This document shows, in pieces, positions 1 to 53,448 of a DNA stretch of 53,448 nt. The stretch spans positions 1 to 53,448 of IMG/VR virus record IMGVR_UViG_3300031753_000009, one strand, 5' to 3'. Made by a program: the position numbers and the translations under genes. The notes under the pieces were generated by a model. The model was not told where the DNA came from. It saw nothing but the letters and a program-made list of their open reading frames with translations, and ran no database searches. This stretch comes from a virus. Positions within the stretch are counted from its first letter, which is position 1; every line of letters starts with the position of its first letter.

Positions 1-2455
1 TGAACGTAACTGTGCAAGCCGTGCTCGGGGATGTGCCAACCGTCACTCTGCCTCGCCAATCGTCACTCGTGGCGGCGATCGAGGGAGACGTGCCGCAGGA
101 GGTGACGGCCGGATTAGGCGGCTTGTCCCACAGGTTGTTGGCTGTGCGCACCGTTGCCGTCGAGCTGTCGGTCAAGGAAACTGCAATGGTCGCAATTGAC
201 GTGTTGCCCTCGATCTGGACGGTGCCGGTCGTGCCTTGCAGCAAAACCGGGTAGGTGCAGCTCAGGAATTGGTTGCCCACGACGTTATTGTTCGGGGCTC
301 CCGTCATGCTCAGAAGCACGCCGTAAATCGTGTTGCCACTCGATCCGCAGTTGAACTTGTTGCCGACGATGTTGTGATGGGCGGCGCTGTTCGCGCTCAG
401 TAGAATCCCACCGTAGGAACCACTGGTCGTCGTGTTGCCCAGAGATTCAATGTGGTTGCCGGTGAAATTCAGATTTTTGACGGCGGCGTTTGCGTCGGAG
501 TAGATCGAACCTTGCACGTAGCCGAAATGAAGTCCTTCAACACTGAAGGCGCTGGTCGTCGTTGCCGTCGAAGTGAAATTGAAAAGGGTCGCGGCTTGCG
601 TCGGAACGAGCGGGTTGATCGCATAAACTTCGGAGCTGGTGAAGTTTGTTGTATCGATAACCGCAGCACCTTCGACCGAAAGTATGGTTCCGATCGCATC
701 CCACAATGCGGGGGAAACATTGGAAACATCGAGGGTGCCGCTAAGTAAGCGTACTCCGTAACGATACCCGTAAATCAACCCCGCGCGCACCTGCAATCCA
801 TCGAACTTGGTGTAAGTCGAAGAACCGACATCGATGCGGATAAACTCGCCGTTTGCCGCTGTGTAGGTTTGCAGGTTCTTGGGACCCGTGTTGCCCTGGT
901 TCCCGAAGGCCCCCACGGTGAATTTATTGGATGAAGCGATGTTAAGGATGTCCGCGGCGCCGTTGAGCATCCACGCGCATTTATCGACACAATAAATCAA
1001 ATTGTCGCCAAGAACAACGCGGCCGAGCCCGGACGAAGCAGCGCTCGAATCGACCTTGATAAGCTGAAAAGCATTGGCGATGCGCAACTTGTTCAGCCAC
1101 ACGTTGACGAACACCGAGCTTTCAAACAGGGCCGGATAGGTCAGTGGCGTCGTTTGCGAGTTGTCCTGTGCGGGCCAGAAGAACCCCATGTCCGAAACTT
1201 CAACGCCGTCCATGCCGCCGAACACGGATGTCGAAGTGTTGGAAATGAAAAAATTAGTTCCGCCATTGAAGGGAAACTCATTCAGGCTGGACGGCCCGTC
1301 GCCGTAAAATTTAATGTGGTTGAGTGCAATAGCCGAGCTTTGCGAGGCCAGCCAATACGTGCCGGACGGCGCGTACACCGCAACATTCGCCGAGATCGCG
1401 GCAGAAACGGCATTGGAAACCGCCGTCGTGTCATCCGTGCCGTAGCTGAATTGGCCGCCGACCTGATACGGCACGAGGTTGAGCTCCGCCCCGGTGCCGC
1501 CTCCTCCCGTCGTATTGACAGGATTGGAGGGCAGAACCGAGCAATTGCCCGGCGTGACACTGGCAAGAACCGCCGTGACGGCATTGCCCGACACCGTGAC
1601 GGAGAATTGCGGTTGCGTGATGCATGTTCCGCCGGTCACCGTGAGGGTTTGAGTACCGTTAGTGTAACCCGAGCCACCCGTCTGCACCGAAGCGCTCCAG
1701 GTGCCGGACCACGGCGTTGCCAGCGTCGTAGCGAACGAGAGAGTCCAGGAATTGCCCGAGCAGCCCGTGATGGTTCCTGCCTGCGGGACGCCTGCGGCAC
1801 CCGAGCCGTGCAGGATGATGTATTTGCCGGTGTCTCCCGACACGCAATTCGCCGAAGCGCTGGCGAGAGTCGAAGTGCCTGCCGCGATCGTGCCGTCGCT
1901 GTAGCTTACCGTGTCGCCCTTCGCGTTGTACGGGGGCGCCTTGACGTTGATCGTCGAAGCGACGGGCGGAACGCCGCAATCCTTGACCAGCGTGCCGGAT
2001 GTATTGTTCCAGCAGACGAGATCGCCTGAAACTGTCGTTCCAGGTCCGGTAATGCCGCCGACCGTGTAGGGGAAATTATATGTGACGCCGTTGATGTTGA
2101 AGGCGAGCGGAACGGCCGAAGCGCCATTGTAGGAAAAGACCGAGAGTGTTGCCTGCGTGGGGGTGATCCCCAGGCACAGCGCCGAATAGGCTTGCGTGAT
2201 CGGCGCCGTGTTCTGGCAGATGCCTGGCCCTTGCGTCGTTACGCCGATGCTGGACAGGAAGCCGGAAGCAGCCGTGCCGGCGTCGATCACAATGCCCGGC
2301 GCAATCCACATGACCGCGTGACCCGGCGTGACATTGCCGGATTGCTGCACGGGTTGCGTGTGCGCTACGCCCATCAAAGCTAACAGGGATGCGACGATTG
2401 TCGCTATTTGACGCGATTTGACGCGATTTGTCGGAGATGCAAAGATGCGGCTCAT
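1..2455 (-). CDS. Tail spike / pectate-lyase-like beta-helix protein with signal peptide (3' end outside window)
   Basis: The frame is open from the ATG at 2455 to the left edge (about 818 codons), so the C-terminus is missing. The N-terminus has a basic stretch followed by a hydrophobic segment (TIVASLLALMGVA), which looks like a Sec signal peptide. Around residues 235-315 there is a GGSGY-type module shared with other virion proteins of this phage. After it comes the start of a right-handed beta-helix: a GTDDTTAVSNAV motif, then short repeats such as NLNFTGNHIES and NIVGNKF. Cysteines are frequent. The start overlaps the previous stop as ATGA. It probably binds or degrades host surface polysaccharide. 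The fold is inferred from repeat pattern only. Confidence 0.8.
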   Translation of the reverse strand, partial: MSRIFASPTNRVKSRQIATIVASLLALMGVAHTQPVQQSGNVTPGHAVMWIAPGIVIDAGTAASGFLSSIGVTTQGPGICQNTAPITQAYSALCLGITPTQATLSVFSYNGASAVPLAFNINGVTYNFPYTVGGITGPGTTVSGDLVCWNNTSGTLVKDCGVPPVASTINVKAPPYNAKGDTVSYSDGTIAAGTSTLASASANCVSGDTGKYIILHGSGAAGVPQAGTITGCSGNSWTLSFATTLATPWSGTWSASVQTGGSGYTNGTQTLTVTGGTCITQPQFSVTVSGNAVTAVLASVTPGNCSVLPSNPVNTTGGGGTGAELNLVPYQVGGQFSYGTDDTTAVSNAVSAAISANVAVYAPSGTYWLASQSSAIALNHIKFYGDGPSSLNEFPFNGGTNFFISNTSTSVFGGMDGVEVSDMGFFWPAQDNSQTTPLTYPALFESSVFVNVWLNKLRIANAFQLIKVDSSAASSGLGRVVLGDNLIYCVDKCAWMLNGAADILNIASSNKFTVGAFGNQGNTGPKNLQTYTAANGEFIRIDVGSSTYTKFDGLQVRAGLIYGYRYGVRLLSGTLDVSNVSPALWDAIGTILSVEGAAVIDTTNFTSSEVYAINPLVPTQAATLFNFTSTATTTSAFSVEGLHFGYVQGSIYSDANAAVKNLNFTGNHIESLGNTTTSGSYGGILLSANSAAHHNIVGNKFNCGSSGNTIYGVLLSMTGAPNNNVVGNQFLSCTYPVLLQGTTGTVQIEGNTSIATIAVSLTDSSTATVRTANNLWDKPPNPAVTSCGTSPSIAATSDDWRGRVTVGTSPSTACTVTF

Positions 2456-2943
2456 GAGAGGTCGATCGCCGTTATGTATATGTCCGCCGTCGCCAGCGTC
2501 GGTTGTGGCGTCGTCAGCGAAAACCAGATGTTCATCAGCCCGCCGATCTGACCGAGCACGGCAGCGGAGAACCGCGTGTTGTTGGCGTATGAACTGAGGA
2601 ACGGCAATAGGAGGCTGTTCGATCCGGTCAACGCGGCGTAGGATTGTGTGGCGGCAACGATCGGCGTGCCGCCCTTGGACGGCTGCGGATAGAACCCGCC
2701 TTGCGCCGTTGCGAGGCTCATCGAGGGGTTGGTGACGATGATGCTCACCAGCATGAACGCGGTAATGTAGAGCGGAATAGGAATCGGCTGATCGAATGTC
2801 GTCGAGAAGTTGACGCTTTTGGCGGAAGCGATCACGCGCGCGTAAGTTGGAGCGGCGCCGAAATCACCGATCACGCCATTCGTAACCCAGGAAGTTAGAT
2901 GCCCTGGTGTTACGAGTCCACTTTGAAGGACTGCGCCACTCAT
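2452..2943 (-). CDS. Virion-associated protein of unknown function in the spike cluster
   Basis: A 163-residue protein starting MSGAVLQSGLVTPGHL. The start is chosen because the ATG at 2943 overlaps the preceding stop as ATGA and the downstream spike gene starts in another ATGA. Unlike its neighbours it has no signal peptide. The opening G-L-V-T-P-G-H-L resembles the short N-terminal segment of many phage tail-fibre proteins (GxVTPGHxxxW). The rest is rich in Ser, Thr and aliphatic residues, fitting a beta-structured virion protein. No enzyme motif is visible. Its position between two fibre genes suggests a fibre or spike component. Confidence 0.7.
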   Translation of the reverse strand: MSGAVLQSGLVTPGHLTSWVTNGVIGDFGAAPTYARVIASAKSVNFSTTFDQPIPIPLYITAFMLVSIIVTNPSMSLATAQGGFYPQPSKGGTPIVAATQSYAALTGSNSLLLPFLSSYANNTRFSAAVLGQIGGLMNIWFSLTTPQPTLATADIYITAIDLS

Positions 2944-3986
2944 GGATTGTCGAACTCGATGCCGCCGCCAATCGTAGTAATCGATCCGGTTGATGCTGAG
3001 CTGACAACCAGCAGATCGTAAGACTGTCCGGCAGTGCAAGCAGATGTGTGCGTCGTATCGTTACAGGTTGTTGCCGGACCTGTTATGGTGCAGGTTATTT
3101 GATTTGAAGGCGTAGCGTTATTGATGCGCCATGTGGCTGTAAGGGTTTGCCCGGTAGCGGGCGCCGTCGAAACGAGATAGAGATTTTTGAAAGTGCCGCC
3201 AAATGGGCACAGCCCTTGAATGGCTGCTTCGGTTGTTGCCAAACCAATGAGGATGTAAGCGGTGGTATTTTGAGGCAGCGCAGTGGCGGCGCTCGACATC
3301 GGAATGATTTGGCGCGTTGAAGCCCACGAGCCTGTTCCCGAGCCGTTCGTTTGCAGGAATTGAAGGTTCGTGCCGCCTGTCGGCACTTGAGATTGCGCAA
3401 GCGAGCCGGTCAGGTCCCCAAAACCAGCCTGCGAGACAGTGCCGCTGCCGTTTGCTTTAAGCGCCCCATTGACGGAACCAGCTCCGCCGTTCGCCGCTGG
3501 TAGAACCCCTGTAACGGTTGAGGTGCCGAGTGCAAGCGTGAAGCCTGTCCCGGTGCCGCCTGTTGTCAGCGTCCCAACTGCCGTCAAGGACGAAGTTACG
3601 ACATTCGTGGCAAGCGTGGTACCGGTAAGCGTGCCCGCCGCGGCAGGGGCGGTGCATGTCGATCCAAGCGTGCATGTCTGCCCGTTGACTGTCGTAGCGG
3701 GGTTCACAAGATCGGCGTTGGTGACGAGCCCTGTGGCCGTGAAGCTGTTAATGACGGTCAAGGCGGAGATCGTCAGGCCGCTGGGGAGCGTGCTCGTGCC
3801 GGAACAGACACCAGAATTGTTGTACAGCAACTGCCCGCTGGACGGAGGGCCGCAAGCATTGATGATGTCTTGCGCGGTGAGAACGGAACCGCCTGTCAGG
3901 CGGACAGGATTGGTTTGCGCATAGGCGATCGCGGCGCCGAACAGGAGGGCGCTGAGGAAGTAGAAAAAGGAAGGACGCAATTTCAT
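2940..3986 (-). CDS. Tail-fibre-like protein with Sec signal peptide
   Basis: 348 residues. The start at 3986 gives MKLRPSFFYFLSALLFGAA followed by AYAQ, a textbook signal peptide with an AxA cleavage site; longer in-frame extensions upstream lie inside the preceding gene and lack this logic. The middle carries short repeats typical of phage tail fibres (SALTVINSFTATGLVT, GTSTVTGVLPAANGGAG). The C-terminal 110 residues have paired cysteines (CTITGPATTC, TSACTAG). It ends four bases into the next gene. Fibre-like repeats plus an export signal are unusual together. Function as a fibre or secreted accessory is inferred. Confidence 0.75.
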   Translation of the reverse strand: MKLRPSFFYFLSALLFGAAIAYAQTNPVRLTGGSVLTAQDIINACGPPSSGQLLYNNSGVCSGTSTLPSGLTISALTVINSFTATGLVTNADLVNPATTVNGQTCTLGSTCTAPAAAGTLTGTTLATNVVTSSLTAVGTLTTGGTGTGFTLALGTSTVTGVLPAANGGAGSVNGALKANGSGTVSQAGFGDLTGSLAQSQVPTGGTNLQFLQTNGSGTGSWASTRQIIPMSSAATALPQNTTAYILIGLATTEAAIQGLCPFGGTFKNLYLVSTAPATGQTLTATWRINNATPSNQITCTITGPATTCNDTTHTSACTAGQSYDLLVVSSASTGSITTIGGGIEFDNP

Positions 3987-4011
3987 TTTTGTTCGGGTGC
4001 AATGATCGTTC

Positions 4012-4545
4012 TTATGACCAATCCTGTATCCGCACGCCCACATCGCATGTGAGCGCAGCCGCATTGGCGACCGTAACGTTGATGTAAATCGTTGCCGCCG
4101 TGAGCATAGTCGTGGCGACACTGCCGGCAATGGTTGAGTTGATTATCACCGAGGATGATGTCGCTCCGGTTATCGTCGCTGCTGCCACGATATTCGTGCC
4201 GCTCGCGCTTGCCCCGGTCCACAAACCAAGGGCGGCGAGAATTGGCGTGGTCGAGCAATTGGTAATTCCGACTGCAACAACTTGGTAGCGGGTTATCGTA
4301 GCGGGGATCGCGATTGTAGCTTTGTCACCAGTACCGGAGCCGAGGACAACCGCCTTGGCCTGATAGACACCAGCACTGTCGAGAGCCGGCGCACACTGCA
4401 TCGGCGAACCAGCAACAAGCGGCCATCCAGTTGTACCGCACCCGGTCGGCGTCGTATTAACCGGAGGGATTTGTGCCAAAGCTGGCGCAATAATCCCCAG
4501 CACGAGAAGCGCGAGAAGCGCGAGAACTAATGAATATCGGCGCAT
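4012..4545 (-). CDS. Small secreted cysteine-containing protein of the spike cluster
   Basis: 177 residues from the ATG at 4545. A second ATG at 4551 is in frame, but the AGGTGG ribosome site sits only 3 bases before it and 9 before the chosen one, and 4545 gives the same TGATG junction as the next gene upstream. The N-terminus is a clear signal peptide (RRYSLVLALLALLVLGII, then ALAQ). The mature part has cysteines in PTGCGT, SPMQCAP and ITNCST and beta-rich Val/Thr/Ile stretches. No known family recognised. Context suggests a partner of the beta-helix spikes. Confidence 0.7.
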   Translation of the reverse strand: MRRYSLVLALLALLVLGIIAPALAQIPPVNTTPTGCGTTGWPLVAGSPMQCAPALDSAGVYQAKAVVLGSGTGDKATIAIPATITRYQVVAVGITNCSTTPILAALGLWTGASASGTNIVAAATITGATSSSVIINSTIAGSVATTMLTAATIYINVTVANAAALTCDVGVRIQDWS

Positions 4546-6728
4546 CAGCATGATCCACCTACGTTATCCACAATGGTTACCGCTGTTGATGATGTTCCCG
4601 CGTATGAAATAAGTTTGCAGGTTCCAGAATTTGTGCCGGCCACCCACTCTAATTTAGCAAATCCACCTCCGGGCGCTGTGCCACTCGCAGTTATCTTTGC
4701 TTGTCCGATCTCACCTATTGAAAGCGTCGCTGCGGACGCCTCGTTGCCGACTTGAGTGGTGCCTGTCACGTTTCCGTTGCCAATGTAACCAAGATTATTG
4801 GTGATACGGACGTGACTACCCGGAACGTCGAGTTGCAAGACGCCTTGGCCGCTGGCATGAACATTGTCGTGGTAGTCGAGATAATCGAGCCCAGTGCCAT
4901 TGAGGACCAGGCACTGATTGGTAGTCAGACAAATGTTGTCATGAGCGACGGTGTTAATCGCAAAGGTTTGATCGAAGGTAAGGCAATATAAGAGCGACGA
5001 AATTCCACAAATGTTGTCGGAGATAATATTGCCGGTACCAGTAGCGATCTCTATACCAATATAACCATTCCCGATGCGGTTGCCTCTAATTTGGCTATTG
5101 CCAGAAAACGCGCCGTTAAACTGCATCACGTCGCCGAACTGGGAGGCACCCGATAGAATCGTGTTGCCCTCGATAATATGCCCCGAGCCGGCAAAGACCC
5201 CAAAACCTAAATAGACTGCCTGACTAATCACGTTATGATGAAGATTGATATTAATCGGAGCCGAGCCGCCATTCGCAGCATCGATGAGGATATTATAGGC
5301 CTGCGACGATGAGAAGTCGGTGGAATCAACTATCGTCTCAGACGAGCCGCCGTCAAAGTGGAACGAACTCGATGTAGTGTCGGCCACAAGTTGCCACACT
5401 ACTCCAGCGTCGGCGACGACAGTCAAATAAGGCGCAACAGTCGGCTGCGTGCCGGTCCCGCCGGTGCCGTTCGTTTGCGTGAAGCTGACGGTAACGCCAG
5501 TTATCGCACCGCACCCAGGGCCAGAAATCGGAAGGGCATTCGCGGGGCTCGATGGGAACGAGGCGTAGTAGCCGGAATAAGAAATGGTCAGCGAACCGCT
5601 CAGCGCGCCGCCAGTCACGGTCCCGGTAACGGTAGCAAGGGCCGGTCCGCCGGCTTGGTTAGTTCCAACCGTTCCGCCTTGGATGGCAAAAGTACAAGCT
5701 CCACTACCGCCGCCGCTGCCGCCTGCCGCAACGCTCGCGCTTGCGACGCCGCGCCCGGCCTGCATGTAGTAGGTATGGCCGTTCGCATTCGAGAACACGG
5801 CGACGGTGCCGACCGCATACGCCGTCCCGGCACCACCGTTGTTCGACCAGTTCGATAGTGATTGGCTTCGTGCACTCGGCAATTGCAGCGGCCAGACCTG
5901 ATCGAAGGTGGAGTCGTGAATACGGCCATTGGCTTCGAAGCTTGTATTACTGATGTGGCCAAGGTTCGCATAGGCGTAGGTGGCATACACCTTGTCGGCG
6001 ACATGATCGGCGGACTGAAATAGCATCCCGTCGAGCCCGCCAGTGGACCCGACCATGTGAAACTTGCACTGCTGGCACGCCGGCCCCATTACCAGCGCGT
6101 TACTTGTCGGCAAAATACCCCCAGCACTGTTGCCGATGCCGGGAATGCCGGCTCCCCAAAATTGCAAATTGGATACTAGCATCTGCGATGCGTTCGCGGT
6201 GAACGGCGTCACATCGTGATTACAGTTGCTGATGGCCGTACCGGGCTGCGAAGCGCCCTGAACGATCAGGCCAGGTATGGCCCAGGTGAGACCGGTAAAC
6301 GTACAGTTGACCCCAGGCGGCAGCACAACGATGCCGCCCGATCCATTACGGGCGTAGCCGACCTGATTAGCCTGCAACGCAGCATAGAGATTGGCGAATG
6401 CGGTGTCGTTGTTCGTCGACCCGTCACCCTTGACCCCGAACCATGCAGCGCTGACCGGCGTATCCGGTGTGCACGCCCATCCGGTCGTGGTGCCGGTGAC
6501 GCGGGCGGTTATCTGGCCAACGGTGCTGCAAAATAGGCTGTCGAACCAATTCGAGATCGTATCGCCCTTGCACCCCGCAGGCGTCGCCCCATTAGTGCCG
6601 AGAAGCTGGTTGGGACCGGCACCGCAAACCGAAGGAATTGAACTGGCGTTGACGCCCGAACTTAATTCTTGCGCCGAGGCTGAGAGAGTGAGAAGAAGAC
6701 CTGCAATTGCGCCAATAATAAATTTCAT
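4545..6728 (-). CDS. Tail spike, pectate-lyase-3-like beta-helix, with Sec signal peptide
   Basis: 727 residues. Start chosen at 6728 (TGATG overlap with the upstream stop), giving MKFIIGAIAGLLLTLSASAQ, a near-ideal signal peptide. After a cysteine-containing head, residues about 90-120 show the pectate-lyase-3 signature FGVKGDGSTNNDTAFANL, and the following 450 residues carry beta-helix rungs (NTILSG, NRIGNGYIGIEIATG, DNICGISS). A Gly-rich insert near residues 370-450 resembles the GGxGY module of the other virion proteins. The protein likely degrades or binds host polysaccharide. The export signal is the odd part for a tail spike. Confidence 0.85.
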   Translation of the reverse strand: MKFIIGAIAGLLLTLSASAQELSSGVNASSIPSVCGAGPNQLLGTNGATPAGCKGDTISNWFDSLFCSTVGQITARVTGTTTGWACTPDTPVSAAWFGVKGDGSTNNDTAFANLYAALQANQVGYARNGSGGIVVLPPGVNCTFTGLTWAIPGLIVQGASQPGTAISNCNHDVTPFTANASQMLVSNLQFWGAGIPGIGNSAGGILPTSNALVMGPACQQCKFHMVGSTGGLDGMLFQSADHVADKVYATYAYANLGHISNTSFEANGRIHDSTFDQVWPLQLPSARSQSLSNWSNNGGAGTAYAVGTVAVFSNANGHTYYMQAGRGVASASVAAGGSGGGSGACTFAIQGGTVGTNQAGGPALATVTGTVTGGALSGSLTISYSGYYASFPSSPANALPISGPGCGAITGVTVSFTQTNGTGGTGTQPTVAPYLTVVADAGVVWQLVADTTSSSFHFDGGSSETIVDSTDFSSSQAYNILIDAANGGSAPININLHHNVISQAVYLGFGVFAGSGHIIEGNTILSGASQFGDVMQFNGAFSGNSQIRGNRIGNGYIGIEIATGTGNIISDNICGISSLLYCLTFDQTFAINTVAHDNICLTTNQCLVLNGTGLDYLDYHDNVHASGQGVLQLDVPGSHVRITNNLGYIGNGNVTGTTQVGNEASAATLSIGEIGQAKITASGTAPGGGFAKLEWVAGTNSGTCKLISYAGTSSTAVTIVDNVGGSC

Positions 6729-7162
6729 CAATTCACCGTGCCGCGAATGAATCCGACCGTGGAGAGCGTCAATGTCGCGCATGCCGTAGAGCTGATAACT
6801 GCGATGATGCCGGTAGAATACGCCACCGGATACGATGGATACGTAATCGATCGCGAAGAGCCCGCGCCGATATCGACGCATTCAACCATGGCATTGGCGG
6901 TCGATCCGTTGCCCGCGGTCGTTGCTCCGTTCGACGGCACGGTTTTGGTGTTGAAAACCATCAACCAGCAGGCAGCGGTGCATTCGGCATAAATACCGAA
7001 AAAGTTGCCGTTGGTTGCCTTGAGGACACAACTCGATACTGCCGAGCCGCATGTCACGTCGATCAGCGTTACGTTGGGAGGCGTGAGCCGGACTTGGCTC
7101 TGTGCCTGCGCGTCAACCGCCCACACCAAGAGGCAAAAAACAGCGAAAAAGCTGCGAATCAC
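6728..7162 (-). CDS. Small secreted cysteine-rich protein
   Basis: 144 residues from a GTG at 7162 that overlaps the previous stop as GTGA; a TTG 18 bases further upstream is the alternative. The N-terminus MIRSFFAVFCLLVWAVDAQAQ is a signal peptide ending in AQA. The mature part holds seven or more cysteines in about 115 residues (DVTCG, SSCVL, AECTAACW, VECVD, TACATL), which points to disulfides in an oxidising compartment. No family recognised. It opens the run of exported spike-cluster proteins. Confidence 0.7.
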   Translation of the reverse strand: MIRSFFAVFCLLVWAVDAQAQSQVRLTPPNVTLIDVTCGSAVSSCVLKATNGNFFGIYAECTAACWLMVFNTKTVPSNGATTAGNGSTANAMVECVDIGAGSSRSITYPSYPVAYSTGIIAVISSTACATLTLSTVGFIRGTVN

Positions 7163-7443
7163 TTCCGCCTCACGATCCAATTGACGACAATTACAAAAAC
7201 CGCGTAGCCGCCGAGCCCCACAAGCTGCTCGATTGTCGGCGTATGAGGCACGACAGTCATCGCGAGCCAGAAGACCGATATGACAGTCAACAGGCTGAAC
7301 AGGTTGCCGAGAGCGATGATAGTCTTCTGGGAGAGCGGCTTGAGCAGCAACAGCAGGAAGTCGGCGGCGCGCTCGGATGCGCCCGAAGATTCAGGCGTCG
7401 GAACGTCGGGTTCCTCGACCACTGTGAACTTCGGTGACGCCAC
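7159..7443 (-). CDS. Two-helix membrane protein, holin candidate
   Basis: 94 residues from a GTG at 7443 preceded by GAGGAG at 7 bases. An acidic soluble N-terminus (residues 1-35) is followed by two hydrophobic helices (about 40-64 and 70-90) and ends with the basic tail NWIVRRK. Size, two transmembrane segments and charged tail fit a class II holin, but no endolysin lies in the window, so this is a guess from topology. The first 53 bases overlap the end of the upstream gene. Confidence 0.6.
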   Translation of the reverse strand: MASPKFTVVEEPDVPTPESSGASERAADFLLLLLKPLSQKTIIALGNLFSLLTVISVFWLAMTVVPHTPTIEQLVGLGGYAVFVIVVNWIVRRK

Positions 7444-7651
7444 GCCTAGTCTCCTCGATCGCTTGCTGGAAATCAGCCATGGTAGAGCCGGAAGGCTCAG
7501 ATTCTTCGTTCCCCTTATCCTTTTTAAGGGTAGCATAGAGCGTCGTTAAAGCCTTTAAAGCGTCTATGCGCTCGGGCAACGGCGTTTTGTCTTTCATCGC
7601 TTCCTTGGCGATGGAAAGCCCAACAGATTCAAGATCGGATCGGAAGGTCAT
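7391..7651 (-). CDS. Small helical protein of unknown function
   Basis: 86 residues, starting at an ATGA junction with the gene upstream. Residues 1-50 are predicted to be amphipathic helix, rich in Lys, Asp and Glu (LPERIDALKALTTLYATLKKDKG), and the C-terminus is polar and disordered-looking. It lies between the ejection protein and the holin candidate. No family recognised. It may be a small virion or lysis accessory protein; the sequence does not decide. Confidence 0.6.
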   Translation of the reverse strand: MTFRSDLESVGLSIAKEAMKDKTPLPERIDALKALTTLYATLKKDKGNEESEPSGSTMADFQQAIEETRRGVTEVHSGRGTRRSDA

Positions 7652-9495
7652 TGTTGCTTTAGCTGTCCTTCAACAGCAATCATGCTTTTCATGGAATCAA
7701 TAGCCGCAGCATTGACCTTATCCATCGATTTGGAAAGCGCTTTGACAAACGCAGGACGCGTCAAAACCTGCGCCGCTATGCTAGGACCAACAAAATTCAA
7801 AGCCGCTGCTCCCATCGCCGCTGCCCACTGTCCGGTAACGGCAAGCGTGACGGGCATTGCCGACTGCGCAAACAGCGGTCCCGCTACGTTGCTTTTAGAC
7901 GTACTGGCAAGTTTGTCCCAAACACTCATCTTTTGAGCTGCCAACACCAGATCATCAAACGCTTGTTCCAATGTAGCGTTGCCCGTTGTTTTGAACAACA
8001 TGTTCTTGGCGTCAGGCGATAGGTTTTTATAGTTAGTCAAAAATGTGCTCAATGAAAAACCTTCCATGTCGCCCAACTTGGAAGGATCGCGATTGCCCAT
8101 ATGAGACAGAACAGTTGCAGCGAGATCGCCTTGCTTCGCTTTGCCGAGCGAATGCCACACAGTTTCAAAAGCTTTCAAGTCGGCGGGGGCTTTGATGCCC
8201 GCTTGCCCGACGAGGATATTATAAACTTTCTCGGCAGCAATGGGCATTTCGCGAGTGCCCAATAGTTTCTTAAACGCCGTGCGATAATCATCCATTGCAT
8301 CTTTGTATGTAGCTTTAGCGTAATGCCAATCTTGCAGCACGTCCTTATTGCCTAAGGATTTAACCGCTTCCTCAATATCCTGATCCAACGCACGCTGGAC
8401 TTGGCTGATCTGAGCCGCGTTAACAGATTTGTCGTATCGCGGCGATAACATTTCACCAAACTTAGATTTCAAAGCTTTCATGTCAGCAAAAGACAGCATG
8501 CCTCCCGTCGAATCCAATAAAGTCTTTACTTCCGTCAATTCAGGAGAATCCGTTATGTCTTTGACTTGTTTCGTTGATGCCGCTCCGACAGGTTTCAGAA
8601 CGGCATTGAGCAAATTATTAGATTTGAACATATCGGCCGGACTGAACGCCTGCTGAATCGCGTTCATAATCTTACCGGCTTCGTCTTTGCGTTGTTCCCA
8701 TCCGGTAAGCAGGGTTTCTTGCAGTTCGTGCCCCGTATCGTACTTAGGTTTAGGAGCCCCGAAAGCCGACGCGATCTCTTGCTGCTGCTTTGTAAACTGC
8801 TGAAGATTACCTTCGATAACTTTCTGCATGCGATTGGCGCTGCCGATCGTTTGCGGCAGCACGTTCGCCTCTAACCATTGTGCAGTTTTACCCCCTACGC
8901 CCGTCGTGGCAGCGGTAGGCGTCAATCCAAGTCGCTTGAACGTATCGTATACTTCATCAAATCCAGGACGAGCTTTAGCGGCGGTCAACGTTCCGCCGGA
9001 TAGTCCTCCACCTAGCATTCCACCTGCTAAACGCCCGACAGGGCCGGCCAATTCTGCACCCTTTTCGGCCCCTACGCCGCCGCCCAAAGCTATTCCAGCT
9101 TTGACAAGCAAGGATTCAGGTCCAATCATTGCAGCAGGAACGAACTCAGCAACGCTCTCAGCATATTTGCCTGGAGTTGTTTGCGTTTCGCCCCACGGAC
9201 CGGTGATGGATTGAATCGTCTCTCTTATTTGCTCCGTCGTAGGCGCGAACTGAGCAAGAATGCCCAGCGGTCCTAACGCAGACGTAGCAACCTGTTGTCC
9301 GGATTCTTTTGAAGCACCCAGCCGTTCAGCGACGGCTCCGCCCGCTTCGCGCAGCTCGGCAGGAAGTCCCACCAACCCGGTAACACCTTTTGCCAAACCA
9401 CGCGGAACTGCTTTTGCAACGTCTTCAATTACACCCGGTTCCGCATCGGCAAATGCGTTATCGTGGGCATCGAATTGATCGAACGGATTTGCCAT
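7648..9495 (-). CDS. Large internal virion (DNA ejection) protein
   Basis: 615 residues, starting MANPFDQFDAHDNAF, an opening seen in podoviral internal virion proteins. It contains a Gly/Ala-rich hydrophobic region (about 100-190, with GGGVGAEKG and GGMLGGGLSGG), long helical stretches in the middle and a second hydrophobic segment near 545-580. This helix plus membrane-active pattern and its place between the hub/adaptor genes and the spikes suit a protein injected with the DNA to form a trans-envelope channel. No lytic transglycosylase motif was seen. Start overlaps the previous stop as TAATG. Confidence 0.75.
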   Translation of the reverse strand: MANPFDQFDAHDNAFADAEPGVIEDVAKAVPRGLAKGVTGLVGLPAELREAGGAVAERLGASKESGQQVATSALGPLGILAQFAPTTEQIRETIQSITGPWGETQTTPGKYAESVAEFVPAAMIGPESLLVKAGIALGGGVGAEKGAELAGPVGRLAGGMLGGGLSGGTLTAAKARPGFDEVYDTFKRLGLTPTAATTGVGGKTAQWLEANVLPQTIGSANRMQKVIEGNLQQFTKQQQEIASAFGAPKPKYDTGHELQETLLTGWEQRKDEAGKIMNAIQQAFSPADMFKSNNLLNAVLKPVGAASTKQVKDITDSPELTEVKTLLDSTGGMLSFADMKALKSKFGEMLSPRYDKSVNAAQISQVQRALDQDIEEAVKSLGNKDVLQDWHYAKATYKDAMDDYRTAFKKLLGTREMPIAAEKVYNILVGQAGIKAPADLKAFETVWHSLGKAKQGDLAATVLSHMGNRDPSKLGDMEGFSLSTFLTNYKNLSPDAKNMLFKTTGNATLEQAFDDLVLAAQKMSVWDKLASTSKSNVAGPLFAQSAMPVTLAVTGQWAAAMGAAALNFVGPSIAAQVLTRPAFVKALSKSMDKVNAAAIDSMKSMIAVEGQLKQQ

Positions 9496-11294
9496 TAAGG
9501 CGATCCCAAAATTTTATCCGCTTGTCCCGCGCCATATTTGGCGTCAAAATCACTTCGCAACGAGGGATTATTACGAAGCATTTGCTTAGCGGCATCGGGA
9601 ATAAAACGTTTGGCTCGCTCATCGTTTTTAGCCCCGGTAAAACCGGCGGCTTTCTGCGTCCAAAACGGCATCTTGTCGATGTCGGAGCGATCGTCGAATC
9701 CCATCTTATATTCGCGCGCAATCCGATCGGCCTCATCATAACGCTTTTCAAGAATAGAGAAAAACGCACCGGGAGACGAAGCCTGCTGGTAGATTTCCTT
9801 GAACGCCTTATCGAGGTAAATCGTTGCCCCGCGTGAACCTGCTGTGGCGGCGTCGGCAAAAGATTGAGTAGTCAACATTTTTTGTAAAACTTTGGCCTTG
9901 GCAGCTTGCGACAAATCAAGCTTTTTCTCTTGCGCCACTTTATCAACCATGGCATCGCGGTCAGCTTCGGTTTTGGAACGCAGTTTTCCAAGATCGTTAA
10001 AAAGCCCTTGGTAAGCATCTAAATTCATGCGGCGCGTTGCCTCAGCAATCAGGCCAACTGCTTCGGGATTTTCTTTGGCGTATGCAGCAATTGCTTCGAG
10101 ATTCTTGGCGCTTTCAAACGCTCCCATCAATTTAACTTGCCGGCCAGGCGGGATGAACCCTAAATCAGTAGGTTTCATCCCCGGATAATGCTCCATTTCA
10201 TTAAACAACGCCTGGTCTATTTTTCCGGCCTCGCGCGAAGAACCTGCTACGCGGCGTCTTGCCTCCAGCGCCGCTTCGGTTTCACTCATACCTTGCGCGA
10301 TCAACTCCCTTTCTATTTTCTGTTTATCGACCGCACGGTCCGATGAATCTGTAACTCGGTAAATACCTGCATAGTGCGCAGATTCAATTTGCGTTCTTAG
10401 TTGGTTACGTTCCTGTTGCGAAATGACCTGATCGGGATGCTCCTTCTGCCAGGCGGCAACACCTCGATAAAACTCCATCGCTTTCTGGTCGCCACGCTTG
10501 ACCGCATCAAGCCAGCCGGTGCGATCGGCCAACGTCTTGAGGTCAGGTGCCAGCTCGGCATACGCCTGCCGATCCGTTTCGAACTTCTCCACCTTGTCGC
10601 GATAATCGATAAGCTTGTTCGCGGTATCGACTTGCCTTGCCTGCATCTCCAGAATCTCAGGCACCATCCCAAATTCCATCATAACCAGCGTTTTTTGGCT
10701 ACCAAACCGGGCAGCATCAGCCATGGTCTTGGCTTTCCACGCCGCCATGTCCGTTTCAAGCAACTTGTTGGTGTCCTGAAACACCGCACGTTCCATCTCG
10801 AAACGGTGCAAGGCCAGATTAGTGTTTTCCTTCCACGCCTCGAAAGCCGACTTGTAGGCACGCTCATCGTTGTTGTGAATCGCCGTCATCGCCGCGGCGG
10901 ATGCGTTCAACGCCGACGTGATCGGAATCCTGGTGAAAGCTGAAGCCAGCAATCCGAAGATCGAGCCAATGGACCCGAATCCCTCAAGCGGTCCTGTAGT
11001 CCGCGCCTTCCGCTCTTCGTCGGCATTCCATGCAGGAGGCATCTTGGCGATGTTGGCCGACTCGGCGCCGTACGCTTTTTCCATCTGGTCGCGCCGACGC
11101 GACAGCAACGAATCGAGCTGCCCCGCATTGCGTTCCATTGCAGCGCCATGTTGCCGCTCGATATCGGCGAGCTTCGTCCCTGCCGCTTCAGTCTTGCTTT
11201 CAAGGCCGCGCAAGAAATCAGGCGTGCTGGACGCAGCCGGCGTAGCGTTGGGAGCCGCGATCCAATCGGGAAGCTGAGTTTGTGCATCGGCCAT
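9495..11294 (-). CDS. Large internal virion protein, mostly alpha-helical
   Basis: 599 residues, dominated by long charged helices and coiled coil (residues 30-75 and 140-260), with a short hydrophobic patch SIFGLLASAFTRIPITSALNAS near residue 110. It sits between a glycine-rich internal protein and another large internal protein, the usual trio of podoviral ejection proteins. No catalytic motif visible. The assignment rests on size, composition and order. Confidence 0.7.
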   Translation of the reverse strand: MADAQTQLPDWIAAPNATPAASSTPDFLRGLESKTEAAGTKLADIERQHGAAMERNAGQLDSLLSRRRDQMEKAYGAESANIAKMPPAWNADEERKARTTGPLEGFGSIGSIFGLLASAFTRIPITSALNASAAAMTAIHNNDERAYKSAFEAWKENTNLALHRFEMERAVFQDTNKLLETDMAAWKAKTMADAARFGSQKTLVMMEFGMVPEILEMQARQVDTANKLIDYRDKVEKFETDRQAYAELAPDLKTLADRTGWLDAVKRGDQKAMEFYRGVAAWQKEHPDQVISQQERNQLRTQIESAHYAGIYRVTDSSDRAVDKQKIERELIAQGMSETEAALEARRRVAGSSREAGKIDQALFNEMEHYPGMKPTDLGFIPPGRQVKLMGAFESAKNLEAIAAYAKENPEAVGLIAEATRRMNLDAYQGLFNDLGKLRSKTEADRDAMVDKVAQEKKLDLSQAAKAKVLQKMLTTQSFADAATAGSRGATIYLDKAFKEIYQQASSPGAFFSILEKRYDEADRIAREYKMGFDDRSDIDKMPFWTQKAAGFTGAKNDERAKRFIPDAAKQMLRNNPSLRSDFDAKYGAGQADKILGSP

Positions 11295-11295
11295 G

Positions 11296-12369
11296 TTAGC
11301 TGATCGAGATTGTCTTGCCCGCGCTGCTTACCGTGCTCGTATTTTTGCCCCCCAGCGCGCCTGCAAACGACGCAATCGCCTGCATGAGCGCGTTGTTGTT
11401 CGTCTGGTCGATCCCCACCAACGCCTGATAGAGCTGAGACGATAGCCCCGTTTCGTTGATCCCGGTCTGGAGCAATTGCTGCTCAATCTGCCCCATGCTG
11501 GACACGGCCTGGATATCGACCTGGTTCAATTCCTGAGCCAGGGCGCTGTTGGCTGCCGGATCGGTCGATTGACCATTCGCCGCGTACTTCGACATGATGC
11601 GCGCCTTGGCGGCAGCGGTTGCCTGCCCCAGCGCGGCTTGCAGCGCAGGCGGCAACGTACCGGACTGAAGGTACTGCTCAAGTTGCGTGCCCTGGGCCGA
11701 CAACTGCTGAGCTTGCTGCTCCAATTGCGCTTGCCCCTGAAGCGGCTGGTTGCCCTTGATCAGATCGAGCCCTAGCCCCGCCCCCGCGGCTGCAATGCCC
11801 AGAGGATTGTTGGTAACGGATTTCGTCGCGCCTGTGAGAAGCTGATTCCAGAACCCGCCTCCGCTGCCGGACGAACTCCCGGAAGCGGGAGCCGCTACTC
11901 CCGTCCCGGTGTCGGTTGTGCCGATCCCCGTTGCTGAGATGCCTGGGACCGAATCGGTGACCGTGCCCGACGCCGCGGCGTAATCCGCAGGATTGACGCC
12001 GATCGCAGAGCCGCCCGTCAGAATGCCGCCATCGCCGACACCGGTCCCCGTTGCAAGGCCGGGAATGCCATCAGCCGTGATGCCAGGAACGGCACCTGTG
12101 ATCGCATCCGCAGCGCCCGCCGCTGCATCGCCGCCTCCGAACAAGCCGCCGAACAGTCCTCCTGCATCGCCGGCACCACTGAATAGTCCTGTGAGTCCGC
12201 CGGTGCCGAGCCCGAAAAGATCGGCGCCCAATCCGATGCCCGTGCCTGCGAGCGCGAGTCCGCCAAGCCCCTCCAGTGTTTTAGTAAGCTCAGGTCCCTC
12301 AAACGCGTGCGTGACATCGGTGCCGAGATTGCCGAAGTTGCCGTGGATCAGATCGCTGAGGAAAGACAT
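11296..12369 (-). CDS. Glycine-rich internal virion / DNA injection protein
   Basis: 357 residues. The first 190 are extremely rich in Gly, Ala and Ser (LGLGADLFGLGTGGLTGLF and similar), likely membrane active or disordered. The last 150 are Gln-rich helix (QAQLEQQAQQLSAQGTQLEQ) ending in a Ser/Thr tail. This two-part design is common in podoviral ejection proteins such as the P22 gp7/gp20 group. It is the first of three internal protein genes in transcription order. Confidence 0.7.
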   Translation of the reverse strand: MSFLSDLIHGNFGNLGTDVTHAFEGPELTKTLEGLGGLALAGTGIGLGADLFGLGTGGLTGLFSGAGDAGGLFGGLFGGGDAAAGAADAITGAVPGITADGIPGLATGTGVGDGGILTGGSAIGVNPADYAAASGTVTDSVPGISATGIGTTDTGTGVAAPASGSSSGSGGGFWNQLLTGATKSVTNNPLGIAAAGAGLGLDLIKGNQPLQGQAQLEQQAQQLSAQGTQLEQYLQSGTLPPALQAALGQATAAAKARIMSKYAANGQSTDPAANSALAQELNQVDIQAVSSMGQIEQQLLQTGINETGLSSQLYQALVGIDQTNNNALMQAIASFAGALGGKNTSTVSSAGKTISIS

Positions 12370-12849
12370 TTACAACCTCGCAAACACCTGCTGTCGCGTG
12401 AACAGCCGTCCCAACCGTTCCTTGATCAGATCATGCGGAACATCGGTCTGCTCCTCGACGATGAGCATGTCGGCGCCGAGCGTCTTGGCCCACCGCGCGA
12501 ACTCGTCGTAAAACCCCGATGCCTCGCGCTGGTACTTCTCCGATTCCGCCAGCACGAACCGTTCGCGCACCGCTGCTTTGTTGGCAATGCCGCCCGAGTA
12601 AGTCAATTCAGCAAGAGCCACGCCGTGATCCTGGCACAAAAACAGATACTCTTTCGATTCGAGCAGGCTGCGCAGCCAGCCGGCAACGTGCAACTCGTGC
12701 ATGTCGAGCGCCGTCGTCAAACGAGGAATCATCCAGCCGCCATGTCGGCTGAAATCCGCCAGCGAGAAACGCCAAAAGCGAGTTTCAATCGTTTTCTCTG
12801 GTGCCAACGCCACGCCGCCACCAACCTTTTGAACCACTGCCTGCACCAT
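12370..12849 (-). CDS. GNAT-like internal/assembly protein
   Basis: 159 residues from the ATG at 12849 (TAATG overlap with the previous stop). It has conserved-looking aromatic and charged blocks (RFWRFSLADFSRHGG, FYDEFARWAKTLGADMLIV). In many podoviruses a small protein of this size with a GCN5-like acetyltransferase fold lies between the tail hub and ejection genes, as T7 gp13 does. I cannot see an intact acetyl-CoA loop, so an enzyme role is doubtful. Role in tail or core assembly is inferred from place. Confidence 0.55.
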   Translation of the reverse strand: MVQAVVQKVGGGVALAPEKTIETRFWRFSLADFSRHGGWMIPRLTTALDMHELHVAGWLRSLLESKEYLFLCQDHGVALAELTYSGGIANKAAVRERFVLAESEKYQREASGFYDEFARWAKTLGADMLIVEEQTDVPHDLIKERLGRLFTRQQVFARL

Positions 12850-13187
12850 TATCCTAATCCTAGTATCTGGCACGCCTGATAGTGCTCGTTGCCGTTAAAC
12901 GTAATCCATTCCTGAAAATCGCCCGGATCGCGCCAATCGAGATTAAGCAGATCGTTGCCTTGAATCTGAAGCACGGCATTCATCTGATTGTGCATGGTCT
13001 GATGCCAATACAACCACTGGTCCATGTTATCAGGGTCCATGGGATCAAGCAAGAAGGTGCTCAGCTCCACGCTCGCCTTTTCGAAAACGACGCGCACGAT
13101 GTCGTAGTGATTGGCAGCATGACAAAACGACCAGAACGGCCAATCATCCTTGCCCCGCGGTAACTCGTATATAACCGCGAGCGCCAC
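12849..13187 (-). CDS. Small virion/assembly protein of unknown function
   Basis: 112 residues from a GTG two bases after the tail-hub stop. Rich in Trp, His and Asp (DPDNMDQWLYWHQTMHNQMN; DWRDPGDFQEWITF). The first half predicts alpha/beta, the second helical. It is translated between the tail hub and the GNAT-like gene and so probably belongs to tail assembly. No family recognised. Confidence 0.6.
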   Translation of the reverse strand: MALAVIYELPRGKDDWPFWSFCHAANHYDIVRVVFEKASVELSTFLLDPMDPDNMDQWLYWHQTMHNQMNAVLQIQGNDLLNLDWRDPGDFQEWITFNGNEHYQACQILGLG

Positions 13188-13189
13188 CG

Positions 13190-15250
13190 TCAGCCCCGGT
13201 AACTAATCCGAGGATCGGTCGAGAACTTGGCGCTCACTAGCGACACATCGGCCTCACTGGTTTTCCACGTCATGCCGAGCAACACGCCTTGCTGCCCGAT
13301 CGCTTGCGGAGGTGTCAGGAAGTACCCCGATTGTGCCGGACCGACAATCGTATAAGGTTGCGTGTTGGTGAATGTCGTGCCATCCGGGTTGATGCCAACG
13401 GCATCAAGCAAAGCCGTGATGTTCGGCGCGTTGTTGGTGTTGTACTGCCACAAGCTCCATAAACGGCTGTCGGCCTTGCTGAACTCGTAGCCGCCGGGGG
13501 CATCCCACAATTTTGATTGCACCGTCTTCACGAACCCCGTTGAAGGCGTGTTGAACAAACGGCGGATCGTTGTTCCATCGGTGCCCCACGCCGTCAGGAC
13601 CGAATTGATTTCCTGGGATGAAATGAAAGTCAGAGCAATGTCCTGCGAAGCCGGGAACCAAATCTTGTCGTTCCACAAAAACAATTTGTTGGTCCGCGCG
13701 CCGCTGATCGGATCGATGATCGGCGCTAAGATGATCCACACCTTCTTGGAAAAAATCTCCGCTTTGGCAGAAGACAATTGCCCGTTACCGAAGTTGGGAA
13801 CAGAGCCCCACACACCGTCAAGCGCTTCGCTGATCTTGTCGAGCGCCGCACCGCGGGAACGATACACGCCGATCACGTTTGCCAACAGGATGTCCCGACC
13901 GTTAGTCAGCACGGAAGCCGGGAACGGCGTGCCCACCTCGGGATCGGCATTCTGATTGGTGAATGTCGTGGTCGGAGGCGAACCCGAGGTCTGCACGCCC
14001 GAGATATAATTCATCGACGAATCGGCAATGAGAAACAAGAATCCATTCGAGTTGACGAGCCGCACATAATTCACGCGAAGAAACGCATCGCCTGAGCTGA
14101 AGCTACCGCCGCCCGAGGCGGTAGAAAAATCGGAGAACGAGCCGGGAGCCGTGAAATCCACCTCGTTGCCGCCCGCAACCCAGATGCGCCCCTGATAACT
14201 CTCGACTGCCGAACCCTGCACCCCGAACGGCATGAGCTGTACCGAAGCGCTCGCCTGACTGGCGCTATCGGTAATGACAACCGTATTAGGAATATTGGGA
14301 CCTGTACCTGGCGCGTAATAAATACCCGAATTAACCAAGTTTATGCCGATAAGCGACCCTGGAAGCGGCGTGGACACAACTGCATAAAACACTGCTTGAG
14401 CGCCAACAGCAACAGACGACGGAACATCGAAAGCCAAAACCGGATTTACATAATTACTGCCGCCCGCTACGACGCCAACAGTTGAAACAGAAAAAATATG
14501 CCCTGCTACTGCGCTTGAACCCGAGTATACAAGCGTTGCATTAATCGAACCGCCTACGCCGCTTTGCGTACCGCCGGAAATAACCACTGTCGGCGTATTG
14601 CCGACCCGATATCCCGTCCCAGGATTGACTAAACTGATCGCCGTGATGACACCGCTGACGATAACCGCCGACGCCACGACGCCGCCACCTTGACCGCCGA
14701 TCACGCTGATGTTCGGCTGCGTATAGTACCCAGCGCCGCCATTTGTCACCGTCACCACGGGAGACAACGTGCCGGAAGCATAGATCAATGTACCGTCCCA
14801 CAGCCAATATCCATTAGTCTGATTGGCAACGATGATCAAATATTGCTGCGCCCATTGTGAGATGCCGACATTGAGAATCGACGGCGCCGCGATGGTGCCA
14901 GGCGCCAATATGGTCGTTGCCGCAGTGGTGCTGGTGTTGACGACAACCACGCTGCCATCGGACAAAAACACGCACATATAGGGCGTCGAGCCGATGTTGA
15001 AGAAATAAAAGCAAACGACGGTCGGTCCCGAACTGGTGTAAACGGCCGGTCCGATACCTGGGAGGGCGCGCAGATTGCGTGGCGCGATCGGAAAGAACCC
15101 ATCCATCCAATAAACTTGCGCATCCGCCACCCCGGCGCGCGTGGTCGAGGTGTTAATGCCCTGAAACTGCTCCATGACCAGCGGTTCGGGCGCCGCCGGG
15201 GCGTACGGAGAAGGTTGAAGATCGGGGGGCGGAGAGGCGGTTATGGGCAT
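13190..15250 (-). CDS. Tail hub / packaged-DNA stabilisation protein (P22 gp10-like)
   Basis: 686 residues. The opening (EPLVMEQFQGINTSTTRAGV, then YWMDGFFPIAPRNLRALPG) and the later beta-propeller-like blocks (YQGRIWVAGGNEVDFTAPGSFSDFST; RDILLANVIGVYRSRG) are typical of the podoviral hub that closes the portal channel. Residues about 165-330 are an insertion made of GGAGY / GTGY / GGSNY repeats, a module also present in the adaptor and spikes. The gene follows the two adaptors, the expected order. Its stop lies 2 bases before the next GTG start. Confidence 0.85.
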   Translation of the reverse strand: MPITASPPPDLQPSPYAPAAPEPLVMEQFQGINTSTTRAGVADAQVYWMDGFFPIAPRNLRALPGIGPAVYTSSGPTVVCFYFFNIGSTPYMCVFLSDGSVVVVNTSTTAATTILAPGTIAAPSILNVGISQWAQQYLIIVANQTNGYWLWDGTLIYASGTLSPVVTVTNGGAGYYTQPNISVIGGQGGGVVASAVIVSGVITAISLVNPGTGYRVGNTPTVVISGGTQSGVGGSINATLVYSGSSAVAGHIFSVSTVGVVAGGSNYVNPVLAFDVPSSVAVGAQAVFYAVVSTPLPGSLIGINLVNSGIYYAPGTGPNIPNTVVITDSASQASASVQLMPFGVQGSAVESYQGRIWVAGGNEVDFTAPGSFSDFSTASGGGSFSSGDAFLRVNYVRLVNSNGFLFLIADSSMNYISGVQTSGSPPTTTFTNQNADPEVGTPFPASVLTNGRDILLANVIGVYRSRGAALDKISEALDGVWGSVPNFGNGQLSSAKAEIFSKKVWIILAPIIDPISGARTNKLFLWNDKIWFPASQDIALTFISSQEINSVLTAWGTDGTTIRRLFNTPSTGFVKTVQSKLWDAPGGYEFSKADSRLWSLWQYNTNNAPNITALLDAVGINPDGTTFTNTQPYTIVGPAQSGYFLTPPQAIGQQGVLLGMTWKTSEADVSLVSAKFSTDPRISYRG

Positions 15251-16185
15251 TAGTAGCGGCCATAAATATTGACTGCCCGCCCGATTCGCGCCGAGCGCGA
15301 ATATACGTTCAACTGCTTCTCATAAAGGTCCAAGTAAAACTTAGCCGCATTGTAGTTTTGCAACTCCAGCATACCAAGATGTGCAGAGAAATAAGGAACG
15401 GCGTCATCCCAAGGTTGAGGTAGCGCCTCGACACTTTGATTCGTAATCAAATCTTGTGGAAGGCAGTAACAATCTAACTCGTACTGATATGTTTGAGAGG
15501 GGAGAGGATAAACATAAAATGAACCGTTTACACCTTGTCCGTATTGTGCGGCCATGGTAGGTATGTATTGATATTGGAAGGGCCAAGAGCGGATTTGTGC
15601 CTGATACACTGAAAAACTGTAAACCGGTAAAGAATAACGATAATTCGCGTATATGACTGAGATTCCCTGAACCGCGAATACTGCTGAAACCCCAGGACTT
15701 CCCCTTAAATTTACTCCACTGAACGGATATACTTCCTGAGCGAGATTCAATACATTCAACGGCTCAGTCTGAATCGTAACCGACGCGCCCGTTCCCGTCG
15801 CATCCGTGATCGTCGCCTGCGGTTGAAAGTACCCACTGCCACCATACTGAATGAACACGTTGGCAAGCGAACCGCCTTGCACGATCGCTTGCGCCGTTGC
15901 CTGCGCGCCATTCGGAAATGCACCTGTACCGCTCGGAAAGTCGGGAGGCGTGATCGTGATCGTCGGGCTGTTCGAATATCCCGAACCTCCCAGGACGACG
16001 CTCGCCGTCACGCACGCGCCGGACACAGGCGTCAATACGCGGATGCACTGCGTGCGCATCGCAATCTCGCGCCGCGACCGGTTGATGTAAGTAACGATGT
16101 CCTCGGGATTGATCAAATCCTGCTTCTGCTCGCGAAGCAGCCGTTGCGTCATCTTCTCATAATCAAACAAGGTCTGAGGCATCAC
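15250..16185 (-). CDS. Head-tail adaptor 2 (P22 gp4-like) with inserted GGSGY module
   Basis: 311 residues. The N-terminus (EDIVTYINRSRREIAMRTQC) and C-terminus (AQYGQGVNGSFYVYPLPSQT, then QPWDDAVPYFSAHLGMLELQ) match the podoviral adaptor fold and are clearly homologous to the next gene upstream. Residues about 58-145 are an insertion with two GGSGY repeats that the paralogue lacks. It joins the portal to the hub. The start is ATGATG; either Met is possible, both overlapping the upstream stop. Confidence 0.8.
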   Translation of the reverse strand: MMPQTLFDYEKMTQRLLREQKQDLINPEDIVTYINRSRREIAMRTQCIRVLTPVSGACVTASVVLGGSGYSNSPTITITPPDFPSGTGAFPNGAQATAQAIVQGGSLANVFIQYGGSGYFQPQATITDATGTGASVTIQTEPLNVLNLAQEVYPFSGVNLRGSPGVSAVFAVQGISVIYANYRYSLPVYSFSVYQAQIRSWPFQYQYIPTMAAQYGQGVNGSFYVYPLPSQTYQYELDCYCLPQDLITNQSVEALPQPWDDAVPYFSAHLGMLELQNYNAAKFYLDLYEKQLNVYSRSARIGRAVNIYGRY

Positions 16186-16955
16186 TGCGCTCCTTGCTGC
16201 CCAGCGGAGCGCTGAAGTCCCAACTTACCGACGATCACCGGATCGTTCGCCTGTTCGTAAATCGTACGGTTGACGCTCGGATTCGCCGCCTGACGGGCAC
16301 GAGCGACGAACTCCTTATAAGCCTCGTACATCCTCGCTGCATCAGCCTGGCGCGCACCTGTCTGCGCCGACAGAAACGCCCAATAAGCCGCCAGGAACGG
16401 CACCGCATCCGTCCAAAGGTACGGGATGGCTTCGAACGTCGTGTCGTCCACCAGCGTGACAGGCCAGCATGTGCAATCGAGATAAAGCTGGTACGTGGTG
16501 TTCGGCGGCGGATCAAGATAGAAGCTGCCCGATGCAGACGAACCGCCGGATGCTGGCGGAGCCGCCCCTTGCCCATACTGACTCCACACAGTCGGTGTGC
16601 CGTTGATCGGAACCGGGTTGTTCAAATGATAAAGGTCGAACCACGGCCAATTGCGAGGCGCAATCCACTGCTGCCCCTGCCCAACGCCGAACATAATCCG
16701 CCGCACGTTGATGGCACCTTGAATACCCGCCGCATTCGGCTGCCCGGTGAAGTTGATCTGTGAAAAGTTATAGGCGCGCTGCCCGATCGTGCACGTCACC
16801 TGCCCGATAGCGCGTATGCACTCAGCCTCGCCGGCCAACTGGCCGCGAGCCTTGTTGATCCACAGATTGAGATTAGCCGTCGAATAAAGCGACTGCGGTG
16901 GCGCCGGTAGTTGAAGCAAGTTCTGAAGATCGGTCTGATAGGCTGTAAGGGCCAC
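16182..16955 (-). CDS. Head-tail adaptor 1 (P22 gp4-like)
   Basis: 257 residues from a GTG at 16955 with AGAGAGG nine bases upstream. It shares with the following gene the pattern LWINKARGQLAGEAEC near residue 33, SQYGQG near 125, a FYLDPPPNTTYQLYLDC strand pair and LWTDAVPFLAAYWAFLSAQ near 185. These are marks of the short helical adaptor that binds the portal ring. It is the simpler of a tandem duplicated pair. Confidence 0.8.
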   Translation of the reverse strand: MALTAYQTDLQNLLQLPAPPQSLYSTANLNLWINKARGQLAGEAECIRAIGQVTCTIGQRAYNFSQINFTGQPNAAGIQGAINVRRIMFGVGQGQQWIAPRNWPWFDLYHLNNPVPINGTPTVWSQYGQGAAPPASGGSSASGSFYLDPPPNTTYQLYLDCTCWPVTLVDDTTFEAIPYLWTDAVPFLAAYWAFLSAQTGARQADAARMYEAYKEFVARARQAANPSVNRTIYEQANDPVIVGKLGLQRSAGQQGAQ

Positions 16956-17009
16956 GACAGATAACCTCTCTGCCGCTCATTTCGTACGCTTCAGAACGGC
17001 CCTAAACCT

Positions 17010-17093
17010 TCAGCAAGACAAGAGGCCCGCCGGGGCGCGAGCGCTCTGTGTCGTAAGTATAGTACGCCTGCGATCCGTCCGGCCCTTTGACAT
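17010..17093 (-). CDS. Possible 27-residue coupled ORF after the capsid-associated gene
   Basis: The stop of the gene at 17093 overlaps an ATG as TGATG, opening a 27-codon frame (MSKGRTDRRRTILTTQ onward). A competing frame over the same bases reads GPDGSQAYYTYDTERSRPGG and stops at a TAG; it looks more protein-like but has no ATG or GTG and could only be reached by a +1 shift near the end of the upstream gene. One of the two may be real. Evidence is weak. Confidence 0.25.
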   Translation of the reverse strand: MSKGRTDRRRTILTTQSARAPAGLLSC

Positions 17094-18283
17094 CAGGTTC
17101 GCAGAGGTTGCAGCACCGCGAAGTCAGTTACGGCGCCCATCGTCAGGACGACCGACGACGTTTCGAAAGCGAGCGAGCCGTTGGCAAATGGCGGCTGCGC
17201 CGCCACGACCGGAGTGGGAACGCCCGCCGTGTTGGTATTGAACAAACCGCCATCGTAAATCGTGCCCACTTGCGGGGCGAGCGATCCGGCGCCCGTAACG
17301 GCGAGCCCGATCTGCGCCGGACGAGGCAGCCAAGCAAGGTGCAGCGAGGAAGGATTGAGGATCGAACCTTGCTGCGGCACACCGCCAACCGTCGTCACCA
17401 GCGCCGCCACCGTGCCCCAGCCCGCGGCCGCACCGGTAGTTACGCTCGCCGCCGTCACGGTCTGCAAGCACATCGGCGAAACAGTCGCGTTCGTGCCGAC
17501 ACCGCTAACCGTCAACGTGATCTGATTAACCGTCGCGAGCTGATTGCCGTTATTGGTGCAGAGCGCGCCCGCCAACCCGCCGCCCGTTATGAGCGAGAAC
17601 GACAGGGACGCTGCCGTGATGCCCGTAGCGAGGTTCGGATCAAACGGCGACGGCAAAATCGTCGGCACCGGAGCACTCGGATAACCGGCGCCAGGATTGG
17701 TGAACGTAAAGCCGTTGACGGTGCCGTTCTGGATACTGCACCAGCCCGTTGCCGGGATGCCACCGACGCCATTTGCGTTGGATGCTGCCGGGGGAGGAGG
17801 CGGGATGAACACAAGCGGCGCGATGCCGTACCCGGCACCGGCATTCGCCGTGACAACCGTCGAAAAGCCGAGCTGGCCGCCGACGATCGGAAGCCACGTC
17901 GAACCGCCGCCACCCGTGACGGAGATCGAAGTCGAAGCCTGGACGTAGCTGCCGCCGATGCTCGTCACCACGGCTTCGGTTGGGCACCCGAGCAGATTGG
18001 CGATACGCACCGAGAACCCATCGCTCGATACGAACTGGAGCCCGCGCGAGTATGATGCGCTCGTTCCCATTGACCACGTGCCGGTCACCGGATCGAGATA
18101 CTGAATAACGAGGTAAAAGCCCAGGCTGACGATCCAGTCGCCGCGAGGGATTTGCAACGTCTCGCCCGGAGACAACGCAATCCGGTTGGTGCCGGTATCG
18201 TAGGCAGCGTTGTTGAGTTCGGTAGGATAGAGGAATTGCGGGACTTGAAGGCCAAGCCCAGGCCCGGCGAGCGGACCAGTCAT
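17093..18283 (-). CDS. Capsid-associated structural protein with GAGY modules
   Basis: 396 residues, AAGGAGA ribosome site before the ATG at 18283, directly after the major capsid gene. Residues 1-105 form a conserved-looking domain (IALSPGETLQIPRGDWIVSL). From about 115 on there are repeats of the GGxGY type (NAGAGYGIAPLVFI, NPGAGYPSAPVPTI) separated by Pro-rich linkers. The C-terminal 110 residues are beta-rich. Position suggests a head decoration or vertex fibre protein; this is inference. Confidence 0.65.
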   Translation of the reverse strand: MTGPLAGPGLGLQVPQFLYPTELNNAAYDTGTNRIALSPGETLQIPRGDWIVSLGFYLVIQYLDPVTGTWSMGTSASYSRGLQFVSSDGFSVRIANLLGCPTEAVVTSIGGSYVQASTSISVTGGGGSTWLPIVGGQLGFSTVVTANAGAGYGIAPLVFIPPPPPAASNANGVGGIPATGWCSIQNGTVNGFTFTNPGAGYPSAPVPTILPSPFDPNLATGITAASLSFSLITGGGLAGALCTNNGNQLATVNQITLTVSGVGTNATVSPMCLQTVTAASVTTGAAAGWGTVAALVTTVGGVPQQGSILNPSSLHLAWLPRPAQIGLAVTGAGSLAPQVGTIYDGGLFNTNTAGVPTPVVAAQPPFANGSLAFETSSVVLTMGAVTDFAVLQPLRT

Positions 18284-18295
18284 GCTGAAATCTCC

Positions 18296-19336
18296 TTAAA
18301 ACTGGTTGCCCTGCAAGTTGTACCCAATGAAGCCCGAGGAAGGCTTGGCGGTCACCAGATCGTAGCCGACGACAACCACGCCCTGCTGTCCGATTTGCCC
18401 CAAAGGCACCAGCGAATAAAACCCCGAGAAGTCGAACGCAGCATCCTCGGACAGGTACATCGCCGTGTACTTGACGTTCGCGCCGACCACCGTGCCCTGC
18501 GGGCAGAAATGATCCGCAAAAATCGGAACGCCCGAGACGATGAGATTCGGGAAAGACGACCGAACCTGCGTGTCCATGGTAAACGCAGAGCCGGGCGGAG
18601 GATTGATCTGTTCAATTCCGATGAAATCGTTGTTCAAGGTCGCGTAGTCGCCGGGGTTCATGACGACGAACGTCGGCGCTTCGCCGCCCGCCTGATCGGT
18701 CACATAAGCGAGCAAGCTCGACATCGACTTGCGGGTAAACCCGACCGTCCCGAGAGAGAATGTCCCAGAGTTCAGGTTGATGTACTGACCCTTGAACGCC
18801 GAATTACCCTGGGCATTACGATTGATGCCGCCGTACGTCGGGTAATTCGTGCCGTTGTCGAACGCGTTGAGGAAGCTGTCGGGGAGCAACGCATTCGATG
18901 CGTTGTTGGTAAACATCAAGCGCGCCATGTTCTGCCGGGTCACGGCATACACGTCGTTCATGCGCGCTTTGAGGATACTGATCTCGCGATCGGTCGCCTG
19001 AATCACTGTTTCGCCGAAGGGGAGGGGAATCGGCACAACCCAATAGGCGAGATTGAATTGAAGATTTTGAATGCCGGGAGTGATGACCGGGTTGTTGAAC
19101 CCGCCGCCGTATCCCGTGAATTGGCCTTGGACCATGCTCTGTCCCTGGCCGGGGATCGTAATTTGATTCAAACCGCCCGCAGCGCGTTGCGCGTTGCCAG
19201 TCATGTAGAATAAACAAGGGCTTCCGAAATAAATTTGGACGAACAAACGGGGAACGAATGCGCGCCTAGTTGTGGAAGCCAACTCGCTGTACAAAGCACC
19301 TGCGGCAGGAGCGACGCCTAAACCGGGAAGCGGCAT
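18296..19336 (-). CDS. Major capsid protein
   Basis: 346 residues, ATG at 19336 with GGAG about nine bases upstream. The pattern fits an HK97-fold coat protein: a helical segment after an N-arm (QATDREISILKARMNDVYAVTRQNMARLMF), a run of A-domain strands with TFVVMNPGDYATLNNDF, then RSSFPNLIVSGVPIFADHFC and a C-terminal GQQGVVVVGYDLVTAKPS. It lies downstream of the scaffold-like gene, as expected, though an HNH gene on the other strand separates them. Confidence 0.8.
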   Translation of the reverse strand: MPLPGLGVAPAAGALYSELASTTRRAFVPRLFVQIYFGSPCLFYMTGNAQRAAGGLNQITIPGQGQSMVQGQFTGYGGGFNNPVITPGIQNLQFNLAYWVVPIPLPFGETVIQATDREISILKARMNDVYAVTRQNMARLMFTNNASNALLPDSFLNAFDNGTNYPTYGGINRNAQGNSAFKGQYINLNSGTFSLGTVGFTRKSMSSLLAYVTDQAGGEAPTFVVMNPGDYATLNNDFIGIEQINPPPGSAFTMDTQVRSSFPNLIVSGVPIFADHFCPQGTVVGANVKYTAMYLSEDAAFDFSGFYSLVPLGQIGQQGVVVVGYDLVTAKPSSGFIGYNLQGNQF

Positions 19337-19449
19337 TACCTAACTCCTATCCGATAACTATTTCGAACGCCGAAGCCGTTAAACAAAGAACAAGCTTCGA
19401 CAACCTGTCGCACACCAGCAGCCATCGATCCGATACTGATCGTGCACAT
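19336..19449 (-). CDS. Possible 37-residue leader ORF coupled to the capsid gene
   Basis: An ATG at 19449 preceded by GGAGGG (12 bases, rather far) opens a 37-codon frame (MCTISIGSMAAGVRQVVEAC onward) whose TAA overlaps the capsid start as TAATG. It crosses the promoter of the divergent HNH gene. It could couple translation to the capsid gene, or be chance. Confidence 0.3.
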   Translation of the reverse strand: MCTISIGSMAAGVRQVVEACSLFNGFGVRNSYRIGVR

Positions 19450-19476
19450 TTACTTACCTTACCCTCCGTAAGCTAC

Positions 19477-19505
19477 TTGACACTTCGAAAAAGCATGACT
19501 ATAAG
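19477..19505 (+). promoter_or_regulatory. Sigma70-type promoter of the HNH endonuclease gene
   Basis: TTGACA at 19477-19482, a 17-base spacer and TATAAG at 19500-19505, so six of six and five of six consensus bases. Transcription should begin near 19512, before the AAGGA ribosome site and the ATG at 19537. This rules out the in-frame ATG at 19495 as the start. Confidence 0.75.
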
Positions 19506-19536
19506 CACCCTTGTCGCCAAACAAGGAACCCCAGCC

Positions 19537-20355
19537 ATGCCCATCGAAATGAAATGCTTGAACTGCGAACAGCCGTTTTACTGCTATCAAAGCGAGGTTG
19601 ATCAGGGACGCAAATATTGCAGCATCCAATGCCGAGGAAAGCACCTGCACAAAAAACCCAACGCCGCGAGCCGCACGCCGGTAAACTTCGCCTGCAAAGA
19701 ATGCAAACAACCTTTTACGATGATGCAATCGTACTTGGCCGCTTACCGCAAAAGATTCAAAAAAGACCCGATGTACTGCTCGATGAACTGTTCGAACATT
19801 GGGCGCCGCAAAGATTCGGATGAAAGAAACAAATTCACGTGCCAACAATGCGGTAAAGAAGAAAATAGAAGCCGCTACAGCAAGCATTTTCGAATATACC
19901 GCGAGCAAAAATATTGCAGCCACGAATGTAAAGTTGCGGCGCAAGAAGTTGCGGCGTTCAAACGCTACGAATCGGGAGACATCAGCCGGCATATCAAGCG
20001 GAACGGCTACGTCTGGATTTCCGTGCCCGCCTTGGCGAACAACGGAAAAAGAACCGAAACTATGGAACACCGCTACGTAATGGCGAAGAAGCTCGGTCGC
20101 GAACTGCACAAAGACGAAACGGTGCATCACATCAACGGCAACCGGCAGGACAACCGGCTCGAAAACCTTGAACTGTTCTCGTCCCGGCACGGTCCCGGCC
20201 AACGCGTAATCGACAAGGTTCAATTCGCAATTGACATGCTGCTCACCTACCCTGAATTTGGGCGAGCCGCAGGATACGAATTGAAGCCGATTGGACATCT
20301 TAGCGCCGACCCGCCCCACGTTGATCGTTCAACGTCTGCTGAACGCGCGACATGA
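19537..20355 (+). CDS. HNH homing-type endonuclease with zinc-finger-like arms
   Basis: 272 residues, AAGGA at nine bases. The N-terminal 130 residues hold three Cys4 zinc-binding-like units: CLNC...YCSIQC, CKEC...YCSMNC and CQQC...YCSHEC. The C-terminal part is an HNH_3 nuclease: EHRYVMAKKLGR, then VHHINGNRQDNRLENLEL with the His-His-Asn core. It is a free-standing mobile gene inserted between the capsid and scaffold genes on the opposite strand, with its own promoter. Its last 56 bases run antisense over the end of the scaffold-like gene. It likely cuts phage genomes that lack it. Confidence 0.85.
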   Translation: MPIEMKCLNCEQPFYCYQSEVDQGRKYCSIQCRGKHLHKKPNAASRTPVNFACKECKQPFTMMQSYLAAYRKRFKKDPMYCSMNCSNIGRRKDSDERNKFTCQQCGKEENRSRYSKHFRIYREQKYCSHECKVAAQEVAAFKRYESGDISRHIKRNGYVWISVPALANNGKRTETMEHRYVMAKKLGRELHKDETVHHINGNRQDNRLENLELFSSRHGPGQRVIDKVQFAIDMLLTYPEFGRAAGYELKPIGHLSADPPHVDRSTSAERAT

Positions 20356-20905
20356 GCGCGCCGTCAGAAATGCCGTTCTTTCCCGCCTTGAGAAGCTGAT
20401 CGACATACTTGTCGTCCGCCTGCGCCGTCTCGACAGGCGCCTCAGCGAAATTCCACGGACCAGAGCCCATCGGAGCAAGCGGCTGTGCCGGCGGATGATC
20501 GCGCTCAAAAATGGCGGCGGCGTCGAGAGGATCGAGGATGCCCTTTTCCTCCATGATCTTCTCGACGGCTTCGATGCCGTCCTTCATCCAGCCCTTTTCG
20601 CGCAGCTTGGCAATGCCGGTGTCGCGCATCTGGCGCAACGTGGTCAGCTTGGAATCCCGCTCGCGCTCAGCTTTCTCATCGTCGAGACGCTTCTGAAGCG
20701 CCGCGATCTGATCAGATGCTTCCTTCTTAACGGCTTCCAGCGGATCGGGCTCATCAAGCTCGGGAATCTTCGCGGTCGGATCGACGATCTTCTGCGCCTC
20801 CATGAGCTTCCTGGCGGCCTTCGGATTCTTCATCCAATGCTCGACCGTCGAGCGCAGACGGCGGTTCTGCTGAAGCTCAAGTTCGTCAATCTCGACCAGC
20901 GGCAT
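20300..20905 (-). CDS. Scaffold-like protein
   Basis: 201 residues, AAGGAA before the ATG at 20905. Highly charged and helical, with a coiled-coil centre (AVKKEASDQIAALQKRLDDE) and a flexible Pro/Ala-rich part before the C-terminus. Size, charge and place between portal-side assembly genes and the major capsid gene fit a scaffolding protein that shapes the procapsid. No protease domain seen. Confidence 0.65.
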   Translation of the reverse strand: MPLVEIDELELQQNRRLRSTVEHWMKNPKAARKLMEAQKIVDPTAKIPELDEPDPLEAVKKEASDQIAALQKRLDDEKAERERDSKLTTLRQMRDTGIAKLREKGWMKDGIEAVEKIMEEKGILDPLDAAAIFERDHPPAQPLAPMGSGPWNFAEAPVETAQADDKYVDQLLKAGKNGISDGALMSRVQQTLNDQRGAGRR

Positions 20906-20917
20906 GACGTAAATTCC

Positions 20918-21103
20918 TTACTTGCCGACCGTCGATCCCGCATTCGGGACATGATTGATGGGAAGGGCGCCGGACTTCATCGTCGCCGGGAGGTGACTCT
21001 TGCGGCCCTGAATCTCGATCTCGTCCATAGAGACGCGGACGATCTGCTCATCGCCCGTGGGGACGGTCTTCGCAGAGTTTTGGAAAATGTTGACGTTTGA
21101 CAT
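20918..21103 (-). CDS. Small assembly-cluster protein of unknown function
   Basis: 61 residues, starting MSNVNIFQNSAKTVPTGDEQ, with a short basic middle (IEIQGRKSHLPATMKSG). No motif recognised. Its place just before the scaffold-like gene suggests a small head protein. Confidence 0.55.
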   Translation of the reverse strand: MSNVNIFQNSAKTVPTGDEQIVRVSMDEIEIQGRKSHLPATMKSGALPINHVPNAGSTVGK

Positions 21104-21109
21104 TTGCGT

Positions 21110-21286
21110 TCAACCCTTCTTGCCGAAGCGCGGACGTTCCATCATGTCGGTCGGCTGCAAATCGGTGGCATTCATCCACGCCATCGATTGATAATTCTTG
21201 CGAACTTCCTCAACCGACTGCGCCGACTTGCAGCACGCGCTCTCGGACATCGGCGTCTGATCGTGAAAGATTGTCTCGCGCGCCAT
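21110..21286 (-). CDS. Small assembly-cluster protein of unknown function
   Basis: 58 residues from the ATG at 21286; an in-frame TTG six bases upstream is less likely. The preceding stop is 2 bases away. Contains SESACCKSAQSVEEVRKNY and the tail MERPRFGKKG. No family recognised. Confidence 0.55.
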   Translation of the reverse strand: MARETIFHDQTPMSESACCKSAQSVEEVRKNYQSMAWMNATDLQPTDMMERPRFGKKG

Positions 21287-21288
21287 GC

Positions 21289-21687
21289 TCAAGCCGCCAT
21301 CTTGGGCGGCATCTGCTGCCCGCCTTGCCCTTGGCCCTGCATCATCTGCTGGCGCAACTGCTGCTGCATGTCGCCGTTCTGCCGGTTCTGAAGCGCCATC
21401 TTCTCGATCTGATTGCGCTCCTGCATGTTCGAATTGGTGCCCGGCGGAACGTGTTTGGCGAGCGCAGTCATGGCTTTCATAAGCGCTTGTCCCACCTCGG
21501 ATGTCGCGCCCACAAGGGGGAGAATCTCGGACATCTGCTTGACGATTAGCCCCACCCGCTGCATTCCTGCGGCTTCATAACCCTTGTTCGGCGTCGGACC
21601 CGTAATGGGGCTCGCACCGAACGGCGCCTGTTGTGGCTGGGGTTGCTGCCCAGGAGACTGAGCAGCGGGCGGGGAAACTTCCGGCAT
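21289..21687 (-). CDS. Gln/Pro/Met-rich assembly protein
   Basis: 132 residues. The N-terminus is Pro/Gln-rich and disordered-looking, the middle is a helix (MQRVGLIVKQMSEILPLVG), and the C-terminus is Gln-rich (QNGDMQQQLRQQMMQGQGQG). Such small proteins lie between portal and scaffold in several podoviruses. Function unknown. Confidence 0.6.
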   Translation of the reverse strand: MPEVSPPAAQSPGQQPQPQQAPFGASPITGPTPNKGYEAAGMQRVGLIVKQMSEILPLVGATSEVGQALMKAMTALAKHVPPGTNSNMQERNQIEKMALQNRQNGDMQQQLRQQMMQGQGQGGQQMPPKMAA

Positions 21688-21690
21688 GGA

Positions 21691-21729
21691 TTACCGGCGA
21701 CCCTTGCGGCCCTTCCGACGAAAACGCAT
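21691..21729 (-). CDS. 12-residue basic micropeptide
   Basis: Reads MRFRRKGRKGRR, then TAA three bases before the next gene start. An AGGAG ribosome site lies seven bases before the ATG at 21729. Eight of twelve residues are Arg or Lys. It is the first frame of this minus-strand unit, so it may act as a leader peptide or as a tiny nucleic-acid-binding protein. Too short for homology to prove it. Confidence 0.45.
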   Translation of the reverse strand: MRFRRKGRKGRR

Positions 21730-21856
21730 CTGCATGCTCCTGTTTAAAGGGGTTGGATCGCACCATTGCGACTAGCGCAGTATCCGGCAAAGACTTTAGA
21801 AGTCCAATTAAAGCCCCTCTTGCGTTTCAAGCTTCTATGTATTATCAGTCTCAATC

Positions 21857-22120
21857 GTGAATCGACGGCGCCGCGAACAAGATTCCGAAGTCGAAAAACG
21901 GTACTGGACCGTCAAGGATGCTGCGCGTTACTTGAACATATCCCCCGTAACGTTTTACGGATGGCTCACCGATCAAGGCGTGAAACGTCCGGTCAAATTG
22001 TTCGGCAGCAAGCCTCCGCACTGCCGCTTCGGCGTCAATGTCATCCGCATTCCGATCAAAGAATTTATCGAGTGGGTCAACAAAAGAGAGGACTCCAACA
22101 AATGCACGCCATCACCCTGA
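21857..22120 (+). CDS. Helix-turn-helix DNA-binding protein (HTH_17/MerR-like)
   Basis: 87 residues from a GTG at 21857. Residues 14-60 match the small winged helix of excisionase/MerR-like proteins: KRYWTVKDAARYLNISPVTFYGWLTDQG, then IPIKEFIEWVNKRE. It heads a plus-strand group within the minus-strand head genes. A short palindrome (GACTT-tag-AAGTC, 21792-21804) lies about 50 bases upstream and could be its operator. Confidence 0.75.
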   Translation: MNRRRREQDSEVEKRYWTVKDAARYLNISPVTFYGWLTDQGVKRPVKLFGSKPPHCRFGVNVIRIPIKEFIEWVNKREDSNKCTPSP

Positions 22121-22458
22121 CGGTTGGCCCGCTTGCCTGGTCCCTGCTGTTCAAAACCGCCGAAAAGGCGCAGGAAGCATGGACGCTATACAAAACCAAC
22201 AGTGAATCGGAAGTCGAGATTGCCGACGATTTCGGCCAAATCGTTCACGCCTTCCCCGGCGCGCTCACTGGCGGCATGCTTGAAGATTTGAACGAAACCA
22301 AGCGCGCACACATCGAACGCGCGCTGCATCAGGCGCGCATGCAGAACGAAGTGCAACAAGCAGCGGAAGCCGATGCGGGACTGCGCTTGCGTCGCGGACC
22401 AGCGATGCTCAGTCCGATGGGGATGCCGGGGGGATTCAACGGGGTAGGGAGGAACTAG
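22102..22458 (+). CDS. Unknown protein of the plus-strand island
   Basis: 118 residues, AGAGGA ribosome site about nine bases before the ATG at 22102; overlaps the HTH gene by 19 bases. The N-terminus is hydrophobic/helical (LTVGPLAWSLLFKTAEKAQEA), the middle acidic beta (SEVEIADDFGQIVHAF), then helix and a Gly/Met-rich tail. The middle resembles small phage proteins near capsid genes, but no function is known to me. Confidence 0.65.
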   Translation: MHAITLTVGPLAWSLLFKTAEKAQEAWTLYKTNSESEVEIADDFGQIVHAFPGALTGGMLEDLNETKRAHIERALHQARMQNEVQQAAEADAGLRLRRGPAMLSPMGMPGGFNGVGRN

Positions 22459-22471
22459 CTGGGGGTGCGCC

Positions 22472-22768
22472 GTGAGCAAATCTCACAAGACATACGGCCC
22501 GGTCGCTTGGTCTAAGGACCTACTCGACGCTGTGCACCATATCCCGAGTGATAATAACGATCCCGAGGTCACGCCGGAAACCGTCAAGGGCTGGGCGGCG
22601 AACGCGCAGAAACATGCCGTTCAATTTCGCAAGGATCACGAGGCGTTGATCGAAGAGATTAACGCTTGCCGCCCGTCAACTGCTTCTTCGCCAACGCCTC
22701 ACCCAGCTCGGGGTGCTCCTGCAAAAGCTTCTGAAGCATCGCCTGCTTGGCCTCGTTCTGCTTCCTGA
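22472..22768 (+). CDS. Unknown small protein overlapping the portal gene antisense
   Basis: 98 residues from a GTG at 22472 with GGGGGTG upstream. Residues 1-65 look like a folded helical protein (GPVAWSKDLLDAVHHIPSD, QKHAVQFRKDHEALIEEIN). The last 35, rich in Ala, Pro and Ser, lie antisense over the end of the portal gene and may be read-through into the opposite coding strand. Confidence 0.55.
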   Translation: MSKSHKTYGPVAWSKDLLDAVHHIPSDNNDPEVTPETVKGWAANAQKHAVQFRKDHEALIEEINACRPSTASSPTPHPARGAPAKASEASPAWPRSAS

Positions 22769-24380
22769 TGCCGAGCTTCGCTTCTTCCTTGTTCGGGAAC
22801 GGCAGGTTGTCGATCACATAATCCGCCGTCACGATCCCGAGCTTGAACGACGTGATGATCAACTGCATGTTTTCATCGGAGAAGATCGGACTCGACGAGT
22901 GCGAATCGACGCTCACGCGCCAGTCCGCCGGCAAGTCCATCAGCTTGAACGATGTGGCGTCGATCGCTTGCAACGTATCGCCCTTCGTCCAATAGTTGCT
23001 GGAGTCCTTCGCTTCCTTAAGTTCCAACGACAGATCGGCCGCCATCGCGGCCTGACGTTCCACCGTCAATGCCTGATCCCGCTGCGTCGCCGAGCCCGTC
23101 TTGAGAAGCGTATCAGCGTGGACGCCTGCGCGCACACCTGACTCACCGCGCCCCTGCATCAACTCAGAGAAGCCGCCAAGCCAATTGATCGTATCGAGCA
23201 AGAACTTGATCATCGGCATCATTTCGGACGGAATGCCGGGCGTCAAATCCTGCACCTTTGAGTTCGGCCCAAGCTTCATGTAACCGGCATTACGCATCTG
23301 GCCGTACTGCTCGTCCGTAATCCCGTCGTCAGACATGAACGCAAGGATTTTATCGACTTGCAGCCCGAACAACCGACGGGCATCATCGCACCACGTAGCC
23401 AAGAGTCCCTGCGGCTCGATCAGATCGACAAGCTCGCTGCGCCCCCAGAACCAGTTCGACACTTCATTAGGCTGAATGAGCGTGTACGGATGTCGGTGCT
23501 CCACGCCAAGGATGTTCATGTGCCGGCCGAACGGTGCGATGATGATATCCGGCTCGACCATAATGATCGTCACGTAGTCTTCTTCGCCCTTCACCCACAG
23601 CTCATGAACATTGACAACATCCGCCGATACCTGCGGCCCCATGATGGCGTAGTTCGGATCGTTGTTGAGCTGCACGATGCCGCCAGGGAGCGGACGCGTA
23701 TTGCTGTTCACGCCTGTCTGCAACTGCGAAGTCGAAAGCACCTGATGAAAGTAGGATTGCGGATCGGACATCGCCTGACCGCGCATGGCGTGCGACCTGA
23801 TCCGGTCATACAGCTTGTCCGCCTTGGGCAAATGGTAGATGCGTCGCCATATTTCCGGCAACGTCAGCGTCACCGTCTCAACCATTGCTTCCTGGTTGGA
23901 CAGCTCGTTCTCAGCTTCGTTATAAACCCCGAATTGCCACGGCTGCACCAACTTCTTGTGATAAGTGGGATGCTGATCCTTGCCCTCAACCTGCGGCCAC
24001 TGCTTGAGCAGGCAAGCGCCGTACTTCAATCCCTGAAACACGCCGATCGCGAACGTCTTATCGGTATTGGTCCGCTCCCATGATCGCGTCAGAATCTTAC
24101 CGACAACCTTGGCGCGCTCCAACTGATTTTCAGGGTACTCGCGTTCGTAATCGACGGAGAATTTAAGCTCGACGGGACTAAAGATGTGCGATGCCAACCG
24201 CTGCAAATGGACATTGAGCGTGTTGATCAGCGCCTTGGTGCCGTCATACCGCCCTGTCTCAGCAATGGCGTTGAGCAGCCGGCAATACGAAGCGCGCAAG
24301 CCGACGCTGACACGGCACTGTTCAATGAGTTCATTGGCAAACGGAACGAGCGACTTGTGATCGGTCGGTACGCGGATCAT
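22659..24380 (-). CDS. Portal protein
   Basis: 573 residues, start overlapping the preceding stop as ATGA. Size, position next to the terminase and pattern fit a podoviral portal: helical N-terminus, a clip/stem region (GLLATWCDDARRLFGLQVDK), GGFSELMQGRGESGVRAGVHADTLL, a motif like that in many portals where the wing turns into the long helix, then LTVERQAAMAADLSLELKEA and a Lys/Gln-rich C-terminus. It forms the DNA gate of the capsid. Confidence 0.85.
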   Translation of the reverse strand: MIRVPTDHKSLVPFANELIEQCRVSVGLRASYCRLLNAIAETGRYDGTKALINTLNVHLQRLASHIFSPVELKFSVDYEREYPENQLERAKVVGKILTRSWERTNTDKTFAIGVFQGLKYGACLLKQWPQVEGKDQHPTYHKKLVQPWQFGVYNEAENELSNQEAMVETVTLTLPEIWRRIYHLPKADKLYDRIRSHAMRGQAMSDPQSYFHQVLSTSQLQTGVNSNTRPLPGGIVQLNNDPNYAIMGPQVSADVVNVHELWVKGEEDYVTIIMVEPDIIIAPFGRHMNILGVEHRHPYTLIQPNEVSNWFWGRSELVDLIEPQGLLATWCDDARRLFGLQVDKILAFMSDDGITDEQYGQMRNAGYMKLGPNSKVQDLTPGIPSEMMPMIKFLLDTINWLGGFSELMQGRGESGVRAGVHADTLLKTGSATQRDQALTVERQAAMAADLSLELKEAKDSSNYWTKGDTLQAIDATSFKLMDLPADWRVSVDSHSSSPIFSDENMQLIITSFKLGIVTADYVIDNLPFPNKEEAKLGIRKQNEAKQAMLQKLLQEHPELGEALAKKQLTGGKR

Positions 24381-24874
24381 CCGCCCATCGCTCGCTGCAC
24401 CCGTTCCACGGCTCGCGCCCCCGCACGGGGCTCTGCTCGCCCGATCACCTGTCCATTCAACGTGATTGCACCGCTGGAAACGCCATCGCTATAAGCTTGC
24501 CCATTCTCGGCAAAACCGACCGGCGCCTTTGTGGTTGCCTTGATGCGATTGAAAGCCTCATCCGCCTGCTTCGCTGCCATGTCCCCTTCGCGCTGACGGT
24601 CGTGCAGATCGGTGATTCGAAGCGCGGCCATATCGGCGACAGGCGCATCGACCATCTGCGCCGCCAGCTCCGCTCGTCGCTCCGAACCTTGCTCCATGGA
24701 ACGGTAAAGCTGATCGTTCTGCTTGGTCCGAGACGACAGGAACGCCGGCATGACTACATCATCGTCGGGACGATCGGAACCGATAAATTCCTGGCAATGG
24801 AGACAATGCGTGATCTTGCCGCCATCCCATTTGAACTTCTTCTCGCACAGATGGCACTTGATCAGATAGCCCAT
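24377..24874 (-). CDS. Zinc-ribbon protein between terminase and portal
   Basis: 165 residues. Start chosen at 24874, where ATG overlaps the terminase stop as TGATG. Residues 8-27 form a Cys4 zinc ribbon (CHLC ... CLHC). A helical, charged middle with AKQADEAFNRIKATTKAP follows, then a Gly/Arg-rich tail. Several phages carry a small zinc protein at this place; its role is unknown. It ends inside the portal start. Confidence 0.65.
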   Translation of the reverse strand: MGYLIKCHLCEKKFKWDGGKITHCLHCQEFIGSDRPDDDVVMPAFLSSRTKQNDQLYRSMEQGSERRAELAAQMVDAPVADMAALRITDLHDRQREGDMAAKQADEAFNRIKATTKAPVGFAENGQAYSDGVSSGAITLNGQVIGRAEPRAGARAVERVQRAMGG

Positions 24875-26796
24875 CAGAACCGCCGGCCGCCAGATCGCCA
24901 AGCATTGCGCAAAGCGATACGTGCCTGGCTGGCCCGCTCGCTCCGCTTCGCCGCAAAGAACATATCAAGATGGTTGCGATTAAACAAGGCCACCTGATCG
25001 ACAATCGATTCGCGCCGCTTGGCTTCAACCGATTCCCTGGTCCGCCGCGTCGCAATCAATTCCCGCTGCGCGCGCTCCTCCCAGCAATGTGTAGCAAGCG
25101 CCAACGCCAGCACGCGATCATCCTTCATGGTTCCTTGCGCGCCGATGGAATCACCCTCGCGCGAGATCGACTTCATCTCCCCGATCATGTCCAAAGACCG
25201 GACACGCACGATGCCCCGAGAGACGTGATCCCGCAACCGCTCCAGCAACGTGATCTTAAGACGCGTGTTGGTCAGGAAGTGATAGTTGTAGCCCGAGCCC
25301 ATGGAATCGGGGCGTGTGTAGATGTAGGTGCGCACATTCTGGAAGATGTTGCGCAATCCCTTTTCGTCGATCGCCTCGCGAATGCGCTTGTCGTTCTCGA
25401 TCTGAAATTTTAACGAACGCAGCTCGTTGAACACGGCCGTTCCAGGACCGTTGATTTCCAGGATATAACGAACCTCGTTGTTGTTCTGCCCGTACCAGCC
25501 CATGAGAGCGGCAATTACCCACGCAAGCTGACGCGTGGTAACCAGCGGCCACGCATACTCGGCCACCTGATCGACACCATCGGCATAGCAACGCAAGACC
25601 TGGATCGAGGAGCGATCATTATTCTCGTTCTCGCCGTAAGCCGGATCGACGCCGATCGTGTAACAAGCATCGCTCGGCTCGGGCTCCTCCCACACCTTGA
25701 GTTCGATCGAGCGGGCATTTGCCGCCCGATAAACGCCGAGGGAAGCGAACTCGGAACCGGCCTGGAACATATACGTCTTGAATTTGTCGCTAACGAATTT
25801 GTTAGTTACGTCGGTCAGAACGTCGGCAGAGAAAAACACCGCACCTGTCTGCTGAAAAGCCTCTTCCTCAACCCAGGGTTGTTCTTGGACCCGCGTACTA
25901 CTTCCTTCATATTCCGCATCAGCGTCCCCCTGCTTCTTGGCAACGGGGTTCATCTTGCGCCGAATCCACGCAAGCTGCTCGGGCGTCACTTCATGCCCAT
26001 ACAGTTCCTTAACTTCCCGTATTTTCTTGAACTCCTTTTCGGTCGGAACCTGCTCGCCGTAGAATTTGAAATCCATTTCGGAGCGATCGATCCGCTGGGA
26101 ATCCTTGGACCACCAGCCCAAAAATATGCATTTGCAATGCAGCACATCGAGACGCGCTTCCTTCCACATCTCCCACCATCGATTGAACCCGCGCGCCGTC
26201 GATTCATAAATGTAAAGCCGATCGGGATTCACATCCGATAACGACTGTTGAAAAGCTTCGAGTCCCTCATCGTTGTCCCACGAGCATAATTCCGAGCAAT
26301 GGGCGATAGTGAGCCCGACCGATCGCCCGAGCGTGCCGGAAGTCTTGGACTTCTTGACGCCGGCCGACATGAACAGAACCTTGGAATCATTGCCAAGCGT
26401 CAAACCCGCGCGGTTGTTGCTGACGATGCTTGGAAATTTCAACGAAGCAGGAAGATCGTTGATCATCACTTCAATTTCAGCACGGCTTTCCGACTTGTTG
26501 TTATCCGTGTCGAAAACAATTGCGCCCTTCAAACCGTTATGCACGCCAAGAAGAAAAATGACCAGCGCGCGGATGATCGTCGAAATGCCAAGCTGGCGAG
26601 ACTTGAGCACATAGATTACATGAATGCCTTCCTCAAGCGCATCAAATATTTGAGTAATAGCGCGCCGCTGCCCTTCATAAAGGACTTCGCCAAGACAAAC
26701 ACGTCCATCATCTTTGGAATTGACGTAGCAGCGATTCAAAAAAATGTAAAACGCCTGCTCGACCGCACGACGTTTCTTTGGACTCCACCCAGACAT
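24874..26796 (-). CDS. terL: Terminase large subunit
   Basis: 640 residues, start at ATG 26796 (TGATG overlap). The ATPase half has a Walker-A-like VLKSRQLGIST near residue 64 and an acidic motif IAHCSELCSW near residue 166. The nuclease half has the RNase-H-like acidic clusters YTIGVDPAYGENENNDRSS, EINGPGTAVFNEL and KDDRVLALALA. It packages DNA into the procapsid. No separate small terminase was recognised; a small gene upstream may serve. Confidence 0.9.
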   Translation of the reverse strand: MSGWSPKKRRAVEQAFYIFLNRCYVNSKDDGRVCLGEVLYEGQRRAITQIFDALEEGIHVIYVLKSRQLGISTIIRALVIFLLGVHNGLKGAIVFDTDNNKSESRAEIEVMINDLPASLKFPSIVSNNRAGLTLGNDSKVLFMSAGVKKSKTSGTLGRSVGLTIAHCSELCSWDNDEGLEAFQQSLSDVNPDRLYIYESTARGFNRWWEMWKEARLDVLHCKCIFLGWWSKDSQRIDRSEMDFKFYGEQVPTEKEFKKIREVKELYGHEVTPEQLAWIRRKMNPVAKKQGDADAEYEGSSTRVQEQPWVEEEAFQQTGAVFFSADVLTDVTNKFVSDKFKTYMFQAGSEFASLGVYRAANARSIELKVWEEPEPSDACYTIGVDPAYGENENNDRSSIQVLRCYADGVDQVAEYAWPLVTTRQLAWVIAALMGWYGQNNNEVRYILEINGPGTAVFNELRSLKFQIENDKRIREAIDEKGLRNIFQNVRTYIYTRPDSMGSGYNYHFLTNTRLKITLLERLRDHVSRGIVRVRSLDMIGEMKSISREGDSIGAQGTMKDDRVLALALATHCWEERAQRELIATRRTRESVEAKRRESIVDQVALFNRNHLDMFFAAKRSERASQARIALRNAWRSGGRRF

Positions 26797-27053
26797 CACC
26801 GCATCCCAAATGCCTGGCCGGTGCGTCGGCTGTCCTCCAGGTTCTTCAGGACAATCTGAAGACGTGTCGCAATCGTGGACCAGAACTGCGCCGGATCGGC
26901 GGAAGCGTCAAGCATGAGCAGCTCGATCGGCTCCCCGCCATTCTCAGGCGGAACGATCACGCACGCGCCGCCGAACGGCGCCAACTCGTTATGCTTGATG
27001 CGCTCCGACATGGCGTCGAAGCGTTGAGCCAAACTTTGCGCTTCATCACTCAT
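26796..27053 (-). CDS. Small protein before terminase, possible small-terminase-like
   Basis: 85 residues from the ATG at 27053, two bases after the cupin stop; an ATG at 27104 would add 17 residues but overlaps that gene by 50 bases. Contains a helical start (SDEAQSLAQRFDAMSERIK) and a Pro-rich strand region, then a helix (FWSTIATRLQIVLKNLEDS). Position suggests a packaging role; no HTH is obvious. Confidence 0.5.
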   Translation of the reverse strand: MSDEAQSLAQRFDAMSERIKHNELAPFGGACVIVPPENGGEPIELLMLDASADPAQFWSTIATRLQIVLKNLEDSRRTGQAFGMR

Positions 27054-27054
27054 T

Positions 27055-27501
27055 TTAATCTTCACACCCGCGTCCCGCGGCACCGTGATCTCGATCATCC
27101 ACAAAATCGCGCCAATGTCTCCATCCTCGCGGGCAATGGAAACCCCACTGTCGCACGCGGGGTCCGGTTATAAAAAGCGACCAACAAGGTGAATCAACTT
27201 CTATGCGATGTGCAGTAGTCGGCAAACGTATGCGCCAGTCCCCCGCAGCATAGCGTCGAGCGCGACACACGCCGCCTTGGGCTATCGTATGCTCCACATA
27301 CTCGCCCTCCAACAACACAGAAAGATTAACATACATGTGATCATGCAACGCTCGGTCATCGTCGCTACGCAGGAACTGATGCAGATAAATGTTAACAAGT
27401 GCGTTGCGCGGCACTAGCCACCACCGCCTCAAGTAAGGTGCCTCGGCACCGCCAATAATGAAATCCGGTAAGCGCGAATCCGCCACTCGATGCCACCACA
27501 T
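27055..27501 (-). CDS. Cupin-like protein
   Basis: 148 residues. The core ALHDHMYVNLSVLLEGEY, a strand pair ending AAGDWRIRLPTTAHRIEV, and ITGPRVRQWGFHCPRGWRHW look like a single cupin barrel with His-Asp-His and a later His as metal ligands. Similar phage proteins occur widely and their substrate is unknown. It neighbours sugar-modifying genes, so a sugar role is possible. Confidence 0.65.
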   Translation of the reverse strand: MWWHRVADSRLPDFIIGGAEAPYLRRWWLVPRNALVNIYLHQFLRSDDDRALHDHMYVNLSVLLEGEYVEHTIAQGGVCRARRYAAGDWRIRLPTTAHRIEVDSPCWSLFITGPRVRQWGFHCPRGWRHWRDFVDDRDHGAAGRGCED

Positions 27502-27502
27502 T

Positions 27503-27718
27503 TCATTTGTACCTATGCTGATAAAACGGTTTGATCACCGAATTGACGAAGTTGCCGACGCTTGGAGCGCGCGCACACTGGTCCGCTACATCCTCGGGCA
27601 CGTCCAAGTAAACCGAAACCTTACCCGACTTTGCCCATGTGATCAACAACTCGCTCGTATCGCTATCGTATCCGACTTCGGACACCATGGAGCTGAAAAC
27701 GGAGCGAGCCCAACTCAT
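27503..27718 (-). CDS. KTSC-domain protein
   Basis: 71 residues, ATGA start overlap. It matches the KTSC domain: MVSEVGYDSDTSELLITWAK, then VYLDVPEDVADQ and the C-terminal SVGNFVNSVIKPFYQHRYK. The domain is usual in lysyl-tRNA synthetase-related and phage proteins; its function is not established. It stands in a run of tightly coupled genes. Confidence 0.75.
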   Translation of the reverse strand: MSWARSVFSSMVSEVGYDSDTSELLITWAKSGKVSVYLDVPEDVADQCARAPSVGNFVNSVIKPFYQHRYK

Positions 27719-28281
27719 CTCGCCGCATCCTCCATTTTCTGACGTTTTAACGCAAGCCGCTCGCTAAGCAAAGGCACAACAGCAGGAGGAAATTGCTCGA
27801 CATAGCGAAGCCAAATATCTGCACGTTTTCCTTTTCCAGGATGAACAAACGGCGCAAAACCCGCTTCGCGAAAACACTTGCCTGGCTCAGAAGTCTTAGC
27901 GCGACCAAAACTCGTTTTGTTCGAATTTACACCTGTTATAATTCCATCCGGCCATGTTACATCCGCAGCGTGAATCCAAGAACCCAAACATGCAATTGCC
28001 TCGCGAATCAAATCAGAAGATAAAAAACGCGTTTCATTGCGAAAAATAGTACATTCAATGCAACGAAGCCCATCCTTGCGCTCTGTTCCTTTTAACCCAC
28101 TCTCCCATTTAGGTCGCCACCAAACAAAAACAGCAGAGCGACCATTTTTTTGCTCGGCGTAAAGACAATAGTTCCACCCCGGCCGCGTCCACATCGGATG
28201 CCCCACTGAAATCCTAGTATAATGACAATCAGCAAGCAACCGTCCTCGTGCGTCGCCCTTATCGATTTCAATCCAACGCAT
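27715..28281 (-). CDS. Unknown phage protein, possibly acetyltransferase-like
   Basis: 188 residues from the ATG at 28281 with AGGA eight bases upstream. The opening RWIEIDKGDARGRLLADCHY followed by TRPGWNYCLYAE and later CFREAGFAPFVHPGKGKRAD recalls a phage family with a GCN5-like fold (the same broad group as Mu Mom). The likeness is partial and from memory, so I do not assign a DNA-modification role. Confidence 0.55.
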   Translation of the reverse strand: MRWIEIDKGDARGRLLADCHYTRISVGHPMWTRPGWNYCLYAEQKNGRSAVFVWWRPKWESGLKGTERKDGLRCIECTIFRNETRFLSSDLIREAIACLGSWIHAADVTWPDGIITGVNSNKTSFGRAKTSEPGKCFREAGFAPFVHPGKGKRADIWLRYVEQFPPAVVPLLSERLALKRQKMEDAAR

Positions 28282-28624
28282 TTGCAAGTCCTTGTTTCTT
28301 CGCCGCGTCCTCCATTATTTCCTGAACGATCGGCAACAGAACTTCATCGATGTCTTCGATCGTCTCGTCAGCAAAGGCCAGAAATGGAATCTTCAGAATC
28401 TTGACTTCCTTGGCGTCATAAGCCGGATGCTGTTCAGGAACACGCCAAAGGATGATCCGACGCCGCTCACGCTTGTGGTCACCAAGGGACCTGAACTCAG
28501 CCTCGCATTCAGGCATGTAACCCGCCGCTCGCTGCTTATTTACGACAGGGACGAGCCGAGGTGCGCGAATATGCGCGTACCTGCCAGGATGCTGCTGGAA
28601 AAATTGTACGTCGTGATCGATCAT
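28268..28624 (-). CDS. Unknown small protein
   Basis: 118 residues, ATGA overlap at the start. It has an alpha/beta look with basic middle (DHKRERRRIILWRVPEQHPAY) and an acidic helical C-terminus (DETIEDIDEVLLPIVQEIME). No family recognised. Its end overlaps the following gene by 14 bases. Confidence 0.55.
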   Translation of the reverse strand: MIDHDVQFFQQHPGRYAHIRAPRLVPVVNKQRAAGYMPECEAEFRSLGDHKRERRRIILWRVPEQHPAYDAKEVKILKIPFLAFADETIEDIDEVLLPIVQEIMEDAAKKQGLANALD

Positions 28625-29403
28625 GGCGTCACTTCCGGCCATGCCTTAACCACGTCGGGAATAGTGCTGAACAGAAGGTTGGTGTTCTGATACGGCAAAT
28701 TGAGTTTGATCCCATCATGCAGGAGCGCGGGCAACCCACCGTTCCTGTCTAGGATAAACGGCTTCTTTCCCAAATTGCCGAACCGGGCGATCAATTCCTC
28801 GACAGAACGGCCGGCGCGATTAAGCGCAACCTCGTTCACCTCGCTTACGATGTAAGGACAGTTCCTCAAACGCGAACCGCCGATAACTGCCGCAACCTCT
28901 GCACCCTCGATGTCCATTTTAACCAAACGAGGATCGTGCCACCTAAAAGCACTAAGCAAAAAATCATAAGGTACTGCCGAAATCGAAACAGAATCCAAAC
29001 GAGGATCAAACCACGCAGTTCCATCACTACCGCGCATCTTTCCCTGAATTCCTTTATGCCAAAGCGCACCTTCATAAATTTCCACGTTATTCAATTCATT
29101 AACAGCGATGTTATTTTTTAGCTTGGCAACTGATGTTGGGTTGGGCTCAATTGCCAAGACACGCCCTGACACCCCCGCCAGTTTCGCCATCATCACAGTG
29201 AACAACCCGATGTTAGCGCCAGCATCGACCACGAAGTCGCCAGGCTTCAACACCTTGAACAACACGTGACACAACTCGGGCTCGGGCAACGCACCTTGCG
29301 CGAAATAAGCAAGAGTGTGCGCCAAATCGATGCAAGCGTCGTCACGGCACAGCTTTACTTCCAGCTCTTTTTCGCCAATCGCAAATTTGGCAGAAACAAT
29401 CAC
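28621..29403 (-). CDS. FkbM-family methyltransferase
   Basis: 260 residues from a GTG at 29403 overlapping the previous stop as GTGA. The SAM-binding core is clear: DFVVDAGANIGLFTVMMAKL, then VLAIEPNPTSVAKLKNN, and the FkbM-typical DPRLVKMDIEGAEVAAVIGG. FkbM enzymes methylate hydroxyls, often on sugars. In this cassette it would decorate a glycan on the virion or host surface. Confidence 0.85.
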   Translation of the reverse strand: MIVSAKFAIGEKELEVKLCRDDACIDLAHTLAYFAQGALPEPELCHVLFKVLKPGDFVVDAGANIGLFTVMMAKLAGVSGRVLAIEPNPTSVAKLKNNIAVNELNNVEIYEGALWHKGIQGKMRGSDGTAWFDPRLDSVSISAVPYDFLLSAFRWHDPRLVKMDIEGAEVAAVIGGSRLRNCPYIVSEVNEVALNRAGRSVEELIARFGNLGKKPFILDRNGGLPALLHDGIKLNLPYQNTNLLFSTIPDVVKAWPEVTP

Positions 29404-29786
29404 AACAGCTCCAATGTTCGCTTGATCATCACGTCGGTCCACTTGCGAACGGCAACCTTGGGATCGTCGCCCGTAACTTGACTAGCCGCCTTGGCAGAAT
29501 CGGCGAGAATCTTGGCGGCCTGCTCGATAAAATCCTGAGTCGTTCGTTGGAGCCGCGCCACACTTCGCGATGCGTTTATAACATCGGCCAGCGCTTGATC
29601 ATTCTCCCGGTCGCGCTCCGCAAAGACTTCCCTGCCGGCGGGCGTAATGACGTAATTGGCCTCATCCAGCTTGTTCAACAGCCCGCGGGCCGTCAAATCC
29701 TTGACGGGCTTCTCCCATCGCCCCACAGCAAGCATGCTGTTGCCGTGAGAGGCGATCTCAAGGATCGTATATTCGTCATCAGTCAT
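29400..29786 (-). CDS. Winged-helix-like protein with helical C-terminus
   Basis: 128 residues. Residues 1-55 look like a winged helix: EYTILEIASHGNSMLAVGRW, then LTARGLLNKLDEANYVITPAGREVF. The rest is helical and may oligomerise. It may be a regulator, but no DNA-contact proof is visible. Starts inside the end of a small gene. Confidence 0.5.
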   Translation of the reverse strand: MTDDEYTILEIASHGNSMLAVGRWEKPVKDLTARGLLNKLDEANYVITPAGREVFAERDRENDQALADVINASRSVARLQRTTQDFIEQAAKILADSAKAASQVTGDDPKVAVRKWTDVMIKRTLELL

Positions 29787-29934
29787 TGAGCGTGCAATTT
29801 TCCAAATCGTTTACTTCATCCGCAAGCCGATCAATTTCTTCAAGCGCGTCTTTCAGCACCCTCGCCAAATGCACATCGTTACGCTCAAGCGCGTTCCAAT
29901 ATTCGTGCTCCAACGTTTCCTCGATGTTGCGCAT
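29779..29934 (-). CDS. 51-residue acidic helical protein
   Basis: A short gene (MRNIEETLEHEYWNALERND onward) with GGGAGAGA four bases before its ATG at 29934. It overlaps the end of the TPR-glycosyltransferase gene by 50 bases and the start of the next gene by 8. The product is a single charged helix, likely a small partner protein. The strong ribosome site is the main support. Confidence 0.6.
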   Translation of the reverse strand: MRNIEETLEHEYWNALERNDVHLARVLKDALEEIDRLADEVNDLENCTLND

Positions 29935-31300
29935 CAAGTCTCTCCCTCAAAGCCTCACTAATCTGCTCGAACACGGGCTTCCATCGGCGATCCGGTCCTT
30001 GCCGGAAAACACGATGATTAGACCACAACTGATGCTCGCCTGTCACGCCGATGCGATAATCAAGCCCGAGGTAACTATAAGGAATCCAGCACTCGACACC
30101 GGCCAAAGCGCAGATATGCGCAAGCGCCGACTCGCACGTAATCACCAGATCGAGCCGCCGAATAAGGGCAATCGTATCGATCACCGTAAAAATGTTGGGC
30201 GTCAGGTCCCAGATCAACGCGAGGCAGCCGTTCTCGTAAAGCTGCGCATTGTCCTTGCTCTTTTGCAACCCGTAAAGCTGGATGCCCGAAACTTTGTAGA
30301 GTTCAAGAAACTCGGTCACCGAGAAGCTGCGATGCTTGTCGATATCGTTCAACGCACTGCCGGCCCAGCACACGCCAACATGGAAACGACGGTCAGGAAT
30401 GCGCCAATTAACAGGTATATCATACCGATCGACCTGAAAGTGAGGGGCATCCTCGATCTCCTTGCCGGACAGTTCCAGGGCCGAAGGCAGACTGACGAAT
30501 GTCGTCCAGCACTCGGCGGGCGGAAACTGATTGGAAGTCGCAAACAGTGTCAGGTTATCAATATGCCCAAAGGCGCGCTGAAAAAGATGCAGCAACTCGG
30601 GCTGCACCAACGCATGCACGTGTTTAGATCGCGCGCACGCCGCCGGAAGAAAACGCGAAAAGCTCAACGTGTCGCCCAAACCCTGATCGGCCAGGACGTA
30701 CACATGCTTGCCCTCCTCTCCGATCCACTTCGGATATGGATACTGAAGATAATTCTTCAGCCGATAAGCAAACCGCGATTCGAGATGTTTGAACCCCAGC
30801 TTCCATTGACGATTAAAAGCGTACGCCATTCCCAGCGCAAACTCGTTCATCGCCGTCTGAGGCGCCAACTCAAACGCGCGTTGAGCGCACTGAACCGACG
30901 TTTGCAGGTGTCCGAGCGTGCGATGGATAACCGACAAGTTCACCCACACCATGTCAAGCGAACCGTCCAGCTCGGCCGACGCCTGTGCGCACTCCAGCGC
31001 TTCCGTCACCTCGCCAAGGTCGTGCAGCTTCCACGCAAGGTTGGATAGAATCTTGGCACGCAAAGTGATGTCGGTTTCGCAATTCAATGCCTGCCGCCAG
31101 TGCGCAATCGAGGCAAGCGGCCAATTCAAATCGTGATTGTTGTTGCCGAGCTGATAGTGGGCCTCGCCCCATGTTGGATCGGCAAGGCACGCATTGGCGA
31201 ACAGACGATAGCCGTGATTGAAACGATCAGGGTTGTTCAGATCGTTGATCGCGGAAACGCCCTGATTGTAAAGCTCGACCGCTCTTTGCCTGTTGCCCAT
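29885..31300 (-). CDS. TPR-repeat glycosyltransferase (GT9-like)
   Basis: 471 residues. The first 180 are TPR helices (EAHYQLGNNNHDLNW; ILSNLAWKLHDLGEVTEALE; FALGMAYAFNRQWKLGFKHL). The rest is a GT-B-like domain with VYVLADQGLGDTLSFSRFLP at its start and LDLVITCESALAHICALAG near the end, the pattern of heptosyltransferase-like GT9 enzymes. Such TPR-GT fusions occur in phage and bacterial glycan loci. Starts right at the recombinase stop (TAAATG). Confidence 0.8.
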   Translation of the reverse strand: MGNRQRAVELYNQGVSAINDLNNPDRFNHGYRLFANACLADPTWGEAHYQLGNNNHDLNWPLASIAHWRQALNCETDITLRAKILSNLAWKLHDLGEVTEALECAQASAELDGSLDMVWVNLSVIHRTLGHLQTSVQCAQRAFELAPQTAMNEFALGMAYAFNRQWKLGFKHLESRFAYRLKNYLQYPYPKWIGEEGKHVYVLADQGLGDTLSFSRFLPAACARSKHVHALVQPELLHLFQRAFGHIDNLTLFATSNQFPPAECWTTFVSLPSALELSGKEIEDAPHFQVDRYDIPVNWRIPDRRFHVGVCWAGSALNDIDKHRSFSVTEFLELYKVSGIQLYGLQKSKDNAQLYENGCLALIWDLTPNIFTVIDTIALIRRLDLVITCESALAHICALAGVECWIPYSYLGLDYRIGVTGEHQLWSNHRVFRQGPDRRWKPVFEQISEALRERLDAQHRGNVGARILERA

Positions 31301-31996
31301 TTATGCTGTCACTCTCGCCGCGATCCGCTTCACCTGCGTCACATGAAATGGAACGCCAGTACGCGTTCGATAGCCATTCTGATTGAGGAACCGAGCGATC
31401 TGCCAGGGCGATTGGACCGTCTGAACCATATCCTTGACGAGCGCCACCACTTCCTGTTCCTGCGGATTGACCTCAAGGGTTGCCTCCCGTTCCGAACCGC
31501 GCACAATGTAACCGTACGGCGCTTGCCCGCCAAGATGCCCGCCGCGAGCCCGCTTGGCTTTCATGCCGTCAATGACCCGCTCGTGGATGCGCCCACGCTC
31601 GAACTCGGCCACGGCAGAGAGAATGGTGAAGAAGAGCTTGGCAACCCCGTTATCCGTCACCGGCTCCGCCGCAATGTCGAGCAGAATGACCTTCACGCCC
31701 CGCTTCTGGAGAACCTCGACCGTGGAGAGCGCGTCGGATGCGGAGCGGAACAGACGATCGAGCTTGGCAGCGCATACCACATCTCCAGAATCCGCGTCCG
31801 CCAGGAGTCGAGCGCCTTGCGGTCTTTCGCCGAGCGGGGTGGCGCCGCTAACACCTCGATCAACATACGCTGCAAAGTCGTATGGACTTGCACCGCGGAT
31901 TTGTGCCAACCCCCTGAGCTTGCGTTCCTGCTCCTCAAGCGTCGTCCCATCGGCTTGCTCCTCCGTTGAACAGCGGCAATAACCGAGAATCATCAT
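31301..31996 (-). CDS. Serine recombinase (resolvase/invertase family)
   Basis: 231 residues. The catalytic domain has YCRCSTEEQ with the nucleophile Ser at residue 10, KLDRLFRSASDALSTVEVLQ, and FTILSAVAEFERGRIHERV. The C-terminal part has a short HTH (SPWQIARFLNQNGYRTRTG). It is shorter than large phage integrases and fits a resolvase or invertase, so inversion or dimer resolution is more likely than integration. GGAGG precedes a double ATG. A palindromic site overlaps its promoter region. Confidence 0.85.
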   Translation of the reverse strand: MMILGYCRCSTEEQADGTTLEEQERKLRGLAQIRGASPYDFAAYVDRGVSGATPLGERPQGARLLADADSGDVVCAAKLDRLFRSASDALSTVEVLQKRGVKVILLDIAAEPVTDNGVAKLFFTILSAVAEFERGRIHERVIDGMKAKRARGGHLGGQAPYGYIVRGSEREATLEVNPQEQEVVALVKDMVQTVQSPWQIARFLNQNGYRTRTGVPFHVTQVKRIAARVTA

Positions 31997-32004
31997 GCAT
32001 CCTC

Positions 32005-32046
32005 CGTGTAGTGAAAGTGACTACACGACCGCCTTGAGCTTGTCAA
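32005..32046 (-). promoter_or_regulatory. Promoter with palindromic operator before the recombinase gene
   Basis: On the minus strand TTGACA (32046-32041) lies 14 bases before a palindrome with 8-base arms CGTGTAGT and ACTACACG (32005-32027). The palindrome covers the expected -10 region, the stop of the epimerase gene, and abuts the GGAGG of the recombinase gene. A close copy of its TGTAGT core lies near 36.9 kb before the ribbon-helix-helix gene. Confidence 0.55.
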
Positions 32047-32980
32047 CCCCCAACTGTTTTTCAATCCACAAATAAGTTTGGCGCAATCCTTTTTCCAAAG
32101 AAATACAAGGCTCCCATCCACCAGTACAATTTTTTAGCAATGTATTATCGCAACAACGCTTGCTAACGCCAATAGGACCGGGCACATGAACGGGAACAAG
32201 AGTCTTACCGGCAATTCGACAAATCAAGCTAATCATACGGCTAATGGTCACTTCCTCAGTCGAACCGACGTTGATAGGCAAGCTGCAATCACTATTCATG
32301 ACTCGCCTGATACCTTCCACCGCATCATCGATAAACATAAAGCTGCGTGTTTGTTGTCCGTTTCCCCACAACTCGACACATGAATGATCGCGCGCCTCTG
32401 CAACTTTTCGGCACATTGCGGCCGGGGCGCGTTCTTTGCCTCCTTTATATATTGTCTTAGGACCATAAGTTGAATGAAGCCGCACGATTCTTATTTCAAG
32501 CTTATTTCGCATGGCAGAAAGCAAGCGCTCAACGATTAGCGATGCCCATCCGAATTCGTTAGCAGGCTCCGCTGGATAAGCGTCATGCTCAGCTACAATT
32601 CCAATTTTAGATTTGGAATATACGCAGGAAGACGAAACAAAAAGCAATCTTTTAACCTTCATATAACAACATGCTTCTGCAATAGACATATTTATTAAGA
32701 TGTTATCGCGCAACAACATAAAATCGTTAGCAGTAGTTTCCAAATAACCAAGGCCACCTGTATTTCCAGCACATTGATACACTTCATCTGCGCCGTCAAA
32801 CACAGGATCATTAGCCTTTATATAACGCAAATCCGTCTTAATATATTCATCCGCCCGACTAGCTGAGTAAAGAGGACTATTGCGCGACAAAGCACGCACA
32901 TAATAACCTTCAGTCTTCAACCGCTCAACCAGCGCATGCCCAATAAATCCGCCGGCTCCGCATACTACTGCTATTATCAT
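32021..32980 (-). CDS. NAD-dependent epimerase, GDP-mannose 3,5-epimerase-like, with altered catalytic motif
   Basis: 319 residues from the ATG at 32980. The Rossmann motif is CGAGGFIG. It follows the GDP-mannose 3,5-epimerase family closely: FVSSSCVY, DAYPAEPANEFGWASL, GGKERAPAAMC, WGNGQQTRSFMFIDDAVEGI, PGPIGVSKRC and YLWIEKQL. The usual YxxxK is FGWAS, so the Tyr is Phe and the Lys is Ser. The Lys of the family GGREKAP block reads Arg. The Cys of SSxC is kept. It may bind a nucleotide sugar without full activity or do a changed reaction. Confidence 0.8.
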   Translation of the reverse strand: MIIAVVCGAGGFIGHALVERLKTEGYYVRALSRNSPLYSASRADEYIKTDLRYIKANDPVFDGADEVYQCAGNTGGLGYLETTANDFMLLRDNILINMSIAEACCYMKVKRLLFVSSSCVYSKSKIGIVAEHDAYPAEPANEFGWASLIVERLLSAMRNKLEIRIVRLHSTYGPKTIYKGGKERAPAAMCRKVAEARDHSCVELWGNGQQTRSFMFIDDAVEGIRRVMNSDCSLPINVGSTEEVTISRMISLICRIAGKTLVPVHVPGPIGVSKRCCDNTLLKNCTGGWEPCISLEKGLRQTYLWIEKQLGVDKLKAVV

Positions 32981-32981
32981 T

Positions 32982-33059
32982 TTACTCCCCGACCACTTGA
33001 TCACCACGCTCTGCAAGGCGCCCAACGAAACCGCAACCGCCTGTGATGAGAACTTTCAT
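32982..33059 (-). pseudogene. N-terminal remnant of a second epimerase
   Basis: A 25-codon frame starts at an ATGA overlap (33059) and reads MKVLITGGCGFVGRLAERGD and five more residues before TAA. This is the first strand, Gly-rich loop and helix of an SDR epimerase, shortened by several residues in the helix. The intact epimerase starts one base after its stop. It looks like a leftover of gene replacement in the sugar cassette. Confidence 0.65.
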
Positions 33060-33454
33060 GCTTGCCCCGTTCGTGCCTCAATCTGGACGCGAGAGAAGGC
33101 TTCTAGGGTTTCGCGGGTTGGGTGCCAGTCGTCAGGAATCTGTGAAGGAATGTCGGAATATCGTTTACGACCATAACTAACTTCGATAACTGGACAATTG
33201 CAATTGGGAAGGTGTGCAAACAAACTCTTTGGGTAATGGCCGGCATACCATACTGCTTTAGCTGGTGATCTCCCCCAATTTAATTCCTCTATCCATTTCC
33301 TAACACCTTCCTCACTAAATTCAGCCGCCTTACCAAAGGCGCGTACCCGTTCCTCGTCGCTCAGCCCTGACGCAAGCAGCGCCTCCATCTGTGCCAGATG
33401 CGAAGCCCGCAGTTCGGCGGCAAGGGAGATTTGTTTAGTCATTCGGTTGGACAT
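33056..33454 (-). CDS. Unknown protein of the sugar cassette
   Basis: 132 residues from the ATG at 33454, one base after the previous stop. The N-terminal half is helical (LAAELRASHLAQMEALLASG; EERVRAFGKAAEFSEEGVRK). The second half contains CNCPVIEVSYGRKRY and a Pro/Trp-rich loop. No family recognised. Confidence 0.55.
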   Translation of the reverse strand: MSNRMTKQISLAAELRASHLAQMEALLASGLSDEERVRAFGKAAEFSEEGVRKWIEELNWGRSPAKAVWYAGHYPKSLFAHLPNCNCPVIEVSYGRKRYSDIPSQIPDDWHPTRETLEAFSRVQIEARTGQA

Positions 33455-33455
33455 T

Positions 33456-33644
33456 TCATTTGCTCCCAACAGGTGTGACGCGCTGTTGTTTCTCTTTTTC
33501 CCTCTTAATTCGCCACTCGCGAATCAACCAAGCGCGAGCAATCTGCAAAGTGCGAATGTGCTGTTCCAACTTCGCCAAGTCGCAAAACTCGGTAGATTCG
33601 ATCCTGATATCCGGCGAATCGTCAGATCGCAAGGTCACGTTCAT
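33456..33644 (-). CDS. Small basic-tailed protein
   Basis: 62 residues, ATGA overlap with the glycosyltransferase stop. Starts MNVTLRSDDSPDIRIESTEF, then a helix rich in Arg and Lys (REWRIKREKEKQQR). No family recognised; the overlaps on both sides support it as a gene. Confidence 0.55.
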   Translation of the reverse strand: MNVTLRSDDSPDIRIESTEFCDLAKLEQHIRTLQIARAWLIREWRIKREKEKQQRVTPVGSK

Positions 33645-34876
33645 TCTATCCTCGGCAGTTTGCCATGATCAAACCGCCAGTCGGCAACTCGTATCTGGGG
33701 GTCGCGGCACTTGATGCCATACACGATACCCCCCGCCTTGGTTGCCGTGATCCTGATCTCACGATAGACAACAGGCGTCGGCAGATCAATCCACATCAGC
33801 GTCGTCTCGGGCGGCAATGTCGGACTAGCCTTGATGCCGGCGGTATCGATGATCTCCCACGCCGCCCCGTCCTTGCCCCCTGTCAAGTAGATCGAGCACG
33901 GTCCGACGACCGGAACAGTAAGGGAAGCACCTTGCTCAGCGGCGCGCCAGGCAAACGGACCGAAGCCGGCGAATGCCTTGAGAGTCCAGTTGCCCTCCCA
34001 GCGAGCACCAAGGCCGCCGAGCTGATGCGCAAAGACGATATGAGAGCCGTCAACGTTGCGAACGTAGGACGTGTCAGGTAAGCACAATCGCCCCTCTCGC
34101 ACCTGCCGAGTGCGTTCGACAAACAATCCGAAAGCACAGTCATTACGAAGTGCCTCCACGGGCTCGGTTGCAATGGTCAATCCCTGCTGCGCCAACGGCG
34201 GGTCCTGCCCGATCATCTGGACATGCGAGGGAGTAGAAGCGATCGAAGCAAGCCCGTGCGAGGCCAGCATCGCCTCGTTGTTCCAATCTGTCGTAATATG
34301 ATGTTCGCTCAGCCTGAACGCCCACCACTTGCCGATATCGACACCAGCCAACGAAGAAAAGGCGCGCCGGTTATCAAGAGTCCATCCGGTGCGAAGATTA
34401 TTAAGCGTGAGCTGGGCAGCCTCGCGCGTCATAATCTGAGTGCCCCAGCCGTGATTATGCACAAGCGCGTAACCGGAACGTTGAACGAGGATACGATCGA
34501 CGTAGCAGCGGGCGGAAACGGCACCGACCTTCAGGCCATCTTTGACGCCAACGTCGAACAACGCCATGGTGCGATCGAACCAGTCGTTCGGGAGAAGCAC
34601 GTCGTTTTCGACGAGTCCGATATAGTCATAATCGTTATCCAAAAGCATCGTAAGTGCATAGACAACCGCAGCGTCGGGACCGCCAAAAATATCAGAATGA
34701 AAATAAACTTCATTATGCTTACTTAGTAATTGATAAGTAAAATCCAACGTAGCCTTTTCCTTACTCCCGTCTAACCAATAAACATCACAAGCGTCAAACC
34801 GATACAAAGGCTTGATCGATCGCTTCGTCAACTCGACGCGATCCTTGGTTAGAAAGGCGATTGCAACCTTGTTCAT
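33641..34876 (-). CDS. GT-A glycosyltransferase with C-terminal beta domain
   Basis: 411 residues from the ATG at 34876 (ATGA overlap). It opens MNKVAIAFLTKDRVELTKRS, a GT2-like start, and has the acidic DxD-like motif IGLVENDVLLPNDWF near residue 88. The last 120 residues are beta-rich (IYLTGGKDGAAWEIIDTAG) and may bind sugar. It likely transfers a sugar as part of the surface or DNA-modification cassette. Target unknown. Confidence 0.7.
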   Translation of the reverse strand: MNKVAIAFLTKDRVELTKRSIKPLYRFDACDVYWLDGSKEKATLDFTYQLLSKHNEVYFHSDIFGGPDAAVVYALTMLLDNDYDYIGLVENDVLLPNDWFDRTMALFDVGVKDGLKVGAVSARCYVDRILVQRSGYALVHNHGWGTQIMTREAAQLTLNNLRTGWTLDNRRAFSSLAGVDIGKWWAFRLSEHHITTDWNNEAMLASHGLASIASTPSHVQMIGQDPPLAQQGLTIATEPVEALRNDCAFGLFVERTRQVREGRLCLPDTSYVRNVDGSHIVFAHQLGGLGARWEGNWTLKAFAGFGPFAWRAAEQGASLTVPVVGPCSIYLTGGKDGAAWEIIDTAGIKASPTLPPETTLMWIDLPTPVVYREIRITATKAGGIVYGIKCRDPQIRVADWRFDHGKLPRIE

Positions 34877-35106
34877 GCTTGTTTCTCGAATACAAATCCA
34901 AGGTAACGAAAATAATTCAACGGGGGGTCCACGCGCCGCGTATGCGTCACGAAGCCAGACATTTTGTGCTCTAAATAAATCAGCAAAGTCTTCCACTCAC
35001 GTTCCGGCAAAACAATTTTAACTTTTTCATGATCGATATTTAGCTGATGCATCGCCTCGGCAATAACATACATACACGCAGGAAATTCGTGATAATTTAT
35101 TGTCAT
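34873..35106 (-). CDS. Small unknown protein
   Basis: 77 residues between ATGA junctions on both sides. Contains FPACMYVIAEAMHQLNIDHE and VLPEREWKTLLIYLEH, an alpha/beta pattern. No family recognised. Coupled to the GapR-like gene upstream. Confidence 0.6.
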   Translation of the reverse strand: MTINYHEFPACMYVIAEAMHQLNIDHEKVKIVLPEREWKTLLIYLEHKMSGFVTHTRRVDPPLNYFRYLGFVFEKQA

Positions 35107-35348
35107 AGCATCCCCAGCGCGTGCATGTACTGATCGAGCAATGCCTCGCGCTCCTCCCTAGTTGCCTTGTCCTCACCCCTGATCTTGACAATCAAGCGAA
35201 GAACCGCGGGATGGAAACCAGCGTCCTTGGCTTCTACGTAGATGTCCTTGATGTCGGATTGCAGCTCGCGCTTTTCATCATTCAGCTTCTCGATGCGCTC
35301 GACGAGAGACGCAAGCGCCTGCTTGGCGTTGCCGCCGATATGTTCCAT
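35103..35348 (-). CDS. gapR-like: GapR-like (DUF2312) nucleoid-associated protein
   Basis: 81 residues; ATG at 35348 overlaps the previous stop as TGATG. The sequence GGNAKQALASLVERIEKLND, then KRELQSDIKDIYVEAKDAGF and VLRLIVKIR, follows the alphaproteobacterial GapR family over its whole length. Caulobacter GapR binds overtwisted DNA ahead of replication forks and RNA polymerase and aids topoisomerases. A phage copy may support phage replication or disturb the host nucleoid. It is also the best host clue in the window. Confidence 0.85.
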   Translation of the reverse strand: MEHIGGNAKQALASLVERIEKLNDEKRELQSDIKDIYVEAKDAGFHPAVLRLIVKIRGEDKATREEREALLDQYMHALGML

Positions 35349-36337
35349 CACATCACCTTCTCAAGGTCGTCGCACCATGCTTTAGTTAAATCAAACTCGT
35401 CCCCAAGACAACTATAAATATACCTGACTTGTTCTAAAACAGAGCCAGCAGGTAAAAGTGTTTTATCCAAAACGTAGGAAACTACATCAATACTATCCAT
35501 CCCAAACAACTCGGCGCGCAAGTCATCAACGAGATCATGCTGATTACGTTGTTGCCAAACAAAGGGGTGGCCGAAGTGGACGCACTGGCCTCGATCGCGC
35601 ATGACGCGCTGAGCGATCAGGGAAGCAAAAATATCATCGTACCGCTCGAACTGCGGGCACATGAGAAAGCACGGCGCCAGCTCGCGCGTGAACGCCGTAT
35701 TCTGCGAATTAAACACCGTCCAAGTTCCGGGCTCGACCACAATGCCAGCCTGCAACACCTCACTCACGCCGTGCACGATCGGATGATTGGCAATGCGCTC
35801 CACTGCGCCGATGTCGGGATCGCCCAGGCAGATGCCGGCAGCAACACCGATCTTAACGTTGGTAACCGGGGCGAAGTTCAAAGACTCATGCTTGTCATGC
35901 GGAAAACCGCGATGGGGAGCCTTCGGAACGAGCAGATCGCCCACGTCGAACCAGTTTCCAAAAGCTTGCAGCCCGTGGAAGCGGCCGGCGAAGATGCGCT
36001 CAAAGTGATAAAAATAATTCGAATTGATCGGAATGTTGTCGTCGTCAATCGTCACGATGATGTCAGCACCCCACTTGAGGGCTTCCAGCAGAGCAATGTT
36101 GCGCCGCGCGATCGTGTTCCAACCGAGGATTTCAGAGCACTTGTAGTTCAACGCTTTCTGGGCTTCGGGGGACAGATAAGACACGAGAGCGCCAAGCGAT
36201 CGGCAAAATTCCTCGGCTTCCGGCGGCGTTTTGAGATCGCCTGCGACGAAAAACTTAACCCACTCGCCCGCGAGCGCCCTATAAAGCTTAAGGACGTGCG
36301 GGACGTTGATCGTCGTTGTTATGAGAGCGGTTTTCAT
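35348..36337 (-). CDS. Glycosyltransferase, reversibly glycosylated polypeptide-like
   Basis: 329 residues from the ATG at 36337 (ATGA overlap). It opens MKTALITTTINVPHVLKLY and has a DxD-like IIVTIDDDNIPINSNYF near residue 110 and GICLGDPDIGAVERI near 190. This resembles the RGP/STELLO type of GT-A enzymes that act on nucleotide sugars. A role in glycan decoration with the other cassette genes is likely; substrate unknown. Confidence 0.7.
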   Translation of the reverse strand: MKTALITTTINVPHVLKLYRALAGEWVKFFVAGDLKTPPEAEEFCRSLGALVSYLSPEAQKALNYKCSEILGWNTIARRNIALLEALKWGADIIVTIDDDNIPINSNYFYHFERIFAGRFHGLQAFGNWFDVGDLLVPKAPHRGFPHDKHESLNFAPVTNVKIGVAAGICLGDPDIGAVERIANHPIVHGVSEVLQAGIVVEPGTWTVFNSQNTAFTRELAPCFLMCPQFERYDDIFASLIAQRVMRDRGQCVHFGHPFVWQQRNQHDLVDDLRAELFGMDSIDVVSYVLDKTLLPAGSVLEQVRYIYSCLGDEFDLTKAWCDDLEKVM

Positions 36338-36501
36338 TTTATCATGCCGAACATATCTAAAGCAAACAATATTGAAAAAGTACCGGCACAAACCCCAAGT
36401 ATAAAAGCAAGACCTTCGTGACAATGCCCTTTATAAGAAGAGCAAGGGCCGCGGTGTTTAATCCTTACCGCTTCGTAATCCTTTTCTTCGTCGGAAATCA
36501 T
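36334..36501 (-). CDS. 55-residue membrane protein
   Basis: A short gene (MISDEEKDYEAVRIKHRGPC onward) with AGGCGG four bases before the ATG. The C-terminal half is one transmembrane helix (GLAFILGVCAGTFSILFAL). Its stop overlaps the glycosyltransferase start as ATGA. The soluble part has Cys and His pairs (GPCSSYKGHCH). Function unknown; it may anchor the cassette enzymes at the membrane. Confidence 0.6.
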   Translation of the reverse strand: MISDEEKDYEAVRIKHRGPCSSYKGHCHEGLAFILGVCAGTFSILFALDMFGMIK

Positions 36502-36509
36502 TTGTCCGC

Positions 36510-36677
36510 CTAGGCAACGAAATGCGACGCAGCGACAGAAGCATTAACCGCAGCAGCAAGCGCATTAAGATACATAGAAACTCTTAAGCCATTAATTGCC
36601 GAATCTATGCATATCAGCATCGTAAACATGCACGCGCCAACATTCAACGTCCACGCCCAAGTTGCAAAGTCGGTCAT
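36510..36677 (-). CDS. 55-residue membrane protein
   Basis: Starts MTDFATWAWTLNVGACMFTM at an ATGA overlap with the ribbon-helix-helix gene. Two hydrophobic stretches (about 6-26 and 36-52) span much of the protein. No family recognised. Could be a small exclusion or lysis-related membrane protein. Confidence 0.6.
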   Translation of the reverse strand: MTDFATWAWTLNVGACMFTMLICIDSAINGLRVSMYLNALAAAVNASVAASHFVA

Positions 36678-36826
36678 TTGTCCACCTTCTTGGCCCAATC
36701 GATATATTGCTGAAGAACGCGCGCGATCAGCCGGGACAGCGAGTAGCCTTGCAGCCTCGCTGCCTTCAACAGTTCCTCCTTGAGTTGCCTGGAGAGGCGG
36801 ATGGAGGTGGGGAGGTCTTTGGGCAT
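36674..36826 (-). CDS. Ribbon-helix-helix DNA-binding protein
   Basis: 50 residues: PTSIRLSRQLKEELLKAARL then GYSLSRLIARVLQQYIDWAK. The strand with alternating Thr, Ile, Leu residues, then two helices, is the Arc/MetJ ribbon-helix-helix fold. Such dimers bind palindromes with short half-sites. Two palindromes lie upstream (36845-36877 and 36915-36933), the second shared with the recombinase promoter, so it is the best candidate regulator of both. Confidence 0.8.
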   Translation of the reverse strand: MPKDLPTSIRLSRQLKEELLKAARLQGYSLSRLIARVLQQYIDWAKKVDK

Positions 36827-36844
36827 CTAATTCCTTGAGTAAGA

Positions 36845-36877
36845 GCCCGGTCGCCGCCAGGTACACAGCGACCGGGC
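36845..36877. repeat. 10-bp inverted repeat before the ribbon-helix-helix gene
   Basis: GCCCGGTCGC at 36845-36854 and its perfect inverse GCGACCGGGC at 36868-36877, with a 13-base loop. It lies 19 bases before the start of the ribbon-helix-helix gene. There is no T-run on the minus strand, so an operator or leader hairpin is more likely than a terminator. Confidence 0.6.
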
Positions 36878-36914
36878 CGCTCCCGGCCGCGAAGGGAAAG
36901 CACGGCCGGTTGCT

Positions 36915-36951
36915 TGTAGTGAGAGCTACTACATTGATGAGGGGGAGTCAA
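36915..36951 (-). promoter_or_regulatory. Promoter with TGTAGT palindrome
   Basis: TGTAGTGAGAGCTACTACA at 36915-36933 is a palindrome with 6-base arms and matches the copy at 32007-32025 in 16 of 19 bases. On the minus strand TTGACT (36951-36946) sits 12 bases before it. The element overlaps the end of the methyltransferase gene and could drive and control the ribbon-helix-helix gene. Confidence 0.55.
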
Positions 36952-37898
36952 TATTTTTCTAAAGCCGCTTTGATGAACTCCGCCGCGACTTGCGGGACAA
37001 TCGCATTGCCGGCGGCGCGCAAGCGTCCCACTCTGGCGGATACCCCATGAGCCAAAGGGAAAATGCCGGATTTAACTGGCCGCGCTTTTCCGTCTGTGCA
37101 GGGAAGCCAGTCGAGATTGCTCCATGGGCTTGTTCGCTCAGCGGCTTGCCGCGTGCCTGTTCCAGGCGTTTCGCATGGAAGTAGTCGGTCCCCTCGTTGC
37201 TCTTGAAGTCGCGTGCCGAGGGTGTTGCCCAACTCGCCTGCGTTTGCAGATTCTCGCCGCCTTCTCCCCTCACCCCCGGACCCGTCGAATTGCTCGCCTT
37301 CGGAGAAGCCCATCCAACGAGATCGACCGTTTTCCTCCCGCTGTCCGTGTTGCCAGCTTCGTTGTAACCCTTTTGCGCTGGCGGGCACGCCATCGGCGTC
37401 GGCCACGAACCACAATCGCTGCCTGATGTGCGGCGCCCCGACGCTACAAGCTGGAAGTACGGCCGCCCCGCAGGCGTAGCCTTCGCCTTCCAGGTCAGAA
37501 CAAACAAGATCGAGCCACGAAAGGCCGGATTGCGAAGTAACCTGCTCACCAAGGATCGTTGCCGGCTTGAGAACGCGGATGAGATGCAGCCAAGCGGGCC
37601 ATAAGTGCCGCTCGTCAGCAAACCCGCCGCCTTTGCCCGCCGAGGAGAAAGGCTGGCAAGGACAGCTTCCAGTCCAAACCGGGAAACGATCGGGGATATC
37701 CGCGAGTCGCAGGGCGCAGCTCCAGCCGCCGATGCCGGCGAAGAAGTGACATTGCGTAAAAGGCTTGAGTTCCCAGGGCTTGATATCCTCGATGGAACGT
37801 TCATCCACCTCGCCCTTCGCAATCAGTCCTTGGGAAATCAAGTTACGCAGCCATTGGGCGCAATATGGATCGTTTTCGTTGTAGTAAGCAAGAGTCAT
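36948..37898 (-). CDS. C5 cytosine DNA methyltransferase
   Basis: 316 residues from the ATG at 37898 (TAATG overlap). Motif I is CHFFAGIGGWSCALRLAD. Motif IV is GSCPCQPFSSAGKGGGF with the catalytic Cys. The motif VI place reads GEQV instead of ENV. Motif VIII is HIRQRLWFVADA, and motif X is RLRAAGNAIVPQVAAEFI. It methylates cytosine in phage DNA, probably against host restriction. Most of its length is overlapped by a second frame with family-like features. Confidence 0.88.
   Translation of the reverse strand: MTLAYYNENDPYCAQWLRNLISQGLIAKGEVDERSIEDIKPWELKPFTQCHFFAGIGGWSCALRLADIPDRFPVWTGSCPCQPFSSAGKGGGFADERHLWPAWLHLIRVLKPATILGEQVTSQSGLSWLDLVCSDLEGEGYACGAAVLPACSVGAPHIRQRLWFVADADGVPASAKGLQRSWQHGQREENGRSRWMGFSEGEQFDGSGGEGRRRRESANAGELGNTLGTRLQEQRGDRLLPCETPGTGTRQAAERTSPWSNLDWLPCTDGKARPVKSGIFPLAHGVSARVGRLRAAGNAIVPQVAAEFIKAALEKY
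36959..37804 (-). CDS. Overlapping reading frame inside the methyltransferase gene
   Basis: 281 residues in the +1 frame of the methyltransferase, ATG at 37804 with GAGG close by. It is not random-looking: it has repeated W-x-TP/SP blocks (GSWPTPMACPP, GWASPKASNS, SWATPSARDF), ILFVLTWKAKATPAGR, and LNPAFSLWLMGYPPEWDAC. The same W-TP and LNP..WLMG.P blocks occur in proteins found beside phage cytosine methyltransferases. It may be a true overlapping gene or a frame kept by the coding of the other. Confidence 0.4.
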   Translation of the reverse strand: MNVPSRISSPGNSSLLRNVTSSPASAAGAAPCDSRISPIVSRFGLEAVLASLSPRRAKAAGLLTSGTYGPLGCISSAFSSRQRSLVSRLLRNPAFRGSILFVLTWKAKATPAGRPYFQLVASGRRTSGSDCGSWPTPMACPPAQKGYNEAGNTDSGRKTVDLVGWASPKASNSTGPGVRGEGGENLQTQASWATPSARDFKSNEGTDYFHAKRLEQARGKPLSEQAHGAISTGFPAQTEKRGQLNPAFSLWLMGYPPEWDACAPPAMRLSRKSRRSSSKRL

Positions 37899-38134
37899 TA
37901 ACGCGAAAGGTCCCATGCCAAAGAAACAATAAGATGAACTAACAAAAGAACGGCGCACGCCAGCAACAGCACCATGCCCACCAGCATGATGTCATCGATT
38001 CCAAAAACGATTTTGACGCCGGTTGTCGAAGCGACAAACGCAAGTCCTATGATAACAAGAACGCCAATGCCGATCGTGATGTTTGCAAGGAAGCGTCCAA
38101 AATGGGCTAACAAATCATCCTTATTTCGCGGCAT
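37898..38134 (-). CDS. Two-helix membrane protein
   Basis: 78 residues from the ATG at 38134 (MPRNKDDLLAHFGRFLANIT). Two transmembrane helices follow (ITIGIGVLVIIGLAFVAS and IMLVGMVLLLACAVLLLVHLIVSL). It could be a holin or other small membrane protein; no endolysin is near. Stop overlaps the methyltransferase start. Confidence 0.6.
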   Translation of the reverse strand: MPRNKDDLLAHFGRFLANITIGIGVLVIIGLAFVASTTGVKIVFGIDDIMLVGMVLLLACAVLLLVHLIVSLAWDLSR

Positions 38135-38144
38135 TGTTATTTCC

Positions 38145-38477
38145 TTAAAGATCGCGCCAATTTTCCCGGATGACTTTGGCAATTTCGGGCAGGGGGCGGC
38201 CATCGTCGTTCAAACCGGCTAGACTGCTATCTGGGCCGCCAATATCCCCCGTGCAACTTTTCATGCCGGCTTTAATCATCGCACTTTTCGGCAATACTTG
38301 TGTGGAACGATCATAGCAATACCGGTCGCCATATTGCATGCGTTCGATCTTGAGCATGTAGCACAAATGGCCAAGACAGCACCGCTTCCCTTCTCCGGCG
38401 TCAAGCACGCCAACAGCCTGTTTCCGACGAGGGTTTTCCAGGTATTTGGCCCAAGCGTAAGCTATATTGCGTTTCAT
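38145..38477 (-). CDS. Conserved phage protein with C-LG-L motif
   Basis: 110 residues, ATGA overlap with the HNH stop. It has KRCCLGHLCYMLKIE, then LPKSAMIKAGM and LAGLNDDGRPLPEIAKVIRE. This order (C-LG-L, then LND-G, then IA-I) marks a widespread phage family of unknown function. A second, distant member lies at 52296. Confidence 0.65.
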   Translation of the reverse strand: MKRNIAYAWAKYLENPRRKQAVGVLDAGEGKRCCLGHLCYMLKIERMQYGDRYCYDRSTQVLPKSAMIKAGMKSCTGDIGGPDSSLAGLNDDGRPLPEIAKVIRENWRDL

Positions 38478-39286
38478 TTGTTGCTTTCCTCGTTTTTGTT
38501 AAGTTCGCACCAACAAGCTGCCGTATGCGGCAGTTCGTTTTTCCAAGCAAGGTCCGAAACAACAAACGGAAAAGGGGTAGGCTTATAAACAAGCATTACA
38601 TATTTCGCCTTACCCTGTCTAACAGAAACAGCATTTTTGACGTTGCCCTGTCTAACAGGAACCGCAAGCGCGTTTTCGAGAGTCCATCCATTTTTCAAAC
38701 GACCATACACAATACTGCGCTTCAAGCCTAATTCCGAAACAACGTCAATAAGCAATTTTCGTTTGCCGTCCAATTCGACATAAACAGAGCGTCGCATATT
38801 ACGCCGCTGCTCTGCCTTGGCCGCCCATCGGCAATTTGTTTTTTCATAATTACCGTTTACATCAATGCGCTCGATTGTATAATCAGGAGCAGGTTTTTTG
38901 CCCATATCTTCCAAAAAATTGGCAAATGATTTCCATCGTTCACATATCGTAATTCCGCGACCGCCGTAATTCTTATAACCTTTATGCTTTTTGTCGGCGC
39001 ATCGCTGCCACATTTTTTCCCAGGAATGGCGCTCCGATCGCGTTAAAGCGGCGGTTGTTGCGGGTCGCCGATAAATCCACCTGTGTCCGTTAACAGCGCA
39101 AGATTTCAAATTTCCCTTTCTCAGCTTATCCCCGCGACAAACAACTTCTTGGCCGCAAGTGCAACGGCATAGCCAGAGAGCGAACGCGCCACCGTTTTTT
39201 CGGGGAAGTGAACCGGCGCGGCGTAACGCGGTCAAATTTCCAAACACTTGGCCGGTTAATTGAATCGCCGATTTACTATAGGCCAT
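38474..39286 (-). CDS. HNH-type homing endonuclease-like protein
   Basis: 270 residues. The N-terminus (TGQVFGNLTALRRAG, then WLCRCTCGQEVVC and LKSCAV) is the Cys-containing domain seen before phage HNH genes. The nuclease-like part is GYKNYGGRGITICERW, ERIDVNGNYEKTNCRWAAKA. The C-terminus has a NUMOD-like YGRLKNGWTLENAL. Its ribosome site AAGGGG lies in the arm of a long hairpin just upstream. Confidence 0.8.
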   Translation of the reverse strand: MAYSKSAIQLTGQVFGNLTALRRAGSLPRKNGGAFALWLCRCTCGQEVVCRGDKLRKGNLKSCAVNGHRWIYRRPATTAALTRSERHSWEKMWQRCADKKHKGYKNYGGRGITICERWKSFANFLEDMGKKPAPDYTIERIDVNGNYEKTNCRWAAKAEQRRNMRRSVYVELDGKRKLLIDVVSELGLKRSIVYGRLKNGWTLENALAVPVRQGNVKNAVSVRQGKAKYVMLVYKPTPFPFVVSDLAWKNELPHTAACWCELNKNEESNK

Positions 39287-39348
39287 TTAGACACCCCTTC
39301 ATTTATTTTCGTACGCGGTTTGCGTAAATAAGTCAAGGGGTGTCTAAA
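39286..39348 (-). promoter_or_regulatory. Long hairpin over the ribosome site of the HNH gene
   Basis: A 63-base inverted repeat. The outer 14 bases pair perfectly (TTTAGACACCCCTT / AAGGGGTGTCTAAA); inner pairs continue with few mismatches for about 28 pairs. On the minus strand the 3' arm holds AAGGGG seven bases before the ATG, so the ribosome site would be closed in a long transcript. TTGACT (39336-39331), 17 bases and TACGAA (39313-39308) inside the element may be a promoter giving a transcript without the 5' arm. Confidence 0.65.
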
Positions 39349-39697
39349 ATTAAAAATTTTATATGCGGGGACAGACTAAGGTGCCCTCGTTTCCCTCTCG
39401 CAAACGGGCCGTCGAGCGCGCGAAAAAAGCTGCAACCTGGACCGCAACCCGACCACAACCGTCGCGATTTCGATTGGTGTAGTCGAAAACGTGCAGCCTA
39501 AAATAGAACACGCCTGGCGCGAAACGCGCTATTCCCCAATTAAATCAATAGGTAGCACGAGATTTTCCAAACACTCGGTGACAATCCTGTAGCATTGTCA
39601 GCGCCGTTTTCGCGCTCCGAGCGCGACAAGTTGACGCGGGGTAATGAAAAGCGAAGCGGAGCGTGGTAGTTAGGCGCGACGCTCGCGAGAACAAAGC
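39349..39697. other. Regulatory gap between divergent genes, with palindromes
   Basis: No gene seen. It separates the minus HNH gene from the plus HTH gene. Two palindromes stand out: TGACAAT and ATTGTCA with an 8-base spacer (39579-39600), and TCGCGCTC-C-GAGCGCGA (39610-39626). Both lie within 120 bases upstream of the HTH gene and are operator candidates. A third, GCGCG-aaa-CGCGC, lies just upstream of these. Confidence 0.5.
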
Positions 39698-40042
39698 ATG
39701 TCTGACACGGAAGCAAACGCTCCCCTAAGCCACTATGCGAATTTTCCCGCCGAGACGCGGACCACACCTCCAATAGATCAATTAATACGCAACCTTGTGC
39801 CCTCCGGTCGCCACCGCGATATCCTCAATTTGCTCGATAACCGCGTCACCTGGAGCGCCGTCAAACACTGGCGCAAAGGCCGGCGAGGAACACCACGTTG
39901 GGTCGTAGAACGCTTCCAGGCGCTGATTGCACCTGCACTGGAATTACAGCCGGGGCCAGGCATTGAAGCCGGCAAATACAATCTGCCAACAATCCGCAAC
40001 AAGCACCTTATCTATTCGCCAAACAAAAAAGGCGCCCCGTAG
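39698..40042 (+). CDS. Small HTH regulator
   Basis: 114 residues. The segment IDQLIRNLVPSGRHRDILNL then RVTWSAVKHWRKGRRGTPRW looks like a phage helix-turn-helix with a basic recognition part (W-H-RKGRR). It is the only plus-strand gene between the two minus blocks, preceded by two palindromes and ended by a strong hairpin. A repressor or switch role is likely but not shown. Confidence 0.65.
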   Translation: MSDTEANAPLSHYANFPAETRTTPPIDQLIRNLVPSGRHRDILNLLDNRVTWSAVKHWRKGRRGTPRWVVERFQALIAPALELQPGPGIEAGKYNLPTIRNKHLIYSPNKKGAP

Positions 40043-40050
40043 GGCGCCTT
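40022..40050 (-). terminator. Rho-independent terminator (minus strand)
   Basis: AAGGCGCCC (40029-40037), loop CGTA, GGGCGCCTT (40042-40050). Read on the minus strand it is followed by a run of T. It should end transcripts of the 45.1-40.1 kb block. It overlaps the last codons of the plus-strand HTH gene and may also act there. Confidence 0.8.
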
Positions 40051-40142
40051 CCGTCTCACTAGCCGCGGGCTTGAACCGCCCAATCTATTTGACGGTCCAA
40101 GTCAGCCTTAGCCTCGGTTCTCGTTCGACCTTCGCCTGGAAC

Positions 40143-40391
40143 TCACACGGCTGCCCGGAACCAGTTGGTGCCGTCACCATTGCTATCGCGGCGATGCTCA
40201 GCGACCTTGCATCCTTTGGCATCGTAGATCGAGCAATAATCAGCGGTGGTGCCGTAACTCTCGGCGTACTGGCGACACTCGCGGATCGTTGCAAACTCGT
40301 CGGTTGGTCCGCGGGACCATGAGCTACCGCCGATCCTAGCGGTATAGGGACCACGGTTGCAATTGGGATGGGTCATTGGGATTGTAGTCAT
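40143..40391 (-). CDS. Small unknown phage protein
   Basis: 82 residues, GGAGA eight bases before the ATG. Has IRECRQYAESYGTTADYCSIYD and VAEHRRDSNGDGTNWFRA, a pattern I know from small phage proteins of unknown function. Last gene before the terminator. Its upstream region has a TTGACA and a sequence also found before the gene at 41261. Confidence 0.6.
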   Translation of the reverse strand: MTTIPMTHPNCNRGPYTARIGGSSWSRGPTDEFATIRECRQYAESYGTTADYCSIYDAKGCKVAEHRRDSNGDGTNWFRAAV

Positions 40392-40471
40392 TTTCGGTCT
40401 CCGTTAAAAGCGCCGTCTAACGGTCGCAACGCCTATTTGATCCTTTCAACTCCCATTGTCAAGCCGCCTGG

Positions 40472-40501
40472 AAAAATAAAAGGCGTCCTTAAAAGATGCC
40501 T
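40472..40501 (-). terminator. Possible terminator after the zinc-binding gene
   Basis: A 7-base imperfect stem (AGGCATC / GACGCCT on the minus strand, one mismatch) with a 7-base loop, followed on the minus strand by a T-rich run TTTATTTTT. It starts at the stop codon of the gene. Weak stem, so doubtful. Confidence 0.35.
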
Positions 40502-40716
40502 CATCCAAACGGCGTCTTGCGCTCACCTAGCATGCCATCATCATCAGGGTGCGCAATCATCCATTCTTTGCCAGGGACACAATAAATAGGACCGCAAGCA
40601 TCCACCGTGGAATTAAATGTAGCGCCGCACCGCAAGCATTTCCACACATGCCGCGACGACGGTCGGCCGTTGTGCGGCCAATCGCGAACTGCGTCGGACT
40701 TATTCTTGCGCGCCAT
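40501..40716 (-). CDS. Small zinc-binding-like protein
   Basis: 71 residues from the ATG at 40716, with AGGAGGG nine bases upstream. Residues 26-45 have CLRCGATF and a later Cys pair (DACGPIYC), a possible zinc site. Basic N-terminus (MARKNKSD). Function unknown. Confidence 0.6.
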   Translation of the reverse strand: MARKNKSDAVRDWPHNGRPSSRHVWKCLRCGATFNSTVDACGPIYCVPGKEWMIAHPDDDGMLGERKTPFG

Positions 40717-40777
40717 CGTTGATTCCCTCCTAGCCCCATTGCCGCGCCTAACTGTGACGATTTTGCGACGAGTCATA

Positions 40778-41261
40778 CTACAACCAACGATGTTTTAAAG
40801 CGTAACCAGCTCCCGCATACCATGCCCGCCCCGGCTTTGTCCAATCGGGAGGCTCTTTCTTGCCGCCTTGATGCCAATAAAACTTATCGGCTGCATAAAT
40901 CGCTTTGCGTAATGCATTTGCTTTCGATCCTACGCCGTGTTTGGCCTCGCCCCCAAAAAGCACGTAACCGAGCGAATTAACAACATGAAACCCCATGTCC
41001 ATCCCACACCCGCCAACTACAAAACCATCGCCGCGTTTCGCTCGCCTATACCCCAACACGGTTGCTACCGCATGATTGAGATGAATATCGCGTACTTCCT
41101 CCCCCTCCCCCCTCGCATTTCATCAGCACCACGCGAATCGAACGCGACATGCCAGACCGCGCGACATGATCTATAATCATGTAAACCGTATCTCCCGGTT
41201 TCAACCATTTGCGCAATTGTGCGATTTGCTCTTGTTTCTCAGCTTCCTGCTTTTTTGTCAT
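40778..41261 (-). pseudogene. Conserved phage gene broken by a frameshift in a G-run
   Basis: The first part (LKPGDTVYMIIDHVARSGMS to MKCEGG) and the second part (EVRDIHLNHAVATVLGYRRA to GGCGMDMGFHVVNSLGYVLF) together match one well-known phage protein, but lie in frames +1 apart. The break is at the G6/G5 tract on the minus strand (41101-41112). It may be a mutation, a sequencing error, or programmed slippage. The start has a strong AGGAGGG site. Confidence 0.7.
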
Positions 41262-41371
41262 AATTCCCTCCTAGCACTGTCCTAGCGGTCGCACCGCGCC
41301 GATCAGCATGAACCTCAAGTCTGCCCGACATGCGCCGAGCAACAAAACCAACAGCGTTTGTGCGAGCCATC

Positions 41372-41575
41372 TCACCACACCTCGCGTTCCAACCGCAAAC
41401 CTTCCCGACGCCCTCGCGCCAGCAACGCTTGCATGTGCGAACTATGCCGCGCTTTCCGAGCGCTGCACTCCGTACGCCCGCTCTTGCCTCGATTATCGCG
41501 CCACTCGATATAGAGCGTCTTTTGCCCGCTATCGCTGTAGTGCCGCACGTACATCCGTTTGATTTTGGCGATCAT
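41372..41575 (-). CDS. Small basic protein
   Basis: 67 residues, GGAGGGAA before the ATG at 41575. Very basic: MIAKIKRMYVRHYSDSGQKT, then RARGR-type C-terminal stretches (ARGRREGLRLERE). Likely binds nucleic acid; no family recognised. The 110 bases between it and the frameshifted gene show no other gene. Confidence 0.55.
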   Translation of the reverse strand: MIAKIKRMYVRHYSDSGQKTLYIEWRDNRGKSGRTECSARKARHSSHMQALLARGRREGLRLEREVW

Positions 41576-41589
41576 CTTTCCCTCCCGAT

Positions 41590-42207
41590 TCACAACCATT
41601 CGGGCAGTGTCGCGGAGCACACAAACCGAATAGGCATAATCACGCCAAACGCGCGCTCATCGCCAAACTGAACAAGCGCAGGCATTTCCTCATCCGCACT
41701 CAAAATGCGCAAAGCATGCGCTTTGCGTCCAACAAGCATCTCCGCAATCTTACTCATGCGAGTAAGCAAGTCGCTCCGAAAAGCCGGATAGCTTTCATGC
41801 TTCTCCGGGATGCTGGGCACTACGCGGCGCCAATCCGGGAACGTCCCGTCAATGAGACACTTTTCCGATATTGCAACCGTACTCGTAACTTCTCGCAAAC
41901 CAGCATCGTTCAGCGCCACCGTCACCACACGCGCCGTGTCATCTTCAATCCGCACCTCGCGAGTTTCACCTTTGCCGGGTTTGCAACTTCTCAACGCTTC
42001 CGGCGTAAGCCGCACAATCGCATTTCGATCCGTCTCGCCAGTCTCATCGCGAATACAGATAAGCGTGCACCAATCAGTCGCAACAAGTAACACTCCGCCT
42101 GCGACACACGACTCAACATGCACGCCGCATAAATAAAAACGAATAGGATCAACAGGCGCCAACATCATGGTGGCAATCCGGTACAAATTCGCATCAAACC
42201 TAGTCAT
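41590..42207 (-). CDS. Sliding-clamp-like (DnaN-type) protein
   Basis: 205 residues, AGGAGGG before the ATG at 42207. The blocks SCVAGGVLLVATDWCTLICI, GTFPDWRRVVPSIPEK and PALVQFGDERAFGVIMPIRF are like those of the bacterial beta-clamp (GxFPDWxxVxP and the MPxR end). At 205 residues it is much shorter than the three-domain clamp (about 370), so it may form a ring from more subunits or act as a clamp mimic. It stands near the primase. Confidence 0.7.
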   Translation of the reverse strand: MTRFDANLYRIATMMLAPVDPIRFYLCGVHVESCVAGGVLLVATDWCTLICIRDETGETDRNAIVRLTPEALRSCKPGKGETREVRIEDDTARVVTVALNDAGLREVTSTVAISEKCLIDGTFPDWRRVVPSIPEKHESYPAFRSDLLTRMSKIAEMLVGRKAHALRILSADEEMPALVQFGDERAFGVIMPIRFVCSATLPEWL

Positions 42208-42248
42208 TGATTCCCTCCTATTTCGCTCCACGCTCACTTTCTACTCTT

Positions 42249-42416
42249 TCAATTCGCTCCCGTCAAGCCCCTAATCACGTCTCGCAACGGCGCAAATCGC
42301 CACTTCCTGCCTTCGCTACGAGGCGTCACGCGCACGTCCTTGTGCATGCCGTAGTCGGACACGCACTGGCGCGGCTTGGTGCGCTTCGCCCGTCGATCCA
42401 CGTCGCTCCATTGCAT
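42249..42416 (-). CDS. 55-residue basic protein
   Basis: Starts MQWSDVDRRAKRTKPRQCVS, with GGAG about nine bases upstream. Continues VTPRSEGRKWRFAPLRDVIR. Rich in Arg and Lys. No family recognised; coding bias like neighbours. Confidence 0.5.
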   Translation of the reverse strand: MQWSDVDRRAKRTKPRQCVSDYGMHKDVRVTPRSEGRKWRFAPLRDVIRGLTGAN

Positions 42417-42675
42417 GTTCCACACTCCATTGTTGCAGGTGATGGGTTACACAACTCGTCACAACCTACCACCACCACTAAAGCATTAAAAACAAACACA
42501 AAATGGAAATATGAAGCCGGTGAAAGGTTTTTTGCACATCGCTATGGATTCATGACGTATACATTGCATATTGTAGCCGTATATATGTATTAACAGCCTT
42601 TCGCGTTTTGCCTTTCGATATACTTTTAACCCTTCATACTATTCAACTATAAATAAATATAATAAAAACAATAAC
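42417..42675. other. AT-rich gap downstream of the primase gene
   Basis: About 260 bases, clearly richer in A and T than the rest of the window, with many TA steps (42540-42680). CAACCTACCACC near 42465 recurs inverted as GGTGGTGGGTTG near 42693 (11 of 12), so the region is framed by near-inverted repeats. No gene seen. It could be a replication origin or promoter region. Confidence 0.35.
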
Positions 42676-45147
42676 TTACGTATTTATGGTTTGGTGGTGG
42701 GTTGAAGGGTTGGCACCCTCTTCGGCATTCCAAACGGGCAAAACATGCCGCCACGGCCATTTTCCGTAATTCTTTTCCCATATTTTACGCGCTTCTGCTA
42801 ATTCAGGAAAGCGCCACATACTGCAATCCTTGGTGTGAATTACGATGCCTCCAAATTGCGCCAAGAACCGCCCTAAGCGTGTCGGGTTAATTTCATGCGA
42901 CTTTGGCGCGAACTCGCGCAGCATGTTCAAAAGCACATAGGCAGCCACGCGCTCCGACTTGTCCTGCGCCTTTTTCAAGGGTAGCGACCCTTGTTGCAGT
43001 ACGTGTTCCCACCATTCCGCTATCGGAGGCAACGATCGCGCCTTTTGCGCCTGCAATCCTGCCGTCTGCGGCACCATGCGGGGATGCCAGCCTCTCAGGT
43101 CACAGCGCAGCAAGTCATAAAGCATGGCCGCGAGGCCGCCATTCTCCATCTCGGCATTGATCGCCTCAAAATAATCGCGGCAACCGATTTTATCCCCGGA
43201 CACGTCGAACACCGCGAATCGCCGCTCATCCGCCGACGCCGGCACAACCCATTCCGAATTGGCAGCCATGATCACATGCAGGCGATTGATCCACGGGATG
43301 GCGTCAATCCCCTTCTGCTCGATCACGATCGTCGGCTCCGTAAGCATCCCCTTGAGTACCGATTCGCCTTGCTTGTCCCCAGCCCAGAAGGCTTCATCGG
43401 CGAACAACAGAAGGCACGAGCGCAAGTGGCCGTTGAACGAGCCGATCAGATGCTTCGGGCTGTACAGTTGCAGCCCGTGCGTCCCGAAGATGCGGCGCAA
43501 TGCGTTGGCGAACGTCCCTTTGCCGCTCCCCTTGCCTCCGCGGAATACCAGGGCTACCTCGGCGCGCTTGCCTGGATTCTGCACCGCCCATGCGGCCCAG
43601 CGCAGGATGTATTCGGCATAGCTGCGCTCCCCGGCGCCCAGCACTTTGCAAATGTGCTCGCGCATCAGGTTCCACTCGCCCGCCATGGGCTGCACCGCGA
43701 GCCCCGTCCAGAGGTTGAGAATCCCCCCTGGCAACGACGGCGGTTGATCGGGGATGAGGTCAATTCCCTCGAACGAGCGCCTATGCGGCCACTTGAGCCA
43801 CTCCCCGCCAAGCGCCGCGCGCTCCGCAGCTCCGGTCTTGGGATTTATCCCTTTGTCCACATAGCGGTTGGAGTAGCGGTCACGGAACGAATTGAATGTC
43901 TGGAACGACGGCACTTTGACTGTCTCATCGATCTTGCTGGCAACCCACGACATGACCAGGCACTTGCCGCCGATATCTCCGATCACCGCATACTTTTCAT
44001 TCAGCTCGATAAGGGGATTGGCCGGCGTGGCAGCGGCCTGGAAACCTGGAAAGGCAAGAGCGTGCCCGTTGATAGCCCGCCCTGGCTCATCCAAGGCGGG
44101 CTGCGCTACAACGGTCTTAGTGGGAGTTGCGGATACATCGGAGCGTCCGCAGTCAATTGGCATCACCTCCTCTCTTATCTCTCGCGGCGCCTTGCTTGGC
44201 GGCAACCATCCGGGCTGCACGCGCCGCGCTTCGTACACCAGGGTTCCGAAGTCGATATCGGCGGGCGGGCTCGATGCGTAATGCGTCCAACGCGCGTGCG
44301 CCGCCCCTTCCCGCCATTTCCTCGATTTCCTCGACCAGGCGTCGAAAAGGTCTGCCCCCTCGGGCAACCCCTCGAGTGCGCGCCAGCACGCCATACCTAT
44401 GCGATTCCAGGCGTCCCAGCCGATATCTTCGTTAGGAATCACATCCAGCGCCGCCGCCACATCGTCCCACGTCACATTGCGTTGATTATCGAGCGATCGT
44501 TGTGCTAGGTTGCGCGAGGAAGCGCGCTCCCCTGCTCGCATCGGGGATGATCCTGGGAACGATCCAGGATTCGTTGTGCGCTTCCCACCTCGCTCCGCAA
44601 ACCACGCAATGAGCCATTCCGGCGCTCTCGCGAGCGTGTTCTGATTCGCCCATCGGTAGCGATTCCCCGACTTGTGCATCGAGGGCGGCAGCACCACGAG
44701 CCCGCCATCGCCCCGGATATCGAGCCCGTTTCCCGAATTGGTCGGCGTCGGCGAATTGACGGCGAAGAGTAGATGCAAGCCACCACCCGATCGGCCGCTC
44801 ACAACCGCCGCCGTTGGTTCCAGCACCTTACCCGCGGCAATCTGCCGCAACAGGTTGACCCCTTCGGCGGTGTCGATGTCCACCACGGCGATGCCTGAGG
44901 CCGCTCCCGTGATCGCGCCGACGTTCGCATTTGGCCATTTTGTCCACCAGGCGACGATCTGTTCGGCGCTGGTTGAGGCCGCGGCGTGCCCTCGCCCTGT
45001 TTTGATTCGCGGATGTTTGCCGGCGGATAGGCAATCTCGTCCACGCCGGCAGGTGCAACACTCATCGGCGACACCGTGCAAGGGCAGCACGCGCCAGCCG
45101 CGCCCGGCATATTGGAGAGCTGCTTCTAATAGTGGGTTATCGGGCAT
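42676..45147 (-). CDS. Primase-polymerase / SF3-type helicase
   Basis: 823 residues from the ATG at 45147. Residues 1-190 are a prim-pol domain: RGWRVLPLHG, KHPRIKTGRGHAAAST, VVDIDTAEG and SGRSGGGLHLLF. Residues about 215-305 are a PriCT_2-like region (NEDIGWDAWNRIGMACWRAL). The rest holds the helicase with Walker A FRGGKGSGKGTFANALRRIF, Walker B LLLFADEAFWAG and RLHVIMAANSEW. It makes primers and opens DNA for phage replication. Confidence 0.88.
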   Translation of the reverse strand: MPDNPLLEAALQYAGRGWRVLPLHGVADECCTCRRGRDCLSAGKHPRIKTGRGHAAASTSAEQIVAWWTKWPNANVGAITGAASGIAVVDIDTAEGVNLLRQIAAGKVLEPTAAVVSGRSGGGLHLLFAVNSPTPTNSGNGLDIRGDGGLVVLPPSMHKSGNRYRWANQNTLARAPEWLIAWFAERGGKRTTNPGSFPGSSPMRAGERASSRNLAQRSLDNQRNVTWDDVAAALDVIPNEDIGWDAWNRIGMACWRALEGLPEGADLFDAWSRKSRKWREGAAHARWTHYASSPPADIDFGTLVYEARRVQPGWLPPSKAPREIREEVMPIDCGRSDVSATPTKTVVAQPALDEPGRAINGHALAFPGFQAAATPANPLIELNEKYAVIGDIGGKCLVMSWVASKIDETVKVPSFQTFNSFRDRYSNRYVDKGINPKTGAAERAALGGEWLKWPHRRSFEGIDLIPDQPPSLPGGILNLWTGLAVQPMAGEWNLMREHICKVLGAGERSYAEYILRWAAWAVQNPGKRAEVALVFRGGKGSGKGTFANALRRIFGTHGLQLYSPKHLIGSFNGHLRSCLLLFADEAFWAGDKQGESVLKGMLTEPTIVIEQKGIDAIPWINRLHVIMAANSEWVVPASADERRFAVFDVSGDKIGCRDYFEAINAEMENGGLAAMLYDLLRCDLRGWHPRMVPQTAGLQAQKARSLPPIAEWWEHVLQQGSLPLKKAQDKSERVAAYVLLNMLREFAPKSHEINPTRLGRFLAQFGGIVIHTKDCSMWRFPELAEARKIWEKNYGKWPWRHVLPVWNAEEGANPSTHHQTINT

Positions 45148-45161
45148 GATCTCCCCGCCGG

Positions 45162-45190
45162 TTGACAAGGAGGCACTGGTTCCCTATAGT
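45162..45190 (+). promoter_or_regulatory. Sigma70-type promoter of the candidate small RNA
   Basis: TTGACA (45162-45167), 17 bases, TATAGT (45185-45190). It points rightward, away from the primase gene, and starts only 15 bases from that gene's ATG. Expected start of RNA is near 45197. Confidence 0.75.
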
Positions 45191-45196
45191 GGGAAT

Positions 45197-45273
45197 CAGT
45201 CGCGGGCGGTCCCCTCCCTCCATCGCGACTTCGACACCTCCAAGACCCTCATCTCCCCGATGAGGGTCTTTTT
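45197..45273 (+). ncRNA. Candidate cuckoo/CcsR-like small RNA with anti-Shine-Dalgarno loop
   Basis: About 77 bases between a strong promoter and a strong terminator, with no credible reading frame. Hairpin 1: AGTCGCG (45198-45204) pairs with CGCGACT (45224-45230); its 19-base loop contains CCCCTCCCTCC, two overlapping CCTCC cores. Hairpin 2 is the terminator, with loop TCCCC. Alphaproteobacterial CcsR/cuckoo RNAs carry a CCUCCUCCC-type motif in a loop followed by a terminator. It lies antisense to the leader of the primase mRNA. Function is inferred. Confidence 0.6.
45242..45273 (+). terminator. Rho-independent terminator
   Basis: Perfect 12-base stem AAGACCCTCATC / GATGAGGGTCTT with a 5-base loop, then a T-run. 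It ends the candidate small RNA. Confidence 0.9.
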
Positions 45274-45278
45274 GTAGT

Positions 45279-45578
45279 GTCCGGTATTGTTCCTGCGGCG
45301 TCAATGATCGTCGTTTGTAACAAACTGACATATTATGTGATAAAATATCTCACGGGCTGGGCGCTACTCCAGCTCCCGCCTCTGCATCCGTAATTGATAG
45401 GCGTGTGCACTCCACTCAATTACAAAGCCGCGTGTCTAGCTTTCCACGCCGCCGTGAGACAGGGACTTATTAGCACAGAAAGACCGTGTTTGCCCATCTG
45501 TTTTACTCTGTAACAATTCGTGATTGGATTATTTGATTGTTTCAATATAGGTACGGTGTCAGCGCAAGAACTGGCTCC
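45279..45578. other. Upstream region of the early operon
   Basis: No gene seen in 300 bases. Two adjacent 11-base palindromes, TTTGTaACAAA (45314-45324) and ACATAtTATGT (45328-45338), are operator candidates. Nearer the first gene, TTGGAT, 16 bases and TATAGG (ending near 45551) may be a promoter for the rightward genes. Confidence 0.45.
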
Positions 45579-45902
45579 ATGGCATATCCATCGATCACTG
45601 AGCGCATTACCGACGCCCTGGCGGGCAAGGTCTTGGTTGACATCGGGCAATTCAACCCGGCAGATCGTCGCCGACTTGATAGGGAAGTCCGCGCCGGCCG
45701 CCTCGCAAAATGGCGGGGACATTGGTATCCGGATGCTGGCGCGCCGTGGGGTATTGGTCCGCTCAAAATGTGCTGGGGCCTACCCGAGATTCGCGATTAT
45801 CATGTCAACTTTACGCTAAGGACTGAGGGGAAAAATGAAAGATCATCGTTCGATAGCCGCTCGCGCCCTTCGAAAAGGGGACAAAGTGATTCATCCCGAT
45901 GA
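45579..45902 (+). CDS. Small conserved phage early protein
   Basis: 107 residues. The segment ITDALAGKVLVDIGQFNPAD, then REVRAGRLAKWRGHWYPDAG and GIGPLKMCWG, is a motif set I know from small phage early genes; it suggests a winged helix. The last 22 residues overlap the next gene and are polar. First gene of the rightward early block. Confidence 0.7.
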   Translation: MAYPSITERITDALAGKVLVDIGQFNPADRRRLDREVRAGRLAKWRGHWYPDAGAPWGIGPLKMCWGLPEIRDYHVNFTLRTEGKNERSSFDSRSRPSKRGQSDSSR

Positions 45903-46026
45903 AGGTGAGTGCATCGTTACAAAAATAAGAAAGTCGGACGGAGCCGTTTTTATTCGCACTGCGGATGGACTCGAAGGAACGTGCAGCGCAGAAATATTAA
46001 AATGGGCAAATGGAGGGGAAAAATGA
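45835..46026 (+). CDS. Small beta-barrel-like early protein
   Basis: 63 residues, GGGG before the ATG. LRKGDKVIHPDEGECIVTKI then DGAVFIRTADGLEGTCSAE looks like a small SH3-like or KOW-like barrel. No precise family. ATGA overlap with the next gene. Confidence 0.65.
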   Translation: MKDHRSIAARALRKGDKVIHPDEGECIVTKIRKSDGAVFIRTADGLEGTCSAEILKWANGGEK

Positions 46027-46529
46027 TGCATTGTTCACTCATAAAACCGCCAAAAGAACAGATGCGCCACTATAACTGGTGTGAGTGGGTTGGGGAATTC
46101 GAGCGCGGGGAGCGCATCATCCTTGTTGATGGCGTCCGTTGGGGACGGACGCATTGCACGTGGCATGGTTGCTGGGGCACAAGAATTACAATTAGGCAAG
46201 ATAACGGCGGTTGTATCGCGGACGAAAACGGTCCAATCGAAATCAGGTCCGGGCGCAAAGGACGCTGGGACGAAGAGTCGACCGACAATAAGGTTTTGAA
46301 AAAAGTTCAGGAACTGGTCGCCGCGGGCAAATTGCGTGATCCGAAGATCGTGCAAGCCGAGAACGAAAAAGCAGCCGCGGAATACAGTCGCCGCGCTGCC
46401 GAGCGCGACGCGCAAGAGGAATTACAATTCAGAAAGCGCGCATGCGAAGCGTTAGGCCTGAACAGCGATAACGGCTCGGAGCTTGTGACTCGTGTCGTCG
46501 CGGCAATGCGATGGGCGCAATCGAAATGA
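46023..46529 (+). CDS. Unknown early protein with helical C-terminus
   Basis: 168 residues, GGAGGGG five bases before the ATG at 46023. The N-terminal half has Cys, Trp and His clusters (HYNWCEWVGEFERGERIIL; THCTWHGCWGTRI). The C-terminal half is a long charged helix (AENEKAAAEYSRRAAERDAQ). No family recognised. Confidence 0.6.
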   Translation: MMHCSLIKPPKEQMRHYNWCEWVGEFERGERIILVDGVRWGRTHCTWHGCWGTRITIRQDNGGCIADENGPIEIRSGRKGRWDEESTDNKVLKKVQELVAAGKLRDPKIVQAENEKAAAEYSRRAAERDAQEELQFRKRACEALGLNSDNGSELVTRVVAAMRWAQSK

Positions 46530-46549
46530 ACGGATATGGAGGCTGCGCG

Positions 46550-47185
46550 ATGACCACATGGCTCACCGATGAAAACGGCAACAAATGCTCCGTGGAATAT
46601 TTCGGCACGCGAGAGGCCGCACAAGTGGCGCTCGATAGCCTGAAAGCTTGCCGGGATTGCACCAACTGCTCGCGCTGCTCGCGCTGCTCGTACTGCTCGT
46701 ACTGCTCGCGCTGCTCGTACTGCTCGTACTGCTCGCGCTGCTCGTACTGCTCGCGCTGCTCGTACTGCTCGGGCTGCTCGTACTGCTCGGACTGCTCGGA
46801 CTGCTCGGACTGCTCGGACTGCTCGTACTGCTCGCGCTGCTCGTACAAAAAAAATGTCAAAGAGGGGTCCGGCGCCGCCAGCCTTGGACCTCCACCCATT
46901 CCGGTGATTGAGGACATCCATCGTCGCGTGTATGTAGCAGTGTCGGCGCCGCACGCTCTCGACATGAGAAACTGGCACACCTGCAACACGACGCACTGTC
47001 GGGCCGGCTGGGTCGTGCATCTGGCGGGCGAGGCCGGTTACGCATTGGAGCAGTTTTTTAATACACCGCTTGCCGCCCAACTGATCTATCGCGCGAGCGG
47101 TGCACCGATCAATCCCGGAAGGTTTTACGACAACAATGATGACGCGCTCGCCGACATGAAGCGGCTTGCTGAGCGCACTCTGTGA
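46550..47185 (+). CDS. Cys-Ser-X repeat protein
   Basis: 211 residues from the ATG at 46550 (GGAGG at seven bases; earlier ATGs lack this). Residues 34-97 hold 22 cysteines spaced exactly three apart, almost all as Cys-Ser-X with X Tyr, Arg, Asp or Gly. An N-terminal WLTDENGNKCSVEYFGTREA and the C-terminal RNWHTCNTTHCRAGWVVHLA plus LADMKRLAE blocks are conserved in a family found in phages and bacteria. Function unknown; metal binding or a regular disulfide or cross-linked coil is possible. Confidence 0.75.
   Translation: MTTWLTDENGNKCSVEYFGTREAAQVALDSLKACRDCTNCSRCSRCSYCSYCSRCSYCSYCSRCSYCSRCSYCSGCSYCSDCSDCSDCSDCSYCSRCSYKKNVKEGSGAASLGPPPIPVIEDIHRRVYVAVSAPHALDMRNWHTCNTTHCRAGWVVHLAGEAGYALEQFFNTPLAAQLIYRASGAPINPGRFYDNNDDALADMKRLAERTL
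46668..46846 (+). repeat. 9-bp tandem repeat coding the Cys-Ser-X tract
   Basis: About twenty copies of CTGCTCG plus two variable bases (mostly CG, TA or GA). The repeat keeps several frames open in both directions, which explains false frames over this region. Confidence 0.9.
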
Positions 47186-47412
47186 CCGAACCCGAACGCG
47201 CGCAAAGGTGGAGGGTCGGCAACAACCTGACGCTGGCGGAGCTGGCGCAGTTGACCGGGTTTTCCATCTCCGCCATCAGCCGATTCGAACAAGGCATGTT
47301 CCAGAACCACGGCAAGGCGGGATTTCACAAAATCCCCCAAGCGGCATGGAAACGATATAAGCTCGTGTGCGCGGCAGTGGCGAGCGGAGCGAGCAAGACA
47401 TTTGATTGGTGA
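47182..47412 (+). CDS. XRE-type HTH regulator
   Basis: 76 residues from a GTG overlapping the previous stop as GTGA. LTLAELAQLTGFSISAISRFEQG is a Cro/cI-type helix-turn-helix. Lacks a large C-terminal domain. It may control the early operon, for example through the palindromes near 45.3 kb. Confidence 0.8.
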   Translation: MTEPERAQRWRVGNNLTLAELAQLTGFSISAISRFEQGMFQNHGKAGFHKIPQAAWKRYKLVCAAVASGASKTFDW

Positions 47413-47426
47413 GGAGGGAAGCAGTT

Positions 47427-47816
47427 ATGGCCAAAACACTTTTCAAGCCGGGGACTAAGGTTGCGGTGTGCGTCTCTGAATACGGCATCAATAATTTTAG
47501 AGAGGATTTTGTGGATAACGTCTACGAGACTGGAAACTTTACCCTTAAAAGTTATCCACAACAATGGAAGCCAAACAGAGACGGTCGTACTGCGTGGCAA
47601 ATAGGAGGAGATGTATGGAACAGAAAGTTTATTGAGATTTGGGATGACGCCAGTGATACTAGAATAACAGCCGCCATAGCGACCGCGAATAGAATTAGTC
47701 GCCATAGCAAAATTATAAGGCGCCTTGAGTGCTTTCCGTACTCTGCACTCACAGACGCAATGCTTGATGTTATTGAGTCAGTTTTAGATAATTACGAAAA
47801 ACGGAGTAAAAAATGA
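47427..47816 (+). CDS. Unknown early protein
   Basis: 129 residues, GAGGAGGG nine bases before the ATG at 47427. Begins KTLFKPGTKVAVCVSEYGIN, later GGDVWNRKFIEIWDDASDTR and a helical C-terminus. Base use is richer in A and T than its neighbours. No family recognised. Confidence 0.6.
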   Translation: MAKTLFKPGTKVAVCVSEYGINNFREDFVDNVYETGNFTLKSYPQQWKPNRDGRTAWQIGGDVWNRKFIEIWDDASDTRITAAIATANRISRHSKIIRRLECFPYSALTDAMLDVIESVLDNYEKRSKK

Positions 47817-47905
47817 AACTGTTAGTCGATTTCATTGTAGGTGCCATTGTCTTGGGATGCGTGCTCGCCGCCGTGCTATTAATCGCAGTGGTGCTCGCGC
47901 CATGA
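47813..47905 (+). CDS. 30-residue membrane micropeptide 1
   Basis: MKLLVDFIVGAIVLGCVLAA and ten more residues; almost entirely one transmembrane helix. Coupled to the genes on both sides by ATGA overlaps. First of three tandem membrane micropeptides. Confidence 0.6.
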   Translation: MKLLVDFIVGAIVLGCVLAAVLLIAVVLAP

Positions 47906-47982
47906 AATATCTCGATTTAATTGCAGCCGCTGTTCTCGGAATTGCCGTCACATATTTATTTGCACTGGCATTAAGGCCATGA
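47902..47982 (+). CDS. 26-residue membrane micropeptide 2
   Basis: MKYLDLIAAAVLGIAVTYLF and six more residues ending in LRP; one transmembrane helix. ATGA overlaps both sides. Its start resembles that of micropeptide 1, so the pair may be a duplication. Confidence 0.6.
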   Translation: MKYLDLIAAAVLGIAVTYLFALALRP

Positions 47983-48065
47983 TTCCTTGGCTCCTCACTC
48001 ACTTTTTCGTTGCCGTGCTCATTTATGGCATCACATCTCTGTTGGCGCGAAGGATGATTAGATGA
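47979..48065 (+). CDS. 28-residue membrane micropeptide 3
   Basis: MIPWLLTHFFVAVLIYGITS and a basic tail LLARRMIR. One transmembrane helix, positive end inside. ATGA overlaps both sides. Confidence 0.6.
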   Translation: MIPWLLTHFFVAVLIYGITSLLARRMIR

Positions 48066-48295
48066 CATTCAAGATTGAAAATGATGTACCACTCTCGCGG
48101 CGTGTTAGGGGCGGGCAAGGAGGTAGAAAGCCAAAATATCCATTCGGCGAAATGAAGATCGGGCAATCATTCGCCGTAACAAAAAGATTTAAACAGGTTA
48201 TAGCTTCGGCTCATAGTTATGGACATTTACGCAATAAAACCTTCGTCGGTCGTTCCGACGGTAAAGACAGCGGCAGGATATGGCGTATAAAATGA
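48062..48295 (+). CDS. Small conserved phage protein
   Basis: 77 residues. VPLSRRVRGGQGGRKPKYPF then GEMKIGQSFAVTKR is the start typical of a small phage family (P-x-RRGRP-x-YPF-x-M-x-GDSF), followed by a basic end (FVGRSDGKDSGRIWRIK). Function unknown. ATGA overlaps both sides. Confidence 0.65.
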   Translation: MTFKIENDVPLSRRVRGGQGGRKPKYPFGEMKIGQSFAVTKRFKQVIASAHSYGHLRNKTFVGRSDGKDSGRIWRIK

Positions 48296-48795
48296 GCGAC
48301 TCATCGCGAAATAAATACGCTTGCCCTACCTGCGGCCATCCCATCCTGCCGAGCGATCCGTTCGCCATCCTCGGGCCGACACAGAGGCGCATATTCAACC
48401 TGGTGCATGCCGCCGGCCAGGCAGGCATCAACTCGCAACTGCTGGCGGAACGGGCTTACGCCGGCACCAGCGGAGGAGCTTCGGGCAGCCTGGTCTCGGT
48501 CCACATCCGGCACATCAACAACAAGCTGCGCCTGTTGAAGCTCCACATCGTCTCGACGCGCCTGGGGTCCCACGGCGCCAATTATGTCGTTCGACGCTTC
48601 GGCACACTCAACGGCGACAGCCACGGGCTGCACAACGGGTATGGCGAGGATAACACGGCTTCCCGGTTGACTGCCGAACAGGTCAAGCGCATCAGGCAGG
48701 ACGGACGATCCAACCGGACGATTGCCAAGGCGTACGGCGTGGCGGGGCGCACAATCGATCGCATCAAGCGGCGAGAGAGCTGGAAACACATTTGA
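48292..48795 (+). CDS. DNA-binding protein with two HTH domains
   Basis: 167 residues from the ATG at 48292. It has a zinc-like CPTCGHP start, a winged-helix region (LGPTQRRIFNLVHAAGQAGI to VHIRHINNKLRLLKLHI, like response-regulator effectors), and a C-terminal resolvase-like HTH (LTAEQVKRIRQDGRSNRTIA, then GVAGRTIDRIKRRESWKHI). Likely a transcription regulator of the early or late genes. Confidence 0.75.
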   Translation: MSDSSRNKYACPTCGHPILPSDPFAILGPTQRRIFNLVHAAGQAGINSQLLAERAYAGTSGGASGSLVSVHIRHINNKLRLLKLHIVSTRLGSHGANYVVRRFGTLNGDSHGLHNGYGEDNTASRLTAEQVKRIRQDGRSNRTIAKAYGVAGRTIDRIKRRESWKHI

Positions 48796-48814
48796 TGGAG
48801 GAGGTTGCGCCGTG

Positions 48815-49012
48815 ATGAGCGATCACTGCTTTTGCGACTATTTCGAGTTGCGCGGCCAAATCTACGAGATTTGGTCCAATTCTGGCGATCCTAGCAACCG
48901 CTGTCTAGTCGATCCGCGCAAGAACGAGGTCGTCGATACCGACCACGCCTTCGACCCTCCGCTCACGAACGACGAGCTGTTGGCGATCTACGACTACGGC
49001 AAGGGGTATTAA
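48815..49012 (+). CDS. Small acidic protein
   Basis: 65 residues; GGAGG lies ten bases before the ATG at 48815 and seven before an in-frame GTG at 48812. Contains DHCFCDYFELRGQIYEIWSN and ends NDELLAIYDYGKGY. No family recognised. Immediately before the polymerase exonuclease part. Confidence 0.6.
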   Translation: MSDHCFCDYFELRGQIYEIWSNSGDPSNRCLVDPRKNEVVDTDHAFDPPLTNDELLAIYDYGKGY

Positions 49013-49015
49013 CGA

Positions 49016-49522
49016 ATGCGCCCTGTCGTAATCGACTTCGAGACGTATTTCGCAGACGACTTCACGCTGTCCAAAATGTCAACGGAAGCGTACATCCGCG
49101 ATCCGCGCTTCCAGGCTCACGGCGCCGCGATCAAATGGAGCGTCAACCATGCCGCCAAGTGGTATGACGGGCGGCAGCTTCGGCACGTCCTGGCGAACGA
49201 GGATTGGTCTGACGTTTTTCTTATTGCTTGGCACGCGCAATTCGACGGACTGATTCTCTCCCATCATTACGGAGTGAAACCGGCGATGTGGGGCTGCCCC
49301 ATGTCAATGGCGCGCTTGCTTCATCCTCCGCACGGCTCCGTCTCTTTGGACAATATTCGCAAATTATATGGCATGCCGGCGAAGACGACGCCGTACAATC
49401 TGTTCAAGAACAAGCGATGGGAGGACATGACGCCCGACGTGCAGCGCCAGGTTGCCGAGGGGGCGGAAGATGAAGTAAAATCGATTTGGTTGTTGTTTCA
49501 GAAGTTCATGAGGGAAGGTTGA
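49016..49522 (+). CDS. DNA polymerase 3'-5' exonuclease part (split gene)
   Basis: 168 residues, AAGGGG eight bases before the ATG. It is the DnaQ-like proofreading domain of a family A polymerase: Exo I VVIDFETYFADDF, Exo II WHAQFDGLILSHHYG, Exo III region VAEGAEDEVKSIWLLF. It stops after FMREG, and a polymerase with the natural continuation FPIEELEII starts 553 bases later, beyond a methyltransferase gene. The two parts likely act together in trans. Confidence 0.85.
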   Translation: MRPVVIDFETYFADDFTLSKMSTEAYIRDPRFQAHGAAIKWSVNHAAKWYDGRQLRHVLANEDWSDVFLIAWHAQFDGLILSHHYGVKPAMWGCPMSMARLLHPPHGSVSLDNIRKLYGMPAKTTPYNLFKNKRWEDMTPDVQRQVAEGAEDEVKSIWLLFQKFMREG

Positions 49523-49527
49523 ATAAC

Positions 49528-50079
49528 ATGGAACTCCCCAAATACGGGGTTATTTATGCTGATCCTCCTTGGGCTTATGGAGATAAAGGATTCGGCAAGC
49601 GACCTGAACAAGCCGAAAGCGGTTCGTTTGCGCCAGAAGCGGGCCGCTATAACACCATGACTATTGCAGACATCGCGGCTATGCCGGTATATAAAATTGC
49701 TGATGAAAATTGTGCTTTACTGCTTTGGGCAACGTCGCCGCTGCTTCCAGAAGCGTTGCACGTAATTTCCTCGTGGAAATTTAAGTTCAAAACCGTTGCT
49801 TTTTGCTGGTCAAAAATAACTTCGACAGGAAAGGAAGTTGCAAATTTGGGGCAATGGACTATGGGCAACGTAGAATTATGTTTGCTCGCGACAAAAGGAT
49901 CGCCAAAACGGTTGCGGCGCGATGTAAGACAATTGGTCGTAGACACGCGCACCGAGCACAGTAAAAAACCCGAAGAAGTGCGAACTAGAATCGAAGCTAT
50001 TTTTGGAAACGTGCGAAAAATCGAACTGTTTGCGCGCACGCGCGCTGCTGGATGGGATTCGTGGGGCAATCAATTATGA
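49528..50079 (+). CDS. MT-A70-family adenine methyltransferase
   Basis: 183 residues from the ATG at 49528. YGVIYADPPWAYGDK holds the catalytic DPPW, and LLLWATSPLLPEAL, FCWSKI and GNVELCLLATKGSPKRL follow the family; the end ARTRAAGWDSWGNQ is typical of phage members. It would methylate adenine in DNA. It lies exactly between the two parts of the DNA polymerase and is richer in A and T than its neighbours, which suggests recent insertion. Confidence 0.88.
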   Translation: MELPKYGVIYADPPWAYGDKGFGKRPEQAESGSFAPEAGRYNTMTIADIAAMPVYKIADENCALLLWATSPLLPEALHVISSWKFKFKTVAFCWSKITSTGKEVANLGQWTMGNVELCLLATKGSPKRLRRDVRQLVVDTRTEHSKKPEEVRTRIEAIFGNVRKIELFARTRAAGWDSWGNQL

Positions 50080-51452
50080 CCTTCCCCATCGAAGAACTGG
50101 AAATCATAGATTCCGTCGTCCAGATGTTCACCAATCCCGTGCTCCGCGCCGACGTGGATTTGCTCGGGAAGGTGTGGACGACCGAGGCGACCAAAAAGCA
50201 AGAGCGCATGACGGCGCTCGGCATCACCGAGGCCGACGTGCAATCCGCTGACAAATTCCAGGCGTTGCTTGAAGCCGAAGGTGTTGAGATCGAGTACAAA
50301 AAGGGCAAGAACGGCGACATTCCCGCCTTTGCCAAGAACGATGAGTTCATGCAACGTTTGTTGGAGGACGGCGATGAGCGAATCAGGACGCTTGCCGAGG
50401 CGCGCATCGGTGCCAAATCGACGCTGTTACAGACGCGCGCCGAGACGCTGGGCTGGATGGCAAGTCGGGGACCTTTGTGCGTTTATCTGCGCTACTGCGG
50501 AGCTGCTACCTTGCGCCCAACGGGCGGCGATGGCGCGAACTGGCTTAATTTCAAACGTGGTTCAGATATCCGACGTTCGATTCTGGCGCCGGAAGGCTAC
50601 CTCCTAGCTCCGATCGATGCTTCCCAGATCGAGTTTCGCGTCGCGATGTACCTCGCCGGTCAGGACGATGTGCTCGATCTGTTGCGCAATGGAGGTGATC
50701 CGTACATTGGTATCGCTTCTGAATTTTACGGAGAGCAAATATACAAACCTCAAAAAGACGACCCTCGCAAGCTGGAAATGGAACAAAAAAGGGGAACTGG
50801 CAAAGTTGCCCAATTGCAATGCCAATACGGTTCGTCAGGCAAGTCTTTTCGCCGTGCAGTTCGTTCAGGAGCGTATGGTCCGCCGGTCGATATGCCTATT
50901 GAAGATGCTAACCGCTTTGTAAAGCTGTATCGTGATACGCATCTCAAAGTGTGCGCCCGTCCAGGCGGCTATTGGTCCCAATGCGACCGCATGATTGCGC
51001 GCCTTGCCGGCGGGCCGCCTGTGGAATGGGGACCGCTGACCGTCAAGGATCACAGAATTTACTTGCCAAACGGCACCTTCATGAATTATGAAAGTTTGGA
51101 ATTTCATCATCCTGGTGCGGACGAGGAAGCAAGGGATTTCGAGCGCAACGGCTACTGGCGCGTGCGCACCAGGCAAGGATGGAAAAAACTGTGGGGATCG
51201 AAGCTTACCCAGAATATCTGCGAGGCGGTCAGCCGCGTCATCGTCAGTCAGGCGATGATTCGCATCAAGCGGCAGCATGGCATCCGAACGTTGAACTGGC
51301 CGTATGACGAGCTGCTTCTTCTTGTTCCCGATGATTCGAAAGCAGAGGAAGTTGTGAAAGCATGCCGGCAGGAATTGTGCAGGACGCCCGACTGGCTCCC
51401 CGGCATTCCGCTAGATGCTGAGGCAACGATCGGTAAGAGGTATAGTAAATAA
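50076..51452 (+). CDS. Family A DNA polymerase, polymerase part (split gene)
   Basis: 458 residues from an ATGA overlap. Motif A: LAPIDASQIEFRVAMYLAGQ. Motif B: KRGTGKVAQLQCQYGSSGKS. Motif C: TLNWPYDELLLLVP, where the usual HDE reads YDE. The end SKLTQNICEAVSRVIVSQAM is also typical. It lacks the exonuclease domain, which is encoded separately upstream. It copies the phage genome. Confidence 0.9.
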   Translation: MTFPIEELEIIDSVVQMFTNPVLRADVDLLGKVWTTEATKKQERMTALGITEADVQSADKFQALLEAEGVEIEYKKGKNGDIPAFAKNDEFMQRLLEDGDERIRTLAEARIGAKSTLLQTRAETLGWMASRGPLCVYLRYCGAATLRPTGGDGANWLNFKRGSDIRRSILAPEGYLLAPIDASQIEFRVAMYLAGQDDVLDLLRNGGDPYIGIASEFYGEQIYKPQKDDPRKLEMEQKRGTGKVAQLQCQYGSSGKSFRRAVRSGAYGPPVDMPIEDANRFVKLYRDTHLKVCARPGGYWSQCDRMIARLAGGPPVEWGPLTVKDHRIYLPNGTFMNYESLEFHHPGADEEARDFERNGYWRVRTRQGWKKLWGSKLTQNICEAVSRVIVSQAMIRIKRQHGIRTLNWPYDELLLLVPDDSKAEEVVKACRQELCRTPDWLPGIPLDAEATIGKRYSK

Positions 51453-51469
51453 CGCAGAGGAGGTGCACA

Positions 51470-51691
51470 ATGGATATGGACAATCGACAGATGCTTCAAA
51501 TCCCCGAGCCACGCGAGTACCTTGCGTCGGGAACCATTACTCTGATCGGGGTGCAATTCGTTATCATCGCATCGAGTCAAGAGGAAGCCGAGGCCAAGGC
51601 CGAGCGCGGCGAATGGCACGACTACGACATTGCGGGCGCGTCTAGCTCTGACTCCAATATCTGCGCCAGTACGATCAAGGAAAACGTATAA
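51470..51691 (+). CDS. Small unknown protein
   Basis: 73 residues, GAGGAGG six bases before the ATG. LASGTITLIGVQFVIIASSQ then EEAEAKAERGEWHDYDIAG; a small alpha/beta protein. No family recognised. Confidence 0.6.
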   Translation: MDMDNRQMLQIPEPREYLASGTITLIGVQFVIIASSQEEAEAKAERGEWHDYDIAGASSSDSNICASTIKENV

Positions 51692-51721
51692 CGGCTGGAA
51701 TGGACCTTGTAGTTGCCTTAC

Positions 51722-51964
51722 ATGCAAAACGCATCAAAAATCACTAAACATCCCGAATGGAAAACCTTCCGGTACGTTCCACACTTCCGCGTTGGCGACT
51801 TCCTGAAAGCAGGATGGCACGCCACGGGTTCGGACCTGGGGCATCACAACGAGTATTCGATTCTCATGGAGTGGCTGTGCGATTGCAAGATCAATGAGCC
51901 CACAATCACATGGGAAGAATTTACGGGCGGGCACAGATATCCGAGAGGAATTGCAAACCAATGA
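51722..51964 (+). CDS. Small unknown protein
   Basis: 80 residues from the ATG at 51722; a TTG nine bases upstream is less likely. KHPEWKTFRYVPHFRVGDFL and EEFTGGHRYPRG. No family recognised. Overlaps the next start as ATGA. Confidence 0.55.
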   Translation: MQNASKITKHPEWKTFRYVPHFRVGDFLKAGWHATGSDLGHHNEYSILMEWLCDCKINEPTITWEEFTGGHRYPRGIANQ

Positions 51965-52296
51965 GTGACGAACAATTCTCAACAATTCTCAACGGATGCT
52001 GGCGTACCGAAGGATGTCAGAGTCCGGATAAATGTTGGGAGCGAGCTGTTTGTGCTGACGACGGTGTCAGAGCGCTATTGACCCGTCAACGATTTCGCAT
52101 GATAAAGACCCTGGATTTCTTTGAGATTCCAATTGGAGTGTTTGACCGGTACGAAATCGATTTCGCCGCAGCATACGAAAATTATGGTGCCTCTCCTCAT
52201 AAGAAATATCCGCCATCTTACAACGATTTAGATGCGCAACGGACAACTACGCAGCAACCAATAACACCGCTTAGTGTTTTCCAACGAGAAGATTGA
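51961..52296 (+). CDS. Unknown early protein
   Basis: 111 residues. Cysteine pairs at the start (NGCWRTEGCQSPDKCWERAV C), then FFEIPIGVFDRYEIDFAAAY. The Pro-rich end is polar. No family recognised. TGATG overlap with the next gene. Confidence 0.55.
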   Translation: MSDEQFSTILNGCWRTEGCQSPDKCWERAVCADDGVRALLTRQRFRMIKTLDFFEIPIGVFDRYEIDFAAAYENYGASPHKKYPPSYNDLDAQRTTTQQPITPLSVFQRED

Positions 52297-52655
52297 TGCT
52301 AACACGAACCCCGTTGCATGAGATCGTTGGTCGGATCGCGCTCGAACCTTGGCGCAAGATTCTGCTCGATGCCGCGGATCGGATTGAACGAAATGGGCAT
52401 GCTAAGGGAGCTTTAATTACTGAAACCGGAGCACAATGCGCGCTAGGCGCTATTCATAACTGGCGCTTTGACAGAGGGGTCCTCACGGCTAGTCTTCGTA
52501 CAGATGCCAGTGCATATGCTTCACGTCGCTTAGATCAAATGGTTGGCAACGTTGTCAAATGGAACAACGCCCCCGAACGCACCGCTGAGGAAGTCATCAC
52601 CACCATGCGCACATGTGCGCTCCAAGGAATCGACAAGGAGAAAACCGATGAGTAA
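52296..52655 (+). CDS. Conserved phage protein with C-LGA motif
   Basis: 119 residues. Has ALEPWRKILLDAADRIERNG, AQCALGAIHNW and NNAPERTAEEVITTMRTCAL. This set marks the same broad phage family as the gene at 38145. Function unknown; it often stands among early genes. Confidence 0.65.
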   Translation: MLTRTPLHEIVGRIALEPWRKILLDAADRIERNGHAKGALITETGAQCALGAIHNWRFDRGVLTASLRTDASAYASRRLDQMVGNVVKWNNAPERTAEEVITTMRTCALQGIDKEKTDE

Positions 52656-53019
52656 CAGTGAGACATTTCCACAATTCCAGCCTCAACCTCCGATGTTCGA
52701 AACGCCAGTTGAAACGGCGCAACCTGCGCGGGACGCGCCCAAGCAAGGTCGCCGAGGTCCGCGCAAGGTAGCCGATGCAACGCCGCCCAAAAAGCGCGGG
52801 CGCCCCAAGGGATCGCCCAACAAAGGCCCCGCCAGTCCTTCGCCGGATCGGCATCGCGTTGGGCTGGCAATTCCGCTGTCTACGGCTGCAACGGCTCTCG
52901 CAGGCTTAGATTCCGCGGAAACGTCGCTGGTCGTGCAGGTGGCCGACGCGATCAACGCGTTGCCGCCGCAGTCGCGCACGAGCGTCGCGACAGCGCTTGG
53001 TAAACTGTTTGCGGCGTAG
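52648..53019 (+). CDS. AT-hook protein
   Basis: 123 residues. The disordered basic middle has PKKRGRPKGSPNKG, an AT-hook (GRP core) that binds the minor groove of AT-rich DNA. The C-terminal 55 residues are helical (TSLVVQVADAINALPPQSRT). It precedes the nuclease gene and may help replication or recombination. Confidence 0.7.
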   Translation: MSNSETFPQFQPQPPMFETPVETAQPARDAPKQGRRGPRKVADATPPKKRGRPKGSPNKGPASPSPDRHRVGLAIPLSTAATALAGLDSAETSLVVQVADAINALPPQSRTSVATALGKLFAA

Positions 53020-53031
53020 CGTTAAAGATTG

Positions 53032-53055
53032 GCGAGAGGTTTCCAAGTCTCTCGC
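53032..53055 (+). terminator. Hairpin between AT-hook and nuclease genes
   Basis: GCGAGAG and CTCTCGC pair over 7 bases with a 10-base loop. There is no T-run, so it may be a weak terminator or an mRNA hairpin before the next gene. Confidence 0.3.
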
Positions 53056-53072
53056 ATTCTCAAGGCGCAAAA

Positions 53073-53448
53073 ATGAATTATCTCGATCCCGGTCCCATTC
53101 CTGCGTTCCTCGACCGGACGCGCTTGATCTATACGTACACGAATCTCAATACTTTCGATAACGTGTGTCCGCATCAGTTTTATCGACGCTACATCGTCAA
53201 GGACATTCCTTACGTTGAAACCGATGCGATGCGCTGGGGCAATCAGGTCCACACCGCATTTGAGCATCGCTTGGCCGGCGGCAAGCCGCTCCCTGTCGAG
53301 ATGCAGCAATGGGAGCATTTCGCCGAACCGTTCGACAACCGGACGGTCAAAGTCGAGATAAAACTGGCGATCGATTCAAACGGTGCTTCCGTCGGTTATT
53401 GGGACAAGGCGGCATGGCTGCGTGGCAAGATCGACGCGGTTGTGCTGA
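53073..53448 (+). CDS. PD-(D/E)XK (RecB/Cas4-like) nuclease, 5' part only
   Basis: The first 125 codons; the gene runs out of the window. TNLNTFDNVCPHQFYRRYIV, then RWGNQVHTAFEHRLAGGKPL, and the strand VKVEIKLAID with WLRGKIDAVVL at the edge are typical of PDDEXK_1 proteins, where the Asp of GKIDAV is a metal ligand. Phage members act as exonucleases in recombination or replication. Confidence 0.8.
   Translation, partial: MNYLDPGPIPAFLDRTRLIYTYTNLNTFDNVCPHQFYRRYIVKDIPYVETDAMRWGNQVHTAFEHRLAGGKPLPVEMQQWEHFAEPFDNRTVKVEIKLAIDSNGASVGYWDKAAWLRGKIDAVVL

Follow-up and report, generated by a model that had tools for sequence, protein, structure and literature searches.

The region in front of the primase operon of an uncultivated phage probably encodes a small RNA (sRNA) that is a real regulator of phage replication and not a chance pattern. 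The window, that is, the whole 53,448-base virus record from IMG/VR that we analyzed, contains at 45162–45275 (+) a promoter, a hairpin with a C-rich loop, and an intrinsic terminator that together point against the leftward primase operon. About 24 other distinct phages carry a counterpart at the corresponding position, so we take the unit in the window to be more than chance. The best-supported mechanism, in which we place moderate confidence, is that of a cis-encoded antisense RNA that throttles the primase operon; a trans-acting role against Shine–Dalgarno sequences is its main rival, or possibly a second function of the same RNA.

The promoter of the unit (45162–45190, +) has the −35 box TTGACA, a 17-nt spacer, and the −10 box TATAGT, that is, it matches the consensus at 11 of 12 positions; with one mismatch or fewer at a fixed 17-nt spacing, the whole window holds just two such promoters, this one and a site at 19477. 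The predicted RNA (45197–45275, +; start placed 7 nt past the −10 box) would be about 79–80 nt long. It opens with a 5′ hairpin (45198–45230, +) whose 7-bp stem, AGTCGCG (45198–45204) with CGCGACT (45224–45230), closes a 19-nt loop (45205–45223) that exposes CCCCTCCCTCC at 45211–45221; this exact 11-mer has a single occurrence in the window. A single-stranded linker (45231–45241, +) with a second C-rich patch, CACCTCC, leads to the terminator (45242–45274, +), in which a perfect 12-bp stem (45242–45270) with the loop TCCCC is followed by a T-run. The folding energy of the 80-nt RNA is −33.9 kcal/mol, compared with −19.7 ± 2.8 kcal/mol for shuffled sequences (z = −5.0). An earlier, sequence-only reading of this DNA had described a near-consensus promoter, a hairpin with a 19-base loop, and a perfect terminator, and we recovered all three; its statement that the site holds no protein frame was slightly wrong, as a 201-residue ORF on the + strand (44672–45277), antisense to primase, crosses the site, although nothing marks this ORF as a gene and it looks spurious. 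The 112 bases of that description are likely a small-RNA gene with a strong promoter and an intrinsic terminator. A perfect dyad, TTCCC-N6-GGGAA (TTCCC-TATAGT-GGGAA; 45180–45195), overlaps the −10 box and could be an operator; we rejected this reading, its exact copy being single in the window and, by eye, not conserved among relatives.

Single promoter-like and terminator-like matches are not rare by chance, so we took conservation as the test of whether the unit is real. Relatives were gathered from IMG/VR with the DNA polymerase and primase of the window (near-complete contigs mostly 62–68 kb; loci are cited by L numbers). Among close relatives whose sequence ahead of primase was readable, promoter–RNA–terminator units of like size and the same direction immediately precede the leftward primase operon in 30 cases, the window included; when near-identical units are merged, about 25 distinct units remain, loci without a detected primase having been excluded. 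The units consist of a TTGNNN −35 box, a −10 region, an RNA usually 55–100 nt long, and a terminator, and a −35/−10 pair comparable to that of the window, picked by eye, could be placed before the terminator in 30/30. The promoter and terminator boundaries in relatives were likewise set by eye, because an automated promoter–terminator scan was both too strict and too noisy. A blind scan for terminators upstream of primase gave hits in 12 of 20 close relatives versus 1 of 56 distant ones.

When the upstream region was read in two more distant loci (L002 and L058), it held no identifiable unit; a terminated stretch is present in L059/L037 and was left out of the unit set, and for L088 and L089 the stretch examined stopped short of a clear primase start. 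By eye, no such unit precedes primase in the cultured relatives DLP4, AXL_1, PaMx28, PaMx74, A1432, YB23, VBv52, and Tedan; therefore, no cultured phage with published data can act as a stand-in. A host search, consisting of one scan of genome contigs, gave no useful relative. In many relatives the −10 region contains GCTA (TTGAC … GCTANA), as in Caulobacter RpoD promoters, and boxes of this type fit an alphaproteobacterial host without showing one. Four loci (L024, L026, L030, and L110) have a second promoter–RNA–terminator-like unit after the first; in L110 the hairpin of the second unit reads CGGTGGA-CCTCCC-TCCACCG.

In close pairs of relatives the sRNA (5′ region plus terminator) is 90–100% identical. 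For L004/L006, L027/L090, and L083/L090 this conservation is local, with 95–100% identity in the sRNA versus 63–78% over the next 150 nt; for L027/L083 and within the L003 group, flank identity reaches 93–97% as well, so these comparisons are uninformative on selection. In the wider pairs L026/L030 and L030/L110, the promoter and terminator hold 88–96% identity and the 5′ region falls to 57–62%. Where one member of a pair has an insertion or meets a contig end, the primase identity was unusable, and a six-sequence DNA alignment placed the stems too poorly for a count of covariation, so we claim none.

The first gene that the unit faces encodes a primase/helicase (42676–45147, −; PHROG 1156), with the Shine–Dalgarno sequence GGGGAG at 45156–45151; the ATG at 45147 is more likely to be its start than the TTG at 45168. 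A promoter for the leftward operon is predicted just past the sRNA terminator (45276–45304, −; −35 TTGACG at 45304–45299, 17-nt spacer, −10 GACACT at 45281–45276), with a start near 45269, that is, within the sRNA terminator. A primase leader that starts at such a site would therefore be complementary to most or all of the sRNA. In the window, where this predicted leader spans about 45269–45148, the predicted sRNA is antisense to it except for the last few sRNA bases, and the complementary stretch of the leader ends about 40 nt ahead of the primase Shine–Dalgarno sequence.

The leftward −35 box recurs among the relatives: CGTCAA, the complement of TTGACG, lies 18–75 nt past the terminator in 19 of the 25 distinct units versus 0.9% of background windows, and for most units the distance from terminator to box is 29–71 bases. 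A transcript from such a promoter is predicted to cross the unit and continue into primase. The TTGAC box is missing in three loci (L023, L031, and L114), and in L085 it is found only at 128 nt. The leftward −10 boxes are weak (16–18 nt from the −35 box, the best of three spacings being chosen), and several loci have their predicted leftward start within the terminator, which leaves the overlap just short of complete. The unit usually adjoins the Shine–Dalgarno sequence of the first leftward gene. L026 and L032 have additional sequence between primase and the unit, yet the leftward box is still beside the unit. The earlier proposal that a separate small-RNA gene lies antisense to the leader of the primase mRNA is supported, and the arrangement is kept across the phage lineage, the leader being predicted from the conserved leftward box.

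In the window, the terminator-loop segment ATCTCCCCG (45251–45259) repeats 45149–45157 and so provides a 9-nt complement of the primase Shine–Dalgarno sequence CGGGGAGAT; this match is not general, as complementarity to the translation start of the first leftward gene is not significant across the family (p = 0.29). We also considered and rejected the C-rich motif as the complement of the Shine–Dalgarno sequence of an ORF in the leftward leader, usable start codons being present in some loci only and the frames being mostly short. In L003 and its kin, a GTG stands 3 nt past the complement of the C-rich motif; in L003 this GTG is in frame with primase and could be an alternative primase start.

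Antisense RNAs that control plasmid copy number (e.g., CopA of R1 and RNAII of pMV158) are short and structured, have their own promoter and terminator, and lie opposite the 5′ region of the rep mRNA. The phage unit shares this architecture: it has a promoter and a terminator of its own and lies opposite the predicted leader of a replication-protein gene. It differs from CopA and RNAII in its phage setting, in facing a primase/helicase operon instead of a rep gene, and in its C-rich loop. RNAII of pMV158 acts by inhibiting the translation of repB (PMC4485353). In the mechanism that we favor, the sRNA would be transcribed head-on against the primase operon from the stronger promoter, and its C-rich loop would be the first part to pair, with its G-rich counterpart loop in the primase leader; the resulting duplex would block primase translation or open the mRNA to nuclease, and primase output would be tied to the dose of sRNA, as in plasmid copy control. 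The analysis shows the sequence elements, how well they are conserved, and an overlap between predicted sRNA and predicted leader; we infer both transcripts, the leftward start sites, the duplex, and the effect on primase from the DNA.

Short phage antisense RNAs located in the early/replication or immunity region include lambda OOP, P22 sar, and P1/P7 c4 (PMC12197685), and the RNA described here would likewise be a short, phage-encoded antisense RNA in such a region. Its proposed target, the leader of the primase operon, is different: OOP covers cII, and sar and c4 act on antirepressor mRNA (the sequences were compared via Rfam only). In the literature that we searched, which covers part of the field, we found no case of a phage primase operon faced by a conserved antisense RNA. 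A more speculative proposal, which we consider unlikely, is that the units form an undescribed family of phage antisense RNAs that set primase output. In this proposal, the loop changes quickly between a conserved promoter and a conserved terminator and makes the specificity of each phage its own; a relative that shares the loop, whether resident or co-infecting, would be shut down, as in plasmid incompatibility. If antisense control is correct, a whole lineage of uncultivated phages regulates its replication operon by a design known mainly from plasmids; about 25 natural sense/antisense pairs would be available for studying how such pairs diverge, and the use of RNA by phages for dosage control or superinfection specificity could be tested directly.

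The sequence-only reading had assigned the RNA the build of the cuckoo/CcsR RNAs and proposed a covariance-model comparison; our results do not support placing the RNA in that family. The best match of the window RNA in Rfam is ar14 (RF02344), at 23.5 bits, far under the gathering score of 58.8; three relatives score 16–20 bits against the same model, and at gathering cut-offs Rfam gives no match in the window. Assignment of the relatives to an Rfam family was also rejected: the weak matches of 20 relatives are scattered over many unrelated families. The ar14 family is defined by three hairpins, each with an unpaired CCUCCUCCC (PMC10746234). The exact CCUCCUCCC motif is absent from the window RNA, which has a single 5′ hairpin with CCCCTCCCTCC, CACCTCC in the linker, and TCCCC in the terminator loop; unlike ar14, the phage RNA shows CCCCUCCCUCC in its only 5′ hairpin, which is followed by the linker patch and the terminator. 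CcsR RNAs are processed from the transcript of the ccaF1 (DUF1127) operon (PMC10253847); the phage unit has its own promoter, its upstream neighbor is primase, and no DUF1127/CcaF gene was recognized adjacent to it (without a Pfam DUF1127 scan). What the phage RNA does share with ar14/NfeR1 and the cuckoo RNAs of Alphaproteobacteria (CcsR1–4) is the presence of C-rich unpaired patches able to cover Shine–Dalgarno sequences; the settings are also alike in that the promoters of many relatives look alphaproteobacterial.

These patches suggest another function, namely that of a trans-acting sRNA of the ar14/cuckoo type whose loop blocks the translation of rightward early phage genes or of host mRNAs; the top rank of ar14 among Rfam matches to the window RNA agrees with this function, which we regard as possible but on the doubtful side. 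Purely cis-antisense action does not require C-rich loops, yet the 5′ regions of the units contain 373 C versus 226 G, and among unpaired bases C exceeds G in all 25 distinct units. The C-rich stretch itself is predicted to be open, with an unpaired probability of 0.96 for TCCCC of the loop in the window RNA and 0.99–1.00 in the CCCCTT group; however, shuffles of equal composition reproduce most of the unpaired C excess. The claim that the loop complements Shine–Dalgarno sequences holds at two rightward genes in the window: GAGGGGAAAAATG (45825–45837, +) contains the Shine–Dalgarno sequence and start of the gene at 45835–46026, its GAGGGGA being complementary to TCCCCTC of the sRNA loop, and a second GAGGGGAAAAATG (46013–46025, +), at the start of the next rightward gene (translation start 46023), is complementary to the loop likewise. 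Across relatives, own RNAs matched the first rightward gene with a Shine–Dalgarno sequence better than swapped RNAs did (p = 0.010 without and 0.016 with G–U pairs), a result that uses contiguous helices and start sites chosen by a simple rule and that is inflated by shared ancestry, which is still included. Contiguous helices replaced RNAduplex, which allows long internal loops and was too permissive (p = 0.08); the switch was made after that result. The contiguous match to this gene spans 10 nt in L005, 8 nt in L008, and 7 nt in the window, and we consider a match of the sRNA to the first Shine–Dalgarno sequence of the rightward operon weakly supported. The broader form of the claim failed: in 21 phages, the best match to any translation start was no better than for shuffled (p = 0.83) or swapped (p = 0.97) RNAs, the eye-catching translation-start sites in L004 and L027 having been seen in a first look at the raw 20-kb loci, before this genome-wide test. 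Against dinucleotide-shuffled controls, similarity to the 16S tail is also not significant as a family-wide property (Fisher p = 0.05). The units that stand out are those of L112 and L030, and L112 carries GGTCACCTCCTTT, which is close in sequence to the 16S 3′ end.

Throttling of primase by an antisense RNA must also be weighed against explanations in which the RNA product is irrelevant. The strong opposing promoter and the terminator could limit leftward transcription by collision or insulate the divergent operons, possibly near a replication origin; this agrees with the promoter and terminator being the best conserved parts in the wider comparisons and with the minimum of the cumulative GC skew at about 45000–46000, as either divergent transcription or a replication origin could produce. 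We judge it improbable, given that the RNA body is as highly conserved as described above in close relatives, where several pairs show it to be far better conserved than the intergenic DNA beside it, and that foldable C-rich loops recur among relatives. A chance arrangement, or a mere leader or attenuator of the rightward operon, is very improbable: chance accounts for single promoter-like and terminator-like sites at the frequency seen, but 25 distinct loci have the unit at the corresponding position, and in most of the relatives read by eye the rightward operon has its own promoter-like site past the terminator. In the window, this candidate for a separate rightward promoter (45317–45346, +; 9/12) is at the edge of chance, with two promoter-like sites found in a 2.5-kb stretch versus 1.2 expected.

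The rightward operon contains a gene for a small helix-turn-helix-like protein (47182–47412, +), a description that comes from reading its sequence, as it has no family match; it was matched in 18 of the 19 relatives tested and serves as a marker of the conserved locus. Downstream of the promoter-like site, a foldable stretch at 45348–45460, TCTCACGG...CCGTGAGA, gives z scores of −1.3 (+ strand) and −2.4 (− strand), and it has no Rfam match. The gene at 46511–47185 (+) encodes a protein with about 25 tandem Cys-Ser-X tripeptides, and a comparable part of the operon in L003 (8440–8640) has a different short-repeat stretch (WSAA/ESAA). The DNA polymerase gene (49016–51452, +) appears to be split into an N part (49016–49522) and a C part (50052–51452), with a DNA methyltransferase ORF (49486–50079) between them.
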